A DNA stretch of 64,000 bases, taken from positions 3,720,001 to 3,784,000 of the forward strand of contig NZ_CP034759.1 in NCBI RefSeq assembly GCF_004295665.1, in the 5' to 3' direction. Positions 1 through 64,000 of this stretch are shown piece after piece. Every line of letters begins with the position of its first letter. The stretch's first letter is position 1. Both the position numbers and the translations under genes were made by a program. Under the pieces are notes generated by a model, which had not been told where the DNA came from, made no database searches, and was given only the letters and a program-made list of their open reading frames with translations. This DNA is from Litorilituus sediminis (GTDB lineage Bacteria > Pseudomonadota > Gammaproteobacteria > Enterobacterales > Alteromonadaceae).

Positions 1-1356
1 AATGCCAACACCTGTATCGGCAACGAAAAATGTTAAATAGTGGTCATTACTGTCAATATCGAAGGTGATGACACCATTTTTAGTAAATTTGCAGGCATTG
101 CTTAAAAGATTTAAAAAGATTTGCATCAGCTTTTGTCTATCCTGCAATAAGGTTTCTGGCAGTTCATAGCAATTGACAACAAGCTCATTATTATTGGTTC
201 TTGCCATTGGCATAATGGTTTCAACCGTTTCATTGATTAAGCGCTTGATGTTGACGGCCTTGACATTTAAGTCCATGCGACCTGCTTCAATTTTTGATAG
301 ATCGAGAATGTTATTTATTAGCGCTAACAGGTTGTGGGCACTGCGAATACTTTTACCTAAATCCTCGGCTTGGGCATCCATACATTCAAGTTCTAAATCT
401 TCTTTTACTAAATCAGTATAGCCAATTATTGCTTGCAGTGGCGTGCGTAATTCATGGCTAATGTTGGCTAAAAATTCTGACTTGTGGCGACTTGCCGTTA
501 AAGCACCATCGCGGGCAACAACCAGTTCTTGCGTTCTTATTTCGACTTCGGATTCTAGGTTATCTCGACTTTTAGCAAGCTCGGTATTTTGTTGCTCTAA
601 AATCGCCATCATTTGATTATAGGTTTGTGCTATTTGTTTTACTTCTTGAGCACCGGCAATACTCGCCTTGGGGTACTTGCCAGTATCACGTGCGGTTTCC
701 ATGGTCTGTGATAAGGCTAATAAAGGTTTGATCAGACGATTAATCACAATACTCATCACTATGGCAAGGACGATAGCAACTATGGCGCCGGTGACAATGT
801 TACTGATAAATATTGTTCGCTGTAGCTGATGAAGCTCTTGTTTACTATATTCAACAAACACATAACCTAGTAGTTGTTTCTCCACTGGCTCATCGGTTGG
901 ATCGAGCATATCTTCATCATAATTTTCTTCTTGATAGATTACCGCTGAGCTAAATACCCAATAGAGCTCGGTTTCGTAAACCAATTGACTGTATTCACTT
1001 AACTGACTTATATCCGGCTTAATTTTATCAAAAGGAATTTTCTCTGAAGACAGTAAGACATCGCCCTGTTTGTCAAAAACCGATACGGCGAGAATCGCTT
1101 TAAAACCTAAGGCTCTAGTGATGGCTTCTTGACCATTTTCAACACTGCCAGTAAGTAGCGCTAAAATACTCTGCTCGGCAAAATTATGGGTTATTTGTAA
1201 ACCGTTATTTATGGTTGCTTTGCTTAAGGTTTTGCTACTTTGCCAGGCGGTTAATACCGATGTTGTCAACGCGAGTATGATCACTAGTAGTAAAAACAAA
1301 CTCAATAGTTGGCGTTTTAATGTTGGTGGCGTGAGCAAAGAAGACAAATTGCGCAT
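1..1356 (-). CDS. sensor histidine kinase, C-terminus off the window
   Basis: Membrane-bound histidine kinase; only about the first 452 residues are in the window, and the reading frame is open to base 1. Reading from ATG at 1356, a first membrane segment lies near residues 15-36, then a sensor domain outside the membrane, a second membrane segment near 178-203, a HAMP-like linker and coiled coil, and the phosphoacceptor H-box FLANISHELRTPL with His near residue 301. An N-box (NLLSNACKFT) is near 418 and the ATP-binding DTGVGI motif falls at the window edge. Whether a receiver domain follows cannot be seen. It lies 9 bp downstream of a periplasmic binding-protein gene on the same strand, so the two are probably co-transcribed and the binding protein may feed a signal to this kinase (inference). 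Confidence 0.9.
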   Translation of the reverse strand, partial: MRNLSSLLTPPTLKRQLLSLFLLLVIILALTTSVLTAWQSSKTLSKATINNGLQITHNFAEQSILALLTGSVENGQEAITRALGFKAILAVSVFDKQGDVLLSSEKIPFDKIKPDISQLSEYSQLVYETELYWVFSSAVIYQEENYDEDMLDPTDEPVEKQLLGYVFVEYSKQELHQLQRTIFISNIVTGAIVAIVLAIVMSIVINRLIKPLLALSQTMETARDTGKYPKASIAGAQEVKQIAQTYNQMMAILEQQNTELAKSRDNLESEVEIRTQELVVARDGALTASRHKSEFLANISHELRTPLQAIIGYTDLVKEDLELECMDAQAEDLGKSIRSAHNLLALINNILDLSKIEAGRMDLNVKAVNIKRLINETVETIMPMARTNNNELVVNCYELPETLLQDRQKLMQIFLNLLSNACKFTKNGVITFDIDSNDHYLTFFVADTGVGI

Positions 1357-1365
1357 TAATTCGAC

Positions 1366-2337
1366 CTATTTAGGAAAGGTCAATTTGAACTCTTGCTGTT
1401 GCTTAGCGCTATATTTAAGCCCTAAGTGAGCAGCAGTTCTTAGATTGACCGCAAGTAAGGTTGATTTTAAAGCGGCAAAGTCCTTTTGCTCGGGTTGTTT
1501 GTCTAATTCTTGCACCATGGTAAATAAGTGTTTACCTAGGGCAAAGTTATCTGGGTAGGTTGAAAACAGCGCGCCACGTTTGGCATGAGACGGCTTGCTT
1601 GAAAATACCACGACTTCTTTTTTCCATGCCTTTTCTAAGATCAGTGGTAGGGTAATTTTATCGTTGGCTGAGACTCTGTCTAGCGGTAACCAAAGGGCAT
1701 CTTTTTTGGAAACGCCAGAGTCAAACAATTGTTGATAGAAGTTAATGGCATCTTTGGTACTGTCGACCTTTTTTAGATCTAAGCTTAAGCCTTGCGCTTT
1801 AGCCGCTTGCTTAGCTAATTCAATTAGCCAAGCACTTTTTTGGCTATAAGCCACATGTACCTTTTCCACATGCGGGGCAACTTGCTGTAAATAGTTAAAT
1901 AAATAAGCAGGATCGGTAATTAGGCTAATGCCAGAAATACCATTAGGGCTAATTGGTAATGCGCCTGAGACAACATGAAATTCTTTTTTACCATCAGCAG
2001 TTAAGCGCTTTGATAAGTATTTGGCTAATTGCCAGCCTGAGCGACCTAAGACAATAACTTTATTGATTTGCTTTTGCTTTAATTGGGCAACAATTTCTTC
2101 ACCATTAAAGTTTTTTTCTAATATGAAGTTGCTAAAGCGTACTTGGTTTTGAATGCCTTTTGCAGCACTGTGACTGCCAGAGATGATTTCTTGGTAAATG
2201 CTGCGATAAGGCTCTTTGGCATTAGGATAGAAAATAGCAATTTCATCGTCATCTGCTGCGACCGCCATTGCGCTTGATAGTAGCAAAATAACTAAAAGTA
2301 AAAATGAGCAAAATTGCTTGATGAGCGCAGTGTTCAA
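1366..2337 (-). CDS. ABC-type substrate-binding-like periplasmic protein
   Basis: A 323-residue protein with a clear Sec signal peptide (hydrophobic core about residues 9-25, then AMAVAADDD). The rest resembles the ABC_sub_bind family (TrpX/DUF534-like periplasmic binding proteins): alternating beta-alpha segments such as INKVIVLGRSGWQLAKYL and VEKVHVAYSQKSAWLIELA, typical of a two-lobed periplasmic fold. No permease or ATPase gene is beside it. Instead a sensor kinase follows after 9 bp, which suggests a role in ligand sensing rather than import. The ligand cannot be deduced. Confidence 0.75.
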   Translation of the reverse strand: MNTALIKQFCSFLLLVILLLSSAMAVAADDDEIAIFYPNAKEPYRSIYQEIISGSHSAAKGIQNQVRFSNFILEKNFNGEEIVAQLKQKQINKVIVLGRSGWQLAKYLSKRLTADGKKEFHVVSGALPISPNGISGISLITDPAYLFNYLQQVAPHVEKVHVAYSQKSAWLIELAKQAAKAQGLSLDLKKVDSTKDAINFYQQLFDSGVSKKDALWLPLDRVSANDKITLPLILEKAWKKEVVVFSSKPSHAKRGALFSTYPDNFALGKHLFTMVQELDKQPEQKDFAALKSTLLAVNLRTAAHLGLKYSAKQQQEFKLTFPK

Positions 2338-2390
2338 TCCATCGGCCTAAGTATTACTAACACGATGCTCAGTATACACTTGTTGTAAGT

Positions 2391-2422
2391 AAGGTCAAAA
2401 CCTAACATAAGATTTTGACCTT
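2391..2422. promoter_or_regulatory. perfect 10-bp inverted repeat upstream of the binding-protein/kinase operon
   Basis: AAGGTCAAAA at 2391-2400 is matched by TTTTGACCTT at 2413-2422 with a 12-nt loop. It lies 54 bp upstream of the minus-strand start at 2337. No U-tract follows on either strand, so an operator or leader hairpin is more likely than a terminator. Confidence 0.4.
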
Positions 2423-2437
2423 GAAACTTGATGTATA

Positions 2438-2464
2438 TTAAGCCCTTACAAGCTGAGGGCTTAA
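2438..2464 (-). terminator. hairpin downstream of the DUF481 gene
   Basis: TTAAGCCCT (2438-2446) pairs with AGGGCTTAA (2456-2464) across a 9-nt loop, starting 13 bp past the DUF481 stop codon. The following minus-strand sequence is AT-rich but has no long T-run, so it would be a weak intrinsic terminator. Confidence 0.45.
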
Positions 2465-2476
2465 TGGTTACCTTAG

Positions 2477-3262
2477 TTAGAAGTTATAAACTAAGGTAAA
2501 TGAAGTGATGGTGTCTGTGTTTTCAAATTTAGTCTCGTCAACTTCTGAGTTGTAATCTACACGGAAAGAAAACTTTAATTGCATTGACTCAATTAATTTT
2601 GTGGTAATTGACGTTTCAGATTGATAGAAACTGTTTTTACCAGACTCAACGGCTTGACGAGCCACTAAGTATTGCTTGAATTCAACGTGTTCATTAATTT
2701 GTGCTGTATAAAGCGCTTGAGCTTGAACAATAAAGTTAGTTTCAGATGTTTCTGGCTCAGTTTCGGTTGCGCGAATTTCGTCATACTTTATACCAGGACC
2801 GATATCGGCAAACAATGAACTGGTTTCAGTTTTATACCAGTTACGACCCCAACCAGTCGAGAACGAACTTTGGCTTTTAAAGTTAAGAAATTTATCTTGA
2901 GAGTAAGATAAGTTAGCGTATAAATAATTTTTACCTTGCTCTTGCAAGGTGTAATTAGTTTGTGCTTTTAAATCCCACTTGTTGTCAGTGGTGTTATAGT
3001 CTTTTTCACCGGTTTCGTCATTTTTTTGTTCAGACTTTTTACCTAAAGCATTGATTTCAAGTAGGTTAGTCCATTGATCTTTTTTGTGCTTTACGTTGAA
3101 ACCCGCTTTAATATCGCCACTTTTGCTGTTACCGGTTTTTAGTAACATACCAAGTTCAGCAGACATGGTTAATTCAGAATCTTTGTTTGCTTCTTCAGCA
3201 AATGCGCTTGTTGCTGCAAATGGTAATAAACAAAGCGCAGTTAAGGTCATTTTAGCTTTCAT
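2477..3262 (-). CDS. DUF481 (YdiY-like) outer-membrane protein
   Basis: A 261-residue protein with a Sec signal peptide (MKAKMTLTALCLLPFAATS, cleavage near AFA-EE) followed by alternating amphipathic beta strands and a C-terminal aromatic residue (LVYNF), as in outer-membrane beta-barrels. The opening ELGMLLKTGNSKSGDI and overall layout fit DUF481, the YdiY family; function unknown. I place the start at 3262, not the in-frame ATG at 3268, because the Shine-Dalgarno AAGGA (3272-3268) overlaps the upstream ATG and is well spaced for the second. It appears to be a single-gene unit. Confidence 0.8.
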   Translation of the reverse strand: MKAKMTLTALCLLPFAATSAFAEEANKDSELTMSAELGMLLKTGNSKSGDIKAGFNVKHKKDQWTNLLEINALGKKSEQKNDETGEKDYNTTDNKWDLKAQTNYTLQEQGKNYLYANLSYSQDKFLNFKSQSSFSTGWGRNWYKTETSSLFADIGPGIKYDEIRATETEPETSETNFIVQAQALYTAQINEHVEFKQYLVARQAVESGKNSFYQSETSITTKLIESMQLKFSFRVDYNSEVDETKFENTDTITSFTLVYNF

Positions 3263-3420
3263 GATCATCCTTAAATGGTTGAAAATTTAGGGGGGATAAA
3301 TAATTGCCGCGATTCTAACAAAGTTTTTACTAAATCACTTTAGTTTTTTAACAAAAAAGCAATTAAATGTCGTGAAAATGCTAGAACATCAAGAAAATTA
3401 AGTAATAATGATTCCTTAGC

Positions 3421-4542
3421 TTAAATAGCTAGCTGACTTGGCAAAACAAGTTTATCGCCAAGGTTAACCCCTGAGATAATGGCAACATCGCCTGCTTGGT
3501 TGGTTTTACCTAAGCGCACGTATTGCCTTTGAATACTTTGCTGGTGATAACGATACACAAAGCTTAATTGACCAAGCTGGCTTATGTAGTTTTGTGGCAC
3601 ATATAGTTTGCTCTCTACTGCCGCTGGAATTTTCATACGGGCATACATGCCAGATAACAGGTTGTCTTGAAAGGTAATGGCAACTTTTATTAGAAAGCTG
3701 CGCGAGCCAGTATGAGCTGCCGGGACAATTTCTTCAACTTGGCCAATAACCTGTTTATTTAAGCTATCTAGCTCAACGTTAATGCTATCACCTAGTGATA
3801 AATTTAGCGCCAGCGCTTCTCTGACATAGCCTTCAACCCGTAATGATAACGGATTGTAGAGCGTTAACAGCTTATCGCCAGGTTGTGCGGTATTCCCCGG
3901 TTGTGCGAAACGATCAACTACCACGCCATCGATAGGAGAGGTTATTGTGGCATAACTTAGTGCAGCTTCGCTTTGTGTTAAATTTTCTTTTGCCCCGGTC
4001 AGCTGGGCAGCCATGCTATCAAAGTCTGCTTTACTTTTATCTAGGTCATAGGCCGAAACAATCTTTTTAGCAAATAATTCACTGGCGCGCTGATAGTTTA
4101 ACTGTGCTTCTAAATATTTCGCCTTAATAGCATTTACTTGCTGCTTTGCTTCACTTACTTTAGCCAGTAACTCTTGCTGCTCAAGAGTAATTAACGCTTG
4201 CCCTTGACTGACGCTGTCACCAGCACGCACGTGAATTTTATTAATACGGGCAAGTATTCTGGCAGAAATAATCGTGTCTTGCTTTGCCACTAAACTCGCA
4301 GCAACGCCTTCATAGCTTTCTACTTTAGTTGCCTTTACTTCAAAGTAGTCTGCCAAATTTACTTTTTCGATTGCACTTCTGTGTGGTGCTACTTTGTTAT
4401 TAAAGCTACCAGCAAGCCAGGCTACCATAATAAGTAGAACCAATAAGGCTAGTATGGGTAAAAAAGCGCGTTTTATTAAACTAGGCTTAGCTAGCTTTTG
4501 TTTAGCAAAATCTTGTTGGCTATCATGCGTGCTGTTATTCAT
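3421..4542 (-). CDS. RND efflux periplasmic adaptor (membrane fusion protein)
   Basis: A 373-residue HlyD/AcrA-family adaptor. An N-terminal membrane anchor (about residues 28-46) is followed by a lipoyl-like half (DTIISARILARINKIHVRAGDSVSQGQALITL), a coiled-coil hairpin rich in Gln/Ala/Lys (about 125-190), the second lipoyl half (ATITSPIDGVVVDRFAQPGNTAQPGD) and a beta-barrel/membrane-proximal domain. There is no lipobox. Two bases separate it from the permease gene upstream, so the two are co-transcribed. No TolC-like gene is nearby, so the pump presumably uses an outer-membrane channel encoded elsewhere. Confidence 0.9.
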   Translation of the reverse strand: MNNSTHDSQQDFAKQKLAKPSLIKRAFLPILALLVLLIMVAWLAGSFNNKVAPHRSAIEKVNLADYFEVKATKVESYEGVAASLVAKQDTIISARILARINKIHVRAGDSVSQGQALITLEQQELLAKVSEAKQQVNAIKAKYLEAQLNYQRASELFAKKIVSAYDLDKSKADFDSMAAQLTGAKENLTQSEAALSYATITSPIDGVVVDRFAQPGNTAQPGDKLLTLYNPLSLRVEGYVREALALNLSLGDSINVELDSLNKQVIGQVEEIVPAAHTGSRSFLIKVAITFQDNLLSGMYARMKIPAAVESKLYVPQNYISQLGQLSFVYRYHQQSIQRQYVRLGKTNQAGDVAIISGVNLGDKLVLPSQLAI

Positions 4543-4544
4543 GG

Positions 4545-7500
4545 TTAAACCTTTGTATTTGACTTGTTTACTGTACTTGGCATCGTTTTATCAAACACTA
4601 AGGCATAAACGATGGGGACAACTAATAAGGTAAAAATGGTAGATGAAATAATGCCAAAAATGATGGCAATGGCTAAGCCGCTAAAAACAGGGTCTAAGGT
4701 GATAACTAAATTACCTAGTAAGGTGGTGCCAGCGGTTAATAGCACAGGGCGCATTCTTACCGCGCCCGCCTGAATAAGCGACTCTTTTACCGTTGCACCT
4801 TGTTGTTGTGCTTGGCTAATAAATTCAATAAGTATTAATGAGTTTCGAACCACGATGCCAGCTAGGGCTATCATGCCAATCATGGCGGTGGCGGTGAATA
4901 ATACTGGCTCTGGCGCGCCAGCAATTTCTCGCTCGCCAAATTGATTGAGCAAATAAAAGCCTGGCATAATGCCAATAACCGTTAACGGAATGGCTGACAT
5001 TATAATGCCAGATAAAGCTGCAGATTGGGTTTGTATTCTCAGTACCAGGTATATAGCTGCTAAGGCAAAAGCAAAGGCTAAACCCATATCCCTAAATACC
5101 CGAATGGTAATACGCCATTCACCTTCGCCACTAAAGGTAAGTTTAATATTATTCGGGAGTTGCCAGTAAAGGCCTCCGCCACTATTTATAAAACTACGCG
5201 CTTGATAGTCTTTAGGGTTTTCTTGCGCTATCGCCTCATTTTTTAGATCACTACTGATATCAGCAATCACTTCGGCTGGCGTTCTGCCTGATATATCTGC
5301 GGTGACATAAACAACCGGTTTAAGGTCTTTATGAAAGATGGCTTTTTCTTGTTTAAGGCTGGCAAAATTACCTAGCTCACCTAAGGGAACAAGTGGCTGT
5401 GGCGCCATTTCAATTCCTTGAGCCGTTGTTTGTTGTATTATGCCTTCTCGGCCTTTAACTGCGATGCCTTTTAAATCTGATAAATCTTCACGTTGAGCTT
5501 GTGCTAACAGTAACTTAATCGCCAGTGGCTCTGCTTCATTTTCATCATGAAGGTAACTAATCACTTGACCTTGATTTGCTATGTGTAAGCTTTGGTTGAT
5601 GCTTTGGGTATCGACACCAGATAAGGCTGCTTTGGTTTTATTGGTAATAAAGCGAAGTTGCTGTTTATCATCGGCGACACTTGAGTCTATCTCGACCACA
5701 TGAGGCTCTTGGGCAAATCGCATCATGACGATTTTTGCCGCTGATTGTAACTGCTCGTATGGGGTAAATTCATCACCATAAAGCTCGGCAACTAAAGTGC
5801 TGAGTACTGGTGGGCCAGGTGGCACTTCAATCACTTTGATGTTGATTTTTCCCTGTTCATTAATGCTTGATAGCGGCGCGAGTAACTCTCTTAACCTTAA
5901 TACAATGGCATGTGATTGATGTTCGCGCTGGCTTTTATCATTGAGTAATAAGCGTAGATCAGCATGAAAGCTGTTATTGCGTAAATAGTATTGACGCACC
6001 ATGCCGTTAAAGTCTATTGGTGAGGCTAAGCCAACAAAACTGGCGACACTTTCAACTTCGGCTAAGGTTAGCGCTAGCTTGCTAACTTGTTTTGCCATGG
6101 CGGCAGTTTGTTCAAGACTGCTTGACTCTGGCATGTCGATAATGATTTGCACTTCATTTTTATTATCAAAAGGTAATAACTTTAACGGCACTAACCTAAG
6201 GACAGGAAGAATTGCCGCACCGACAAATAATAATAAGACTAAAAATAAGGCTTTTTTGGCTTTGCTTTTATCTTCAAGTAGCGGTGTTAATAGTTTGCGA
6301 TAAAACCCTTGAAAGCCAGCATCTGCTTGCTCAGGGGGATTTGCGTTGTAGGTATTGCCTGCTGGGCGAATAAACTTTTTGGCTAACCAAGGTGTAACCA
6401 GAAAAGCAACTAAGGTTGAGCTAATAACACTTAAAGGTACGTTAAATGCCATAGGTGCCATATAAGGTCCCATCATCCCTGTGATAAAGGCTAAGGGTAA
6501 AAAAGCCAGCACTATGGTTAATGTTGACATTAACAGCGGTATTCTTATTTCGCTTATGGCATTAACAATTGCATCATGTAATGAGCGCGCACCTGAATTT
6601 AATTTGCGCTCTATGTTATCAACGCCAGTGATAGGATCATCAACCAATAAACCAAGCGATAATATTAACGCGAATAAGGTGACACGGTTTATGGTGTAAC
6701 CAAAGGCATAATCAAGGGTTAAGGTGATGCCATAACAAATAGGCACTGCAAGGCCGACGACTAGGGCTGAGCGCCATCCTAAAAATACGCCAATAAAGAT
6801 AATTACGGTAAAAACAGCGAAGGCTAAGCTAGTGGTTAAATTATTCACTTTTTCGTTAGCGGTTGCCCCGTAATCTCGAAGCACTTGAATATGTGCGTGC
6901 TGTGGAAAAACCGTTTGCTGTAAGTGAGCCATGACTTGGTGAACTTCTTTGGCAACCGACACAGCATTACTGCCTGATTGTTTTGCCACGCTAATGGCAA
7001 CCATAGGGTGATCAGAGCGTTTTAGTGGCAGCTGTTGAGCTGATTGCCTTGCTTTCTTGTTAGGTTGGTTGTTAGCTTGCTCGTTCGCTGGCTTAGCAAA
7101 GTCTAGCCAAGCATAATCTGTGGCTTCACTTGGGCCATCAATCACCTCAGCAATGTCTTTTAATAACACCACACTGTTGTTGACTACGCTAATTGGCGTT
7201 TGTTTTAGCTCGCTAATATCGCGATATACGTCGCCACTTTCTAAGGCAATGGCTTGTTGCTGTAAGATGATGTTGCCATGGCTTTGTCTAACATTAGATA
7301 TTTGTATGGCGTTAACAACATCAGTCATGGTGACATTACGCGCTGTCATTTGCTCAGGCAATAACTGAATTTGTATTTCTCGTGTGCGGCCGCCGATAAC
7401 TTTAACTTCACTGGTATCTTTAATTGCCTGTAAGTGAGTTGAAATCTCTTCAGCGAGGCGGCGTAGTTGATAATCGTCAACTTGCTTAGCATTACTACTC

Positions 7501-7952
7501 CAAAGCCCTAGCATCACTATGGCAACATCATCAACCTCAACAGGCTCTACTTGCCAGTGGCTGACAATATCAGGCACTTTATCTAAATTGGAATGTAGTT
7601 TGTTATAGGTATTTAACAGCGCATTTTCACGGTTTTCGCCAACATGAAACCTTAAGGTAACTATCGCTTGCTCGTTATCGCTAACAGAGTAGACATGTTC
7701 AATACCTTTGACTTGTGCTAAGAGCTTTTCTAAAGGCGTGGTGACTTGTCGAGCTATTTGTTTAGCGTTGATGCCAGGTGCTTGCACTTTGACATCAATC
7801 ATCGGAACCACAATTTGTGGCTCTTCTTCCCTCGGAGTGGCGTATAACGAAAATAGCCCGGCAATGATAGTAATCACTAAAATAAAGGCAGGTACTTTGC
7901 TGTTGAGTACGCTACTAACAAATTTTCCGGTAAGTGTGCTGTGCTTTGTCAT
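4545..7952 (-). CDS. RND efflux transporter permease (AcrB/HAE-like)
   Basis: Inner-membrane proton-driven pump of 1135 residues, longer than the usual ~1040. It starts with the first transmembrane helix (VPAFILVITIIAGLFSLYATP) followed by PREEEPQIVVPMIDV, as in RND permeases. It has two periplasmic porter regions and two blocks of membrane helices, including the proton-relay-type stretch LILSLGLLVDDPITGVDNIER. Part of the extra length is a polar insert near residue 290 (EQANNQPNKKARQS). The gene lies between an ArsR-type regulator (1-bp gap) and the adaptor (2-bp gap), forming one operon. The substrate is unknown; the regulator and divergent genes suggest sulfur or thiol stress. Confidence 0.92.
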   Translation of the reverse strand: MTKHSTLTGKFVSSVLNSKVPAFILVITIIAGLFSLYATPREEEPQIVVPMIDVKVQAPGINAKQIARQVTTPLEKLLAQVKGIEHVYSVSDNEQAIVTLRFHVGENRENALLNTYNKLHSNLDKVPDIVSHWQVEPVEVDDVAIVMLGLWSSNAKQVDDYQLRRLAEEISTHLQAIKDTSEVKVIGGRTREIQIQLLPEQMTARNVTMTDVVNAIQISNVRQSHGNIILQQQAIALESGDVYRDISELKQTPISVVNNSVVLLKDIAEVIDGPSEATDYAWLDFAKPANEQANNQPNKKARQSAQQLPLKRSDHPMVAISVAKQSGSNAVSVAKEVHQVMAHLQQTVFPQHAHIQVLRDYGATANEKVNNLTTSLAFAVFTVIIFIGVFLGWRSALVVGLAVPICYGITLTLDYAFGYTINRVTLFALILSLGLLVDDPITGVDNIERKLNSGARSLHDAIVNAISEIRIPLLMSTLTIVLAFLPLAFITGMMGPYMAPMAFNVPLSVISSTLVAFLVTPWLAKKFIRPAGNTYNANPPEQADAGFQGFYRKLLTPLLEDKSKAKKALFLVLLLFVGAAILPVLRLVPLKLLPFDNKNEVQIIIDMPESSSLEQTAAMAKQVSKLALTLAEVESVASFVGLASPIDFNGMVRQYYLRNNSFHADLRLLLNDKSQREHQSHAIVLRLRELLAPLSSINEQGKINIKVIEVPPGPPVLSTLVAELYGDEFTPYEQLQSAAKIVMMRFAQEPHVVEIDSSVADDKQQLRFITNKTKAALSGVDTQSINQSLHIANQGQVISYLHDENEAEPLAIKLLLAQAQREDLSDLKGIAVKGREGIIQQTTAQGIEMAPQPLVPLGELGNFASLKQEKAIFHKDLKPVVYVTADISGRTPAEVIADISSDLKNEAIAQENPKDYQARSFINSGGGLYWQLPNNIKLTFSGEGEWRITIRVFRDMGLAFAFALAAIYLVLRIQTQSAALSGIIMSAIPLTVIGIMPGFYLLNQFGEREIAGAPEPVLFTATAMIGMIALAGIVVRNSLILIEFISQAQQQGATVKESLIQAGAVRMRPVLLTAGTTLLGNLVITLDPVFSGLAIAIIFGIISSTIFTLLVVPIVYALVFDKTMPSTVNKSNTKV

Positions 7953-7953
7953 G

Positions 7954-8259
7954 TTATTTCTGCGGGCAGAATTTTTCTTGTAGGATCACTAATAACTCTT
8001 TAACCCTGTCATCAGCAATGCGGTAATAAATGGTTTGCGACTCTCTTCTTGTCGCCACTATGTTGCTTGCTCGTAATTTAGCAAGATGTTGAGAAAGTGC
8101 TGATTGTGATAAATCCACTTGTTTATTTAAATCACCCACGGTGAGTTCATTTTCACTGATACAGCAAAGAATCATTAGTCGGTAAGGGTTTGATAGCTTT
8201 TTTAAAATGGTTGCGACATCTTCAGCATTCTTTGCCAGTTCTTTTGGATCCATATTCAT
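7954..8259 (-). CDS. ArsR-family regulator, possibly of the sulfide/redox-sensing BigR/YgaV type
   Basis: A 101-residue winged-helix repressor. The HTH is clear (LTVGDLNKQVDLSQSALSQHLAKLRASNIVATRRESQTIYYRI). It lacks the classical metal site ELCVCDL. It has cysteines at 32-33 (LMILCCISE) and 97 (KFCPQ), roughly where BigR/SqrR/YgaV proteins carry the pair that forms a disulfide or polysulfide bridge. That family often neighbours rhodanese and DUF2892 genes, and exactly those genes are divergently transcribed here. It is the first gene of the ArsR-RND-adaptor operon and probably regulates itself and the divergent operon. ATG codons at 8259 and 8253 are both possible starts. Confidence 0.88.
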   Translation of the reverse strand: MNMDPKELAKNAEDVATILKKLSNPYRLMILCCISENELTVGDLNKQVDLSQSALSQHLAKLRASNIVATRRESQTIYYRIADDRVKELLVILQEKFCPQK

Positions 8260-8300
8260 AGTACTTGCTCATAATCAATTTGATTTATTTTAGTTTATAG

Positions 8301-8332
8301 TTGTTTTCTAAATTAGTAAAGGCTAATATAAT
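8301..8332 (+). promoter_or_regulatory. sigma-70 promoter for the DUF2892-rhodanese-DsbA operon
   Basis: TTGTTT (8301-8306) and TAATAT (8324-8329) are spaced by 17 bp; an overlapping perfect TATAAT lies at 8327-8332. The left arm of the operator-like dyad covers the spacer and -10 region, as expected for repression. The downstream gene has a strong Shine-Dalgarno (GGAGG at 8373-8377). Confidence 0.6.
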
Positions 8333-8354
8333 ATTTATTAGCTTTTGCTAATTT
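8310..8354. promoter_or_regulatory. operator-like inverted repeat between the ArsR and DUF2892 operons
   Basis: Two 18-bp arms (8310-8327 and 8337-8354) are inverted copies of each other at 16 of 18 positions, with a 9-bp spacer. Each arm is itself a smaller dyad, ATTAG-N6-CTAAT, so this could be two adjacent dimer sites. It sits midway between divergent starts and overlaps the rightward promoter. The obvious candidate binder is the ArsR-family protein encoded next door (inference). Confidence 0.6.
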
Positions 8355-8384
8355 AATGTTTACCCTAAAATGTAGGAGGAAGTA

Positions 8385-8591
8385 ATGACAGTAAATGAAG
8401 CATTAAGACTTATTGCTGGCTGTATGATATTGATTTCACTTTATCTTGCCGTAACTCTGTCAATGAATTGGCTCTGGTTTACCGTGTTTATTGCGGTAAA
8501 CTTAATTCAATCGTCATTCACTAAATGGTGCTTGATGATGAGTATTTTAAAGAAACTAGGCTTAAAAGAAACAAGCGTTAGTCAAAAATAA
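8385..8591 (+). CDS. DUF2892 (YgaP-like) small membrane protein
   Basis: A 68-residue protein with two hydrophobic helices (about residues 7-24 and 28-45) in the DUF2892 pattern: MTVNEALRLIAGCMILISLYL, then an FTKWCLMMSILKKLGL tail. In E. coli YgaP this domain is fused C-terminally to a rhodanese domain. Here the rhodanese is a separate gene 14 bp downstream, so the pair looks like a split YgaP. It is the first gene of the operon and has a strong ribosome-binding site. Confidence 0.8.
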   Translation: MTVNEALRLIAGCMILISLYLAVTLSMNWLWFTVFIAVNLIQSSFTKWCLMMSILKKLGLKETSVSQK

Positions 8592-8605
8592 TAGGTGGAA
8601 ACTCT

Positions 8606-8953
8606 ATGCTAAAAACAATTCCTGACATTATTGCGCAATTAAAACCACAGTTAACTATTGTTCCTGCGCAGCAAGCTATGGATGTTATAAAACAAAGTAA
8701 TGGTATTTTGGTTGATGTACGTGAGCCAAGTGAATTTTCGCAAAAATCAGCGAGTGGTGCAGTGAATATACCTCGCGGTTTATTGGAAATGCAAATGCTT
8801 AAAATGCATGCTGATGAAGATTTAGCAATTTTTATACATTGCGCTACAGGCGCGAGAGCATGTTTAGCAGCAGAGCAATTACAACGTGTTGGTTATAAAA
8901 ACGTGAGTGTTATTACCTGTTCATTAGATGATATTTGCAGCGCCAGTGCTTAA
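8606..8953 (+). CDS. rhodanese-like sulfurtransferase
   Basis: A single rhodanese domain of 115 residues. DVREPSEF and the active-site loop HCATGARA (catalytic Cys near residue 91) are intact, so it should carry a persulfide. There is no signal peptide; an N-terminal extension of about 25 residues precedes the domain. It lies between DUF2892 and a DsbA-like gene, and fits sulfane-sulfur handling controlled by the divergent ArsR-type regulator. Confidence 0.88.
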   Translation: MLKTIPDIIAQLKPQLTIVPAQQAMDVIKQSNGILVDVREPSEFSQKSASGAVNIPRGLLEMQMLKMHADEDLAIFIHCATGARACLAAEQLQRVGYKNVSVITCSLDDICSASA

Positions 8954-8974
8954 TATAGCTGATTGGAGATTAAC

Positions 8975-9634
8975 GTGAATAAGCCATTAATTATTGATTA
9001 TTACAGTGATGTTTTGTGCGTTTGGGCATGGATAGCACAACGTAGAAATGATGAATTACATAGCAAGCTCGGTGAGAACATTCAGTTTCGCTACCATTAT
9101 ATTGATGTCTTTGGTAATGCTATGGAAAAGATCCCTAATCAATGGCGCGATAAAGGTGGTTATCAAGGTTTTGCTCAACATGTTATTGACTCTGGCGCGG
9201 CCTATCTTGATACACCTATCCACTCGCAAGTATGGCAAAAGGTAAAGCCAGCGAGCTCTGCAAGTTGCCACTTATTTTTAAAGGCTACAGCTATTGCGCT
9301 TGGCGAGCAGGCAAGTAGTGAATTGGCTCTGGCTTGTCGACAAGCATTTTTTAACGATTGCCTTGATATAAGTCAGCTGAGCCTCTTATTTCAACTGGCC
9401 GAGCAGGCAGGCTTTGCAACAAGCAAAATCCAAGTGGCTTTAGATGATGGCTCTGCCATGGCGGCGTTAATGAAAGATTATCAAAGTGCGAAAACCTTGG
9501 CGTTAAAAGGCAGTCCTTCTTATATTATTGATAATGGTAGGCAGGTACTTTATGGCAATGTTGGTTACAGGGTTTTGCAGGCAAATATTGAAGAGCATTT
9601 AAAAAGCCCAACTGAAGAAGCAAGTTGGTGTTAG
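8975..9634 (+). CDS. DsbA-family (FrnE/2-hydroxychromene isomerase-like) thioredoxin-fold protein
   Basis: A 219-residue thioredoxin-fold protein with the DsbA insertion. It opens with PLIIDYYSDVLCVWAW, where CVWA replaces the CxxC site, so it has one active-site cysteine. The cis-proline loop is GSPSYII, and the protein ends in ASWC. I choose GTG at 8975 because GGAG at 8965-8968 is well placed for it; the in-frame TTG at 8963 overlaps that signal. It has no signal peptide, so it is probably cytoplasmic, acting on thiols or persulfides with the rhodanese upstream (inference). Confidence 0.75.
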   Translation: MNKPLIIDYYSDVLCVWAWIAQRRNDELHSKLGENIQFRYHYIDVFGNAMEKIPNQWRDKGGYQGFAQHVIDSGAAYLDTPIHSQVWQKVKPASSASCHLFLKATAIALGEQASSELALACRQAFFNDCLDISQLSLLFQLAEQAGFATSKIQVALDDGSAMAALMKDYQSAKTLALKGSPSYIIDNGRQVLYGNVGYRVLQANIEEHLKSPTEEASWC

Positions 9635-9645
9635 CAACTGGCACT

Positions 9646-9672
9646 GCCAGCTAAAAAGAGTTTTTAGCTGGC
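9646..9672. terminator. bidirectional terminator between the DsbA-like gene and lysA
   Basis: A perfect 12-bp stem (GCCAGCTAAAAA / TTTTTAGCTGGC) with a 3-nt loop lies between convergent genes. The A/T-rich inner part of the stem gives short U-runs on both strands, so it could serve both genes. Confidence 0.6.
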
Positions 9673-9679
9673 GTTAGTT

Positions 9680-9707
9680 AGCTTGTTACAACCAGCTTGT
9701 TACAACC
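9680..9707. repeat. 14-bp tandem duplication across the lysA stop codon
   Basis: AGCTTGTTACAACC occurs twice head to tail (9680-9693, 9694-9707). The second copy contains the lysA stop (TAA on the minus strand, 9702-9700). It looks like a small replication-slippage duplication with no effect beyond the last codons. Confidence 0.7.
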
Positions 9708-10983
9708 AGCTTGGCACTATGTCTTGGTTAATCATTTCTTCATAACTTGGGCGCTTTTTGATCACTGCAAAGTTATCATCTTTGACCATCACTTCAGCAA
9801 TGCTTAAGCGGGCGTTATAGTTTGACGCCATGACTGCGCCATAAGCTCCGCACGACATGATAGCGATTAAATCGCCCGACTTTGATTGATGCACTTGTCT
9901 GGTTTTGGCAAAGGTATCGCCTGTTTCACACACAGGGCCAACAACGTCATACGGCTTTAATGGTTTATCTACGCGATTAACCGCCTGAATATCGTGATAG
10001 GCATCGTATAGACTTGGTCTTAATAAGTCGTTCATGCCAGCATCTAGCATAAGAAATTGTCTTTCTTCACCGGTTTTAACATAAACGACGCTAGAGACCA
10101 GAATACCAGCATTGCCTAGCAATGAGCGCCCCGGCTCTATCACAATTTTACAATCTAGGTGACCAAGGGTTTGCTCAACAATATCGGCATAAGCTTGCTT
10201 GCTTGGTAAATCTTCTCCTTGGTAATCAATGCCTAAGCCGCCGCCAATATCAACGACATTGATGTTATGACCTGCTTGGCGTAATTGTTCTACTAAGCTT
10301 GCTATGCGAGTAAAGGCCTCGCTAAATGGTGCTAGTTGCGTGAGCTGTGAGCCAATATGGACATCAACTCCTTGAATTTTTATACCAGGTAATTCTGCGG
10401 CGCGATTATAGGCAATATGGGCTTTACTTAGTGGTACGCCAAACTTATTTTCAGCTTTACCTGTTGATATTTTGGCATGGGTTTGCGCGCAAACATCAGG
10501 GTTGATGCGAAAGGCGATTGCCGCTTCTTTATTTAGTCGGCTAGCAACTTGGCTAAGTAGCTCTAGCTCTGGCTCAGACTCAACATTAAACTGGAAAATA
10601 CCTTGCTTTAAGGCAAATTCCATTTCATGCTCAGCTTTAGCAACGCCAGAGTAGACAATTTTCTCAGCGGGTATGCCTGCGCTTAATGCGCGTTTTATTT
10701 CACCGACTGAAACCACATCAGCTCCTGAGCCTAATTTGGCTAATGTCGTTAATACCGCTTGGTTACCGTTTGCTTTTACCGCATAACAAATTAACGCATC
10801 TTGCTGAGCAAAGGCAGTTTGGTAATCCAAATAACTTGCTTCAATGGCACTTTGTGAGTAACAGTAAAATGGCGTAGCCACTTGCTGAGCTAACTCGCTA
10901 ATGGCAACTTGCTCGGCAAACATGTGATCATTTTGGTAAGGAAAAAATTTTTCAGGTGTCATAAGGTTATCTTCAAAAGTCAT
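9700..10983 (-). CDS. lysA: diaminopimelate decarboxylase
   Basis: PLP-dependent fold-III decarboxylase converting meso-diaminopimelate to lysine and CO2, the last step of lysine synthesis. It is 427 residues, or about 420 from the in-frame ATG at 10962. The PLP lysine is in ICYAVKANGN; the phosphate-binding glycine loop is VVDIGGGLGIDYQ; EPGRSLLGNAG and the substrate-binding GPVCETGDTFA and MSCGAYGAVMASNYNAR blocks are all present. Neither ATG has a strong ribosome-binding site, so the start is uncertain. It is convergent with the DsbA-like gene and has no operon partner. Confidence 0.95.
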   Translation of the reverse strand: MTFEDNLMTPEKFFPYQNDHMFAEQVAISELAQQVATPFYCYSQSAIEASYLDYQTAFAQQDALICYAVKANGNQAVLTTLAKLGSGADVVSVGEIKRALSAGIPAEKIVYSGVAKAEHEMEFALKQGIFQFNVESEPELELLSQVASRLNKEAAIAFRINPDVCAQTHAKISTGKAENKFGVPLSKAHIAYNRAAELPGIKIQGVDVHIGSQLTQLAPFSEAFTRIASLVEQLRQAGHNINVVDIGGGLGIDYQGEDLPSKQAYADIVEQTLGHLDCKIVIEPGRSLLGNAGILVSSVVYVKTGEERQFLMLDAGMNDLLRPSLYDAYHDIQAVNRVDKPLKPYDVVGPVCETGDTFAKTRQVHQSKSGDLIAIMSCGAYGAVMASNYNARLSIAEVMVKDDNFAVIKKRPSYEEMINQDIVPSWL

Positions 10984-11082
10984 TCGCGCTATAACTACAT
11001 GGTAAACTGCTTGAGTAATTTATGCTAACAGGTAATTATATCCAAGGGCTATGAGATATATCCTGTCATTACGAGTAATACT

Positions 11083-12546
11083 ATGAGCAATCCGTCTTTT
11101 TTTATCCGCAAATCCTATCGTTTAATCGCACTATGTTTAGTTTTAAGTGCATTAGTTAGCATTATAAAACCAGCTTATGCTGTTAGTGTTAATCAACAAG
11201 ATTCCTCATCGAGCTTAGTAACTGATGTTATTGATACTAAAGCAAAACATTTATTAGCTAAAACTTGGTTGGATAAATTAGCCCAGCCAGAAAAGCTGTT
11301 AATGAACGAGCAAGAGATTGCAAACTTTAACCAAAGCTTAGTGGTTAATAATGCTTATATTCATGATCCGCTTGCTTTAGCTGATGTTCTACCTAAACAA
11401 GCATTGCTCACAAAAATCAATAAAATTAGTTCTGTGCCAACTAGTCCTCGCTATTTTGCTAATGGTAAGCCAGTTAATGATAAAGATTTTTCAATATGGC
11501 GAGAAAACGCCAACATTGTTGCGGTTGCAAGCAGTAATAGGGTGCAATTTGCCTTAGTAGTTAAGCGCTCAAGGTTACGTACTTTTCCCACTAACCAGCG
11601 GGTTTTTAGGTTAAGTGAGCTTGGCCAAATTGATCAAGACTTAGATTTATTTCAAGAAAGTGGCATATTCCCAGGTCAAGCGGTAGCCGTGTTACATCAA
11701 AGTAAAGATAAGCGCTGGTATTTAGTGCAAGCGTTTAACTATTTAGCTTGGCTGCCAGCAGCAGATATTGCCATTGGCTCTAGAGAGCAAGTGGCGGAAT
11801 TTGTAAAGGCCAAGCGCTTTATTACGGTAACAGGCAGTAAAGTTTTTACAAATGAAATACCTAGTTATTATCCAGCGGCTAAACAGCTATCAAATATTCA
11901 GTTAGATATGGGCGTTACATTGCCATTGGCTGAAAGGCATGAATATAAAAATGCTTTATATGGGCAAAACCCGTTTACCAGTTATGTTGTAAAGTATCCG
12001 AGTAAAGATGAACAGGGCAAGTTAGTAGTGCGTTTGCTGGCAATAAGTAAGGCTCAGGATATTACTGTCGGCACTATGGCGATGACGCCAGCTAATATCA
12101 TTCAACAAGCATTTCAGTTTTTAGGTGAGCGTTATGGCTGGGGGCATGATTTTAACGGTAGAGATTGTACTGGCTTTATTGGTGAAGTTTTTAAAAGTTT
12201 CGGCATCTTGATGCCAAGAAATTCGGGTCAACAAGCCAAGAGTGACTATGGTAATAATATACGCTTTGATGACAATGCCACTAAGGCAGAAAAATTAGCA
12301 GCACTTAACAATTTAAAGGTTGGCGATTTAATTTATATTCCTGGTCATGTCATGATGTATTTAGGGCAAGATAAGGGGCAGCCTTATGTTATTCACGACG
12401 TAAAAGATATGAAATATCAAACAGTGCAGGGCGAAAATTATTTCGGCACCTTAAATGGGGTATCGGTTACGCCATTACTGCCAATGATAGATTATGTTGA
12501 AAATATAACGGTTATCAAAACAATTACAGGCCAAATAAATGAATAG
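11083..12546 (+). CDS. SH3-domain NlpC/P60 (C40) peptidoglycan endopeptidase
   Basis: Exported cell-wall peptidase of 487 residues. A signal peptide (about residues 1-33, ending KPAYA-V) precedes a long N-terminal part resembling the bacterial SH3 repeats of SH3_6/SH3_7-type C40 enzymes. The C-terminal NlpC/P60 domain starts near 340, with the catalytic Cys in GRDCTGFIGEVF (near 362), His in IPGHVMMYLG (near 421) and a third polar residue in YVIHDV. Such enzymes cut the gamma-D-Glu-diamino acid bond of peptide stems. Its end overlaps the next gene by 8 bp, so the two are translationally coupled. Confidence 0.85.
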   Translation: MSNPSFFIRKSYRLIALCLVLSALVSIIKPAYAVSVNQQDSSSSLVTDVIDTKAKHLLAKTWLDKLAQPEKLLMNEQEIANFNQSLVVNNAYIHDPLALADVLPKQALLTKINKISSVPTSPRYFANGKPVNDKDFSIWRENANIVAVASSNRVQFALVVKRSRLRTFPTNQRVFRLSELGQIDQDLDLFQESGIFPGQAVAVLHQSKDKRWYLVQAFNYLAWLPAADIAIGSREQVAEFVKAKRFITVTGSKVFTNEIPSYYPAAKQLSNIQLDMGVTLPLAERHEYKNALYGQNPFTSYVVKYPSKDEQGKLVVRLLAISKAQDITVGTMAMTPANIIQQAFQFLGERYGWGHDFNGRDCTGFIGEVFKSFGILMPRNSGQQAKSDYGNNIRFDDNATKAEKLAALNNLKVGDLIYIPGHVMMYLGQDKGQPYVIHDVKDMKYQTVQGENYFGTLNGVSVTPLLPMIDYVENITVIKTITGQINE

Positions 12547-13306
12547 TGTTCAGAAATACCTCATAGTTTGTCTTATGCTGCTGTCAACATGTGTCAGCGC
12601 TGAGAGTAAGTTCACAATTGATGCTAAGCACCAACAATTAATTTTAGTGCTCACCGACAATTGGCAGGCAAACACTGGCGAACAATACCGCTTTGAGCGC
12701 AGTTTTGATAGAGCACACTGGCAACTAGTTGCAGATAAAGCCCCTGTGACCATTGGCAGAACCGGCCTTGCTTGGGGCATTGGCTTACACCCTAAGCAAT
12801 CGGGTTATCATAAACAAGAAGGTGATGGTAAAGCGCCTGCGGGTATTTTTACCTTAGGTAGCGCTTTTGGTTACCTTAACCAACTGAAGACTGGCTTAGC
12901 GTATCAAGTGATGAGCCGTTATGATTACTGTATCGATGTAAAAGGTTCAAACTATTATAACCAAATTGTCTCCAGCCAAGTCGTTGGTGATAGTGCTATT
13001 CAAGGCTCATCTGAGCCTATGCGTCGAGACCTTCATTTAAATGGCGATCAAGTGTACAAAAAGGGCTTTGTTATTAATCATAACCCGAACAATATCTCTG
13101 GCTCTGGTAGCTGTATCTTTGCTCACCTTTGGCGGGCAAGTGATAAGCCAACCGCAGGTTGTACGGCAATGCCGGAACAGGAAATCGATAAAATGCTCAA
13201 TTGGCTAGATAAAGAAAAGCAGCCACTTTATATAGCACTGCCTAAGAATGAATATCTAGATAAAAAGGCGCTATGGCAATTGCCGGAATTAGCTTTAACA
13301 GACTGA
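12539..13306 (+). CDS. L,D-transpeptidase (YkuD-type) family protein
   Basis: A 255-residue protein with a signal peptide (LIVCLMLLSTCVSA-E) and a YkuD-like domain. The His in CIFAHLW and the catalytic Cys (residue 208) in PTAGCTAMPEQ match the family's H-...-S/TxGC pattern, with TAM replacing the usual arginine step. L,D-transpeptidases make 3-3 crosslinks or attach proteins to peptidoglycan. It overlaps the upstream NlpC/P60 gene, so the two wall enzymes are probably made together. The next gene is convergent and starts 3 bp past this stop codon. Confidence 0.8.
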   Translation: MNSVQKYLIVCLMLLSTCVSAESKFTIDAKHQQLILVLTDNWQANTGEQYRFERSFDRAHWQLVADKAPVTIGRTGLAWGIGLHPKQSGYHKQEGDGKAPAGIFTLGSAFGYLNQLKTGLAYQVMSRYDYCIDVKGSNYYNQIVSSQVVGDSAIQGSSEPMRRDLHLNGDQVYKKGFVINHNPNNISGSGSCIFAHLWRASDKPTAGCTAMPEQEIDKMLNWLDKEKQPLYIALPKNEYLDKKALWQLPELALTD

Positions 13307-13309
13307 TAT

Positions 13310-14257
13310 TTATAAGGCGAGTAACCATAGCGGTATGGTAAGGGTACTTAGCAAGGTAGAAACAACGACAGTACCTGCCACTAACTCTTGTTGCGATTTT
13401 TGCTGTAAGGCAATTAAATAAGCATTAACGCCCGTAGGACTTGCACTTAATATCACTAACGTGGTGGTTACTAAGGTGTTTAAGTTAAAAACATAAAGTG
13501 CACTGAAGTAAACCAAGGCGGGTAATATCAGTAGTTTAACGATTGTTGCTAGGGCAATAGTATTTATTTTGTTGCTAACGCGATAAAAGCTTAGTGATGC
13601 ACCTAAAATAAATAGCGCTAAAGTAATCGCAGGTTTTCCTAATAACTCAAGGCTAGTATCGAGTATTTCTGGTAAGTCGATAGCGAATAAATTGACAATT
13701 AGGCCCGAAAAAATGCTGATGATCAGTGGATTATTAAAGGTTTGCTTTAAAAACTTAATGAGATCAAATTGGCTTAGTTTGCACTGTTCTTTGCTGGCGA
13801 TAGCAGCAGTGAGTGCAAATAACATAGCGCTATGAAAGCTAATCACCAGAAAAACAATACCTAGTACTTGTTGCCCAAAGGCTGCCAATAATACTGGCAG
13901 GCCAACGATTACCGTATTTGAATAGCTAGCGCCTAAAGCAAATACTGCATTAGATTGATAATCTTCACTATTATGTTCTGATATTTTATTACGCTTTTTA
14001 ACTAAGGCGTTTAAGGCTAATGCCAGGCAAAAGCAGAACAATACCGGAACATAAAAGGCGGCAAAGAGCGAAAAATTTACTTGCTCGCTAAAGTTGGCAT
14101 TAGCCATTTGATAAAACAAAAATGCTGGGATGCTGATGCTAAAGGTGAATTTACTTAAGGCATCAAGTTGGCTTTTATCTAGCCAGCGGCTTTTTGTGCA
14201 GATAAAGCCCATAAGTGCCAATAGCACTAATGGGCCAATAATCGCTAATATATTCAT
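13310..14257 (-). CDS. AEC-family (auxin efflux carrier-like) transporter
   Basis: An integral membrane protein of 315 residues with about ten hydrophobic segments in two similar halves, as in the AEC/Mem_trans family. Typical features are the opening PLVLLALMGFICTKSRWLD, the conserved N-x-x-x-x-G-L-P block (NTVIVGLPVLLAAFG) and the C-terminal LSASPTGVNAYLIA. Bacterial members export or take up small organic acids such as malate; the substrate here is unknown. It stands alone, 29 bp downstream of ruvX's stop codon on the same strand. Confidence 0.88.
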   Translation of the reverse strand: MNILAIIGPLVLLALMGFICTKSRWLDKSQLDALSKFTFSISIPAFLFYQMANANFSEQVNFSLFAAFYVPVLFCFCLALALNALVKKRNKISEHNSEDYQSNAVFALGASYSNTVIVGLPVLLAAFGQQVLGIVFLVISFHSAMLFALTAAIASKEQCKLSQFDLIKFLKQTFNNPLIISIFSGLIVNLFAIDLPEILDTSLELLGKPAITLALFILGASLSFYRVSNKINTIALATIVKLLILPALVYFSALYVFNLNTLVTTTLVILSASPTGVNAYLIALQQKSQQELVAGTVVVSTLLSTLTIPLWLLAL

Positions 14258-14286
14258 GAAAAATAGTGAATGTGAGAAATTAGTGG

Positions 14287-14727
14287 TTAGCTATATTGTT
14301 GTTCAAAAAAGCTTTCAATGATCAAGCGGGCGGACTCGGCATCAATATTATCTTTTTTAAGATTTTTATAGCCGCCACGAGAAAACAGCTGCTCTTTAGC
14401 ATCAGCTGTGGTTAGTCGTTCATCTTGGAAAATAACCTGCAAGGCAAAGCGACCTGATACTCTATTGCCAAATTTTTTCGCATCTAAGGTCAGTTGTTGT
14501 TCACTACCATCCATATTAAGTGGTAGGCCAACAACGACAATATCAGGCTGCCACTCGTTAATATATTTAGCCAAGGCATCCCAATGGGGAATGCCATCAT
14601 TTGCCTTTACTGAACCAAGCGGGTTGGCGCTGCCAGTAATTTCTTGCCCGACAGCGACACCGATATATTTTTTACCAAAATCTAAACCAAGTACTGTACG
14701 TTGACCAACCGCTTTATTTTTTGCCAC
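14287..14727 (-). CDS. ruvX: YqgF/RuvX Holliday junction resolvase-like nuclease
   Basis: A 146-residue RNase H-fold protein (YqgF). [16 protein letters not shown] holds the first catalytic Asp; [13 protein letters not shown] and [11 protein letters not shown] carry the other acidic and conserved residues. In E. coli YqgF processes the 5' end of pre-16S rRNA; resolvase activity has also been proposed. It follows yqgE by 33 bp on the same strand, matching the usual rsmE-gshB-yqgE-ruvX order. Confidence 0.95.
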
Positions 14728-14760
14728 AGAATTGCCTTTTAATTGTCTTAAATGAATGAG

Positions 14761-15354
14761 CTAGGCGTGACCAACGTCACTAGATAAATGGGCTAAATCT
14801 ATGCCAAGCTTTTCGGTTGCTTTTTTCCAGCGCTCTTCAACCGGCGTGTTAAATAAAATATCAATATCAGCTGGCGTGGTTAGCCAAGAGTTGGCTTTGA
14901 TTTCTTCTTCAAGCTGTCCAGGCCCCCAACCAGCGTAACCTAAGGTCACAATATAGTTTTCTGGCTGCTCTTTTGTGCCCAAAGCGAGCAAAATATCTTT
15001 TGAGGTGGTGATCATTAGCTTATCGCTTAGTGCTAACGAGCTGCTCCAACCTTTTTGCTTGCTGTGCAGAACAAAACCGCGTTGTTGAGAAATTGGCCCA
15101 CCAGATAAAACACGTTGTTGCAGGCCAAGGGTTAAATCATTTTCTTCATCAAGTGATGCAGAGGAAGTAAAGTCTTCTTCTGTCGCTTCAATCTGTTTAA
15201 GTAACTCGGACAAATTGATATTGACAGGTAAGTTAATGATTAGCCCCATGGCACCTTCTTCATTGTGTTCACAAATATAGGTGACTGTCTTATTAAAATA
15301 AGAGTCATCTAAGGAGGGCATGGCAATTAAAAATTGGTTTTCTAAACTTTCCAT
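14761..15354 (-). CDS. yqgE: YqgE/AlgH family protein (UPF0301)
   Basis: A 197-residue UPF0301 protein. Family signatures: NQFLIAMPSLDDSYFNKTVTYICEHNEEGAMGLIIN at the N-terminus and VTLGYAGWGPGQLEEEI in the centre. Its biochemical role is not established; in Pseudomonas AlgH is a transcriptional factor for alginate. It lies between gshB and ruvX in the conserved gammaproteobacterial order. Confidence 0.95.
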   Translation of the reverse strand: MESLENQFLIAMPSLDDSYFNKTVTYICEHNEEGAMGLIINLPVNINLSELLKQIEATEEDFTSSASLDEENDLTLGLQQRVLSGGPISQQRGFVLHSKQKGWSSSLALSDKLMITTSKDILLALGTKEQPENYIVTLGYAGWGPGQLEEEIKANSWLTTPADIDILFNTPVEERWKKATEKLGIDLAHLSSDVGHA

Positions 15355-15391
15355 CTACATCTCTTTAAAAAATTGTCTCAAAATTAGCCGT

Positions 15392-16357
15392 TTACTTTTC
15401 GCGAAGTTTATCTTCTATCGCATCCATTAACTTACCACTAATGTTAATAGGGTAGGCCGCTTCAATTTCTCGAATACAAGTTGGGCTGGTAACATTTATC
15501 TCAGTGACTTTATCGCCAATAACATCTAACCCTACAAAGTATAGGCCACGTTTTTTCAGCTCGGGTGCAATTGCTTGCGCAACTAGCTTGTCACTGGCGC
15601 TTAATGGTCTGGCAACGCCACTACCGCCGGCGGCTAAATTACCTCGGGTTTCCCCTTGCGCTGGAATGCGCGCCAAGCAATAAGGCATAGGCTCACCATT
15701 TACAATAAGAATACGTTTATCACCATCAACAATTTCTGGCATATATTCTTGTACCATAGCGTATTGCTGACCATGGTTAGTGAGCGTTTCGATAATAACA
15801 CCGACATTGGCATCATTGGCTTTAATTCTAAAAATGGATGCACCACCCATACCATCAAGCGGTTTGATGATGACATCTTTTAACTCTTGATGAAATTGAC
15901 GAATTTTTTCACTGCTGCGAGTTACTAAAGTACGCGGTGTTAATTCACTAAACCAAGCGGTAAACAGTTTTTCATTACAATCACGTAAACTCTGTGGCTT
16001 GTTAACTATGAGTGTACCTGCTTGTTCAGCGCGCTCTAACATGTAAGTTGCGTAAACAAATTCGGTATCAAAAGGCGGATCTTTACGCATCAGTACAACG
16101 TCGAGTTCACTTAAGGGGATATCTTGGCTATCAGATAATTCATACCAGTGATCAGCATCATCAAATACTTTGACCTTTTGTACGTTGGCACGACATTCTC
16201 CTTGATCTAAATAAAGATCTTTCATTTCCATGTAAAAAATCTCGTATCCGCGTTGTTGTGCTTCCAACATCATGGCCATAGAAGAGTCTTTGGCCACTTT
16301 CACTTGGGAAATTGGATCCATCACTACGCCGAGTTTGATCGCTGGAGAAGTTGTCAT
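15392..16357 (-). CDS. gshB: glutathione synthetase
   Basis: ATP-grasp ligase of 321 residues joining gamma-glutamylcysteine and glycine, the second step of glutathione synthesis. The N-terminal domain starts KLGVVMDPI; the ATP-grasp part shows DVIIKPLDGMGGASIFRI, the substrate loop GDKRILIVNGEP, and the metal-binding VGLDVIGDKVTEINVTSPT. Length and order match E. coli GshB. It lies between rsmE (49-bp gap) and yqgE (37-bp gap), all on the minus strand. Confidence 0.97.
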   Translation of the reverse strand: MTTSPAIKLGVVMDPISQVKVAKDSSMAMMLEAQQRGYEIFYMEMKDLYLDQGECRANVQKVKVFDDADHWYELSDSQDIPLSELDVVLMRKDPPFDTEFVYATYMLERAEQAGTLIVNKPQSLRDCNEKLFTAWFSELTPRTLVTRSSEKIRQFHQELKDVIIKPLDGMGGASIFRIKANDANVGVIIETLTNHGQQYAMVQEYMPEIVDGDKRILIVNGEPMPYCLARIPAQGETRGNLAAGGSGVARPLSASDKLVAQAIAPELKKRGLYFVGLDVIGDKVTEINVTSPTCIREIEAAYPINISGKLMDAIEDKLREK

Positions 16358-16406
16358 CTTGTATCCTTAAATGTTGTATTTTTTGTCAAATTTTAATGTG
16401 TTGCTA

Positions 16407-17153
16407 TTACTTTAAATCACCAAAGCGACATTGTAATGCGGTAATTGCTGTTAGCGCAGCGGTTTCAGTTCTGAGCACTCTTGGACCTAACAGTACTTCT
16501 TGAAAGTTTGCTGTGCTTGCTTCATTTATTTCTTCATCAGTTAAGCCACCTTCAGGGCCTATTAATAATCGTACCTTATGATGCTGCTCAATATCAGCAC
16601 TGGGTAGCGTCATAATTGAGTGGTTTGCTCTTGGGTGTAAATTAATTTTCACCGCTTGAGTTTGTTCATGTAACCAATCATTTAAATGCATTGGCATCAT
16701 GACTTCAGGGACTAAAGCTCTACCACTTTGTTCACAGGCACTGATGACTATTTTTTGCCATTGCTGATGTTTTTTCGCTAAGCGATCGCCGCTGAGTTTT
16801 ACTCCACAGCGTTCGGTAAATAGCGGCGTTATTTTAGTTACCCCAAGCTCCACTGATTTTTGCAAGGTAAAATCCATACGATCGCCGCGAGATATACCTT
16901 GTCCTAAATGAATTTCAAGTGGCGACTCATTCGCTAATACTTGCTCGCTAATAATTTTAGCGCTAGCGTGTTTTTTTGTTACATCAACAAGCTGCGCTTG
17001 ATATTGCTTAAGCTCAGTACCATTAAATAGCGTAATGCTATCATCATTGCCTAAGCGCAAGACTCTCACTACATGACCAAAGGCATCATCAGATAATTTC
17101 ACTGTGTCGTTAACGCTAAAGTGAGATTGTTGGTAAATTCTTGGGTTAGACAT
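16407..17153 (-). CDS. rsmE: 16S rRNA m3U1498 methyltransferase
   Basis: SPOUT-class SAM-dependent methyltransferase of 248 residues that methylates U1498 of 16S rRNA. It has an N-terminal PUA-like domain (HVVRVLRLGNDDSITLF) and the knotted SAM site with LLIGPEGGLTDEEI and LGPRVLRTETAALTAI, the two family hallmarks. It is the first gene of the rsmE-gshB-yqgE-ruvX group. About 195 bp and a terminator separate it from metK. Confidence 0.96.
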   Translation of the reverse strand: MSNPRIYQQSHFSVNDTVKLSDDAFGHVVRVLRLGNDDSITLFNGTELKQYQAQLVDVTKKHASAKIISEQVLANESPLEIHLGQGISRGDRMDFTLQKSVELGVTKITPLFTERCGVKLSGDRLAKKHQQWQKIVISACEQSGRALVPEVMMPMHLNDWLHEQTQAVKINLHPRANHSIMTLPSADIEQHHKVRLLIGPEGGLTDEEINEASTANFQEVLLGPRVLRTETAALTAITALQCRFGDLK

Positions 17154-17261
17154 GTTAAATACTACTGTGCTTACGTTGACTAGTAGCTAAAAGATAAGGG
17201 CGGCAACAAGAAAAAACAATGGCAGTAATGATTTATTTTATCTTGTCTTGGGCGCAGAAAA

Positions 17262-17292
17262 TAAAAAAGCCAACCGCTTGCGCGATTGGCTT
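17262..17292 (-). terminator. rho-independent terminator of metK
   Basis: On the minus strand a stem built from AGCCAATCGC and GCGGTTGGCT with a short loop is followed by a run of six or seven T (17268-17262). It starts about 55 bp past the metK stop codon. Confidence 0.85.
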
Positions 17293-17347
17293 CAACTTAA
17301 AAAACTGTCAACGTATTCTAGGACGAGACAAACTTATTGTCGGGTTG

Positions 17348-18535
17348 TTAGATACCCGCAGCTTTGCGTAAATCGTCAGCTTTATCTGTTTTTTCCCAGC
17401 TAAATGCAGTGAAGGTATCATCACCTACGGTCATTTCAAATGGTTCACGACCAAAGTGACCATAAGCTGCTGTTTGTTGGTACATTGGGTGTAATAAATC
17501 TAACATTTTAGTGATGCCGTACGGGCGTAAATCAAAGTGTTCACGCACTAGCTCAACTAATTTTTCTTCAGAGATTTTACCTGTACCAAAAGTTTCAATT
17601 GAAATTGACGTCGGTTCGGCAACACCAATAGCATATGACACTTGAATTTCACAACGATCAGCAAGACCGGCAGCAACAATATTTTTAGCAACATAACGAC
17701 CAGCGTAGGCAGCACTTCTATCTACCTTTGATGGATCTTTACCAGAGAAAGCACCACCACCGTGACGAGCCATGCCGCCGTAGGTATCTACGATAATTTT
17801 ACGACCTGTTAAACCACAATCGCCTACTGGACCACCAATAACAAAACGACCTGTTGGGTTAATAAAGTATTTCGTGTTTTCAGTTAATAACTCAGCAGGT
17901 AGCGTGTGCTTAATAATATTTTCCATTACCGCATCAACAAGGTCTTCTTGTTTGATATCTGGATTATGCTGAGTTGAAAGTACAACGGCATCAATAGCAA
18001 CTGGCTTGCCATCTTCATAGATAAAAGTCACTTGCGATTTAGCGTCAGGACGTAACCAAGGTAATACACCTGACTTACGCGCTTCTGCTTGACGCTCAAC
18101 TAAACGATGTGAATAGTATAATGGCGCAGGCATGAGTGTTTCTGTTTCGTTGGTTGCATAACCAAACATTAAACCTTGGTCACCAGCACCTTGATCTTCA
18201 GGTTTAGTACGATCAACACCTTGAGCAATTTCTGGCGATTGTTGACCAATTAGGTTCATTATGCCGCAAGTTTCACCATCAAAACCAACATCAGAAGATG
18301 TGTAACCAATATCACTGATAACATTACGTGTTAGCTTTTCTAGATCAACCCAGGCAGTTGTTGAAACTTCACCTGAAATAATGGCAACACCTGTTTTAAC
18401 CATAGTTTCACAGGCTACGCGGGCATGCTTATCTTGAGCAATAATAGCGTCTAATACCGCATCAGAGATTTGATCGGCAATTTTATCCGGATGACCTTCA
18501 GATACAGACTCTGAAGTAAAGTAATGTCTAGACAT
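17348..18535 (-). CDS. metK: S-adenosylmethionine synthetase
   Basis: A 395-residue methionine adenosyltransferase making SAM from ATP and methionine. It shows the ATP motif [16 protein letters not shown], the signature [12 protein letters not shown], the P-loop-like [19 protein letters not shown] and full family length. It is transcribed alone, with its own terminator and three tandem MetJ-type boxes about 130-150 bp upstream, pointing to repression by MetJ with SAM as co-repressor. Confidence 0.98.
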
Positions 18536-18662
18536 AAACCCTCAACAATGTATTAACTGTCGTATAAATGTAGCTGAATTCTCAGTTATTCAACGAAGTG
18601 AAATATAAATATTTTTAATTGTCGGCGATATTACACTTTTCTCAAAAGATATTCTAGTTTTT

Positions 18663-18686
18663 TTACGCCTAGACGGCTAAACGTCT
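18663..18686. promoter_or_regulatory. tandem MetJ boxes upstream of metK
   Basis: Three contiguous 8-bp units, TTACGCCT, AGACGGCT and AAACGTCT, match the met-box consensus AGACGTCT at 5, 7 and 7 positions. Tandem 8-bp boxes are the known MetJ operator design. They lie between murI's stop codon and metK's start, upstream of metK. Confidence 0.65.
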
Positions 18687-18736
18687 TTAATGGCAAATGA
18701 TAAATGAAATTCGTTTGATTTGAGTCAAGTTGAGGC

Positions 18737-19534
18737 TTAGTGATCGAACATTTCTAATTGAATAGATTGCTGCCACAACTGACTAAATAATGCTTGTTGC
18801 TTGCTGCAAGGTTTTGAGCTGTAAAAAATCACTTGTTTTGCTTTTTGGCATTGATTGGCAATATTCAATTCGGTTAACCGCTTGTGCAACTGCCTAGTTA
18901 CCGGGCTTGCTGTTTCGACGATAGTGACATGTCTATTGGCAACTATTGCTTGAATTTTTTGCTGTAAAAATGGGTAGTGCGTGCAGCCTAAAACAATATT
19001 ATCAACCCCTTGTGCTAATAGTGGTTCGATATACTGATTAAGTAGTTCATTACAGTGCTTAGTTGAAATCTGACTACTTTCGACAATTTCTACTAAGCCA
19101 GGGCAGGGTTGAATAAATACGTCTGCGCCATTTTTATACCGATTTACCAAAGCATTAAAGCGTTCATTTTCGCTGGTTGCCTGGGTAACTAATACTGCAA
19201 CTTTCTTGTTTATACTCTGTTGAACGGCAGGTTTAATCGCTGGCTCTACACCAATAACTGGGATATTGACTCGCGCCCTGAGCTGGTCAATAGCATTGAC
19301 GGTGGCGGTATTACAGGCAATGACTAAGGCTTTAACACCTTGAGCAATTAACTGGTTAGCTATGATATTGACGCGCTCGGTAATATAGGCGATTGATTTT
19401 TCGCCATAAGGGGCATGGAGTGTGTCGGCGATATAGATAAGCTGTTCATTTGGCAGCTGCTCAGCAATACATTTTGCAATGGAAAGACCACCAACGCCAG
19501 AGTCAAAAATGCCAATAGCAGCTGAGTTATCTAT
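18737..19534 (-). CDS. murI: glutamate racemase, without a normal start codon
   Basis: Cofactor-independent racemase making D-glutamate for peptidoglycan. Both catalytic cysteines are visible (VIACNTATVNAI; NIVLGCTHYPFLQ), along with the N-terminal IGIFDSGVGGLSIAKCI and APYGEKS. The coding frame is open from the stop at 18737 back to an in-frame TAA near 19580, but no ATG, GTG or TTG occurs upstream of IGIFDSG. The first in-frame ATG (19150) would remove half the protein. I place the start provisionally at ATA 19534-19532 (ATA GAT AAC TCA), one base from ATG, giving 265 residues, the family size; an ATT further upstream is also possible. It is either a rare start, a start-codon mutation, or a sequencing error. 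Confidence 0.8.
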   Translation of the reverse strand: MDNSAAIGIFDSGVGGLSIAKCIAEQLPNEQLIYIADTLHAPYGEKSIAYITERVNIIANQLIAQGVKALVIACNTATVNAIDQLRARVNIPVIGVEPAIKPAVQQSINKKVAVLVTQATSENERFNALVNRYKNGADVFIQPCPGLVEIVESSQISTKHCNELLNQYIEPLLAQGVDNIVLGCTHYPFLQQKIQAIVANRHVTIVETASPVTRQLHKRLTELNIANQCQKAKQVIFYSSKPCSKQQALFSQLWQQSIQLEMFDH

Positions 19535-19638
19535 GTATTTTGCGGTGTTGGTCGTGGTGCTGGTATTAATAAGGAAACAACTTTATCTGTATATGCCTAG
19601 CAGCAATTTTAGGGAGTTCTTAAATACAAGACAACTTA

Positions 19639-19706
19639 ATTAAGTAGAAAAATTAAATAGAAAAGTTAAGTAGAAAAATTAAGTAAACAAAACTAAGTAA
19701 ATAAAA
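19639..19706. repeat. degenerate 13-15-bp AT-rich tandem repeats
   Basis: Five successive units of the type ATTAAGTAGAAAA (19639, 19652, 19665, 19678, 19692) lie between the divergent murI and MFS genes. Their period is 13, 13, 13 and 14 bp. They may form curved DNA or a slippage-prone tract. The last unit forms the left arm of the following hairpin. Confidence 0.6.
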
Positions 19707-19736
19707 ATAACTTAAATAAAGTTTTTTATTTACTTA
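19694..19736. promoter_or_regulatory. 14-bp AT-rich inverted repeat upstream of the MFS gene
   Basis: TAAGTAAATAAAAA (19694-19707) is matched by TTTTTATTTACTTA (19723-19736) with a 15-nt loop, ending 57 bp before the MFS start. It could be an operator or a transcription barrier; its low GC content makes a strong terminator unlikely. Confidence 0.4.
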
Positions 19737-19793
19737 ATTGTTTGGTGGTGATAGCTTTGTCATTAATGAGATAAAGGCTGTAAGGAAAAACTT

Positions 19794-21068
19794 GTGTCTA
19801 GTGATGTATCAATCAAACGCTTTAAACAATTTCCGCAATTGATGTGGATTTTGCTTTTTGGCTCGTTCATTACCCGGGGTAGTTTTTATATGGTTTGGCC
19901 TTTTTTAGCGGTTATTTTATATGACAGCTTTGCCTTATCTGCGACCCAAGTGGGCTTGATTTTATCGTCTGCTGCTACTGTTTCTGTATTAGTTAGTTTT
20001 GTTGGCAGTGCCTTATCTGATCGCATTGGCCGTCATAAAATGATGTACGCCAGTGGTATTTTATATGTTATTTCATTTTCGCTGCTTGCTGAGGTAAATA
20101 CCGTTGCTGGTTATGTGGTAGTTATTACCTTATGTTCCATCGCTACGGCCTTATGGCGGCCATTAGTATCGGCATTAATTTGCGATATGATTGCTGACAT
20201 TAAAACCCGTGAATTGGCGATGCAATCTTTATACTTTATTGTCAATGTTGGTTGTGCTGTCGGCCCTATGCTAGGTGTGTGGTTAGGCTTAACGGGGGAG
20301 CAATCAAGCTTTTATATTACCGCGGGGGCATTTGCCATTTTATTGGTGGTTTTATATTGGGGCTTTAATCAACATCAAGAGACTGAACAAGCAAAAGAAA
20401 GTGGGCAAAATAGTTCAGCCTCAAGTGAGAGCAAGCCGTTAAGCCGAAGTAAAATATTCACGGTACTTAAACAGGATAAGTTATTTCAGTGTCTTATTTT
20501 CGCCAATATTTTATGTATGTTTATTTATGGGCAAATGGACAGTTCATTGATTCAATACTTAACCCGTGAAAATGTTCCTGAATTACTGACGCTGGTTTCT
20601 TCGATGATTTTTACCAATGCCATGGTCATTATCACCACACAGTTTATGCTGTTGCGCTTGATGGCACAGCAGTCACTGATCACGCGAATACAAATTGGTT
20701 TGGTGTTGTTAGCGATATCGCAGCTATGGCTTGCTTTTAATCCTTTAACATTATTTTGGGGCTGGATAGGCGCAATTATTGTTATGAGTTTGGCAGAGGC
20801 GATATTGTTTCCTACTATGAATGTCCATATCGACAGGTTAGCGCCAGAGCATTTACGTGGTGCTTATTTTGGTGCCTCGTCTTTTTATGAGTTTGGCTTT
20901 GCCTTTGCGCCACTTGGCGGCGGTATTATTTTAGATCACTTTGGTGGTACTTGGTTGTTTATTGCCTGTGCAGTATTGGCGCTTGTTGTTATTTATTTGT
21001 ATGCGATTTTAACTAAGTTACCCAGACCAGATTTTAAAGTAAATGAGCTTAAGTCACAGTCTAGTTAA
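19794..21068 (+). CDS. MFS transporter
   Basis: A 424-residue major facilitator with about 12 membrane helices. The MFS signature loop between helices 2 and 3 is present (GSALSDRIGRHKMMYASG), and a polar central loop (QETEQAKESGQNSSASSES) separates the two halves. GTG at 19794 is the start, supported by AAGGA at 19782-19786. It resembles drug-efflux-type members (MdtH-like), but the substrate is unknown. It is a single gene convergent with the DUF393 gene. Confidence 0.9.
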   Translation: MSSDVSIKRFKQFPQLMWILLFGSFITRGSFYMVWPFLAVILYDSFALSATQVGLILSSAATVSVLVSFVGSALSDRIGRHKMMYASGILYVISFSLLAEVNTVAGYVVVITLCSIATALWRPLVSALICDMIADIKTRELAMQSLYFIVNVGCAVGPMLGVWLGLTGEQSSFYITAGAFAILLVVLYWGFNQHQETEQAKESGQNSSASSESKPLSRSKIFTVLKQDKLFQCLIFANILCMFIYGQMDSSLIQYLTRENVPELLTLVSSMIFTNAMVIITTQFMLLRLMAQQSLITRIQIGLVLLAISQLWLAFNPLTLFWGWIGAIIVMSLAEAILFPTMNVHIDRLAPEHLRGAYFGASSFYEFGFAFAPLGGGIILDHFGGTWLFIACAVLALVVIYLYAILTKLPRPDFKVNELKSQSS

Positions 21069-21083
21069 GTAAAAGGTATAGGC

Positions 21084-21455
21084 TTAAAGTCGACCAGCGG
21101 CTTTAAGCCTTTTAAGCACCCGTTGATGATACAGTTTGGCTAAATACGGACGAATAAAGGGCAGGGCGATAATCCAAGCAATAGGCTTTAATAACCAAAC
21201 ACGTTTCATTAAGGTTATGTACGCATCAAGCTCTGATTGTATTTCACCGTTAGCCAGTTGAATATGAAGTTCTGTTAGTGCTTTTTCAGGTGCAATACCT
21301 AGGCTAACTAGTAAATTATCTTTGCCGTTAATATCTAGCCAATCAACGAGTTCGCCGCCTTTCCCCGCAAGACGTTGATAAAATCGTCGATCTTTAACAC
21401 ACTTTGGGCAAGCGCCATCATAGAATACGGTGAGCTTTTCTGGCTTTGTTTTCAT
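21084..21455 (-). CDS. DCC-family (DUF393) thiol-disulfide oxidoreductase-like protein
   Basis: A 123-residue DUF393 protein. The diagnostic DGACPKC motif (residues 14-20) follows a short strand (LTVFYDG) as in thioredoxin-like folds, and a hydrophobic C-terminal half includes WLLKPIAWIIALPFIRPYL. Family function is not established. It lies downstream of ssrS and its repeat copies, where many gammaproteobacteria have fau (ygfA). Confidence 0.85.
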   Translation of the reverse strand: MKTKPEKLTVFYDGACPKCVKDRRFYQRLAGKGGELVDWLDINGKDNLLVSLGIAPEKALTELHIQLANGEIQSELDAYITLMKRVWLLKPIAWIIALPFIRPYLAKLYHQRVLKRLKAAGRL

Positions 21456-21592
21456 GGTTGTGGGCTTATTAACTTAGACAATAAAAGTATAGTATTGCTA
21501 AGCGGTATTAGTAATAGCCTATGACTTATTTTGGGGAGAGTGGAATTTACAGCAAAAAGAATTCGTTGGTGTAACACTTCTAGGGGAAGTGA

Positions 21593-21663
21593 GTTTCCAG
21601 AATGTCGCAGCTGACAATGTCTCAGTACACCGTGTGCTTTCCTTGTTGGGGCGCGGAAATATT
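21593..21663 (-). repeat. 6S RNA 3'-arm copy C
   Basis: Partial copy of the last ~60 nt of ssrS, third and furthest downstream. It keeps the GCTGCG core and a terminal GGAAAC in place of GGAAGC. Its hairpin arms are diverged from copy B by one base (GTAC for GCAC). After its 3' end the minus strand reads GGAAACTCACTTCCCC, a remnant of the terminator hairpin that follows ssrS proper, so this looks like the ancestral 3' edge of the amplified array. Confidence 0.75.
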
Positions 21664-21702
21664 ATTGGTAAAGTGCTGAGAATTATAATAATAGGGGGGG
21701 AC

Positions 21703-21772
21703 GCTTCCAGAATGCCGCAGCTGACAATGTCTCAGCACACCGTGTGCTTTCTTGAGGGGGCGCGGAAATATT
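21703..21772 (-). repeat. 6S RNA 3'-arm copy B
   Basis: Partial copy of the ssrS 3' arm, almost identical to copy C and joined to it by a 39-nt linker (21664-21702) identical to the linker between copies B and A (21773-21811). The hairpin tip AGCACAC/GTGTGCT differs in sequence from that of ssrS (CTGAACAC/GTGTTCAG), but pairing is preserved. Each linker holds a minus-strand TATAAT (21687-21682; 21796-21791) followed by CTCAGCAC, which can pair with GTGCTGAG inside the arm. Confidence 0.8.
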
Positions 21773-21811
21773 ATTGGTAAAGTGCTGAGAATTATAATAA
21801 TAGGGGGGGAC

Positions 21812-21882
21812 GCTTCCAGAATGCCGCAGCTCACAATAGTCCTGAACAGCGTGTGATTTTTTGAGGGGAGCGCGGAAATATT
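21812..21882 (-). repeat. 6S RNA 3'-arm copy A
   Basis: Partial copy of the ssrS 3' arm nearest to the real gene. The 44 bases from 21812 match ssrS at 43 positions, but the 5' side of the hairpin is diverged so the stem is poorer than in the other copies. It starts about 55 nt beyond the 3' end of ssrS. Confidence 0.8.
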
Positions 21883-21923
21883 AAATATAAAGAAGATGGT
21901 AAAGAGGTTCGTACAAGAAAAGT

Positions 21924-21942
21924 AAAAAGGAAGTGTGCTTCC
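21924..21942 (-). terminator. intrinsic terminator at the 3' end of ssrS
   Basis: On the minus strand GGAAG-CACA-CTTCC (21942-21929) is followed by five T (21928-21924). The stem overlaps the last bases of mature 6S RNA, so transcripts ending here could be trimmed to the mature 3' end. Confidence 0.6.
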
Positions 21943-22114
21943 AGAATGCCGCAGCTCACAATAGTCCTGAACACCGTGTGTTCAGGGCGGAAATATCATG
22001 CCAACCGTAGGCTTCCCGATACATGCCGGGCTTGCACAATAGCTAATAATCAATTCCCTTAGGTAAAACTTATCGGCTCAGGGACATAGTTCGCATACAA
22101 ACATCCCAGAAGAC
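21937..22114 (-). ncRNA. ssrS: 6S RNA
   Basis: A 178-nt RNA that binds sigma-70 RNA polymerase. Evidence: it lies directly downstream of zapA on the same strand, the normal gammaproteobacterial place for ssrS. It has the conserved segment GTCCCTGAGCCGATA near the 5' bubble and the GAGCTGCGGCATTCTGGAAG 3' end. The ends form an 11-bp closing stem (CTTCTGGGATG with GCATTCTGGAAG, allowing G-U pairs), and the 3' arm contains the CTGAACAC/GTGTTCAG hairpin. The size matches the E. coli RNA (~184 nt). Ends are estimates: the 5' end from the -10 box, the 3' end from the closing stem. Confidence 0.92.
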
Positions 22115-22120
22115 AATGTC

Positions 22121-22149
22121 AGTATAGCGAAAAATGGCTACAGGAATAA
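22121..22149 (-). promoter_or_regulatory. ssrS promoter
   Basis: On the minus strand TATACT (22126-22121) is a good -10 box, with TTATTC (22149-22144) 17 bp upstream as a weak -35. It places the transcript start at about 22114, exactly where the closing stem begins. Confidence 0.6.
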
Positions 22150-22192
22150 GTTTTTTTTAACAGGTAAGAGCTGAATGCCCAGTAATTAAACG

Positions 22193-22501
22193 TTATGCGC
22201 GTTTATTATCCGCTGGGGTCAATGCTTGCTCGATAGTTGATTGTAGTAACTCAATTTTTTCCTGCTTTTCTTGCTGCTCTACTTTTAATTGTTGCTGAGC
22301 AAGCAATAAGTCATTGGCAAGATTTAAAGCGGTAATAACTAAGGTTTGTTCTGGCGTGGCAATAACTTTGCTTTGACTACTCTTTTCAATGCGCTTATTT
22401 AATTCTTCAGCGGCAGACAGCAAAGCGCTTTCTTGTCCTGTTGGACAAGCCACTTTTAATTTGCGATCAAGCACATTGATTTCAACAGTTCGCTGTTTCA
22501 T
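22193..22501 (-). CDS. zapA: cell division protein ZapA
   Basis: Z-ring-associated protein that bundles FtsZ filaments. About 102 residues from ATG at 22501: MKQRTVEINVLDRKLKVACP, the ALNLANDLL helix and a C-terminal coiled coil rich in Gln/Glu, as in ZapA. The frame continues to an ATG at 22561, but the extra 20 residues (MQDCKRNYTILL...) are not part of the family and I leave them out. Downstream on the same strand is ssrS; upstream and divergent is ygfB, as in E. coli. Confidence 0.92.
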   Translation of the reverse strand: MKQRTVEINVLDRKLKVACPTGQESALLSAAEELNKRIEKSSQSKVIATPEQTLVITALNLANDLLLAQQQLKVEQQEKQEKIELLQSTIEQALTPADNKRA

Positions 22502-22570
22502 TAAATGAAAATTTCCAAGAGTAATTAATAATATAGTGTAATTCCGTTTACAATCCTGCACTATAACTAG

Positions 22571-22593
22571 GCTTGTCTAGCGATGCAAGCCAA
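22571..22593. promoter_or_regulatory. hairpin in the zapA-ygfB divergent promoter region
   Basis: GGCTTG and CAAGCC flank a 10-nt loop in the 193-bp region between the divergent zapA and ygfB genes. It is short and of uncertain meaning. The rest of that region is AT-rich and must hold both promoters; I see no standout boxes. Confidence 0.25.
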
Positions 22594-22754
22594 TGGTCGA
22601 GATTCTTGCATTTTTTAATCTACTTGCTCAAATAAAGAACAAAATTATTTTTAGTTGCTGATCAGATCAAATGCACTAGCATCCTTACTTGGGTAATTAA
22701 AGCAGCAGTGATACCATAGCAAGCCCTAATGTTATTAATTATAGATGCTTTCTT

Positions 22755-23354
22755 ATGACAGACCATACTTTAGATGAAGCTAAGCTAGATTTTGCCGCTT
22801 TACAAGCCATTTTAACCAGTGAAAGCGTTGAAGCGCATGCCAGTGAATTACACGGTGTGTTAACAGGTTTAGTGTGTGCCGGCTTTGCTTTTGAAGATAA
22901 ATCTTACCTAGCTATGCTAAATGATTTATTCAACCAAGGAGAAAGCTTTCCTAGCCCGGTAAAATTAGCTATTCAGCAGTTGTTTCATCAACTTTGGGCG
23001 AATATTCTCGATGATGCTTATAGCTTTTCATTACTATTACCTGATGATGATGACTCAATTATTGAACGAGGCCACGCATTGGGTGTTTGGGTACAAGGCT
23101 TTAATTTAGGCTTTGGCTTACAGCAAAAAGATACCCCAGTAGTATCAGCTGAGGTAAAAGAAGTGCTGACAGACTTTGGTGAAATTGCCAATTTATCTGA
23201 TGAAATGGAAGAAGATGAAGACACCGAACAAGCTTATTTCGAAATTAGCGAATACGTTAGAATTTCAGCGTTACTTTGTTTTAGCGAATTAGCTACGCCG
23301 CCTGAGCGTAAAGACCAAGCAAATGAACAGTCGGGCAATAATACCATTCATTAA
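22755..23354 (+). CDS. ygfB: UPF0149 family protein YgfB
   Basis: A 199-residue UPF0149 (YecA/YgfB) protein: LDFAALQAILTSESVEAHASELHGVLTGLVCAG at the start, then FPSPVKLAIQQLFHQLWANILDDAYSF and WVQGFNLGFGLQ. It is acidic (DDDDS and EMEEDEDTE tracts). In Pseudomonas YgfB affects ampC regulation; a general function is not known. It heads the conserved ygfB-pepP-ubiH-ubiI run, with 51 bp to pepP. Confidence 0.93.
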   Translation: MTDHTLDEAKLDFAALQAILTSESVEAHASELHGVLTGLVCAGFAFEDKSYLAMLNDLFNQGESFPSPVKLAIQQLFHQLWANILDDAYSFSLLLPDDDDSIIERGHALGVWVQGFNLGFGLQQKDTPVVSAEVKEVLTDFGEIANLSDEMEEDEDTEQAYFEISEYVRISALLCFSELATPPERKDQANEQSGNNTIH

Positions 23355-23405
23355 TTTGTTCGTTATTTAAATACTTTTATTACAGCTATTACTTTAGGTT
23401 TACTC

Positions 23406-24746
23406 ATGTTACAACAACTTTTAGCCAAATTACCTATCAGCGACTTTAAACAACATCGCGCTAATTTTTTTGAGCAAATGCCAAATAACTCAATCGCACT
23501 ATTTAAAGCAGGCAGTGAAGTTACCCGCAGTAATGATACTGAATTTGGCTTTTGCCAAGAGAAAAACTTTTTTTATCTAACCGGCTTTAATGAGCCTGAA
23601 GCCTTGTTGGTGATGATAAAAGATGAGCAGGGCAAGGAAAGCACTGTGCTGTTTTCTTTAGAAAAAGATGAGTTGCATGAAATTTGGCATGGTCGCCGTA
23701 TTGGTCAAGAAAAGGCCAAGCAAGTATATGGTTTTGATAGTGCTTATGAGTTAAGTGAAGTTGATGCCTTTTTACCTGATTATATTAATGGCAAAGCGCA
23801 ATTATTTTTTGCTTTTGCTCATCATGATTTTGCCAGCCAAGTATTTAGTTGGATTGCGCAAGTAAAAGCAACATTTCGTACCGGTGGCAAAGCACCAAGC
23901 ATATTAAAAGATAGTGCTGAGATCATTGATGAATTGCGCTTAATTAAGAGTGACAATGAAATCGCTATTATTCGTCAAGCGAATATTATTTCAGGTAAAG
24001 CGCATCAAAGAGCGATGCAAAAAACGGCTGTGGGTAAATTTGAATACCAAATAGAAGCCGAGATTTTACATGAATTTGCCCGCAGTGGCGCTCGTTATGC
24101 TGCATACGGCACAATTGTCGCTGGTGGCGATAATGCTAATATTTTGCATTACACCGATAACGGTGACGTGTTAAACGATAATGAATTGTTATTGATTGAT
24201 GCTGGTGGCGAGCTAGGTGGTTATGCTGCTGATATCACCCGAACTTTCCCTGTTAATGGTAAGTTTAGCGAAGAGCAAAAAGCCCTTTACCAATTGGTGT
24301 TAGACGCGAAAAACTTAGCCGTTAATGCCATTAAACCGGGTATGTCTTTTGCTAAATTAAATGAACTGACTAATGAGTTTTTAACTAAGGGCTTACTGGA
24401 TTTAGGTATTCTTTCAGGTGACTTATCTGAATTAATCAGTGAAAAAGTGGTGAAAAAGTACTTTATTCATGGCTTAGGTCACTGGCTTGGTTTAGATGTG
24501 CATGATGTTGGTAGTTATCATGCCAATAGCGAGCGTGAACAGCATAGACCTTTTGAACCAGGTATGGTGATGACGATTGAACCAGGTATTTATATTCCGC
24601 TTAATGATACCTGTGTTGATGAAAAATGGCGTGGTATGGGGGTTCGTATTGAAGATAATATTGTCGTTACCACACAAGGTTTCGAAAACCTAACCCAAGA
24701 TGCACCAGATACCATTGCTGAAATCGAAGCCCTAATGGCAAAATAA
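23406..24746 (+). CDS. pepP: Xaa-Pro aminopeptidase P
   Basis: Dinuclear-metal M24B peptidase of 446 residues that removes an N-terminal residue preceding proline. The N-terminal domain (NDTEFGFCQEKNFFYLTGFNEPEA) is followed by a pita-bread domain whose five metal ligands are all visible: two Asp (LLIDAGGELGGYAADITRTF), His (FIHGLGHWLGLDVHDVG), Glu (MVMTIEPGIYIP) and Glu (GMGVRIEDNIV). Length and location match E. coli PepP. Confidence 0.97.
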   Translation: MLQQLLAKLPISDFKQHRANFFEQMPNNSIALFKAGSEVTRSNDTEFGFCQEKNFFYLTGFNEPEALLVMIKDEQGKESTVLFSLEKDELHEIWHGRRIGQEKAKQVYGFDSAYELSEVDAFLPDYINGKAQLFFAFAHHDFASQVFSWIAQVKATFRTGGKAPSILKDSAEIIDELRLIKSDNEIAIIRQANIISGKAHQRAMQKTAVGKFEYQIEAEILHEFARSGARYAAYGTIVAGGDNANILHYTDNGDVLNDNELLLIDAGGELGGYAADITRTFPVNGKFSEEQKALYQLVLDAKNLAVNAIKPGMSFAKLNELTNEFLTKGLLDLGILSGDLSELISEKVVKKYFIHGLGHWLGLDVHDVGSYHANSEREQHRPFEPGMVMTIEPGIYIPLNDTCVDEKWRGMGVRIEDNIVVTTQGFENLTQDAPDTIAEIEALMAK

Positions 24747-24809
24747 GCGGTAAAGCAATAAGTAAAATAACTAACATAAATTAAAACAAGCACATAGAAA
24801 GACTTATAA

Positions 24810-26054
24810 ATGGAACAGTCAGCGCAACAGTTTGATGTCGTTATTTCCGGTGGCGGCTTATCGGGTAGCTTAATGGCATTAAGCTTATCCGAGTTAGTTA
24901 AATCTGATGGCAGTAAATTAGCTATTGCCATCATAGAAGCTAATCCTAAAAGCGATAACCAAGGTCAGCACGCGCCCTTGTTTGATGATAGGGTTTTAGC
25001 TTTATCTCATGGCAGTGCTCGTTATCTTGAAAAACTTAGCGTGTGGCAGCATCTACAACAAGATGCTTGTGCGATTGCTGATATTGATATATCCGATCGC
25101 GGTCACTTTGCTAAGGCTAGGCTTTCTGCGGCAGAGTATCATGTTAATGCCTTAGGTTATGTTATTGATATGGCACTGATTGGCAGGGGGCTACTTAAAG
25201 TGCTTGCCAATAAAACTAACGTGCATTGGTTTAATCCGGATAAAATTGAAGATATCAATTGGCAAGAACAACACGTTGATGTTGCCTTGCAATCAGGTAC
25301 TTGTTTGCAAGGAAAACTCTTACTGGCTTGTGATGGCGTTAAATCACCTTGTCGCGAGCGTGCCAATATTGAGGTAAGTTTTGATGATTATCAGCAAGTT
25401 GCTTTAATTGCCAATGTCGCCACGCAAAAACCTCATCTACATAAAGCCTATGAGCGTTTTAGTAATCAAGGGCCAATCGCTATGCTGCCTTTACCACAAA
25501 GTAAAGCGCAGGCTGTTGGTCAAGGGCGTTGCTCGTTAGTGTGGACTATGACACCTGATGAAGCTGAGCGAATTCAAGCTTTATCTGATGATGACTTTAA
25601 ACGTGAGCTAGAGTCGGCTTTTGGTTTGTGGTTAGGGCAAATACTGCATGTTGGCAAACGTGATGTCTATCCCTTAGTGTTATTGCAAGCCAAACAACAA
25701 ACGTATCATCGTATGGCGTTAGTTGGTAACTCCTCACATACTATTCATCCTATAGCTGGTCAGGGATTTAATTTGGGGCTTCGTGATGTGGCAGATATGG
25801 CGAGCTTAATCGCTGAGCAGCTAAATGCCGATATGCTTAATAGCGATGATGTTGGCAGTTTCGCTTTGCTACAGAAATACCAGCAATTACGCAGCAAAGA
25901 TCAACAAGAGGTGATTTGGTTAACAGACTCTCTGGTTAGATTGTTTGCTAATGATTTACCGCCATTGGTAGTTGGCCGCAATATCGGCTTGCAAATGCTT
26001 GGCGCATTATCGCCATTTAAAAATGCCTTAGTAAAGAAAACTATGGGTTATTAA
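24810..26054 (+). CDS. ubiH: ubiquinone hydroxylase UbiH
   Basis: FAD-dependent aromatic monooxygenase of 414 residues, hydroxylating the ubiquinone ring at C1 in the Ubi complex. It shows the N-terminal dinucleotide motif VVISGGGLSGSLMALSL, the middle CDGVKSPCRE (DG motif), and NSSHTIHPIAGQGFNLGLRDV, the second FAD site of the UbiH/UbiI/UbiF family. I assign UbiH over UbiI by gene order (pepP-ubiH-ubiI, as in E. coli) and by the opening SGGGLSGS. It lies 59 bp upstream of ubiI. Confidence 0.92.
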   Translation: MEQSAQQFDVVISGGGLSGSLMALSLSELVKSDGSKLAIAIIEANPKSDNQGQHAPLFDDRVLALSHGSARYLEKLSVWQHLQQDACAIADIDISDRGHFAKARLSAAEYHVNALGYVIDMALIGRGLLKVLANKTNVHWFNPDKIEDINWQEQHVDVALQSGTCLQGKLLLACDGVKSPCRERANIEVSFDDYQQVALIANVATQKPHLHKAYERFSNQGPIAMLPLPQSKAQAVGQGRCSLVWTMTPDEAERIQALSDDDFKRELESAFGLWLGQILHVGKRDVYPLVLLQAKQQTYHRMALVGNSSHTIHPIAGQGFNLGLRDVADMASLIAEQLNADMLNSDDVGSFALLQKYQQLRSKDQQEVIWLTDSLVRLFANDLPPLVVGRNIGLQMLGALSPFKNALVKKTMGY

Positions 26055-26113
26055 AATCAGGGCTATTAATAGCAATCTCATCGGTGTCATTAATAAAGTG
26101 AAAGAGTTTAAAA

Positions 26114-27376
26114 ATGCAAAAGTTTGATGTCTTAATTGTTGGTGGTGGCATGGTCGGCTTAACCTTAGCTTTATCATTGCGTAAAACGAACAAGCTAACC
26201 GTTGCCATAGTCGATACCTTACCTGTAACAGATTTGCCTGAGCAGCCAGAGATCAGAGTTAGCGCCATTAACCTAGCCAGTAAAGCGATTTTTGAAAACC
26301 TAGGCGTATGGTCTGCGATTGAAGCGAGTCGCTTGCAAGGCTATCAGCATATGCATGTTTGGGATAAAGCTGGTGTTGGTAAGTTAGATTTCTCTCACCA
26401 AGATGTTGATAGTTTTCCAACAGATAAAGCCCAAGGCCAGCAACTTGGTTGGATTATTGAAAATAGTGTTATTCGTAATGCTTTATGGCAGCAAGCACAA
26501 CAAGATGAAGGCATTAGCTTTTTCACTGAAAGTAAATTAGCTAATTTAGCGGTAGGTGATAGTGAAGTTTTTGCTAGCTTTGAGAATAACAGCCAACCGA
26601 TTATGGCTAAGCTGGTTGTTGGCGCAGATGGCGCAAACTCTTGGGTGAGAAAGCAAATGGATATGGCTATGGTGTTTCAAGATTATGATCATCACGCCAT
26701 TGTTGCTACGGTCAAGTGTCCTCAAGGGCATCAAAATACCGCATGGCAAGTGTTTTTACCAACAGGGCCATTAGCCTTTCTTCCTTTAGCAAGTAAACAT
26801 GACGGTGAAGACTTATGCTCGATTGTTTACTCCACAGCGCCCTATGATGCCAAGCGCTTACTTGAACTAGATGCTGATGATTTTGCTAAAGAGCTGACCG
26901 CAGCAAGCGATGGTAAATTAGGGGCAATCTCATTAATGAGCGAGCGTGCAGCTTATCCATTAACCATGCGTTTAGCACAAGATTTTGTTAAAGAGCGTGT
27001 TATTTTAGTTGGCGATGCCGCTCATACCATTCATCCATTAGCTGGGCAAGGGGTGAATTTAGGTTTGCTTGATGCCGCTGCTTTAGCGCAAACACTGCAA
27101 CCTGAATTAGTAGATGCAGTAGCAGAGTCAGATAGCTTATATGATGTGAAAGCACTCAAAGCCTTTGCCCGTTGGCGAAAAGCAGAGGCGAGTGAAATGA
27201 TCACGGCGATGGCAGCGATTAAGCAGGCTTTTACCCCTCAACAAGAGGGCTTTAAAGTACTTCGAGGCTTAGGCATGAATATTATTAACCAGCTACCGTT
27301 TGCTAAGAAGCACCTTATTGCTCAAGCGCTGGGCTTAAAAGATGGTTTGCCAAGCCTTGCTTACAGTAAAAAATAG
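26114..27376 (+). CDS. ubiI: ubiquinone hydroxylase UbiI (VisC)
   Basis: Second FAD monooxygenase of the pair, 420 residues; in E. coli UbiI hydroxylates C5 of the ring. Motifs: FDVLIVGGGMVGLTLALSL (FAD dinucleotide fold), VGADGANSWVRKQM (DG motif), VILVGDAAHTIHPLAGQGVNLGLLDA (second FAD site). It is the last gene of the ygfB-pepP-ubiH-ubiI group and is followed by a strong terminator. Confidence 0.93.
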   Translation: MQKFDVLIVGGGMVGLTLALSLRKTNKLTVAIVDTLPVTDLPEQPEIRVSAINLASKAIFENLGVWSAIEASRLQGYQHMHVWDKAGVGKLDFSHQDVDSFPTDKAQGQQLGWIIENSVIRNALWQQAQQDEGISFFTESKLANLAVGDSEVFASFENNSQPIMAKLVVGADGANSWVRKQMDMAMVFQDYDHHAIVATVKCPQGHQNTAWQVFLPTGPLAFLPLASKHDGEDLCSIVYSTAPYDAKRLLELDADDFAKELTAASDGKLGAISLMSERAAYPLTMRLAQDFVKERVILVGDAAHTIHPLAGQGVNLGLLDAAALAQTLQPELVDAVAESDSLYDVKALKAFARWRKAEASEMITAMAAIKQAFTPQQEGFKVLRGLGMNIINQLPFAKKHLIAQALGLKDGLPSLAYSKK

Positions 27377-27437
27377 CTGACCATGTAGTCAGTTTAATTG
27401 TTTGTTAACGCATAAAAATTCATTAAATTCGCTAAAT

Positions 27438-27484
27438 AATAAAGCGCAGTGAAATCTCATTTTTTGATGGCACTGCGCTTTATT
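27438..27484 (+). terminator. terminator after ubiI
   Basis: A perfect 14-bp stem, AATAAAGCGCAGTG with CACTGCGCTTTATT, with a 19-nt loop. The A-rich and T-rich ends allow termination on either strand, though only ubiI reads into it. Confidence 0.75.
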
Positions 27485-27607
27485 TGATCTTGTCGCGTAA
27501 AAAAATACTGTTAACAGTGAAAAATTTTAAAAAACAGGATTTAAAAAAATAAAATTCTGTTATTTGATATAAGTCAGTTTTATATTTTTTAATTATGGCT
27601 TTTTCTG

Positions 27608-27636
27608 TTGAATGAACAACTGGCGGCAGATATAAT
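27608..27636 (+). promoter_or_regulatory. gcvT promoter
   Basis: TTGAAT (27608-27613) and a perfect TATAAT (27631-27636) are spaced by 17 bp, predicting a leader of about 90 nt before gcvT. The 349-bp gap between ubiI and gcvT holds otherwise only the ubiI terminator and AT-rich DNA; I do not see the conserved cores of a glycine riboswitch. Confidence 0.65.
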
Positions 27637-27734
27637 TAGGCCACTTTGTCAATTACAGTTGTTGATTGTTTTTATCGCATCTACCTTTATTGATTAGCGA
27701 AACAATTAATGCATCACAAAATTAGGTGAAACAC

Positions 27735-28823
27735 ATGACTAATAAAACCGTACTACATGCAAAACACTTAGAAGCTGGCGCCAAAATGGTTGATTTTTAC
27801 GGCTGGGATATGCCAATTAACTATGGCTCACAAATTGAAGAGCACCATGCGGTACGTACCGATGCTGGTATGTTCGACGTTTCACATATGACTATTGTTG
27901 ATGTGCAAGGTAGCGATGCCAAAGCATTTTTACGTCGTTTAGTGATCAACGATGTAGAAAAGTTAGCCACACCAGGTAAAGCACTTTACACAGGTATGTG
28001 TAATGAAGAAGGTGGTGTAATTGACGATCTGATCATTTATTTCTTCACTGAAACTGACTACCGCTTAGTGGTTAACTCAGCAACGCGTGAAAAAGATTTA
28101 GCTTGGATGTCTAAGCAGTCTGAAGGTTTTGATATCACTATTACTGAGCGTCCTGAGTTTGGTATGTTAGCGGTGCAAGGCCCACAAGCAAAAGCTAAGG
28201 TTGCCACCTTATTAACGGATGCAGAAAAAGAAGCGGTAGCAGATATGAAGCCATTCTACGGTGTACAAGTTGGCGACTTATTTATCGCAACAACAGGTTA
28301 CACAGGTGAAGACGGTTACGAAATTATCGTACCAGATAGCGCAGCAGAAGATTTCTGGCAAAAATTGTTAGACGCAGGTGTACGCCCTTGTGGTTTAGGT
28401 GCTCGTGATACTTTACGTTTAGAAGCGGGTATGAACCTTTACGGTTTAGATATGGATGAAAGCGTATCACCACTTGCTGCGAACATGGCTTGGACTATTA
28501 GCTGGGAGCCAGAAGAACGTAATTTTATTGGTCGTGAAGTATTAGCTGCACAACGTGCTGCTGGCGATCAACCTAAGCTGGTTGGTTTAGTACTTGAAGA
28601 GAAAGGCGTATTACGTTCACACCAACGTGTGGTAACAGAATTTGGTGATGGTGAAATCACCTCAGGTACTTTCTCGCCAACATTAGAACACAGTGTTGCT
28701 TTAGCTCGTGTACCACGTAGCGTAAAAGTGGGTGACACAGTAGAAGTAGAAATGCGTAAGAAATTAGTTAAGGTTACGGTAACTAAACCTAGCTTTGTTC
28801 GTAACGGTAAAAAAGTATTTTAA
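27735..28823 (+). CDS. gcvT: glycine cleavage system T protein (aminomethyltransferase)
   Basis: Tetrahydrofolate-dependent aminomethyltransferase of 362 residues that releases ammonia from the GcvH-bound intermediate and makes methylene-THF. It opens [33 protein letters not shown], with FDVSHM and [11 protein letters not shown] typical of the family. I place the start at ATG 27735 with AGGTGA at 27724-27729; a GTG at 27726 in the same frame overlaps that signal. It is the first of three gcv genes. Confidence 0.97.
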
Positions 28824-28949
28824 TTTTTTCACCATTACTTGATTTGTATTACATTTTTGTCATATACCTTTGACGAAAAGCAAGTATATACTATGGTTAG
28901 TTTTTGACCTTTAAATGAATTTAATATAATTAAAAATAGGAACATAAAA

Positions 28950-29339
28950 ATGAGCAACATTCCTTCTGAATTAAAATATGCTACATCACACGAGTGGGTT
29001 CGCAACGAAGGTGACGGTACAGTTACTGTTGGTATTACAGAGCATGCTCAAGGCCTTTTAGGTGACATGGTTTTTGTTGAGCTACCAGAAGTTGGCGATA
29101 CAGTAAGCACAGGTGATGACGTATGTGTTGCTGAGTCAGTAAAAGCGGCTTCAGACGTTTATGCACCAGTATCAGGTGAAGTTATTGAAGTAAACGAAGA
29201 ATTAGAAGACTCACCAGAGCTAGTTAACTCTGATGCCTTTGGTGACGGTTGGTTATTTAAAGTTAAACTTGATGACGCGGGTGAGTTAGATGACTTACTT
29301 GATGCTGAAGGTTATGCCAACTCAATCGACGAAGACTAA
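28950..29339 (+). CDS. gcvH: glycine cleavage system H protein
   Basis: Lipoyl-carrier of 129 residues. The lipoylated lysine is K65 in [20 protein letters not shown]. Start ([15 protein letters not shown]) and length match the family. The 126-bp gap before it contains TTGACG and TATACT elements with poor spacing, so it may have an extra weak promoter. It shuttles the aminomethyl group between GcvP and GcvT. Confidence 0.98.
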
Positions 29340-29360
29340 TCGTTAATTAACAAAGTGTTA

Positions 29361-29398
29361 AAAGCCCTGAACTCAAGTTCGGGGCTTTCTTTTTTATT
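29361..29398 (+). terminator. intrinsic terminator between gcvH and gcvP
   Basis: AAAGCCCTGAAC and GTTCGGGGCTTT form a 12-bp stem (one G-U pair) with a TCAA tetraloop, followed by TCTTTTTTATTTT. It lies inside the gcv gene cluster, so gcvP would be made from readthrough, or from a promoter I cannot identify. Confidence 0.8.
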
Positions 29399-29415
29399 TT
29401 TAGGTAAACTGTTTT

Positions 29416-32301
29416 ATGACTACTCAATCATTAGACGCTTTAGAGCAAAAACAAGATTTTATTCGTCGCCATATCGGTCCAGATGAAGCACAAACTCAAG
29501 CCATGTTAAATGACATTGGTGCTGAGTCAGTAGACGCACTTATCGATGAAATTGTACCAAGCGATATTCGCTTATCACAATTACCAAACATAGGTGAAAG
29601 CAAAACTGAAGTGCAAGCATTGGCTGATTTAAAAGCTGTTGCTAGCAAAAACAAGGTGAACGACACATACATTGGTCTTGGTTACTACGGTACGTTAACG
29701 CCGAACGTAATTTTACGTAATGTATTGGAAAACCCAGGTTGGTATACTGCTTATACGCCGTATCAACCAGAAATTGCTCAAGGTCGTTTAGAGTCATTAT
29801 TAAACTACCAACAAATGTGTTTAGACCTAACAGGTTTAGACCTAGCGTCAGCCTCATTACTTGATGAAGGTACTGCAGCCGCTGAAGCTATGGCACTTGC
29901 TAAGCGTGTAGCTAAAAATAAAAAATCTAACCTTTTCTTTATCTCATCAGATGTTTACCCACAAACTATTGACGTGGTAAAACAACGTGCAGAGATGTTT
30001 GGTTTTGACACTATCGTAGCACCAGCTGAAGAAGCTGCGGATCACGATATTTTTGGTGCACTTTTACAATACCCAAGCGCAACCGGTGAAGTAAAAGACA
30101 TCAGTGATTTAATCGCTAAAATTCACGAGAAAAAAGCCATTGTTGCCGTTGCAGCAGACATTATGAGCTTAGTGATGTTAAAAGCGCCGGGCGAGTTAGG
30201 TGCTGATGCAGTAATTGGTTCAAGCCAACGCTTTGGTGTACCTATGGGGTACGGTGGTCCACACGCAGCATTCTTTACAACTTCAGACAAGTACAAGCGC
30301 TCTTTACCTGGTCGTATTATCGGTGTATCAAAAGATACGCGTGATAACCCAGCACTTCGTATGGCAATGCAAACGCGTGAGCAACACATTCGTCGTGAAA
30401 AAGCCAACTCAAATATTTGTACAGCGCAAGTATTGCTAGCAAACATGGCAGCGTTTTACGCGGTTTACCATGGCCCACAAGGCTTAAAAACCATTGCTAA
30501 CCGCATTCACCGTTTAACTGACATTTTATGCTTAGGTACAGCAACAAAAGGCTTAACTGCACTTCATGCTAACTACTTTGATACCTTAACCTTTAACCTT
30601 GATAACAAAGAAGAAATCGTTGCTCGTGCTTTAGCAGCTAACCTTAACTTACGTACTGACGTTGATGGTCAAATTTCAGTGTCATTAGATGAAACAACCA
30701 CACGTGAAAATGTAGCAACCTTATTTGATGTGTTATTAGGTGAAGGTCACGGTTTAGACGTAGCAGCACTTGATAAGCAAATCACCGATTGTGGTCACTC
30801 GTCAATTCCTGCTTCATTAGTACGTGAATCTGAAATTTTAACGCATCCTGTATTTAACTCGTATCACAGTGAAACTGAGATGCTACGTTACATCAAAAAA
30901 CTAGAGAACAAAGATTTAGCATTGAATCACTCAATGATTTCTCTTGGCTCTTGTACCATGAAGTTAAATGCAACGGCACAAATGATCCCAGTATCATGGC
31001 CGGAATTTGCTAACATGCACCCATTCGCGCCAGTTGACCAAGCTGTTGGTTACAAAGAGATGATTACTGAATTAGGTGATTGGTTAGTTGAATTAACAGG
31101 TTACGACAACATCTCAATGCAACCTAACTCAGGTGCACAAGGTGAATATGCAGGTCTTATCGCAATTCACAAGTACCATGAAAGCCGTGGTGAAGGTCAC
31201 CGTAACATTTGTTTAATACCAGCGTCTGCACACGGTACTAACCCAGCATCAGCCATGATGGTTGGTATGAAGGTTGTGGTTGTTGATTGTGACAAAGAAG
31301 GTAACGTTGATATGGCTGACTTGAAAGCGAAAGCTGAAGAGTTACGCGATAGCTTATCTTGTATCATGATCACGTATCCATCAACGCACGGTGTTTACGA
31401 GAAGACCATTGCTGAAATCTGTAACATCATTCATGACAATGGCGGTCAAGTTTACCTTGATGGCGCAAACATGAACGCACAAGTTGGTTTAACGTCACCA
31501 GGTCACATTGGTGCTGACGTTTCTCACTTAAACCTACATAAAACTTTTGCTATTCCACACGGTGGTGGTGGTCCAGGTATGGGTCCTATTGGCGTTAAGT
31601 CGCACTTAGCACCATTCTTACCAGATCACGCGTTAATCAACGTAAGTGAAAGCACTCAAGGTAACGGCGCCGTATCAGCCGCTCCATTTGGTAGTGCGGG
31701 TATTTTATGTATTTCTTACCTATATTGTGCAATGCTAGGTAAGCAAGGTGTTACTGATTCAACTAAGTACGCGATTACAAACGCAAACTACTTAGCGAAG
31801 AAATTAAGCGAGCACTACCCAATTTTATACACAGGTGCTAACGGTCGTGTTGCCCACGAGTGTATTGTTGATTTACGCCCGCTTAAAGAATCTTCTGGCG
31901 TTACCGAGATGGACGTAGCTAAGCGTTTAATGGACTACGGTTTCCACGCGCCAACTATGTCATTCCCAGTAGCTGGCACGTTAATGATTGAGCCAACGGA
32001 ATCTGAAAGCAAAGTTGAAATCGATCGTTTCATCGAAGCTATGGTATGCATTCGTGAAGAAATCAACAAAGTAGAAAAGGGTGAGTGGACAGCTGATGAT
32101 AACCCGTTACACAATGCTCCTCACACTATGGCTGATGTGACTTCTGAGTGGAACCGTGCTTACTCAATTAAAGAAGCAGTTTACCCAGTAGCAGCAGTTG
32201 CTGAAAACAAATTCTGGCCAACAGTTAACCGTATCGATGATGTGTACGGTGACCGTAACTTGATTTGTTCTTGTCCTGCAACGGATACTTATAAAGACTA
32301 G
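29416..32301 (+). CDS. gcvP: glycine dehydrogenase (decarboxylating), P protein
   Basis: PLP enzyme of 961 residues that decarboxylates glycine and passes the aminomethyl group to lipoyl-GcvH. The single-chain form has an N-terminal half ([40 protein letters not shown]) and a C-terminal catalytic half with the PLP lysine in [18 protein letters not shown] (near residue 708). The ending [12 protein letters not shown] is typical and complete. Ten bases after the stop codon there is a Tn7-like transposon end, so this gene's 3' end is a candidate attachment site. Confidence 0.98.
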
Positions 32302-32310
32302 ATAACTGGT

Positions 32311-32379
32311 TGATCACGACAGATCTAATTGGAAACTGAACAAATGTACTTGGAAACCGCAAATGTACATGGAAACTAG
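32311..32379 (+). mobile_element. Tn7-like right end with three TnsB-type binding sites
   Basis: After a terminal TGATCACG come three overlapping ~20-bp units (32318-32339, 32340-32359, 32360-32379), each ending in TGGAAAC plus two or three variable bases. Units two and three share CAAATGTAC upstream of that core. Core starts (32330, 32351, 32370) are 21 and 19 bp apart. This mimics the Tn7 right end: 8 terminal bases, then abutting 20-21-bp sites of the form ACAA...AAACT. If the end is exact, the 5-bp target duplication would be CTGGT (32306-32310). The terminus may be off by one or two bases. Confidence 0.65.
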
Positions 32380-32403
32380 TTAGATCAGATTGTCTGAATA
32401 TTT

Positions 32404-32434
32404 AAAAGGTGAGCAAATTAGCTCACCTTTTTTT
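32404..32434 (+). terminator. strong terminator inside the transposon end
   Basis: AAAAGGTGAGC and GCTCACCTTTT flank a 6-nt loop, followed by further T. It lies just inside the transposon end, where it would stop gcvP transcription entering the island. Confidence 0.85.
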
Positions 32435-32454
32435 ATGTAAAAAAATAATAGAAC

Positions 32455-32472
32455 ATGTAAGATTATTTACAT
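32455..32472. promoter_or_regulatory. dyad ATGTAA-N6-TTACAT upstream of the RtcR-like gene
   Basis: A perfect 6-bp inverted repeat with a 6-nt spacer, 24 bp before the GTG start at 32497. The same GTAA-N6-TTAC core occurs upstream of the DUF2130 gene (50844-50869) and tnsA (52513-52534). It is a candidate operator, perhaps for autoregulation. Confidence 0.4.
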
Positions 32473-32496
32473 AATAATCAAGAAAAAGTGTAAACA

Positions 32497-34020
32497 GTGA
32501 ATATTCTATACTCTTGGCTGGGCAAAACTGATATCAATAACATGAAAAAGGATGTTAGCGGTCCTATTTCTGTTATAGCTCTAAAAATGGCTCAGCCGTT
32601 TGATAAAATTGTAATCGTTGCCAATTCTTGGGACGAAGATTGGATCGATTATGAAAACTGGCTCAAGAAAAAATTAGCAATAGCACATCGTCCATATGAA
32701 GACGTATCAATTAACAGAGTTAGAATTGCTAGCCCGATAGACTACAAATCAATTTCTGATGTTTCGCAAAAGTGGATAAATAAATTATCAGCAGATAGTG
32801 AAAGTTTATATATAAATTTATCATCTGGAACTCCAGCAATGTCGGCTGTGAGCGTTATCCTAGGTAAAGGGAAAAACAACACTAACTTTTGTCAATCTAG
32901 AGAAGGCGGTGAAATATTTATAGACGACATTCCTTTTAACTTTGTTGCTGAATATGACGCATCCGTTGCAAGGTCAATTTCATCAAAAGCATCTGCCTTA
33001 CCTGTCCAAAGCAAGGCATTTAAAGATATCACAGCGACATCAAACCAAATGAAATCGGTTATTGAAAAGGCTGAAAAATTAGCAGAGTTGGATTTGCCCG
33101 TATTGGTCCTTGGTGAGACAGGTACTGGTAAAGAAGTTATTTCAAACGCCATTCATAAAGCAAGTAATAGATCATCAAAGCCTATTAAAACAGTTAACTG
33201 TGGCGCTCTACCTGAAAACTTAGTTGACTCTATACTTTTTGGGCATGTTAAAGGTGCGTTTACTGGCGCTGTAAAAGATCATTCTGGATTATTTGAACAG
33301 GCAGATGGCGGCACTTTATTTTTAGACGAAGTCGGTGAGTTGACACCAGATGCTCAAGTAAAGTTGTTAAGGGCACTGCAACAAGGTGAAGTAACACGTG
33401 TCGGTGATGACAAATCGACAAACGTTGATGTTAGGGTTATAGCGGCAACTCATCGTGATCTATCTGAAATGGTTGCGAATGGAGAGTTTAGGGAAGATTT
33501 ATTTTATCGCTTAGCAGTTGGAGTGATAGAAATTCCTGCTTTAAGAAATAGAATGGAAGACATCGAGCCACTAACTGAAGCTCTTGTAAACGAAATCAAT
33601 TCAACAGCAAGTAAATATAAGAATTACAAAGCCAAAAGCATTTCAACTAAAGCGATGCAGTTTATTCGATCACAACCGTGGCGAGGTAACGTAAGAGAAC
33701 TATGGAGTACATTGAACCGAGCACTTCTTTTGTCAAATAACGTTGAAATTACAGAGCAGGATATTATTGCTTCTTTAATACAAAGAACAAAAAAAGATAA
33801 CAATTTAGATGTGCATCTTTCGCTAGGTGATGTTGTTGACCTAAACAAAATCAAAGAGGACATTGAGCGAGCGTATGTAACTGCGGCATTAAAGGCCACA
33901 GGAAATGCAAAAGTCAAAACTGCAAAAATGTTAGGGCTTGGTGTTCATCAAAACTTAGATACATTATTAAACAAGTTAAAAATAGAACTCCCCAAAAAGA
34001 GGCAAGGTAAAAAGGCTTAA
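32497..34020 (+). CDS. RtcR-like sigma-54 activator with N-terminal CARF-like domain
   Basis: A 507-residue bacterial enhancer-binding protein. The N-terminal ~170 residues resemble a CARF (Rossmann-like) domain: MNILYSWLGKTD at the start and the ligand-loop-like LYINLSSGTPAMSA (about 104-117). The AAA+ part has Walker A GETGTGKE (near 205), the sigma-54 contact loop GAFTGA (near 253) and Walker B TLFLDEVGE (near 273). A Fis-type HTH ends the protein (GNAKVKTAKMLGLGVHQNLDTLL). RtcR, the known CARF/sigma-54 regulator, controls RNA repair genes; here the neighbours are BREX genes. Start is GTG with a weak ribosome-binding site. It probably switches island genes in response to an RNA- or nucleotide-type signal (inference). 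Confidence 0.85.
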   Translation: MNILYSWLGKTDINNMKKDVSGPISVIALKMAQPFDKIVIVANSWDEDWIDYENWLKKKLAIAHRPYEDVSINRVRIASPIDYKSISDVSQKWINKLSADSESLYINLSSGTPAMSAVSVILGKGKNNTNFCQSREGGEIFIDDIPFNFVAEYDASVARSISSKASALPVQSKAFKDITATSNQMKSVIEKAEKLAELDLPVLVLGETGTGKEVISNAIHKASNRSSKPIKTVNCGALPENLVDSILFGHVKGAFTGAVKDHSGLFEQADGGTLFLDEVGELTPDAQVKLLRALQQGEVTRVGDDKSTNVDVRVIAATHRDLSEMVANGEFREDLFYRLAVGVIEIPALRNRMEDIEPLTEALVNEINSTASKYKNYKAKSISTKAMQFIRSQPWRGNVRELWSTLNRALLLSNNVEITEQDIIASLIQRTKKDNNLDVHLSLGDVVDLNKIKEDIERAYVTAALKATGNAKVKTAKMLGLGVHQNLDTLLNKLKIELPKKRQGKKA

Positions 34021-34022
34021 TA

Positions 34023-34067
34023 AAATCTTTTTAAATCCTATCAAATCATACCAAATCGGTTTAAACC
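34023..34067. promoter_or_regulatory. five AAATC-type repeats at exact 10-bp spacing upstream of BREX
   Basis: AAATC occurs at 34023, 34033, 34043 and 34053, then AAACC at 34063: one helical turn apart each time, on one face of the DNA, ending 3 bp before the -35 box. This could be an activator-binding array, an UP-like element, or a bend. Confidence 0.5.
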
Positions 34068-34070
34068 ATG

Positions 34071-34099
34071 TTTACAGTTAACAGGTTACGTGCGATATT
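34071..34099 (+). promoter_or_regulatory. BREX operon promoter
   Basis: TTTACA (34071-34076) and GATATT (34094-34099) spaced by 17 bp fit a sigma-70 promoter, with a start near 34106 and a ~32-nt leader. I found no -24/-12 (sigma-54) pair in this 117-bp gap, so direct sigma-54 control of BREX is not supported here. Confidence 0.45.
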
Positions 34100-34119
34100 A
34101 GGATTAGCAATAATCTAAT
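34097..34119. promoter_or_regulatory. dyad over the BREX transcription start
   Basis: ATTAGGATTA (34097-34106) and TAATCTAAT (34111-34119) form an imperfect inverted repeat (one bulged G) around the predicted start. A repressor bound here would block the promoter; the small HTH protein encoded next is the nearest candidate. Confidence 0.35.
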
Positions 34120-34137
34120 TTTAATATGGCTTAAATA

Positions 34138-34335
34138 ATGACCGAAAGATGGCTTTCAGTTGAGGAAATAGCAACTCACTTGGGTGTTAGCAAAGACACT
34201 GTTTACGCTTGGCGTGAAAAAAAAGGATTGCCAGCACACCGAATTGGACGATTTTGGAAATTCAAAGCAAATGAAGTAGACGAGTGGGTAAGAAGTGGAA
34301 GTGCCTCAGAGTCTTCTGAAGGAGATAGTAGATGA
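34138..34335 (+). CDS. small excisionase/MerR-type helix-turn-helix protein
   Basis: A 65-residue HTH_17 (excisionase/AlpA-like) protein: WLSVEEIATHLGVSKDTVYAWREKKGLPAHRIGRFWKF is a near-complete domain. It overlaps brxA by 4 bp (ATGA), so it belongs to the BREX operon and probably regulates it; many type I BREX operons have a WYL-type BrxR instead. A run of eight A in its coding region (34217-34224) could slip and shift the frame. It has no good ribosome-binding site. Confidence 0.8.
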   Translation: MTERWLSVEEIATHLGVSKDTVYAWREKKGLPAHRIGRFWKFKANEVDEWVRSGSASESSEGDSR

Positions 34336-34913
34336 GTGACAAGCTATCTCTAACACTGCGTCCTGCAATGATCCACGAAAACTTAATTATTGCCGAAGAG
34401 TACAATAAATTTAAAGATTGGACTCAAGTTCGTGATGAAGTGATTAGTAACAACCTGCTTCAGTCACGAACCGACAGCACCTTAAAAACAATTTATGGTG
34501 AAGTTTCAAAGAGATTAAAGAACCTTACTGACGAAGAATTGGCGTTGATGATTGAGTCTGATGCTGACGTTAAACATTTAGTGTGGCTCGCGATTTGCCG
34601 ACAATACCCATTTACTTATCAGTTTGCGGTTGAAGTATTGTCTGAATACTACGACAGAAGCCGTTATCAGCTTTATTCCGAAGACTATGATGCTTTTCTT
34701 AATGCTAAGGCAGAATGGCACAGTAACCTTGACAATATAACGCAAAAATCTCGTTATAAGTCTCAACAAATAATGTTCAAAATGCTGGTTGAGTGTGGAC
34801 TGATCACAAAAGAAAAAGAAATATTACACCAGCAGTTATCGCCAAAGTTGAGAGAGTTAATTTCACAAAACAATATCGATGATTTGAGACTATTTCCGGG
34901 AGAGTACGTTTAA
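34332..34913 (+). CDS. brxA: BREX protein BrxA (DUF1819)
   Basis: A 193-residue protein of the DUF1819/BrxA family. It opens SLTLRPAMIHENLIIAEEYNKFKDWTQVRDEVISNNLLQSRTDSTLKTI, typical of BrxA, which is a small DNA-binding protein related in fold to the RNA-binding NusB. No enzymatic motif is visible. First core gene of the type I BREX set; 1 bp separates it from brxB. Confidence 0.9.
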   Translation: MSDKLSLTLRPAMIHENLIIAEEYNKFKDWTQVRDEVISNNLLQSRTDSTLKTIYGEVSKRLKNLTDEELALMIESDADVKHLVWLAICRQYPFTYQFAVEVLSEYYDRSRYQLYSEDYDAFLNAKAEWHSNLDNITQKSRYKSQQIMFKMLVECGLITKEKEILHQQLSPKLRELISQNNIDDLRLFPGEYV

Positions 34914-34914
34914 T

Positions 34915-35538
34915 ATGGCAGGGAAGTTTAATAGTGTGCTAACCAAATTAAATTTTAATGAAGCATACACGCACTTAACTGATGTTCTCTCTAGTCAGGC
35001 ATTCACAAATATGGAAGGTCTGAATGGTGATATTCCTTTTCACATTTGTCCTTTTGAACCGTCATTACAAAGCCAAGTTAATTTGCTAGTGAAGCAAGTT
35101 AGCAACTACCTAACTGATGCTCAAGTAAAGACATTGGAAGTCAATTTATACGACATTGTTGTAGAAATATTAAAAGAAGAAGGCGATTGGGAATGGTTAC
35201 TCGAAAATGAGTCGACCATGACCAAACAAGAATTAAAAGAAGAGATTCAGGGGATCATTGATACTAAAACGGTATTAATCCCTGCAATTGTTAAAAAAAT
35301 GTCAGAAATCGATTTTGACATATTAATAATCACGGGTGTTGGTGAAGTCTACCCATATATCAGATCAAGCAATCTGTTAGAGAACCTACAAATAAAAGCC
35401 AAAGACAAACCAACCCTAATGTTTTACCCCGGTCAATACAAACACTCTGTAGAAAAAGGCACGTCGCTAATATTGTTTGGCACATTAGAAGACGATAAAT
35501 ACTACAGAGCATTTAACATTTTAGATCGCGCTATATAA
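34915..35538 (+). CDS. brxB: BREX protein BrxB (DUF1788)
   Basis: A 207-residue DUF1788/BrxB protein. Family features: HICPFEPSLQSQVNLLVKQV, VNLYDIVVEILKE, FDILIITGVGEVYPYIRSSNLLENLQ and the phosphoesterase-free ending MFYPGQYKHSVEKGTSLILFG. Function within BREX is unknown, but it is needed for phage defence in the E. coli system. It lies between brxA (1 bp) and brxC (15 bp). Confidence 0.92.
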   Translation: MAGKFNSVLTKLNFNEAYTHLTDVLSSQAFTNMEGLNGDIPFHICPFEPSLQSQVNLLVKQVSNYLTDAQVKTLEVNLYDIVVEILKEEGDWEWLLENESTMTKQELKEEIQGIIDTKTVLIPAIVKKMSEIDFDILIITGVGEVYPYIRSSNLLENLQIKAKDKPTLMFYPGQYKHSVEKGTSLILFGTLEDDKYYRAFNILDRAI

Positions 35539-35553
35539 GGATTAAGCTGCATT

Positions 35554-38500
35554 ATGAAATTATCTGAATTATTCGCAAAGAAAGTCGATAGGCCAATTGA
35601 AGGTGTTATCAAAGCCGATGACGATGTTGCGCTATATCTAGAACTAGATGAATACGTTATTACGGATGAAGTTGCAAAACGACTCGACATTTTTCTGGAC
35701 GCTTACCTTAATTACAATGGCGCTAATGGTGTTTGGGTTTCGGGCTTTTTCGGTTCAGGTAAATCTCACCTTTTAAAAATGCTAGCGTTGTTATTAGAAA
35801 ATAATCCAATTGAGGGCATTTCCCCATTAGAAATCTTTTTAGAAAAGCGCCCTTTGAACGAAGGGGGAATTTTTGCGAATGACCTTAAGCGTGCCGTTGC
35901 TATCCCCTCTGAAAGTATCCTTTTCAATATTGACCAGAAAGCGGATGTTATTAGTAAAACCGAGTTGGACGCGTTAATTGCTGTATTCGTGAAGGTTTTT
36001 GACGAACATTGTGGCTTCTATGGGAAGCAAGCCTATATCGCCCAATTCGAAAGAGAACTAAAAGATGATGGCTTATTAGAAGATTTTAAAGCGATTTTTA
36101 AATCTACTAGCGGTATGGAGTGGGATAAAGGCCGAGCTAGAGCTAAACGAATGGCTGATGCGGTAGATAAAGCATATAACCAAGTGTCAGGCCAATCAGT
36201 AACGGGAATTTTAGATAAGTACCGCGATGATTACAGACTTTCAATAGAAGATTTTGCTGAGCAGGTTCAAAGTTATATAGAACAACAGGAAGAAGGCTTC
36301 AGGTTAAACTTTTTTGTGGATGAAGTAGGTCAATATATTGCTGGCAATACCAAGTTAATGACAAATCTACAAACGGTAGCAGAAAGTCTCGCGACTAAAT
36401 GTAAAGGCCAAGCTTGGGTTATTGTTACTGCGCAAGAAGACATGGCTACAGTGATCGGTGAAGTAGATCAACAGAGTGAGAACGACTTTACTAAAATTCA
36501 GGCTCGCTTTGCCAACCGGATGAAACTAACTAGCCAAGATGTAGCTGACGTTATTCAACGCCGATTACTTGAAAAGAAAGATGCATTTATTCCTGTGCTT
36601 TCTGACCTTTACCATGTTCAGGAAAATAACTTCAAAACGTTATTTGATTTTGCCGATGGTTCCCAGTCATATCGAAATTTTCGAGACAGAGAGCACTTTT
36701 TACAAAGCTACCCATTTATCCCATATCAATTTGGGTTATTCCAATCTGCAATTCAAAACTTATCTTCTCATTCAGCATTTGAGGGTAAAAGTAGCTCAGT
36801 CGGTGAGCGCTCAATGTTAAAGGTTTTCCAAGAAGTAGCCATTACTATTCAGGAGCATGAACTTGGAGAATTAGCGACATTTGATCTGATGTTTGAGGGG
36901 ATCAGAACTGCTTTAAAAACGGCGAACCAACAATCTATTCTTAAAGCTGAAAACAATTTAGACAGTGATTTTGCAGTCAGACTATTAAAAGCGCTGTTTC
37001 TGGTTAAGTACGTTAAAGAGTTTAAACCAACCATCAGAAACTTATGTGTCTTAATGCATGATAGCTTCTCACGTGACATACCTTCGTTAAAACTTGAAGT
37101 AGAAGAAGCTCTAAACCTACTTGAAAAAGAAACTTACATTCAACGTAACGGTGATTTGTTTGAGTATTTAACGGACGAAGAACAAGACATCGAAAAAGAA
37201 ATAAAGAATACGGAAATCGATTCCGATGTTGTTGCCGCTGAGCTAGAGAAACTGATTTACGATGGGGTGTTAAAAACACGAAAAATTCGCTGGGAAGACA
37301 ACAAACAAGATTATCCTTTTAGTCGAAAATTAGACGATAAGCTATCTGGTCGTGAAAGTGAGCTAGCGATCAATGTGATCACATCTTTCCACGATCATAG
37401 AGATGCATTTGAGAAGCATAAGTCAGATACCTTATTCAATGATGAGTTAAGAATTGTACTTCCAGAGAGTGCAAGACTTGTTAGTGACTTGGTGCTTTAT
37501 AAACAGACTGAAAAATATGTAGCCCATGAAACTAAGGCGACTCAGCAAGATACGATTAAACGAATTTTGACTGAAAAAGGCATTCAAAATGTTGAGCGTT
37601 ATAACCAACTTAAAACATTAACATCAAAGTTAGTTGGTTCGGCAAAGTATTTTGTTGCGGGTAAAGAAGTTGAATTGTCCGGGGAAGACGGTCAGAACAA
37701 AATGGTAAAAGCATTTGGGGAGTTAATTAAACACACTTACCCAAATCTCAAAATGTTGCGAGATATAGTATTTAATGAAAACGATATCGCGGACATTATT
37801 AAGAAAGGTGATCAGGGACTATTTAGTGACGACACTCAATTACCCGAAGCACAACAAGAAATGTTTTCATTTATTCAAAGTAATAGTCGTGGTGGTGTAA
37901 GAACAACGGTTAAGTCATTAATCGACAAGTTCGAACGCAAATCTTACGGATGGTCATTCGCTGCAATCCTTTGCAACCTCGCTCACCTGTGTGCAAGAGG
38001 CAAAGTTGAAGTTCGTGAATCAACCAATTTGTTAGATGACGGTGAGCTTGTTAAAGCGTTAAGAAATATGGCGACACATGCCAACCTTATTCTTGACCCG
38101 CAAGTGGAATTTACGCCATCGCAAATAAGAGCAGTTAGAGACTTCTCTCAAGATTATTTTGAAAAGCCACTCCTTGCTACTGAGGCGAAAGCGATAGCCA
38201 AAGAAGTACAAGAGTCGTTTTCAGCTCAAGCTATAACGCTCGACAAACTGAAAGCGCAAGCAGCACAGTACCCATTTTTAAGGGCGCTTGCAGAAATCAT
38301 AGAAAAATTAGGTGAGCTAAAGTCAAAGCCTTATACATGGTTTATGACAGAGTTGGCTCAACAAGAAGATACTTGGTTCGACTATAAAGAGAAAACCATC
38401 GAACCTATGACTAAATTCATGAATGGCCCTCAAAAAGCAACTTATGATAACGCAAGAAAGCTAATCACAGATCAGTCAGCCAATAGTGAATATGTAGAAG

Positions 38501-39120
38501 GCGATGAACTTCAAAAAATTAAAGATGCATTAGTCAACGTGAACATATACAAAGGAAGTGCTATTCAGCAATTGAAAGCTGATTCTGAACTACTTGCAAG
38601 TAAGATCACCGAAAAGGTTGAAGAAGAAAGAACTCAAGCATTAGAACAAATAGATTTGATGAAGTCACAATTACAAGGCTTCAATGAATTTATAAATTTG
38701 GATAGTAGTCAACAGCAGCAGTTATTAGCTGAGTTTCAACGTATTACAGATAAGATAAAACAGCAATCTTTAATCGCCATGATCCGAGACGATGCTCGTC
38801 GCTTCGAAGAACATACATATTCTCAGTTAGTGCAAAAAATGATGGCGTGGTCTCAGCCTATACCACCAACAAGCGAGCCTTCTAAACCAAACGGCAATAA
38901 TGATGCAACAGGAAGTGAACCCAATGGCGGAGCTTCTGATGTTGTACCGGGTGTAAAAGAGCCTGCGAAACCTGAGATCCAGAGCGTATCTGCAAAGCAG
39001 ATACGAGTCGAATATAACAAACCTTGGTTGTCTACAGAAGATGATGTTGATGGGTATGTTGCAGAATATAAAAAAGCATTGTTGGCAGCAATAAAGTCAG
39101 GAAAGCACATACAGATATAA
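35554..39120 (+). CDS. brxC: BREX ATPase BrxC
   Basis: Large AAA+ ATPase of 1188 residues. Walker A is SGFFGSGKSH (residues 63-72); FFVDEVGQYI (near 255) is the likely Walker B. The rest is helical, with a coiled-coil part near 1030-1110 and a low-complexity linker (PTSEPSKPNGNNDATGSEPNG) before the conserved C-terminal KQIRVEYNKPWLSTEDDVD. Length matches type I BrxC/PglY. It sits between brxB and pglX. Confidence 0.95.
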   Translation: MKLSELFAKKVDRPIEGVIKADDDVALYLELDEYVITDEVAKRLDIFLDAYLNYNGANGVWVSGFFGSGKSHLLKMLALLLENNPIEGISPLEIFLEKRPLNEGGIFANDLKRAVAIPSESILFNIDQKADVISKTELDALIAVFVKVFDEHCGFYGKQAYIAQFERELKDDGLLEDFKAIFKSTSGMEWDKGRARAKRMADAVDKAYNQVSGQSVTGILDKYRDDYRLSIEDFAEQVQSYIEQQEEGFRLNFFVDEVGQYIAGNTKLMTNLQTVAESLATKCKGQAWVIVTAQEDMATVIGEVDQQSENDFTKIQARFANRMKLTSQDVADVIQRRLLEKKDAFIPVLSDLYHVQENNFKTLFDFADGSQSYRNFRDREHFLQSYPFIPYQFGLFQSAIQNLSSHSAFEGKSSSVGERSMLKVFQEVAITIQEHELGELATFDLMFEGIRTALKTANQQSILKAENNLDSDFAVRLLKALFLVKYVKEFKPTIRNLCVLMHDSFSRDIPSLKLEVEEALNLLEKETYIQRNGDLFEYLTDEEQDIEKEIKNTEIDSDVVAAELEKLIYDGVLKTRKIRWEDNKQDYPFSRKLDDKLSGRESELAINVITSFHDHRDAFEKHKSDTLFNDELRIVLPESARLVSDLVLYKQTEKYVAHETKATQQDTIKRILTEKGIQNVERYNQLKTLTSKLVGSAKYFVAGKEVELSGEDGQNKMVKAFGELIKHTYPNLKMLRDIVFNENDIADIIKKGDQGLFSDDTQLPEAQQEMFSFIQSNSRGGVRTTVKSLIDKFERKSYGWSFAAILCNLAHLCARGKVEVRESTNLLDDGELVKALRNMATHANLILDPQVEFTPSQIRAVRDFSQDYFEKPLLATEAKAIAKEVQESFSAQAITLDKLKAQAAQYPFLRALAEIIEKLGELKSKPYTWFMTELAQQEDTWFDYKEKTIEPMTKFMNGPQKATYDNARKLITDQSANSEYVEGDELQKIKDALVNVNIYKGSAIQQLKADSELLASKITEKVEEERTQALEQIDLMKSQLQGFNEFINLDSSQQQQLLAEFQRITDKIKQQSLIAMIRDDARRFEEHTYSQLVQKMMAWSQPIPPTSEPSKPNGNNDATGSEPNGGASDVVPGVKEPAKPEIQSVSAKQIRVEYNKPWLSTEDDVDGYVAEYKKALLAAIKSGKHIQI

Positions 39121-39170
39121 GAAATAAGTGCTAATAGGCAATGTTACCAAATTAAAAAAACAAGGTTTTT

Positions 39171-42100
39171 ATGGATACTTCAAAATTAAAAAAATTTGCT
39201 CAATACGCTCGTAGAAGCCTGATTGAACAAGTGCAAAGCAAATTAAAGTTAGTCTTAGCTGAAGATAGTGCAGCAAGGCGTGAACATCCTCAGGCGGTAA
39301 AAGCACTCGAAGCTAAACAAAAAGAGTTCGGAGATGATCAGCAGCTTATTGAACAAGTAGCATATACATGGTTTAACCGTTTTTGTGCGCTTAGATTTAT
39401 GGATGCAAATCAATACAACCGTATTATGGTGGTATCGCCAATTGCAGGTCAGTTCCAGCCTGAAATTTTAGCTGAAGCGAAAGCTGGGCATTTGGATGAT
39501 TCTGTTTTTGATGCTAAGACCAGTGACAAGATCCGAGGCTTGTTATCGGGGGCTATTCCAAGCCGAGACGGACAGGCAGAAGCCTATCGCTTAATTATTG
39601 TCGGTGTATGTAATGATTACCATCGATTAATGCCCTATTTATTTGAGCGTATCCAAGATTACACGGAACTTCTTATGCCTGAAGATTTATTATCAGGTAA
39701 TTCAATACTTGCCTACACACGAGAGGCAATGACACCTGAGAATTGTGAGTCCGTTGAATCTATTGGCTGGTTATATCAATTCTACATTTCAGAAAAGAAA
39801 GATCAGGTATTTGAGGGTTTAAAGAAAAACAAAAAGATTACACCAGAGAATATCCCGGCGGCCACTCAGTTATTTACACCGCATTGGATTGTTAAGTACT
39901 TAGTAGAAAACTCGCTTGGTCGTTTATGGATGTTGAATAATCCAAGCTCAAAATTGATTGAGCAAATGGAGTACTACATAAAGCCAGTTGAGGAAGAACA
40001 GGACTTTCTCAAAATCTCTAGCCCAGAAGAGTTAAAAATATGCGACCCAGCTGCTGGCTCTGGGCATATGCTTACCTATGCTTATGATTTACTTTATGCC
40101 ATCTATCTTGATGCAAACTACGACCCTGTAGATATTCCAGAGTTAATTTTAACTAAGAACTTATACGGCATTGAGATTGATGAGCGAGCTGCTGAGCTTG
40201 CAGCATTCGCCCTTAGCATGAAGGCCATGAAAGGTAATCCGTTTGATGACAGTAACAACAGAAGACGCTTTTTCCGTAATCCAATTAAGCCTAATATTTG
40301 CCGATTAGAAAAAGTTAAAATTAATGAAACTGACCTAGAAGAGTACATCGAGTTTGCGGGTAAAGACTTATTCACGGCTGATGTTCGAGCAACGCTTAAA
40401 GAGTTTGAAGAAGCGGATAACTTTGGTTCATTGATTCAACCTACATTGAAAGAACCAGCAGCATTACTAGAAAAACTTGAATCAAAAGATGCTCAAATTG
40501 ACCTCTTTTTAAAAGGAACCCATGAATCTATTTTAAAAATATTAGAGCAAGTCAAGTATTTATCTCCAATTTATCACGCAGTTATAGCTAACCCTCCTTA
40601 TTTAGGTAATAAAGGGATGAACCCTAGAATGAATAAGTGGCTAGGAGACAATTATAGTGTTGGTAAAAGTGATATGTATGCAGCTTTTATCATTCGTTCA
40701 CTAAATCTAACAAAAAGAAATTGTTATGCTGCTTTGGTTACAATGCAGAGTTGGATGTTTACTCAGAGGTATTCAAAGTTCAGACAAGAGTTATTTTTAT
40801 CATCACATATCGAATGTTTAGCCCACCTAGGGAATATGGTTATGGGTATTGCTTTCGGGACAAGTGCTAGTGTTTTTAAACATTCTTATAACGAGCACAA
40901 GCTTGGGCAATATTCTTTTGTTGGTATGAACAATATGGACGGTGATAAGCCTAAAGAGTTTTGCCGAAAATCCACAGCGTCAATATTTGATATTAAATCG
41001 CTTCCAGAAAGTCCTATTGTTTATTGGGCTGACGATAAAGTTAGAAGTCTATTTTTACAAAAGAGTATCTCGGATTATTTTGAAACAAGAGAAGGGCTTG
41101 CTACAGCGGATAATGATCGTTTTTTAAGAGAATGGCACGAAATAAGTTTCAATAACATCGGACTAGGTATTTCAGATGAAGAAGATGCAATAAAGTCTCG
41201 AAAAAGATGGTTTCCTTATGTTAAGGGCGGTTCGTATAGAAAGTGGGCTGGAAACTCAGACTTGGTAGTAGACTGGTTTGATGATGGATTCGATGTCAAA
41301 AATAATATTGATGAAAGAACAGGACGTGTTAGATCCCACAATTATAATGGAAAGTACGCATTCAGAAAGGGTTTTACTTGGTCGGGGTTAACGAATGGAG
41401 GCTTTTCAGTCAGACACGTCGATGGAGGTTACAAGTTTGATGCTAAGGGTCCAATGGGGTTCACACTTGGAAATCATGATTTGTTCTATGTTGAGGCGTT
41501 TCTAAATAGTTCTGTTGCTTCCTATTTGCTGGGAATGCTTTCTCCTACAGCGGATTTCAAATTGGGACAAATTTTATCCCTCCCATTATTAGAAGATAGT
41601 AGATTTACTCCAAAAATTATTGAGTTGTCCAGAGAAGCTATATCTATTTCACAAGAAGATTGGGATAGTTATGAAACATCGAGAGATTTTAAGTGGAATC
41701 CAATATTGAAGTGCGGATTCAACTCGCTGCGCAGCTCCTATGAAGAAACAAAAAAGCACGCAAATGAGAAATACGAAAGACTTTTAAAAATCGAGTTTGA
41801 AATCAACCAAATGTTTATTGAGTTATATGATTTGGGGCGAATGATTTCACCTGATGTAGACCCAGAAAATGTATCAATTTACGCCAACCCTGAATTCACT
41901 TTTAATGTGAAAGCTGATGATTTAGATTCCTTACATCGTGAAAAATCAATATTTGAATTCATATCTTATGCTGTTGGCTGTATGTTTGGAAGATATTCAA
42001 TTGATAAAGAAGGTTTGATACTTGGAACTCAAAATGAAACTCTTGAAGATTATTTAACTAAGGTTCCTTCCTCCTCTTTCATCCCTGATGCAGACAACGT

Positions 42101-42668
42101 AATCCCCATCATAGATTTTGAAGGTGATTGGTTCGAAGATGATATCAGCGAGCGTTTTAAGGAATTCCTAAAGGTTACATTCGGTGAAGAAAACTTTGCT
42201 GAAAATTTAGCATTTATTGAAGATGCGATAGGTAAAGACATCAGGAAATACTTTGTTAAAGATTTCTATGCTGATCATGTTAAACGTTATAAAAAACGCC
42301 CGATATATTGGATGTTCTCTAGTCCTAAAGGCTCGTTCAACGCTTTGATTTATATGCATCGTTATCAACCAGATACGGTAAGTATTGTGCTTAACGATTA
42401 TTTACGTGAATTCAGAACCAAACTAGAAGCACGCAAAGAAAGCTATGAGCAAGTTGAAATCAGTGCTTCTGCTAGCCAAAAAGATAAGACCAACGCGATC
42501 AAAGCAATTAGCAAAATTAACAAAGTGCTTGAAGAAATTAATGACTACGAGCATGACGTTTTGTATCCACTGGCTGGTGAAAAAATTGAAATCGACCTAG
42601 ATGATGGTGTTAAACATAACTACCCATTATTTGGTAAAGCGCTTAAGAAAATAACAGGATTATCGTAA
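39171..42668 (+). CDS. pglX: BREX-1 adenine-specific DNA methyltransferase PglX
   Basis: N6-adenine methyltransferase of 1165 residues that marks host DNA and is required for BREX exclusion. The SAM-binding motif ICDPAAGSGHMLTYAYDLL lies near residue 290 and the catalytic NPPY (AVIANPPYLGNKGMN) near 473. The N-terminal region (YTWFNRFCALRFMDAN, FTPHWIVKYLVENSLGRLW) is typical. A probable target-recognition region lies after residue ~550. The gene is intact, with no frameshift or long homopolymer seen. It is 50 bp after brxC and 8 bp before pglZ. Confidence 0.96.
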   Translation: MDTSKLKKFAQYARRSLIEQVQSKLKLVLAEDSAARREHPQAVKALEAKQKEFGDDQQLIEQVAYTWFNRFCALRFMDANQYNRIMVVSPIAGQFQPEILAEAKAGHLDDSVFDAKTSDKIRGLLSGAIPSRDGQAEAYRLIIVGVCNDYHRLMPYLFERIQDYTELLMPEDLLSGNSILAYTREAMTPENCESVESIGWLYQFYISEKKDQVFEGLKKNKKITPENIPAATQLFTPHWIVKYLVENSLGRLWMLNNPSSKLIEQMEYYIKPVEEEQDFLKISSPEELKICDPAAGSGHMLTYAYDLLYAIYLDANYDPVDIPELILTKNLYGIEIDERAAELAAFALSMKAMKGNPFDDSNNRRRFFRNPIKPNICRLEKVKINETDLEEYIEFAGKDLFTADVRATLKEFEEADNFGSLIQPTLKEPAALLEKLESKDAQIDLFLKGTHESILKILEQVKYLSPIYHAVIANPPYLGNKGMNPRMNKWLGDNYSVGKSDMYAAFIIRSLNLTKRNCYAALVTMQSWMFTQRYSKFRQELFLSSHIECLAHLGNMVMGIAFGTSASVFKHSYNEHKLGQYSFVGMNNMDGDKPKEFCRKSTASIFDIKSLPESPIVYWADDKVRSLFLQKSISDYFETREGLATADNDRFLREWHEISFNNIGLGISDEEDAIKSRKRWFPYVKGGSYRKWAGNSDLVVDWFDDGFDVKNNIDERTGRVRSHNYNGKYAFRKGFTWSGLTNGGFSVRHVDGGYKFDAKGPMGFTLGNHDLFYVEAFLNSSVASYLLGMLSPTADFKLGQILSLPLLEDSRFTPKIIELSREAISISQEDWDSYETSRDFKWNPILKCGFNSLRSSYEETKKHANEKYERLLKIEFEINQMFIELYDLGRMISPDVDPENVSIYANPEFTFNVKADDLDSLHREKSIFEFISYAVGCMFGRYSIDKEGLILGTQNETLEDYLTKVPSSSFIPDADNVIPIIDFEGDWFEDDISERFKEFLKVTFGEENFAENLAFIEDAIGKDIRKYFVKDFYADHVKRYKKRPIYWMFSSPKGSFNALIYMHRYQPDTVSIVLNDYLREFRTKLEARKESYEQVEISASASQKDKTNAIKAISKINKVLEEINDYEHDVLYPLAGEKIEIDLDDGVKHNYPLFGKALKKITGLS

Positions 42669-42676
42669 GAGGCAGT

Positions 42677-45259
42677 ATGGCATCAAGAATTTCCAACGCC
42701 TTAGCGCGATTATTTACAAAACACAGAATCGTATTTTGGTACGACGATAAGCAAGAATTGCGTAATGACTTTGAAAGGCTTGAGCTTGAAGACGTTAAAA
42801 AAGTTGAAATTAACAACAATGAGTTTTCACTCAAGCACACTTTGTTGCGTGATGACCCTAAATCAAGATTCTTAGTATACAAAGAAGGGAGTCAGCCAGA
42901 GCCAGTTAAGAATTGGTTATACGACATAGAGTTAGCGAATACCATATTTAAAACAGATCAAAATGCGATTTGGTTAAGTGAATTAGAGCTGCCGAGTGAG
43001 TTTGCTGAAATTGTTCAGCAGCATGCTGCTTTTTTTGAGCCTGAAGGTAAATCAAGAGAGGCGGCTTCAAGGGCTGAAGAACGAAGAGCCACATTAAAAA
43101 CCTCAATAGAAAGTGACGATACTTTAAGTCGCGTTAGGTTGAAAATGTTGGCAATAGCAACGGGCATAAAGCAAAAAGGGGATGTGCGTTTAGACGTTGC
43201 CCTTGAACGTTTGATTGCTGAAAAAGCCGAAGGTAAAACTTATAAGTTTATTGAGCGTTGCAACTTGCATCATTTTTTATGGGAGCAGGTGAATAATCTT
43301 TATGGTTATCAGAGTGATAGCCCATCAGTAATGGACTTTGTATTTGAGCTGTTTAAGTATTGTTATTGTGCTGAGCTACCAAGTGGTTTGCAGGGGGTCA
43401 GTCAGGACTCGGATGCAGCTAAATTGCAAAACATGACTAATAACGCTCTAGTATTTTTTAAACGGTGGAAAGACAGTAGAACTCACCAAGAAACGTTTGA
43501 GTGGTTGTCTGAGCAATGTTCAAATTCAATGAAAATTGAAGATGACCTTCAGCATCGCTCACTGAAAGATGTACTGGATCTGGATTACTTTAGAGTCATT
43601 GATAAGAAAGTAATCCATGAATTGGTTAATGGCGTTGCAAAAAGAACCTTATCACAAGGTGAAGTAGCGCTATGGTGTCGTCAGCGACGACAAGGGCACT
43701 GGTATAAAGATTTTGAGTTATTGTACGATGCAGTTGATGTAGCAAGCCAGTTCTTTGCATTGTTAGACACGACTCAACTTGATATGTCATCGGCTTCTGA
43801 AGCGGTTCAAAGTTACACACGCCAATGGTTTAAGTTAGATCAGTTATATCGCAAATACATCTATGCGTTAAAAGCATCGTCACAACACTCGCTGCTTAGC
43901 TCGCTGACAGAGCAAATAGAAAATTTATATATCAATAACTATGTACAGCCATTAACTAATGGCTGGCAACAACATGTTAATGATATGGATAAATGGCAGG
44001 TTAGCGGTGTTGATCCACAAAGCCGATTCTTCAATAAATATGTTGAGACTAACTACCTAAACAAAAATAAAAAGGTTTGTGTGATCATATCTGACGCATT
44101 CAGATATGAAGCTGGTGAAGAAATGGTAAGCCGAATTAGGCAAGAAGACCGTTATGAAGCAAAGCTAAACCACGCTTTGTCGTCTTTACCTAGCTATACG
44201 CAATTAGGTATGGCCTCGTTGTTACCACAATCAAAAGAGTATCCACTGCGCTTGGCTGATAGCAAAGGCACCGTATTTATGGGAGAGCTATCAACCCAAG
44301 GTACTGATAACCGGGATAAGGTGCTAAAGACCATTCATGGTGAACGGGCTAGTGCGATTCAGGCTAAAGAGTTGTTGGAGATGAATCAGACCAACAGTAG
44401 AGAGCTGTTGAAGGCAAATGACGTTTTGTATATTTACCATAATCGAATTGATCATGCTGGCGATAAAATGCAATCGGAAGGTGAAGCGTTTGAAGCGGCT
44501 GAAAAAACTTTCGATGATTTAATTAAGCTAATTAAAAAATTAGCTAATGCTAATGCTAACAACCTAGTGATTACCGCCGATCACGGCTTTATTTATCAAA
44601 ATAGTGCGTTAGATGACAGCGATTATTCAGCGAAGAATGTTGAAGGCGAAATCGTTTATAACGATAGACGTTTTGTTTTAGGTAAAAAACTTAGCGCTGG
44701 TAAATCATTTAAAACCTTTACACCAGAGCAATTGGGCGTAACTGGTGATGTACATGCGGTTATTCCAAAAGGAATTCAACGCATGCGACTAAGCGGCTCT
44801 GGCAGTCGTTTTGTGCATGGTGGAGCCTCACTTCAAGAGACCATTATTCCTATCATCAGTATTAATAAAAAGCGCTCTAGTGATATCACAATGGTTGAGG
44901 TTGAAGTATTGCGCAGCGGCTCTAGCGTCATTACGAGTGGGCAGATAGCGGTTACTCTTTATCAAGTTGAAGCAGTGACTGACAAAATCCAACCTAGAAA
45001 GTTACGTTTAGGTATTTATACCGAATCAGGCAAGCTGATTTCAGATAGCCATACGGTGGATGTAGATTTAACTTCTGAAAATGCGCGTGAACGTGAGATG
45101 AAGTTACGATTCTTACTAAACCAAGAAGCGGATTCGGCTAACAATCAAGAAGTTATCTTAAAGTTAGAAGAGCCAGTTGCTGGAACAAACCAGTGGGAAG
45201 AATACAAACAGTTGCGCTATACCATTAAGCGCTCTTTTACATCTGATTTCGATTTTTAA
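42677..45259 (+). CDS. pglZ: BREX-1 phosphatase-like protein PglZ
   Basis: An 860-residue alkaline-phosphatase-superfamily protein of the PglZ-A type. N-terminus MASRISNALARLFTKHRIVFWYDD is characteristic. The metal-site parts are VCVIISDAFRYEAGEEMVSRI (near 466), DVLYIYHNRIDHAGDKM and LVITADHGFIYQ (near 630), then FVHGGASLQETIIPII. PglZ is a core gene of all BREX types; a nuclease activity has been reported for some members. It lies 8 bp after pglX. Confidence 0.96.
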   Translation: MASRISNALARLFTKHRIVFWYDDKQELRNDFERLELEDVKKVEINNNEFSLKHTLLRDDPKSRFLVYKEGSQPEPVKNWLYDIELANTIFKTDQNAIWLSELELPSEFAEIVQQHAAFFEPEGKSREAASRAEERRATLKTSIESDDTLSRVRLKMLAIATGIKQKGDVRLDVALERLIAEKAEGKTYKFIERCNLHHFLWEQVNNLYGYQSDSPSVMDFVFELFKYCYCAELPSGLQGVSQDSDAAKLQNMTNNALVFFKRWKDSRTHQETFEWLSEQCSNSMKIEDDLQHRSLKDVLDLDYFRVIDKKVIHELVNGVAKRTLSQGEVALWCRQRRQGHWYKDFELLYDAVDVASQFFALLDTTQLDMSSASEAVQSYTRQWFKLDQLYRKYIYALKASSQHSLLSSLTEQIENLYINNYVQPLTNGWQQHVNDMDKWQVSGVDPQSRFFNKYVETNYLNKNKKVCVIISDAFRYEAGEEMVSRIRQEDRYEAKLNHALSSLPSYTQLGMASLLPQSKEYPLRLADSKGTVFMGELSTQGTDNRDKVLKTIHGERASAIQAKELLEMNQTNSRELLKANDVLYIYHNRIDHAGDKMQSEGEAFEAAEKTFDDLIKLIKKLANANANNLVITADHGFIYQNSALDDSDYSAKNVEGEIVYNDRRFVLGKKLSAGKSFKTFTPEQLGVTGDVHAVIPKGIQRMRLSGSGSRFVHGGASLQETIIPIISINKKRSSDITMVEVEVLRSGSSVITSGQIAVTLYQVEAVTDKIQPRKLRLGIYTESGKLISDSHTVDVDLTSENAREREMKLRFLLNQEADSANNQEVILKLEEPVAGTNQWEEYKQLRYTIKRSFTSDFDF

Positions 45260-45321
45260 GATAGCTGACGAAGAATAATAAAGTTGAAAGGGACTTTAAC
45301 AACTAAATTTGGGACTAAAGA

Positions 45322-47385
45322 ATGAATGAACTTAACCAAAAAATATGTGATGAATTTGCAGGTCTTGTCGTTAGAAAAGACTTGGTAAAAACCGTAAAAG
45401 GTAACGCTATTGTTCCATCTTATGTACTTGAATACTTGCTTGGTCAGTATTGTGCGACAAGTGATGAGGCAAGCATTGAGTCAGGTATACAAACGGTTAA
45501 AGAAATTTTAGCTAAGCATTATGTGCATCGTAATGAGGCAGGATTAATTCGCTCTACCATTCGTGAGAAAGGTCGCCATAAAGTAATTGACAAAGTGAGT
45601 GTGTCACTTAATGACAAGAAAGATGTTTATGAGACGGAGTTCTCGAATCTTGGTATTAAAAAGGTTCTGATAGATTCTGGCACGGTAAAAAAACACCCGA
45701 AATTGTTGGTGGGTGGCGTATGGGTTATCGCCGATATCGAATACGACCATACTGAAGATAAAGATGCCAGTCCTTGGATTTTAAGTACCATTAAGCCCAT
45801 CCAAATGTCTCACTTTGATTACGATGGTTATATCACTGCTAGAAACAAGTTTGATTTAGATGAATGGATTGACGTACTGGTACAAAGCATTGGTTTTAAT
45901 CCAGAGTTTTTTGGTCGAAGAAGTAAACTTACCCAGCTAGTTCGCTTGATCCCCTTTTGTGAACGTAACTATAACTTAATTGAGCTTGGTCCCAAAGGTA
46001 CGGGTAAATCACATATTTATTCGGAATTTTCTCCACATGGTATTTTGATTTCTGGTGGTGAAGTTACTGTTCCAAAACTATTTGTTAATAACTCCAGTGG
46101 TAAATTGGGCCTAGTTGGATACTGGGATACCGTCGCTTTTGATGAATTTGCTGGTAAGCAAAAGCGAGTAGACAAAGCGCTCGTTGATATCATGAAAAAC
46201 TACATGGCGAACAAGTCGTTCTCTCGTGGTGTCGAAACCTTAGGCGCTGATGCATCTATGGCTTTTGTGGGTAATACTGAGCACAGCTTGCCGTACATGT
46301 TGAAGCATTCCGACCTATTTGATGCCTTGCCTGAAAAGTTCTACGACTCGGCATTTTTAGACCGTCTTCATTTCTATATTCCGGGCTGGGAAGTTGACAT
46401 TATCCGTGGTGAAATGTTCTCTAGCGGATATGGCTTTGTAGTGGATTATTTGGCGGAGGTTTTGCGTCATTTAAGAAACCAAGATTACTCAGATCAATAC
46501 CAAGAATACTTCAAACTTTCATCTCAAATTTCAACCCGTGACAGGGATGCGATACATAAAACGTTCAGCGGTTTGATGAAAATATTGTTCCCGCAAGGCG
46601 GAGCAACAGAAGCAGAAATTGAAGAGATCCTTAAGTTTGCAATGGAAGGTCGTAAACGAGTTAAAGATCAGTTGTTCCGAATAGACAGTACCTATGCAGA
46701 CGTTAATTTTGCATATAGCAATAAAGCTGGACAAGAATTGCCTGTTCAAACCCTAGAAGAACGTCAATATCCTAATTACTTTAGTCAAACTGTTGGTGAA
46801 GTGTCGGATATTGGTATGCCAGAGCCTGATATTGAACCAGTAGATGTCAGTTCAGTGCCACAGCCATCAAAGCCTGTGTCTGAACCAGTTTCTGAATTAA
46901 AAGAACATCATGTAACGTATGCTGAAAATCAACGTGGTGTGAGTTATGACAAGCTTTTCGGGCCATATTTGAAAGGCGCTAAACATATAACGATCACCGA
47001 CCCTTATATTAGATTGTTCTATCAGGCTAAAAATCTAATGGAATTGCTTGAAACGATAGTGAAATTAAAAGAGGAAGGTGAAGAAGTTGTCGTTAGCCTA
47101 GTAACCGTTGAAGATGAGTCAAAAGGTGAAGCTCAGCGAGACTTTTTCGAACAGATCCAAAGTACGATGTTCTCGGTTGGGATAAAGTTTGCGTATTCAT
47201 TTGATAACTCAGGAACTCAACATGCTCGCCATATTGTTACCGATCATGGTTGGAAGATATCACTCGACAGAGGATTAGATATATTTCAGCAATATGACTC
47301 TAATGATGCTTTTAGTTTATCTACCCGCTTGCAAACTCATCGAGCCGTAAAAGCATTCGAAGTGACTTATATTAAAGTCGATTAG
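45322..47385 (+). CDS. brxL: BREX-1 Lon-like protein BrxL
   Basis: A 687-residue AAA+ protein that closes the type I BREX operon. The N-terminus (GLVVRKDLVKTVKGNAIVPSYVLEYLLGQYCATSDE) is typical. Walker A is LGPKGTGKSH (near 223) and YWDTVAFDEFAG gives the Walker B part. The C-terminal Lon-like domain starts near 530. BrxL is known to form DNA-binding ring assemblies. About 62 bp separate it from pglZ; its own leader shows no clear promoter. Confidence 0.95.
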   Translation: MNELNQKICDEFAGLVVRKDLVKTVKGNAIVPSYVLEYLLGQYCATSDEASIESGIQTVKEILAKHYVHRNEAGLIRSTIREKGRHKVIDKVSVSLNDKKDVYETEFSNLGIKKVLIDSGTVKKHPKLLVGGVWVIADIEYDHTEDKDASPWILSTIKPIQMSHFDYDGYITARNKFDLDEWIDVLVQSIGFNPEFFGRRSKLTQLVRLIPFCERNYNLIELGPKGTGKSHIYSEFSPHGILISGGEVTVPKLFVNNSSGKLGLVGYWDTVAFDEFAGKQKRVDKALVDIMKNYMANKSFSRGVETLGADASMAFVGNTEHSLPYMLKHSDLFDALPEKFYDSAFLDRLHFYIPGWEVDIIRGEMFSSGYGFVVDYLAEVLRHLRNQDYSDQYQEYFKLSSQISTRDRDAIHKTFSGLMKILFPQGGATEAEIEEILKFAMEGRKRVKDQLFRIDSTYADVNFAYSNKAGQELPVQTLEERQYPNYFSQTVGEVSDIGMPEPDIEPVDVSSVPQPSKPVSEPVSELKEHHVTYAENQRGVSYDKLFGPYLKGAKHITITDPYIRLFYQAKNLMELLETIVKLKEEGEEVVVSLVTVEDESKGEAQRDFFEQIQSTMFSVGIKFAYSFDNSGTQHARHIVTDHGWKISLDRGLDIFQQYDSNDAFSLSTRLQTHRAVKAFEVTYIKVD

Positions 47386-47387
47386 AA

Positions 47388-47516
47388 TTGTCAGGTATAT
47401 ATATCATTAGTCGGCTTGGTGCGGTTTTCTGGGGTATTGGTTTAGACGAGCGCTTTTCGGAAGTGAATGATGGTTTCATTATGCGCAACGAAGAAGTATT
47501 AAGCAAACGCCTTTAA
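47388..47516 (+). pseudogene. possible gene remnant between brxL and mcrB
   Basis: The 204-bp gap between brxL and mcrB holds a 42-codon open frame from TTG 47388, with peptide stretch FWGIGLDERFSEVNDGF and end at TAA 47516. It has no good ribosome-binding site and no family I recognise. It reads like the tail end of a lost gene rather than a functional product. Confidence 0.25.
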
Positions 47517-47589
47517 CAATACTGTGAGCTTAAGGCTTTTGATATTAAAAAGTCAGTGACACGAAAATTTTGAAATTTGGATTGAACAC

Positions 47590-49500
47590 ATGGATTTTTT
47601 CACTCAAGAACATTTTAATTTGCTGAATAAGTGGCAAGGCAAAAAAAGTAATCCTGAAAACATAGATCAAAAACAAGATTACCCGCAATTAAAAGATGCA
47701 TACGCTATAACTGAGCGGTGGGCTAAAGCACTACAGAAAAAAATGTTCCCATCTGGAACGGTAAAAATTAGAAAAAGCCCAGTTAATCAGGGGGGGAATT
47801 TTTTTTCTTACAACTGGGCAAAAATATACCCAAGTAAAAACTCCCCAGAACATTTGGCATATACGGTAGGTATTGCAACGGATGGTTTTGCTGTAAAAAT
47901 TGATACGGTAAATGCTAAAAAAGATCTTAGAGAAAAATATCTAGCTATTCGTGGAGATGACTACGCTGGTTCTGGGATCGTGAGTATTCTTCCTCCAAGC
48001 GAAGGTTTACAAAAATTTAGTTCGATATCTGAATTAGTGGATTGGAGTGAAGCTGAAATAAATAAGTTTTCAATAGGATATGATGAGGTAGCGCAGATGC
48101 TTGAACAGTCAAAACAGGTAAATGAGCCTACAGCAGAATATTCTATGGATGATACCCCTATTTCCCTTAACACCATATTGTATGGCCCACCGGGTACTGG
48201 AAAAACATACCATACTATTGAGGCTGCTGTTAAAGCTGCGGAGCCTAACTTCAATGCAAGTTCAAGAAAAGAGCTGAAGGCAAAGTATGACTCATTAGTA
48301 GAAGAAAAAAGAGTTCGATTTGTTACGTTCCATCAAAGTTATGGTTACGAAGAGTTTGTAGAGGGCTTGAAAGCAAATTCAAATAACGGAGAAATTTCTT
48401 ATGATGTTGAACCCGGTATTTTTAAGCAAATTTGTGAAGATGCTCGCCAAGGGGTTGAGCCAGATAATGATCCTCTAGAACAAGCAATAGAGCTGTTTAA
48501 ATCCGAATTAGAAGAAACCTCTACCATTACGCTAAAGACACTTCGTGGAAATGATTTTGATGTGCAATATCATGGCAACACTACATTTAGAGTGTTCCCT
48601 GAAGCAACATCACACGAAGATTTAGGAAAGGGATACCCTGTTTCAATTGATAATATACGAAAGTTATATCGTGGGTTAAGTGTTAAGAAAATTTATAATT
48701 CATCGTATGTTAAATCGATTCTTAACCATATTAAAAAAACATATAAGGTAAATGATTTTGAAGCGCCGAAACAAGGTGAAGCTAAAAACTTTGTGCTTGT
48801 GATCGATGAAATAAATAGGGGTAACATTTCAAAAATATTTGGTGAATTGATTACCTTAATAGAAGAATCGAAAAGGTCTGGAGAGGAGCAAGATGAAGCA
48901 TTAGAAGTTGTTTTGCCAAATTCAGGTGAACCGTTTAGTGTTCCAGAAAATCTGTATCTAATTGGAACTATGAATACGGCGGATCGCTCATTAGCAATGA
49001 TGGACACAGCGCTTCGTCGCCGCTTTGATTTTGTCGAAATGATGCCTAGACCTGAGTTGTTTCATGAGGTGTCAATTAACGGTATAGATTTGGAAGCGCT
49101 ACTTAGCAAAATGAATCAGCGCATTGAAGTACTTTATGATAGAGAGCATACACTTGGTCATGCTTTTTTCATCCCTGCTAAAGATTTAGTAGGCAAACAG
49201 GACCTAGCATTTGAAACCCTAAAGTCAGTATTTAAAAACAAAATAATTCCATTGCTAGAAGAGTATTTTTTTGAAGACTGGAATAAAATACGATTAGTAC
49301 TTGGTGATAACCAAAAAGTCGAAGAGCTGCAATTTGTAAGAGAAGAAAAACAATCGTTTGATAACTTGTTTGGCAATAACCACGGTTTGAATAATTATCA
49401 ACAAGAAGAAAAAAGCTATACGCTTTTGCCTTTTGATAATGATGTATGGAATAAACCGGAAGCATACATAGGCATTTATAAAGCACAAAAAGAAGATTAA
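47590..49500 (+). CDS. mcrB: McrB-like GTPase/AAA+ restriction subunit
   Basis: A 636-residue McrB-type motor for modification-dependent restriction. The N-terminal ~170 residues would recognise DNA (TERWAKALQKKMFPSG..., resembling MrcB/DUF3578-type N-domains). Walker A LYGPPGTGKTYHT (near 198), Walker B FVLVIDEINRGN (near 403) and sensor GTMNTADRSLAMMDTALRRRF (near 461) follow. McrC comes 3 bp downstream. A G7-AA-T8 tract near codon 70 (47790-47806) is slippage-prone and could switch the gene off. Such systems cut DNA with modified cytosines, including that of some phages. Confidence 0.9.
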   Translation: MDFFTQEHFNLLNKWQGKKSNPENIDQKQDYPQLKDAYAITERWAKALQKKMFPSGTVKIRKSPVNQGGNFFSYNWAKIYPSKNSPEHLAYTVGIATDGFAVKIDTVNAKKDLREKYLAIRGDDYAGSGIVSILPPSEGLQKFSSISELVDWSEAEINKFSIGYDEVAQMLEQSKQVNEPTAEYSMDDTPISLNTILYGPPGTGKTYHTIEAAVKAAEPNFNASSRKELKAKYDSLVEEKRVRFVTFHQSYGYEEFVEGLKANSNNGEISYDVEPGIFKQICEDARQGVEPDNDPLEQAIELFKSELEETSTITLKTLRGNDFDVQYHGNTTFRVFPEATSHEDLGKGYPVSIDNIRKLYRGLSVKKIYNSSYVKSILNHIKKTYKVNDFEAPKQGEAKNFVLVIDEINRGNISKIFGELITLIEESKRSGEEQDEALEVVLPNSGEPFSVPENLYLIGTMNTADRSLAMMDTALRRRFDFVEMMPRPELFHEVSINGIDLEALLSKMNQRIEVLYDREHTLGHAFFIPAKDLVGKQDLAFETLKSVFKNKIIPLLEEYFFEDWNKIRLVLGDNQKVEELQFVREEKQSFDNLFGNNHGLNNYQQEEKSYTLLPFDNDVWNKPEAYIGIYKAQKED

Positions 49501-49503
49501 GCA

Positions 49504-50838
49504 GTGAAAAGGATTCAAGCTGCATTAACAGTATTTGAGTTTGGCTATTTAGGTGTTGGCGAAAAAGCAGAGCATTCGAAACGCATAAGTAGAATCAGTC
49601 AATCATCATTCGCTTACTTGAAGCAACTTTGCCTATGTGACGAATCTGAAAGCCGATTTTTGAGTTTAAAGAGTATAGATAATACCGAGGTACTCCAGCT
49701 CCAGAACTATGCTGGGGTGCTGTTTACACCAGATGGCACTCAAATTGAAGTCTTGCCTAAAATCGGTCGAAAGCTAGATGGCGAAGACGGTCAAGCTAGA
49801 GCGCGTAATTCATTGCTAAATATGTTGGCAACACTAGGCTCCTTCCGCCACATTCGCACTAGGAGCGCCAATTTGTCTAAGTCTAGAATGCCACTACTAG
49901 AAGTATTTATCGGTCAATTTCTTGATTCAGTGAACGTACTGATTAAAAAGGGGCTACGAAGTGATTATATTGGACGTGAAAACAACCTCTCTTTTTTGAA
50001 GGGAAAATTGTTAATTAGTAAGCAGTTGAAAAAGAACTCAATTAATAAACATAAATTTTATGTTTCGCATGATGAGTTTGTACTTGATAGACCTATTAAT
50101 AGGTTAATTCACTTAGCATTAACTAAAGTCTTTACTTATTCTTCTAGTGCTTCAAATCAAAAGTTAGCTAAAGAACTTTTATTTGCTTTTACAGGTATCC
50201 CTTTAAGCACAAATGTTAAAAATGATTTGTCTGCTGTTAAGTTAGATCGGGGGATGAATTATTATAAAGAACCTTTTGACTGGGCTAAGTTAATTCTCGA
50301 AGGATTTTCTCCTTTGACGATGACGGGCAGCAGTTATGCGTCATCATTACTATTTCCACTAGAAACTGTTTTCGAAAGCTATGTAGCTTCAATTTTAGCA
50401 ACGCAGTTACCTCAAAATATGACTCTTGAGACTCAAGCAAAAGCTGAATCGCTAGTGTCATTCAATAAACGAAAATTTTTTCGTTTACAACCAGATCTCC
50501 TCATCACAGAAAGTAGCAAGAGAATTGTTGTATTAGATACAAAATGGAAATTAATCGACAGTAGAAAAGACAATGGCACTGATAAATTTGGGTTGTCACA
50601 GAGCGATTTGTATCAAATGTTTGCCTACGGGCACAAATATTTATCTGGTTATGGAGAACTGTTCTTGATCTATCCCAGTCATGATGACTTCATTGAACCT
50701 ATTGAATTCCCATTCGAATACAGTAATGAATTAAAACTATGGATAATTCCTTTTGATGTTTCAGATAATGTTGATGACAACAAAAGGCTTATATTTCCCT
50801 CCAATAGCACTTTTCAAACACCAATTAAGGTAGATTAA
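49504..50838 (+). CDS. mcrC: McrC-like nuclease subunit
   Basis: A 444-residue partner nuclease of McrB. The C-terminal PD-(D/E)xK site is visible as RLQPDLLITESSKRIVVLDTKWK (Asp and Glu/Asp-x-Lys, near 325-345). The N-terminal part (GVLFTPDGTQIEVLPKIGRK, LLEVFIGQFLDSVNVLIKKGLRSDY) is typical for McrC, which stimulates McrB's GTPase. Start is GTG, 3 bp after mcrB, so they are co-translated. A perfect hairpin follows the stop codon. Confidence 0.93.
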   Translation: MKRIQAALTVFEFGYLGVGEKAEHSKRISRISQSSFAYLKQLCLCDESESRFLSLKSIDNTEVLQLQNYAGVLFTPDGTQIEVLPKIGRKLDGEDGQARARNSLLNMLATLGSFRHIRTRSANLSKSRMPLLEVFIGQFLDSVNVLIKKGLRSDYIGRENNLSFLKGKLLISKQLKKNSINKHKFYVSHDEFVLDRPINRLIHLALTKVFTYSSSASNQKLAKELLFAFTGIPLSTNVKNDLSAVKLDRGMNYYKEPFDWAKLILEGFSPLTMTGSSYASSLLFPLETVFESYVASILATQLPQNMTLETQAKAESLVSFNKRKFFRLQPDLLITESSKRIVVLDTKWKLIDSRKDNGTDKFGLSQSDLYQMFAYGHKYLSGYGELFLIYPSHDDFIEPIEFPFEYSNELKLWIIPFDVSDNVDDNKRLIFPSNSTFQTPIKVD

Positions 50839-50843
50839 TTTAC

Positions 50844-50869
50844 CAATATGTAAATATTATTACATATTG
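50844..50869. promoter_or_regulatory. 10-bp dyad between mcrC and the DUF2130 gene
   Basis: CAATATGTAA and TTACATATTG flank a 6-nt spacer, 5 bp after the mcrC stop codon. It contains ATGTAA-N6-TTACAT, as at 32455. Its AT-rich stem and the T-rich sequence after it could instead act as a weak terminator for mcrC. Confidence 0.45.
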
Positions 50870-50916
50870 ATTTTGTTTGCTTTTAATAAAAGTTAATAAA
50901 TACAATAAGATAGCTT

Positions 50917-50932
50917 TTGGCATCAAGATTGT
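50917..50932 (+). promoter_or_regulatory. sigma-54-like -24/-12 element before the DUF2130 gene
   Basis: TTGGCAT-N5-TTGT places GG (50919-50920) 10 bp from GT (50931-50932), close to the -24/-12 consensus TGGCAC-N5-TTGC but with GT instead of GC. It predicts a start near 50943, 28 bp before the DUF2130 ATG. The only sigma-54 activator gene in the window is in the same element. Confidence 0.3.
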
Positions 50933-50970
50933 AATAGTTGGCATGTGTTTAACTATTGTGAGATTTTGCC

Positions 50971-52236
50971 ATGAACTCAAAAATCATTCTTAACGCCGCT
51001 GACCAAATTGCTTGTCCGCACTGTAACAGTGAATTCCCAATCAAGGAGGCTGTCGCGAAACACCTGATTGAAAAACACGAAGATGAATATCAGCAACTGC
51101 TCAGTAAAGAGCTGGTTAGCCTTCAAGAGCAAGCCGCAAAAGATGCTGAAAAGTCTATTGCGAAAACGTTCAAGAAGCAGATTGAAACGCTTCAAGAGCA
51201 GCTTGCTGAAAGCCAAGACAGCGCGAAATCGTTGCAAGCAAGAATTGCTGAAGAGAAGAAAAAGGCGGAAGACAAGATCCGGGAGTCGGTCAAACTTGAG
51301 CATGATGCTTTGGAAGAGTCTTTGAAGTCCAAAGAAGAGCAACTAGCAAAATTTCGCGAGCAAGAACTTGCATTGCGAAAAGCTAAAACTGAGCTTGAAG
51401 ATAAGCAAAAGGATATGGAGCTTGAGTTAGCTCGTCGTGTTGAAAGTGAAAAGGAGTCACTGCGTGCATCCATTGGTGATGAGTTCAAGCTTAAAGAAGC
51501 TGAGCTTAGGAAGAAAATCGACGATGCGTCAAAGGCTAATGAAGATCTAAAGCGCAAGTTGGAACAGGGATCACAGCAACTTCAGGGAGAAGTGCTAGAG
51601 CTTGAACTAGAGCATGAACTTGCTCAGGCGTATCCGTTAGACGATATCGACCCTGTTGGAAAAGGCACTCGTGGTGCGGACGTCATTCAAACGGTTCGAT
51701 TAAGAACAGGTACGGTTTGCGGAAAGATTGTTTGGGAGACCAAGCGTGCCGAGAACTGGTCAAATGGCTGGATCACTAAGCTTAAGGCCGACATGCAAGA
51801 AGTGGCTGGAGATATTGCGGTATTGGTTTCTACTGCGTTCCCGGCGGGAATTGAAGAGCCAATGGTAATGAAAGATGGCGTTTGGTTAGTTAAACCTGCG
51901 TTAGCCAAAGGGCTATCAGAAGCCCTAAGAACGGTATTAACCGAAGCTCAGCGCCAAAAAGCGGTGAGCGTAGGCAAAAATGAGCAAATGGAAGCGCTCT
52001 ATGACTACATCTGTAGTACGCAGTTTGTGCAGCGTATTAAGGCGGTAGTCGATCACCAAGAGCAAATGCGCTTGGAGCTGGAAAAGGAAAAATCAGCGAT
52101 GCAGCGGATCTGGAAGAAACGCGAAGGGCAAATCGGTGGCATTACTAATCAAATGATGTCGATTTGCGGGGAATTACAAGGATTGTCGCAAGGAAGCATG
52201 CCTTTATTAGACGATATCGCCTTGTTAGGCGACTAA
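50971..52236 (+). CDS. DUF2130 protein: zinc-finger start, coiled coil, nuclease-like core
   Basis: A 421-residue DUF2130 protein. The N-terminus has a CPHC-x14-H-x5-H pattern (ACPHCNSEFPIKEAVAKHLIEKH), suggesting a zinc finger. Residues ~40-205 are a long charged coiled coil. The C-terminal core includes LAQAYPLDDIDPVGKGTRGADVIQTV and KIVWETKRAENW, which fits a PD-(D/E)xK nuclease-like fold (E-x-K). Function is unproven. It stands between mcrBC and the tns operon with its own promoter region and terminator. It is probably cargo of the transposon, perhaps a defence nuclease. Confidence 0.75.
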   Translation: MNSKIILNAADQIACPHCNSEFPIKEAVAKHLIEKHEDEYQQLLSKELVSLQEQAAKDAEKSIAKTFKKQIETLQEQLAESQDSAKSLQARIAEEKKKAEDKIRESVKLEHDALEESLKSKEEQLAKFREQELALRKAKTELEDKQKDMELELARRVESEKESLRASIGDEFKLKEAELRKKIDDASKANEDLKRKLEQGSQQLQGEVLELELEHELAQAYPLDDIDPVGKGTRGADVIQTVRLRTGTVCGKIVWETKRAENWSNGWITKLKADMQEVAGDIAVLVSTAFPAGIEEPMVMKDGVWLVKPALAKGLSEALRTVLTEAQRQKAVSVGKNEQMEALYDYICSTQFVQRIKAVVDHQEQMRLELEKEKSAMQRIWKKREGQIGGITNQMMSICGELQGLSQGSMPLLDDIALLGD

Positions 52237-52250
52237 CTAAGGATATTGGG

Positions 52251-52281
52251 GAGACCTCCAATGTAGCTGGAGGTCTCATTT
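52251..52281 (+). terminator. terminator after the DUF2130 gene
   Basis: A perfect 10-bp stem, GAGACCTCCA with TGGAGGTCTC, 7-nt loop, then ATTTTG. It starts 14 bp after the stop codon and insulates the tns operon from the cargo upstream. Confidence 0.8.
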
Positions 52282-52594
52282 TGTAGCTCAAAACACAGTT
52301 AATAACGAAATTTTTGCAAAAAAATTGAAATTTCTTAACGTGATGAAAATTAAGAAAATGTCAATTTTTGACGTGTTTGTTGGAAATCGTTAGTTAGTTA
52401 TGCATATTTGTATAATAAGTATTTTTAATTGACTGATATCTAATAAATTGTCTTTCAATCAACTCCTTTGTAAGGAGGTGGAATAATTAATAAACAATAA
52501 AATAATGTATTGAATTGTAAGAAGTATTACAATTTGCTGTATGAAAAATGAGCTGCTATGAATTTATAGTTTATGAAATTTATAGGAGTTAATT
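52282..52594 (+). promoter_or_regulatory. non-coding leader of the tns operon with several dyads
   Basis: There is no gene here. Dyads: TTTCTTAA/TTAAGAAA (about 52330-52356), GTCAA-TTT-TTGAC (about 52359-52372), CTCCTT-TGT-AAGGAG (52463-52477, hiding a Shine-Dalgarno-like AAGGAG with no start codon suitably behind it) and AATTGTAA-N6-TTACAATT (52513-52534). One TTGGAAA near 52380 resembles the transposon-end core, but no tandem array is present, so this is not convincing as a transposon end. The tnsA start has a good ribosome-binding site (TAGGAG). Confidence 0.45.
52513..52534. promoter_or_regulatory. dyad AATTGTAA-N6-TTACAATT upstream of tnsA
   Basis: A perfect 8-bp inverted repeat with a 6-nt spacer, 60 bp before tnsA. 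It shares the GTAA-N6-TTAC core with the dyads at 32455 and 50844, so one regulator might bind all three. Confidence 0.4.
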
Positions 52595-53464
52595 ATGAAA
52601 ACTATAAAACAGCCTGAAATTACTCAAAAAGAGTTGAATAAAATCATTGCATATCACAATGACGTCGAAAAGTACGGGTACAAGCCTTGGAATACAATTC
52701 GACAGTCTCACACTTATGGTCAGGGTCAGGAGATCTTAAATCGTTTTAACGACCGAACCATCCATTTATACAGCCGTGGTGAAAGACAGTTATTTGTTCT
52801 ACTTGAGGCTATGCCAAATGTTATCGATATCAAAGAGCAGTTTCCATTGCCGCTCAATGAAACACTGGACTTGGCATCAGAGCTTAATATTAAGCATCCC
52901 GGTGCTTACAAAGAACGTTTCGAACATGACGGTATTATCCCAGCTAAAACCATGACATCTGATTTGGTGGTAACGTTCCGCTTAGCAAACAATGAAGAAA
53001 AAGTCGTTGTTTACTCGTTTAAGTACCAACAATCTTTAGATTATTTAGCTAACCCCAGAACCGCAAATCGGGCTTGGGATAAGTTAAAACTTGAAAGAGA
53101 GTACTGGCAAAGAGAAGAGATTGAGTGGGTATTAATGACTGAGCAGTGTTACTCACCAATTTATATCTACAACTTAGAGTACCTCCGAGAGTGTTTTGAG
53201 TATCCAGAATTGCTGGATGTCAGTGAGGAGTTTTATCAATTATTCATTAAAACGTTTCGCCAATATGACGACAAGTACGCGGTTTATACGTTGAGAAACA
53301 TTCTCGAAAAGGTATCAGATGAGCTAAATATGGATTTGTTCCATGCTCAAGCGTTATTCCAAAAAGCAGCTTATTTTAAAGATTTGAAAATTGACCTGTT
53401 TCAGGAAATCGAATTATTTCGACCTCTCATCGCTAATCCTGTGGAGGTGAAGTATGCAGCTTAA
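52595..53464 (+). CDS. tnsA: TnsA endonuclease of the Tn7-like transposase
   Basis: A 289-residue restriction-enzyme-like nuclease that cuts the 5' ends of the transposon so it moves by cut-and-paste. Likely active-site residues: Glu in SRGERQLFVLLEA (about 63-76), Asp in TMTSDLVVTF and Lys in VVVYSFKYQ, matching the E-D-(Q)xK order of Tn7 TnsA. A C-terminal DNA/TnsC-binding part follows (ELNMDLFHAQALFQKAAYF). It overlaps tnsB by 11 bp, so the two subunits are co-translated. Confidence 0.92.
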   Translation: MKTIKQPEITQKELNKIIAYHNDVEKYGYKPWNTIRQSHTYGQGQEILNRFNDRTIHLYSRGERQLFVLLEAMPNVIDIKEQFPLPLNETLDLASELNIKHPGAYKERFEHDGIIPAKTMTSDLVVTFRLANNEEKVVVYSFKYQQSLDYLANPRTANRAWDKLKLEREYWQREEIEWVLMTEQCYSPIYIYNLEYLRECFEYPELLDVSEEFYQLFIKTFRQYDDKYAVYTLRNILEKVSDELNMDLFHAQALFQKAAYFKDLKIDLFQEIELFRPLIANPVEVKYAA

Positions 53465-55643
53465 TCAGAAACTAGTTAGTACGAATAAAAATCCAGCCGA
53501 GTATTTGATTGTTGACGTGAACCAAGACCGTGCTCAAGTTGCTATTGTAGATATGCTGTGCGATCCACCTAAACGTCCTAAAGCGCAATCATTTGATTGG
53601 GTTCAGGAAAAGTTGGCTTCGAAAGAATTAAAACTGGAAGAGCACGATCACTCAGATCTATTGATGGCTGATGATTCAGAGCTTAAGCCGAGTTGGATAA
53701 AAAGACGTGATGCAGCATATTTGGCAATTTCTAGCTTAGTGGAAGACCCATATCAGTTGGATCAATATTTTTATGGTGATCCTAGTGGCATCTTAGCTCG
53801 CTTAATTAAAGAGTCTGGGCGCAGCAGAAAGTGGGTTCAAGCATCAATTAATCGATATTTTCGATACGGTAGTGTGCCAAATGCGTTGTTACCTCACTAT
53901 GAAGAGCTAGGTAAAAAATATGTTGGTCCCGAAAAGCCGATTTACAAGGAAGATGGCAGTACTTGCCTTAAATCTAAACCCGGCATAGACACACAATATG
54001 GTAACCCCTTCCGATATATAACGGTTGAAGATAAGCAGAATATATTTGAACTTTCTAAAAAGCTAAAAGACCTGCAAGAAGTTAACTTGAAGGATCTATA
54101 TGAAGATTATTGTAAAGAATACTGTGTGGTTTTAATTAGGCCAGAGGGTGCTGAAGATGATGATGTCGCTGAAGAGTTTTATGCTGTATTACCGCGCGTC
54201 CGTTTAATTAGTCCGAGAGCATTTAAGCGTCATCTTAAAAAATGTATTGGCACATTGGAGTTTATTCGTAGACGCACAGGCAGCATTCTGTATGAAAAAG
54301 ACCACGCTGGTAAACCGGGGTTAGCAGCTCATGGTTTACGAGGTCCACGAAGCCGCTATGAAATTGATAGCACTACGGCTGATATATACATTCGTTACGA
54401 CTACACCAATGACGAACAACTGAGTATTGGGCGACCAACCATCTATTTTGTAATAGATGTAGTCAGTTCAATGATCGTGGGTGTTCATGTTTGTTTTCAT
54501 GGACCAGACTGGCACGCTGAATCGCAAGCGCTCTTCAATGCTTTTACTGACAAGGTTGAGTTTTGCGGACAATTTGGGATTGAAATCACGCATAAAGATT
54601 GGCCCTGTGCAGATATTTGTAACGAATTAACGTTAGATAGAGGCACAGAAAATAGCCACAACGCGATTACTTCAGTGTTAAAAGGCAAAATTGGTATTAA
54701 AGCGGCGAATTTTAATGCGTATCACCGTGGTGATTGCAAAGGGACCGTTGAAAAAGCTTTTGATATTGTCCAAGGAAAAGCGATACCGCAGCATGAAGGT
54801 AAGGTTTACAAAGCCCCGAAAAAAGAAGATGCCCACCCGTCAAGAGGTGCTGTGTATACCTATAAGCAATTCATGCAACGTTTAATTCGAGAAATCATCC
54901 ATCGCAATAATACCGCAGCAAAAGTTGATAATCACAATTTTGAAATGTGTCGTGATGAAGTTGGTTTAACACCTCGTGATATTTGGAATTGGGGTCTCAA
55001 ACAGTCCATTTTTCCACCTATTAAAAAGTCTAAGGATGCGCTTTTGTATGCGTTGATGAAAAAGGATCGCGCTATGGTCACTGCTAAAGGCGTTAGATTC
55101 AGAGGAGTATTTTACAACAGCCCTGAAGTAATGGCGCTTAAATGGCTGGATAAAGCAAAGAATGAGGGGCATTTTGAAGAAGAAATACGATACACCGATG
55201 TAAATTCTAGCCATATTTGGTGTCGTCACCCTGAGGATAAAAAAAAGTTGATCCAAATGGAGATCACGGAGCGAAGTTGTCAATACAAAAATCGCTTGTG
55301 GGCACAAGTTTTGGCTCATCAAGAAACACTGAAAGAGCTTTTGGCTCTGCTAGATGAGCAGCGTTTTAGTGAACGTGTTCTTCTGAATATGTCGCTAGAA
55401 GAGCTGGACAATACTGTAAAAGAAGAGGTTCGCAAGCTTAAGAAGTCTCAAGCGGTTAGCCCTGATAAGACAGTAAGAGAAAGAAAACAGCAACATGGTG
55501 ATATGGAAAAACAAGTTCAATATCAAGATTTGTTAATAGCGATGGAAGATGCAGCCAATTTCACCGAAACACCAGATCCCCATGTGGTAGGTGGTGATGA
55601 GCTTTTAGATCCAACATACAAACGTAAAAATGTCGCAGCATAG
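53454..55643 (+). CDS. tnsB: TnsB DDE transposase
   Basis: A 729-residue retroviral-integrase-fold transposase that binds the end repeats and joins the 3' ends. The DDE triad is visible: Asp in YFVIDVVSSMIVG (near 332), Asp in TLDRGTENSHN (near 393) and Glu in DCKGTVEKAFDIV (near 430). HTH-like DNA-binding regions lie before the catalytic core, and a coiled C-terminal tail (about 620-729) should contact TnsC. Its binding sites are probably the repeats at 32318-32379. It starts within the end of tnsA, behind GGAGG. Confidence 0.95.
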   Translation: MQLNQKLVSTNKNPAEYLIVDVNQDRAQVAIVDMLCDPPKRPKAQSFDWVQEKLASKELKLEEHDHSDLLMADDSELKPSWIKRRDAAYLAISSLVEDPYQLDQYFYGDPSGILARLIKESGRSRKWVQASINRYFRYGSVPNALLPHYEELGKKYVGPEKPIYKEDGSTCLKSKPGIDTQYGNPFRYITVEDKQNIFELSKKLKDLQEVNLKDLYEDYCKEYCVVLIRPEGAEDDDVAEEFYAVLPRVRLISPRAFKRHLKKCIGTLEFIRRRTGSILYEKDHAGKPGLAAHGLRGPRSRYEIDSTTADIYIRYDYTNDEQLSIGRPTIYFVIDVVSSMIVGVHVCFHGPDWHAESQALFNAFTDKVEFCGQFGIEITHKDWPCADICNELTLDRGTENSHNAITSVLKGKIGIKAANFNAYHRGDCKGTVEKAFDIVQGKAIPQHEGKVYKAPKKEDAHPSRGAVYTYKQFMQRLIREIIHRNNTAAKVDNHNFEMCRDEVGLTPRDIWNWGLKQSIFPPIKKSKDALLYALMKKDRAMVTAKGVRFRGVFYNSPEVMALKWLDKAKNEGHFEEEIRYTDVNSSHIWCRHPEDKKKLIQMEITERSCQYKNRLWAQVLAHQETLKELLALLDEQRFSERVLLNMSLEELDNTVKEEVRKLKKSQAVSPDKTVRERKQQHGDMEKQVQYQDLLIAMEDAANFTETPDPHVVGGDELLDPTYKRKNVAA

Positions 55644-55653
55644 GAGAATTCAA

Positions 55654-57216
55654 ATGACAAATATTACATACATTTCACACCCAAACCCTAGCTGCAAAGG
55701 CAACCCGTTAATTGAAGGGTTAGGATACCCTATGTTACAGGAAGAAGTTGAAAAGGCATGCGATGACGGTGTTACGCAACTAGGAACGTTGGACGACGTT
55801 CCTGTTCAATACCATAGTTATTATATCCGAAGCGCCATAGATAATTTGGCTGAATGTTATATTGCTCGTGATGAAGTTTACGCTTTGTATGAGAAGCTGC
55901 GTCGGATGATTGAGGCGGGGTACAAAAATAGAAACCCTGCTGATGCGGCATTTAAGAACAAAATGATAACGGCTGTTCATCAAGATGGAAAAAATCAGCA
56001 GGAGGCGTTTCATCTAAAAGCCATTACGGGTCAGGACATCGACTCTATGCTAAGAGCAAACGGAAGCTTTTTGCTGGCTGGTCTAAGCGGTGCCGGAAAA
56101 ACTTCATTGATGGTTCGTATATTACAGCTAATGCAGCAAGAGCTTTATCATTCAACTTACATCGATCCAGATGGTAATGAAATAGAAATTGAAGAGCTTC
56201 AAATCCCATATCTTTATGTGCAAATTCATAATCGTAAGGGGCAAAAAGCGTTTTTAAAGACCGTTATAGAAGCTATCCAAGTTGCAACTAAAATTCCTTA
56301 TTTAACACGTGATGTGAAAAATGGCGATTCAGTTGACGATCTTATTCGTTTAGTTCGAAAATTAATGCTAAAACACAATGTTGGCATATTGGTTATAGAT
56401 GAGGCTCAGAATATTGCGCCAAATGTTGCTGCTGATAATGACAACAAAGTCTTAATTAGCAATGAGAAAACTTCAATTAAATTCATCGAGGAGATCTTTA
56501 ACCGCATAGGCGTACCGCTCTTTTTTATTGGCACGTTATCGACGTTAAAACTATTTGGTAAAGACGTAACTATTAGCCGCCGAACCTTAATTGATGGGAG
56601 TCTTTTACTGCTAGGGGCAGATGTCGAAGGTGGCTTTTGGAACCGATTCTTCAAGGAAATAAACTTGTGTCATTTATTAGATGGTAAACATGATCCTGAA
56701 GAACACTTAAAGCGTCACCTGCACAGCCTGACACAAGGTATCCCAGCTATCGCGATTAGCTTAATGCGAGCCGCATTGAGTCATATGTCTAAGTTTCACA
56801 AGGGTGACCAAGGCTTGACGATAAAAGCTTTATCCCACGTGTTCCGTCAACAGTTTTCTGAGCTTCATAAGCCTTTAAAGGCTCTTAAAAATGAAAAGTA
56901 CCACTTATATGAAGACTTAGCGCCTTTAGCCGACTTAGTTGAGATTAATAAAGAGATATCAAAGCAGTTGGTGGAATCTGAGTCTGAATTAAAAAATCGG
57001 AAAAAGGACAAGAAGGAGCAAACGATACCAGACACGGACAAGGAAGCAGACGCTAAAGTTGAACAGGAGCTAGATAAAGTTCGCAAAGCAAAAGTTAAAC
57101 CGAAACGTAAAAAAGTACCTGTAATGGATGCCAAACTCGCTGCAAAAATTGGAGCGAAAACCTTGTTGAAAGCAGGCTCAGGTCCAAAATCAAGTGTTAT
57201 GCCGGAGAATTCTTAA
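55654..57216 (+). CDS. tnsC: TnsC AAA+ regulator of transposition
   Basis: A 520-residue ATPase that links target recognition to TnsAB. Walker A LLAGLSGAGKTSLM (about 139-152) and Walker B GILVIDEAQNIAP (near 245-257) are intact; FFIGTLSTLKLFGKD gives the sensor region. The C-terminus is a long Lys/Glu-rich tail. I place the start at ATG 55654 with AGGAG at 55642-55646; an in-frame ATG at 55630 would overlap the end of tnsB. The stop codon overlaps the next gene's ATG by one base. Confidence 0.94.
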   Translation: MTNITYISHPNPSCKGNPLIEGLGYPMLQEEVEKACDDGVTQLGTLDDVPVQYHSYYIRSAIDNLAECYIARDEVYALYEKLRRMIEAGYKNRNPADAAFKNKMITAVHQDGKNQQEAFHLKAITGQDIDSMLRANGSFLLAGLSGAGKTSLMVRILQLMQQELYHSTYIDPDGNEIEIEELQIPYLYVQIHNRKGQKAFLKTVIEAIQVATKIPYLTRDVKNGDSVDDLIRLVRKLMLKHNVGILVIDEAQNIAPNVAADNDNKVLISNEKTSIKFIEEIFNRIGVPLFFIGTLSTLKLFGKDVTISRRTLIDGSLLLLGADVEGGFWNRFFKEINLCHLLDGKHDPEEHLKRHLHSLTQGIPAIAISLMRAALSHMSKFHKGDQGLTIKALSHVFRQQFSELHKPLKALKNEKYHLYEDLAPLADLVEINKEISKQLVESESELKNRKKDKKEQTIPDTDKEADAKVEQELDKVRKAKVKPKRKKVPVMDAKLAAKIGAKTLLKAGSGPKSSVMPENS

Positions 57217-58145
57217 TGGAACAGTTGCAAAAACTACTTCCCGGCGAAGATTTATTTGGTTTAGCTGGTCGTTCATATGTCATGAGTAGCTTTCGGGACT
57301 TCAGTGCTATGCGTCAGGAATGGCAATTAACACATTATCGTCATCTTGCGGGCGTGTTCATTAGTCGGGATTTTGAAAAACTGATTGAAGCATTAAAACT
57401 GGCACCTAGTGATGTTCACGCCAAGCATACATGCTTCAATATGCTCAATTCATCTATCTCCCAAGATGAGCTTGAACATCATCGCAGTCTTTCAAAGAAC
57501 GTTACTTTTAACATAAAAGGTAGTGAGTTAGCACAACCTTGGCGTTGGTGCTCTGAGTGTGTAAAGGAGGATATCGAAAGTTTTGGTATCCCTTATTACC
57601 ATCGTGATCACCAAGTTCCCGGTGTGAAACACTGTTCGAAGCACAAGTGTGTGTTGGTCTCAAAGTGTAATACATGTGGTAATGAGATAGGCCAATTGAG
57701 GCAACAGCCAATCCCACCACTAGATGGGCGTTGTATGAAATGCGGAAGTGAGTTTGATAGCGATATGAGACTTACATCGCCGAACACGCCTGCTGTTGAG
57801 TCACTCTGTTTAGAAATGGCTTATGGGAGGTTAAATATATCGCAGCAGCAACTTGCTATCAGGGTTCAGTATTATCTGGGAATAAGGCAAGACGATATTG
57901 AACTAGATGTAGCGAGAGCCTCGATAAGAGCATTTTATAGAGATGTTATCGACTTTTATGGTGCAGATGAGTTACGTATTCACTTACATACGGTAAAGGA
58001 GCTAAAGCAGGGATTAAAATGCCCTGCGTTTAAAGGTGCTCGTGTTTACGACCAGTATTCTACTGGTTTGCCGCTTCACCCTGTTGCAATAGCTGTCATT
58101 TGGCATTTTTTAAATGAAATGCTCGGCAACGCAATGGCAGCGTGA
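57216..58145 (+). CDS. tniQ: short TniQ-family target-selection protein
   Basis: A 309-residue TniQ protein with the zinc-binding layout of the family: WRWCSECVKED, then PGVKHCSKHKCVLVSKCNTCGNEI and GRCMKCGSEF. It opens LLPGEDLFGLAGRSYVMSSF, like TnsD/TniQ N-termini. It is shorter than TnsD of Tn7 (about 508 residues), lacking a long C-terminal DNA-binding part. It lies between tnsC (1-bp overlap) and the TnsD-like gene (4-bp gap). A second TniQ suggests a second targeting route or a heteromeric targeting complex; no cas genes are in view. Confidence 0.88.
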   Translation: MEQLQKLLPGEDLFGLAGRSYVMSSFRDFSAMRQEWQLTHYRHLAGVFISRDFEKLIEALKLAPSDVHAKHTCFNMLNSSISQDELEHHRSLSKNVTFNIKGSELAQPWRWCSECVKEDIESFGIPYYHRDHQVPGVKHCSKHKCVLVSKCNTCGNEIGQLRQQPIPPLDGRCMKCGSEFDSDMRLTSPNTPAVESLCLEMAYGRLNISQQQLAIRVQYYLGIRQDDIELDVARASIRAFYRDVIDFYGADELRIHLHTVKELKQGLKCPAFKGARVYDQYSTGLPLHPVAIAVIWHFLNEMLGNAMAA

Positions 58146-58149
58146 TGTT

Positions 58150-59748
58150 ATGCCTAGCTTCAGTTATTCGCAATTTATGGAAGGTGAGTCAATTTACGGG
58201 TTGATCACTAATTACCATGTCGCGAGTGGCAATCGGAGCTGGAAACAGACAAATTTAGATATATTTGGCCGTACACACGTGCGGCTTCATTCTGTGTTGC
58301 CCAATAACATCAGCGTGATAGCAAAATTCTTTGAAGTAGATCCAGTATATTTACTTACTCATGCGACTGGTTATCCACTCTACGCTTTTTCACTGTCGAA
58401 CCAAGCGTCTAAGCTAAAGAAAGTACTCTTATCAGCAAAAGGGCAGTTGATTGCGAGTTATTCGCGGCAAGCCCCGTCATCGCTGCCATTAGCCAAGCAA
58501 CACCGCTATTGCGCAAAGTGCATCGAAGAGTCATTTGAGAATTTTGGTACTTTGGCTTGGCGAATCGAGCATCAACTATACGGGGTAAGCCACTGCCCAG
58601 AGCATGGAGAACCATTGTTTTATCTAAATTCAGGAGAAGGAGGTATAAACAGACACTACTGTTTACCAGAAGGTGGCGAACCCATCTTATTGGAACCAAA
58701 TGATAAAGCAGTCCGCTTATCAAGCTTTGTCACTAAATTATACCGTTTACTTCAGGATGACAATCAGCCTCAAAGCGTGATTGATATGTATACTGAGTGG
58801 TTGACGATAAAAGGATTTTTAACCAAATGCGGACACATAAGAAATCGTTTTTTGGTGGATGAATTATTTAACTATTGGAAAGAGCTATTTGAAGCTACTG
58901 AAGAGCTGATACCTCTTGAGTTGAGCAATTTCAATTATGTGGCGGATATCATTCATGAACGCCGACCAGTCCATTATTTAAAACATGTTTTGCTAATGGC
59001 TTATCTTGCAAAATCACCCGAAGATTTTTTTGCATTGAGTAAAACCTCAAAACCTGATTGTGAGCCTTTAAAGCGGCACGACTCAGCATTGGAAAGTAAT
59101 GTATTTAAACTTCTTGATGATGGCAAAAGTCTGAGGGAGATCAGCGCTACTTTAGAAGTATCAGTTGGCTATGTAAAACAACTCGCCCTTCGTAATAACT
59201 ACGAAATTGATCGACGTCGATGGAAGTTAACCGATGAAATAGAGCGAGATGTTTGGCGAAAAGCATTTGTTGGATGGCATAGAGCTGATATTGCAAAACA
59301 TCATGATGTATCAGTTGGCACTGTTGAGCAACTCATTCAAAGCCACAAAGGTTTATCTGGTTGGCGTCATCATTTGGTCATGGCAAAACGAAGAGCGAAA
59401 AACCGAACTGCTTTGTTGCAAGCCATTGATAGCAATCCTCAAATTACACGAAACGAATTAAAACGCTCATTTAGTTGTTATATGTGGCTTTATAAGAATG
59501 ACCGCGAGTGGCTGTATCAAAACTTACCATCGCCACAAACCCAAAAGTATTACCCATCAGTCGATTGGGCCTCAAGAGACATATTCCTCGCTATAAAAGT
59601 TAAGTGTTTACCGGGGGCATTCAAATCATTATCTGAGTTGGACAGAGCAATCGGCGGACATGGCTGGTTGCTTCATGATGCGAAAAAGTTGCCTGAGACA
59701 ATGAAAGAGGCAGCTAAAATTATTGAAAATTCAATAGGTAAAAAATAG
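58150..59748 (+). CDS. tnsD: TnsD-like target-site recognition protein
   Basis: A 532-residue TniQ/TnsD-family protein. N-terminus SYSQFMEGESIYGLITNYHVASGNRSW; zinc cysteines in HRYCAKCIEES and VSHCPEHGEPLF. From about 315 onward, HTH-like units are seen (LREISATLEVSVGYVKQLALRNN; RADIAKHHDVSVGTVEQLIQSH), as in the TnsD C-terminus that reads a specific chromosomal site. I choose ATG 58150 because an earlier in-frame ATG (58114) lies inside tniQ. The likely target is the 3' end of gcvP, since the transposon end is 10 bp after it (inference). Confidence 0.88.
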   Translation: MPSFSYSQFMEGESIYGLITNYHVASGNRSWKQTNLDIFGRTHVRLHSVLPNNISVIAKFFEVDPVYLLTHATGYPLYAFSLSNQASKLKKVLLSAKGQLIASYSRQAPSSLPLAKQHRYCAKCIEESFENFGTLAWRIEHQLYGVSHCPEHGEPLFYLNSGEGGINRHYCLPEGGEPILLEPNDKAVRLSSFVTKLYRLLQDDNQPQSVIDMYTEWLTIKGFLTKCGHIRNRFLVDELFNYWKELFEATEELIPLELSNFNYVADIIHERRPVHYLKHVLLMAYLAKSPEDFFALSKTSKPDCEPLKRHDSALESNVFKLLDDGKSLREISATLEVSVGYVKQLALRNNYEIDRRRWKLTDEIERDVWRKAFVGWHRADIAKHHDVSVGTVEQLIQSHKGLSGWRHHLVMAKRRAKNRTALLQAIDSNPQITRNELKRSFSCYMWLYKNDREWLYQNLPSPQTQKYYPSVDWASRDIFLAIKVKCLPGAFKSLSELDRAIGGHGWLLHDAKKLPETMKEAAKIIENSIGKK

Positions 59749-59832
59749 TTAAGGATTAGATCCATGCTTTCATTATATTTTTAACCGAGTCTTTTTTACT
59801 ATTGTTGGACAACCTACCTAGGAGTTCAGCGC

Positions 59833-60150
59833 ATGAATACTATCGTTTCAGATTGGCAAATTGTTTCAGTAATGGATAAAGACGAGCACATTGGTGACGT
59901 GCTCTGGGCAACATGTGTTGAGGATATGACATTTAGGTTTTTTAAAGGCGATTACATATGTACGTCTAGGATCATAGAGAGCCGCTCAAATAGTCAGTTG
60001 ATAAGAACGCACAGTGGTAGCCTTTATCAGACACTGGGTGATGGCAAGCATTCGGTTATTCAGTTACGTGATTTTGAGTTGCTTAGAAATGGGTTTAGTC
60101 CACAGGTGATTCAGCAGCTTAATGATCATACTGGGCAAATTATACATTGA
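59833..60150 (+). CDS. unknown 105-residue protein after tnsD
   Basis: I do not recognise this gene. The protein is 105 residues, with no signal peptide, membrane segment or cysteine cluster; WQIVSVMDKDEHIGDVLWATCVED and SGSLYQTLGDGKHSVIQLRDFELL suggest a small beta-rich domain. AGGAG at 59819-59823 supports the ATG. It follows tnsD by 84 bp on the same strand, so it may be a transposon accessory gene or cargo. Confidence 0.65.
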   Translation: MNTIVSDWQIVSVMDKDEHIGDVLWATCVEDMTFRFFKGDYICTSRIIESRSNSQLIRTHSGSLYQTLGDGKHSVIQLRDFELLRNGFSPQVIQQLNDHTGQIIH

Positions 60151-60319
60151 GTAATATAATTAAATTTACTATTAGATAAATATCTTTACAATTGTACGTG
60201 TTGTTAATTTTCAACTTATTGAAATTGTTTAAGTTTAATATTGGTCTGATGTTTGCTCTTTAATAGTTAACATGCATAACCAATTCAAACAGGTTTAGCG
60301 AAATAATTTAGGAGAAGAT
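60151..60319 (+). other. non-coding gap with AT-rich DNA
   Basis: Nothing but AT-rich DNA is seen here, apart from the ribosome-binding site TAGGAGAAG for the next gene. A loose AGTAA/TTACT pairing near 60152-60172 has a different spacing from the dyads upstream and I do not count it. Confidence 0.3.
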
Positions 60320-60553
60320 ATGAGTGATTTAAACCAAGAAACTTTTTGCAATTGCTTCGGCTGCGACAGACCAATACATGTAGGTGAGCGAGTACATAGC
60401 ATTAGCTATACCAGAGAGAAGATTGTTTCGTCTAATTCGGTTCAGCCTGACTATGCTGAGGCTCTGGGTACATGGTGCAGTCCGTGTTTTGCCGAATTGC
60501 TTAAAAAAGGCAGTTGTGATGTCGCTGTTGAACATTTCATTAGTGAAGATTAA
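60320..60553 (+). CDS. unknown small Cys-rich protein
   Basis: I do not recognise the family. The protein is 77 residues with FCNCFGCDRPIHVGERVHSI near the start and GTWCSPCFAELL later: two Cys pairs about 40 residues apart with a zinc-ribbon or treble-clef look. The ribosome-binding site TAGGAG is strong. It is flanked by non-coding gaps of 169 and 223 bp, so it is probably transcribed alone. Confidence 0.65.
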   Translation: MSDLNQETFCNCFGCDRPIHVGERVHSISYTREKIVSSNSVQPDYAEALGTWCSPCFAELLKKGSCDVAVEHFISED

Positions 60554-60776
60554 TGGTTGAAGCATTCACTTTGTAACTGATTATATTTATTAGTAAAAAG
60601 CCATTTGAGAGTTGCTTCTTTCTTGTAATGTTTATAAATTAAATCGATAGGTTGATAAATAGTTACGGAAGATCAAATAAAATCTAATTGAATATCAATA
60701 ATATTTTGTTCGTCCAGATATTTAACTGAAAGCCTCGAAGTTAAAGAGCACCAGTTTTTCACAAGGAGTACGATAG
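60554..60776 (+). other. non-coding gap before the helicase gene
   Basis: AT-rich DNA with no gene or clear dyad. It ends with AAGGAG at about 60762-60767, a good ribosome-binding site for the helicase gene. Confidence 0.3.
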
Positions 60777-63461
60777 ATGGACGTTAATTCCAATTTAAAG
60801 AAATTAGCTAATGAAACAGTGGATGTATTAAAGGAAATCGCTGATAAGGCAAAAATTTCTTCATCCCAATCGGATAGCTCCAATTCCTCATCCCATCTAG
60901 CAGCCGTAAATACTTTTAATGATACTGGTGCTGTGAGTAGCATGAATAAAATTTCGAGTTCTGTTTTAGCTGCTAATCAAGCTCTACAAGATGAACCCGC
61001 TATTGCCAGAATCATTTATGATAATGGTGAGCAACGAAGAACGTTATATGTTGCAAGGAAAGGCTCAATCAGGCTAAACGATGATAATGAGTTAGCCAGT
61101 TATGGTTCACCAAAAGGACATCTTGCTTCACTAAATGTTGGAGATGAGTATAGAGTGCCTATTGACGGTCAACTTCAGTTGGTTGAAGTTATCGAAACGC
61201 TGACCATTAAACCTAGTAAAGTCGAAAACAATTGGGACTCCATTTATTCCGTTTTTACGTCAGAAGATGAAGATGTAAGCACAATTGCTCCATCACTTAG
61301 AAAGCTTTTTGAAGGTGAAATTGATCTATCCGATACGACATCTTTAGATTTACTTCTTTCAGACCAACCTGACGGTGGTGTGGTTTCTGGTGTTGCCCAC
61401 CAAGTTAGAGTGGCGATGAGCCTTAGAGATCAGCCAATTCTAGATAAAATTCAATCTGAAATATTTAGATTGCCGCTAGAGAGCCAGTTAATAATCTTGG
61501 GGCCTCCGGGAACGGGTAAAACAACAACGCTCATTAAGCGTCTGGGTCAAAAGTTAGATATTGACCTATTAGATCCCGCTGAAAAAGCGAAAATTAACAA
61601 ACTAGATTCAGGTGAAGCTGGACATAAAACGAGTTGGATCATGTTTACACCAACAGACCTACTCAAACACTATTTAAAAGAGGCTTTCGCTAAAGAGCAA
61701 GTACCAGCATCTAATGATCAGCTAAAAACATGGGATAACTTTAGTAATATTTTGGGACGGAACACGCTTTCGATTTTACAATCAGGTAATAGTAGTGGGT
61801 TTATTTTAAAACCTGATTGTTATTTAAATATTAGTGCAAGAGGCAGTTTGCCTACCGTATACGAAGATTTCATATCATTTCATCAGGTCCGTGTGGCTGA
61901 TGAATTAAGCTCAAGCATAGAACAACTGTCGTCATTTGAAGACGAGAGATTAAAGCATATATGTAGTGGTTTATTAGGCATTAAGGACCGACTAACTGAA
62001 AATAACCTAATTGAGTTTTATCGTCAGCTTGAGAAATATCAAGCTGACATTACTCAAACCATTGAAGAAATAAAAACTGGGACAGACAAGGATCTTAGAG
62101 GTTACCTAGCTCTTCAATTTAATAAAAATAAGCAGTTTATTGAGGAGCTAACAGGCGTTATCAATGATTGGAAAAGTGCGAAACTGCAAGATTCAGAAAA
62201 TGAAGAATTTGATGAAGACGATGAAGACGAAGTAATTACGACCGCTCAGCAGCAAGCGTTCAGTGATTATAAAAAAGCAATCCGAGCACTGGGTAAAGCT
62301 AAATTCTTAAAGCGAAGCCTTCCTAAGGGAAGTTTATCAACCGCTATTATTGATTGGTTAGGTGAGCGTCTACCTAATCAAGATGACCTTATTGAACTTG
62401 GTAGTTCAACTGTCATCATGACTGAGCTAAGAAAATTTAAGAACGCTGAAGTTAGATATCTAAAAGGGATCTCACGCAGCTATCGCTTGTTCCGAAAATC
62501 AGAAGAAGTATTTAAGAACTGGTTTGAGAGTACTCCTTTAAAACCAAACTATATTGAACAGTGCGAGTTAGACATTCTCATTCTTGCTAATTTAAAAATA
62601 GCTAGAGCGCTACTTAAAGAGCGATTTGTTCAACAAAAAATTGAAAGCTCTGGAGTTAGTGCAATTGAATCAGTAGCAAGTAGTTTTAAAAATCAAATCT
62701 TAGTTGATGAAGCAACTGACTTTTCTCCGATTCAATTAGCCTGTATGGAATCATTATCTGAGCCATCTATAGGTTCTTTTTTCGCCTGTGGTGATTTTAA
62801 TCAGCGTATAACTGAGCTTGGGACACAGAGTACTGAGCAACTAAATTGGATTTCACCAAAATTGAAAACAGAAAAAATTGACGTGGTTTATCGACAGAGT
62901 GAATTATTGAATCAATTTGCCAAAAAATTGTTAATGGGGATGAAAGGCGATATTGACTTCGTTGGACAACTGCCTAAGAACGCCAATCATAAAGGTGTTC
63001 CTCCCGTTATTATTGAAAACACTCATTCAACAGGGGAATGTGTTGGCTGGTTAAAAGACCGTATCCTTGAAGTTGAGAGAAACGTTGGGCAACAAGTGGA
63101 AGGGTTACCAACAATAGCGATATTGGTCAATCATGAAGATGAAGTGATACCAATGGCAGAGGCATTAACAAATGAGTTGGAAGATCATAATATTCGTGCG
63201 GAAGCATGTGTTGGAGGCAAGTCGTTAGGTGAAGCTAACGATGTGAGAGTATTTGATGTTCAGCACATTAAAGGACTGGAGTTCGAAGCCGTATTTTTTG
63301 TCGGTGTTGATGTTCTCGCTAAGAAAAATCCAGAGCTTTTTGACAAATATCTCTACGTTGGTGCGACGAGGGCTGCTACCTTTTTCGGGTTAACGTGTGA
63401 AGGGAATGCTCCTAAATTAATTGCAGATCTTAAAACAAGCTTCCGTGATTATTGGCGCTAG
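60777..63461 (+). CDS. UvrD/REP-like superfamily I helicase
   Basis: An 894-residue protein with SF1 helicase motifs in order: Walker A LIILGPPGTGKTTTLIKRLG (near 241), Walker B-type DEATDFSPIQ and GDFNQRI (near 645 and 675), VYRQSELLNQFA (motif IV), VRVFDVQHIKGLEFEAVFF (motif V) and LYVGATRAATFFGL (motif VI). The first ~230 residues are an unassigned domain (YDNGEQRRTLYVARKGSIRL). Between motifs Ia and II is a long helical insert with an acidic stretch (ENEEFDEDDEDE). It stands 23 bp before a DUF4145 gene, probably forming a two-gene defence or restriction module. Confidence 0.85.
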   Translation: MDVNSNLKKLANETVDVLKEIADKAKISSSQSDSSNSSSHLAAVNTFNDTGAVSSMNKISSSVLAANQALQDEPAIARIIYDNGEQRRTLYVARKGSIRLNDDNELASYGSPKGHLASLNVGDEYRVPIDGQLQLVEVIETLTIKPSKVENNWDSIYSVFTSEDEDVSTIAPSLRKLFEGEIDLSDTTSLDLLLSDQPDGGVVSGVAHQVRVAMSLRDQPILDKIQSEIFRLPLESQLIILGPPGTGKTTTLIKRLGQKLDIDLLDPAEKAKINKLDSGEAGHKTSWIMFTPTDLLKHYLKEAFAKEQVPASNDQLKTWDNFSNILGRNTLSILQSGNSSGFILKPDCYLNISARGSLPTVYEDFISFHQVRVADELSSSIEQLSSFEDERLKHICSGLLGIKDRLTENNLIEFYRQLEKYQADITQTIEEIKTGTDKDLRGYLALQFNKNKQFIEELTGVINDWKSAKLQDSENEEFDEDDEDEVITTAQQQAFSDYKKAIRALGKAKFLKRSLPKGSLSTAIIDWLGERLPNQDDLIELGSSTVIMTELRKFKNAEVRYLKGISRSYRLFRKSEEVFKNWFESTPLKPNYIEQCELDILILANLKIARALLKERFVQQKIESSGVSAIESVASSFKNQILVDEATDFSPIQLACMESLSEPSIGSFFACGDFNQRITELGTQSTEQLNWISPKLKTEKIDVVYRQSELLNQFAKKLLMGMKGDIDFVGQLPKNANHKGVPPVIIENTHSTGECVGWLKDRILEVERNVGQQVEGLPTIAILVNHEDEVIPMAEALTNELEDHNIRAEACVGGKSLGEANDVRVFDVQHIKGLEFEAVFFVGVDVLAKKNPELFDKYLYVGATRAATFFGLTCEGNAPKLIADLKTSFRDYWR

Positions 63462-63484
63462 TGATAAGAGTTGAAGGAGTAACG

Positions 63485-64000
63485 ATGTCGAATTCAAATT
63501 TTGCATTTTTAAGAGATGGTTTTCAGTCTCTAGCTGATTTAGGTGGTGCTGCCGAGGATTATGTCCATCGAGATCCACAGGCCGCATTAGTTAAGTTAAG
63601 ATGCTTTACTGAGTCGCTAGTAGGTTTTATCTATACAGAGCTTTCAATCGAAATTGATCCTGAAGCGGATTTGTTCAAACGGCTAAATAACAGGGATTTT
63701 AAAGAAGTTGTTGACCACTCTATCGTAGCGAAACTGCATGCTCTGCGTATTGATGGAAATAAAGCGGCCCACAATAATGTTAAACATTCTAAAGAGCATA
63801 GTCTCTGGTTGTTGAAAGAAGCATTTTTAGTAGGCAAATGGTTTATCCAGACTATTAAACAAACCTATATTGATATTCCTGATTTTGTTGAGCCTAAACC
63901 ATTGCCGGGACTAGCAGAAACATTATCTAATAATAAAGATTTGCAAGGGCAATTAGACCAACGCTCAGAAGCGTTAAAGAGTGCCGAAGATGAACTAAAG
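63485..64000 (+). CDS. DUF4145-type N-terminus of a probable HsdR-like helicase/restriction protein, cut by the window end
   Basis: The first 172 residues are in view and the frame is open at base 64000. FAFLRDGFQSLADLGGAAEDYVHRDPQAALVKLRCFTESLVGFIYTEL and NKAAHNN fit the DUF4145 domain that often begins type I restriction R-subunit-like DEAD-box helicases; a helical tail (LDQRSEALKSAEDELK) starts a coiled coil. AAGGAG lies at 63475-63480. It may pair functionally with the UvrD-like helicase 23 bp upstream. Whether a nuclease and helicase follow cannot be seen. Confidence 0.8.
   Translation, partial: MSNSNFAFLRDGFQSLADLGGAAEDYVHRDPQAALVKLRCFTESLVGFIYTELSIEIDPEADLFKRLNNRDFKEVVDHSIVAKLHALRIDGNKAAHNNVKHSKEHSLWLLKEAFLVGKWFIQTIKQTYIDIPDFVEPKPLPGLAETLSNNKDLQGQLDQRSEALKSAEDELK

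Follow-up and report, generated by a model that had tools for sequence, protein, structure and literature searches.

Tandem copies of the 6S RNA 3' arm downstream of ssrS in Litorilituus sediminis and its relatives

The ssrS locus

The window analysed here is a 64,000 nt (64-kb) stretch of the Litorilituus sediminis genome, to which all coordinates refer. It contains a complete 6S RNA gene, ssrS (21934..22115, minus strand), as the sequence-only reading had claimed: an Rfam search of the window gives RF00013 at 85 bits over model positions 1-187, running from 22115 to 21934 on the minus strand, as the sole Rfam match in the window above a gathering score. 6S RNA acts as a general brake on transcription. 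The upstream neighbour is zapA (22193..22507, minus strand; PF05164), which customarily accompanies 6S genes, and the next same-strand gene downstream encodes a DCC1-like thiol-disulfide oxidoreductase (21084..21455, minus strand; PF04134). The native 3' arm of ssrS (21937..21999, minus strand) comprises GATATTTCCGCC, the release hairpin, and the closing-stem 3' strand GGAAGC, and is the part of the gene that the units described below resemble. A terminator-like hairpin, GGAAG-CACA-CTTCC followed by TTTTTACTTT, is built on the closing-stem 3' strand (21929..21942, minus strand); a terminator scan around the gene found one hairpin, against a mean of 0.7 (sd 0.9) in shuffled sequences.

Downstream of ssrS and in the same orientation (all on the minus strand) lie three copies of this arm, separated by linkers. 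Linker 1 (21885..21933), which is C- and T-rich and G-poor on the RNA strand, precedes unit 1, or copy A (21812..21884; 66.9 bits to the unit model R1, this copy being among those used to build it); linker 2 (21777..21811), which contains TATAAT and CTCAGCAC, precedes unit 2, or copy B (21703..21776; 58.3 bits to R1, built with this copy as well); and linker 3 (21668..21702), a duplicate of linker 2, precedes unit 3, or copy C (21595..21667; 48.4 bits). Alignment recovers the three copies originally noticed by eye: besides ssrS itself at 21937, the last 44 nt of the gene recur at 21593, 21703, and 21812, the steps being 110, 109, and 125. With the copy at 21812 as reference (100%), identity is 98% for ssrS, equivalent to the 43 of 44 bases first counted, 82% for the copy at 21703, and 77% for that at 21593. 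Smith-Waterman scores for copies A, B, and C are 94, 77, and 64, where the best of 200 block shuffles reached 29; their nhmmer scores are 33, 26, and 23 bits, all inside model positions 113-175; and none of the three has an Rfam match, even at E 10.

Other details of the first reading fared less evenly. The linkers of copies B and C had been described as identical over 39 nt; the longest exact repeat common to the two units is in fact 75 nt, at a distance of 109, and covers linker 3 and its neighbours. TATAAT with CTCAGCAC, supposedly in every linker, is present in two of the three but missing between ssrS and copy A. Hairpin pairing, said to be kept in B and C, is kept in copy B (AGCACA/TGTGCT) but weaker in C, and that of copy A is broken, all as judged by eye.

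The array is confined to the ssrS locus: a search of this strain's genome, a single contig of 4.28 Mb, at E ≤ 1 matches the array sequence to no place but its own, which rules out a dispersed intergenic repeat of REP or MITE type. When the query was extended by ssrS, two 21-nt matches appeared elsewhere at E 0.087, which is chance level. Nor is the array an assembly artefact, because many genomes have the same arrangement, including four assembled as single contigs (G000, G007, G154, and G164).

Distribution among related genomes

The genus of L. sediminis (g1) was searched in 39 genomes, its own included; two (G169 and G173) have no convincing ssrS and the contig of a third (G148) ends inside the gene, leaving 36. 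A family sample comprised 147 genomes from 52 genera, 146 of them with 6S; ssrS surroundings were read for 108 of the 146, with all 52 genera represented. The two sets together give 139 evaluable genomes. In each, the last ~74 nt of the genome's own ssrS served as query against up to 900 nt downstream, with 200 block shuffles as control.

Downstream copies are present in 39 of the 51 evaluable genomes of five genera: 29/36 in g1, 5/5 in g8, 2/4 in g26, 2/2 in g35, and 1/4 in g52. None was found in the 88 evaluable genomes of the 47 other genera sampled from the family, nor in 30 loci from 30 other families of the class (the best-scoring 30 of 99 genomes with a 6S match). Three positives are marginal (L048, 34 against a threshold of 32; L050, 24 against 23 on 68 nt; L110, 39 against 35); the remaining arrays score 1.4 to 4 times the threshold. 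On the reverse strand, 4 of the 139 loci pass (L002, L034, L123, and L133), so chance crossings of a few per cent are to be expected. Single short matches in L104 (20 nt) and L111 (26 nt) came from a first Smith-Waterman pass with 40 shuffles over 1400 nt; they failed at 200 block shuffles over 900 nt and are not counted. The array is thus real, common to several genera, and clade-specific. A recent amplification, as first proposed, suits the duplication of B and C, but not an array type that several genera have in common. With no arm copy in 7 of the 36 genomes of its own genus, the array must also be dispensable.

The array genomes cluster on a tree built from the first 125 nt of ssrS (137 rows), where 9 changes of the array label suffice, against a mean of 34 when labels are shuffled. 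The starred branches of this tree, which has few columns and many open forks, require at least two changes of label, so multiple origins, or losses, are possible. A strict unit pattern, which proved too strict, matches three records among named genomes, all Colwellia. R1, run over 295 genomes of the order with a first step that scores 16 candidates per genome and hence has low sensitivity, has matches in eight, namely G000 (three units plus the ssrS arm), six genomes with one match each inside ssrS, and G204.

Some loci differ in appearance. In L048, the 450 nt after ssrS hold a different-looking array of alternating units that combine GTGAGCTGCGGC with an altered end, GCTGAATAGCACTAGGGAAG; about six units can be counted by eye, a single one of which passes the shuffle threshold, marginally. 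In L110 (genus g52), two units 116 bp apart lie 41-210 nt after ssrS and have a different internal change; one passes the shuffle test, and this array is possibly of independent origin. Draft contigs of L037, L050, L058, L060, L068, L091, and L132 stop inside ssrS or within ~320 nt after it, as if the repeats break the assemblies of array-clade drafts; the contig end in L058 resembles a library adaptor.

Unit structure

Unit anatomy was compared in 82 units with at least 58 model positions each. These come from 35 of the 39 arm-positive genomes; of the other four, L048 and L110 have no box (see below) by eye, and L050 and L091 are cut by contig ends. After the linker, a unit typically has a stretch like AATATCAAC (often), then ATATTTCCGCGC, two or three variable nucleotides, a box like CTCTAGAAAAGCAC, and the 6S arm, GTGTTCAGGACTA...GCTGCGGCACCTTGGAAGC. 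The arm corresponds to the 3' strand of 6S stem 2; in most units it also includes that of the closing stem. In ssrS itself, GATATTTCCGC leads straight into CCTGAACAC, which forms the 5' strand of a 9-bp hairpin with GTGTTCAGG. What sets the units apart from ssrS as a group is the CTCTAGAAAAGCAC-like box in the place of CCTGAACAC: a pattern search found the native release-hairpin 5' strand in none of the 82. The closing-stem 3' strand, which every copy was first thought to keep, is roughly kept in the window, but an intact-strand pattern fails in 30 of the 82 units, where the strand is replaced, interrupted, or changed, and holds in 52.

Spacing between units ranges from 87 to 144, with a median of 117 (47 steps), and the number of copies from one (15 genomes) to six (one genome). 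Among the matches listed (at most six per locus), all extra hits to the ssrS profile lie inside model positions 98-175, in the 3' part. The units are not extra 6S genes: they lack the 5' half, the 5' strand of the bubble, and the apical stem.

A trailing half unit with no arm copy occurs in L044, L062, L108 (which is counted among the 88 array-free genomes), and L135; a fifth, in L058, is cut by the contig end. The 11-mer of these half units differs by 0-1 mismatches from the ssrS motif of the same genome, which is partly lineage-specific, a fit equalled by none of 200 shuffled motifs. Elsewhere (L040, L046, L049, L053, and L136) the unit motif departs from that of the genome's own ssrS. A variant ending in ...TTCCCTGCGGCA or nearly so is found in several species (L046_u2/u4, L049, L053_u1/u4, and L067); it differs from the ssrS of each carrier, so unit subfamilies may predate species.

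Sequence constraint and neutral origin

For a comparison of constraint, the first unit of each of the 35 genomes was taken (595 pairs) and all segments were aligned with a single aligner; choosing the best-matching pair of units instead led to a similar result, biased upwards. In pairs with ssrS identity below 0.97, the 24-nt box after CCGC has an identity of 0.69-0.70 against 0.56 when shuffled, although its end overlaps CAC.CGG, which ssrS also has, and the unit set favours box-keeping units because the profile used to collect them includes the box. Trailers are near the shuffled level (0.61-0.63 against 0.59-0.60), and so are linkers in pairs below 0.93 ssrS identity (0.58-0.60 against 0.57-0.58); linkers reach 0.66 against 0.59 in pairs at 0.93-0.97, and equal the box, at 0.75 each, in the 22 close pairs (ssrS identity of at least 0.97).

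In composition, the linkers are distinctive. On the RNA strand they are 4.8% G and 23.4% C (3470 nt), a C:G ratio of 4.86, compared with 1.2 over 200 nt beyond the array and 2.0 over the 60 nt that first follow ssrS at loci with no unit match. C exceeds G in the linkers of all 35 genomes, at least threefold in 30. Strand-specific composition of this kind, with the sequence itself not conserved, is what would be expected of a transcribed, unstructured stretch of Rho type.

A serious rival to any functional account is that the array arose by slippage and unequal crossing-over in an ancestor (or a few times), and has since been kept alike by concerted evolution and exchange with ssrS, with no function at all. 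Variable copy number and spacing, the frequent failure of the closing-strand pattern, and the absence of arm copies from part of the genus would all be natural on such an account, as would the greater similarity of linkers within a genome (0.72) than between genomes (0.52); one relative (G172) also has a like array at rnpB. However, the box could not be renewed from ssrS by conversion, and yet it is conserved where linkers at larger distances are near the shuffled level; the linkers stay G-poor in every genome despite their unconserved sequence; and the native hairpin strand is missing from all units. A purely neutral history is possible but on the doubtful side. The array has the look of an old feature kept by selection, and is probably selected.

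Much more improbable is a role at the DNA level, with the ssrS 3' end as a recombinase attachment site and the units as old att copies. The 3' ends of RNA genes often serve as att sites, and the unit edges are consistent. But with units recurring every 87-144 bp there is no room for an integrated element, and the five neighbouring proteins scanned in the window include no integrase. The strict unit pattern, which finds three records even among genomes, is unmatched in IMG/VR, no match turned up in phage records, and the G-poor strand bias suits RNA better than DNA recombination.

Promoters and terminators

The units had also been suggested to be separate small RNAs with promoters of their own, a suggestion that the sequences do not support. 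TATAAT occurs within 65 nt upstream of 7 of the 82 unit cores; a promoter scan of 21450-22250 turned up two sites where 1.5 would be expected, neither of them on the strand of the units; and for shared self-structure, RNAalifold found no pairs in an alignment of 74 units and six weak ones (-1.89 kcal/mol) in 27 chosen units. Independent small-RNA genes with a conserved promoter and structure are not supported. On inspection by eye, many units show a linker hairpin, AAATATC-GATATTT, which is compensated in one case (L062), but the feature is inconsistent.

Intrinsic terminators do not appear to be the main signal either, their enrichment being modest and no greater in array genomes. Terminator-like hairpins are found at 8 of 39 ssrS ends with an array (0.21, against 0.10 shuffled), at 24 of 97 with none (0.25, against 0.13), and at 9 of 64 unit ends (0.14, against 0.06). 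Termination of E. coli ssrS is reportedly Rho-dependent (Chae et al. 2011), and the G-poor linkers suggest Rho.

Predicted pairing and folding

That the arms could pair with the 5' half of ssrS, as first proposed, is supported by computed pairing and folding. Paired in silico with the 5' half of their own genome's ssrS, units have a mean energy of -35.1 kcal/mol, compared with -33.5 for the 5' halves of other genomes, their own being the better partner in 24 of 35; shared descent would also predict this. Complementarity of the box to the 6S 5' bubble strand was considered and dropped (mean z -0.15, own-versus-swapped p 0.25).

Folding predictions, which are for equilibrium rather than co-transcriptional folding, were made for ssrS together with the first unit. 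The unit outcompetes the native arm for the 5' closing strand in 30 of 35 genomes. Mean capture of this strand is 0.69 by the unit, 0.14 by a shuffled unit, and 0.82 by an exact copy of the native arm, which captures it in 35 of 35 genomes under a model that leaves long loops unpriced; closing-strand capture is therefore a trait of any downstream arm. Stem 2 is more particular to the units: its 5' strand has a predicted pairing of 0.37 with the real unit and 0.05 with a native copy in its place, the unit being higher in 29 of 35, while in 6S alone its pairing with the native arm is 0.19. For the native release hairpin, predicted formation is 0.97 when the unit is included, against 0.82 in 6S alone. 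Because the units do not have the native release-hairpin strand, a unit arm could take stem 2 with the native arm kept in its release hairpin.

These predictions might seem to favour action of the units in trans: as small decoys or anti-6S RNAs, they would invade mature 6S and drive it into the release-hairpin form. The preference for their own 5' half and the predicted capture of stem 2 by hairpin-less arms would be in keeping with this, but there is no conserved promoter or clear self-structure, 30 of the 82 units fail the closing-strand pattern, and shared descent would also account for the better own pairing. Action in trans is unlikely.

Possible functions

In the reading tentatively preferred here, for which the chances are a little short of even, the array is a clade-specific, selectively maintained, transcribed 3'-end or termination module of the 6S gene, of the kind seen at rnpB and tyrT. 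That it is a repeated 3'-end module of some description is probable, because it looks old and maintained and resembles two RNA-gene arrays of E. coli. The array would then be the read-through tail of a pre-6S transcript, with each G-poor linker serving as a Rho entry or termination zone, to which a weak intrinsic terminator formed from GGAAG...CTTCC-T would contribute in some species. A transcript that runs past one zone would acquire a new 3' strand from each arm, with which the 6S 5' half could close before the 3' end is trimmed; the unit arm would take stem 2, and the native arm would remain in the release hairpin. Re-closing cannot be the role of every unit, because just 52 of the 82 have the intact closing strand.

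A bolder version makes the array an off switch for 6S. On read-through, a hairpin-less unit arm would capture the 5' half, the native arm would form the release hairpin, and promoter mimicry would be lost, so that the efficiency of Rho termination would set the active share of 6S; by extension, the rnpB, tyrT, and ssrS arrays would belong to one general class of refolding or termination modules for RNAs whose ends pair. This we regard as improbable. If the module does control 6S termination or folding, it would add a regulatory layer to a global transcription brake, and its effect on 6S could be tested in cultured Colwellia.

Comparison with known arrays

Duplication of 3' ends is not general in these genomes. 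With 16 genomes searched for each RNA, downstream copies follow 0 of 12 complete tmRNA genes, 0 of 15 SRP RNA genes, and 1 of 15 rnpB genes; what looked like tRNA 3' fragments in the weaker tmRNA matches proved, in the one case read, to be complete tandem tRNA genes. The rnpB exception is in G172 (L180, contig G172:C35), from the same genus as L. sediminis: two copies of the rnpB 3' arm lie 59-113 and 170-220 nt after the gene end, score 49 and 46 against a shuffle maximum of 33, and are accompanied by a terminator-like hairpin after the gene end and after the first copy.

Arrays of this kind are already known from E. coli, at rnpB and tyrV. No account of an ssrS array with hairpin-less units and G-poor linkers was found among the titles and opening abstract lines of the open-licence papers searched. 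6S RNA itself (RF00013) is also among the closest relatives of the units, which resemble positions ~112-175 of the ssrS profile but consist of the 3' arm only. In E. coli K-12, three copies of the last 50 nt of rnpB follow the gene at 113-bp steps (scores 76, 76, and 72, against a shuffle maximum of 29) and share an internal insertion relative to it. The likeness is close: both are tandem, same-strand copies of a gene's own 3' end with an internal change common to the copies, and the rnpB copies include the 3' strand of the closing helix of that RNA. The ssrS array thus belongs with the rnpB and tyrT kind. The differences are in the ends and linkers. Clear terminator-like hairpins stand after the rnpB gene end and after copies one and two (a degenerate one after the third), and the linkers have a G content of 0.31, whereas the ssrS linkers are G-poor and the terminators weak or absent.

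At E. coli tyrV, the last 19 nt of tRNA-Tyr recur in three downstream copies spaced 178 bp apart, each scoring 38 where shuffles reach 29 at most. These tyrT/tyrV 178-bp repeats (rttR, tpr) are, like the ssrS units, copies of an RNA 3' end downstream of its gene, but the copied part is much shorter; they also hold an annotated small RNA and a small protein, while open frames in ssrS units were considered in the window only. After E. coli rnpB and tyrT, ssrS is a third, unrelated RNA gene with such an array, here in many species and with a clear on/off distribution, and 3'-arm arrays therefore become a comparative problem.
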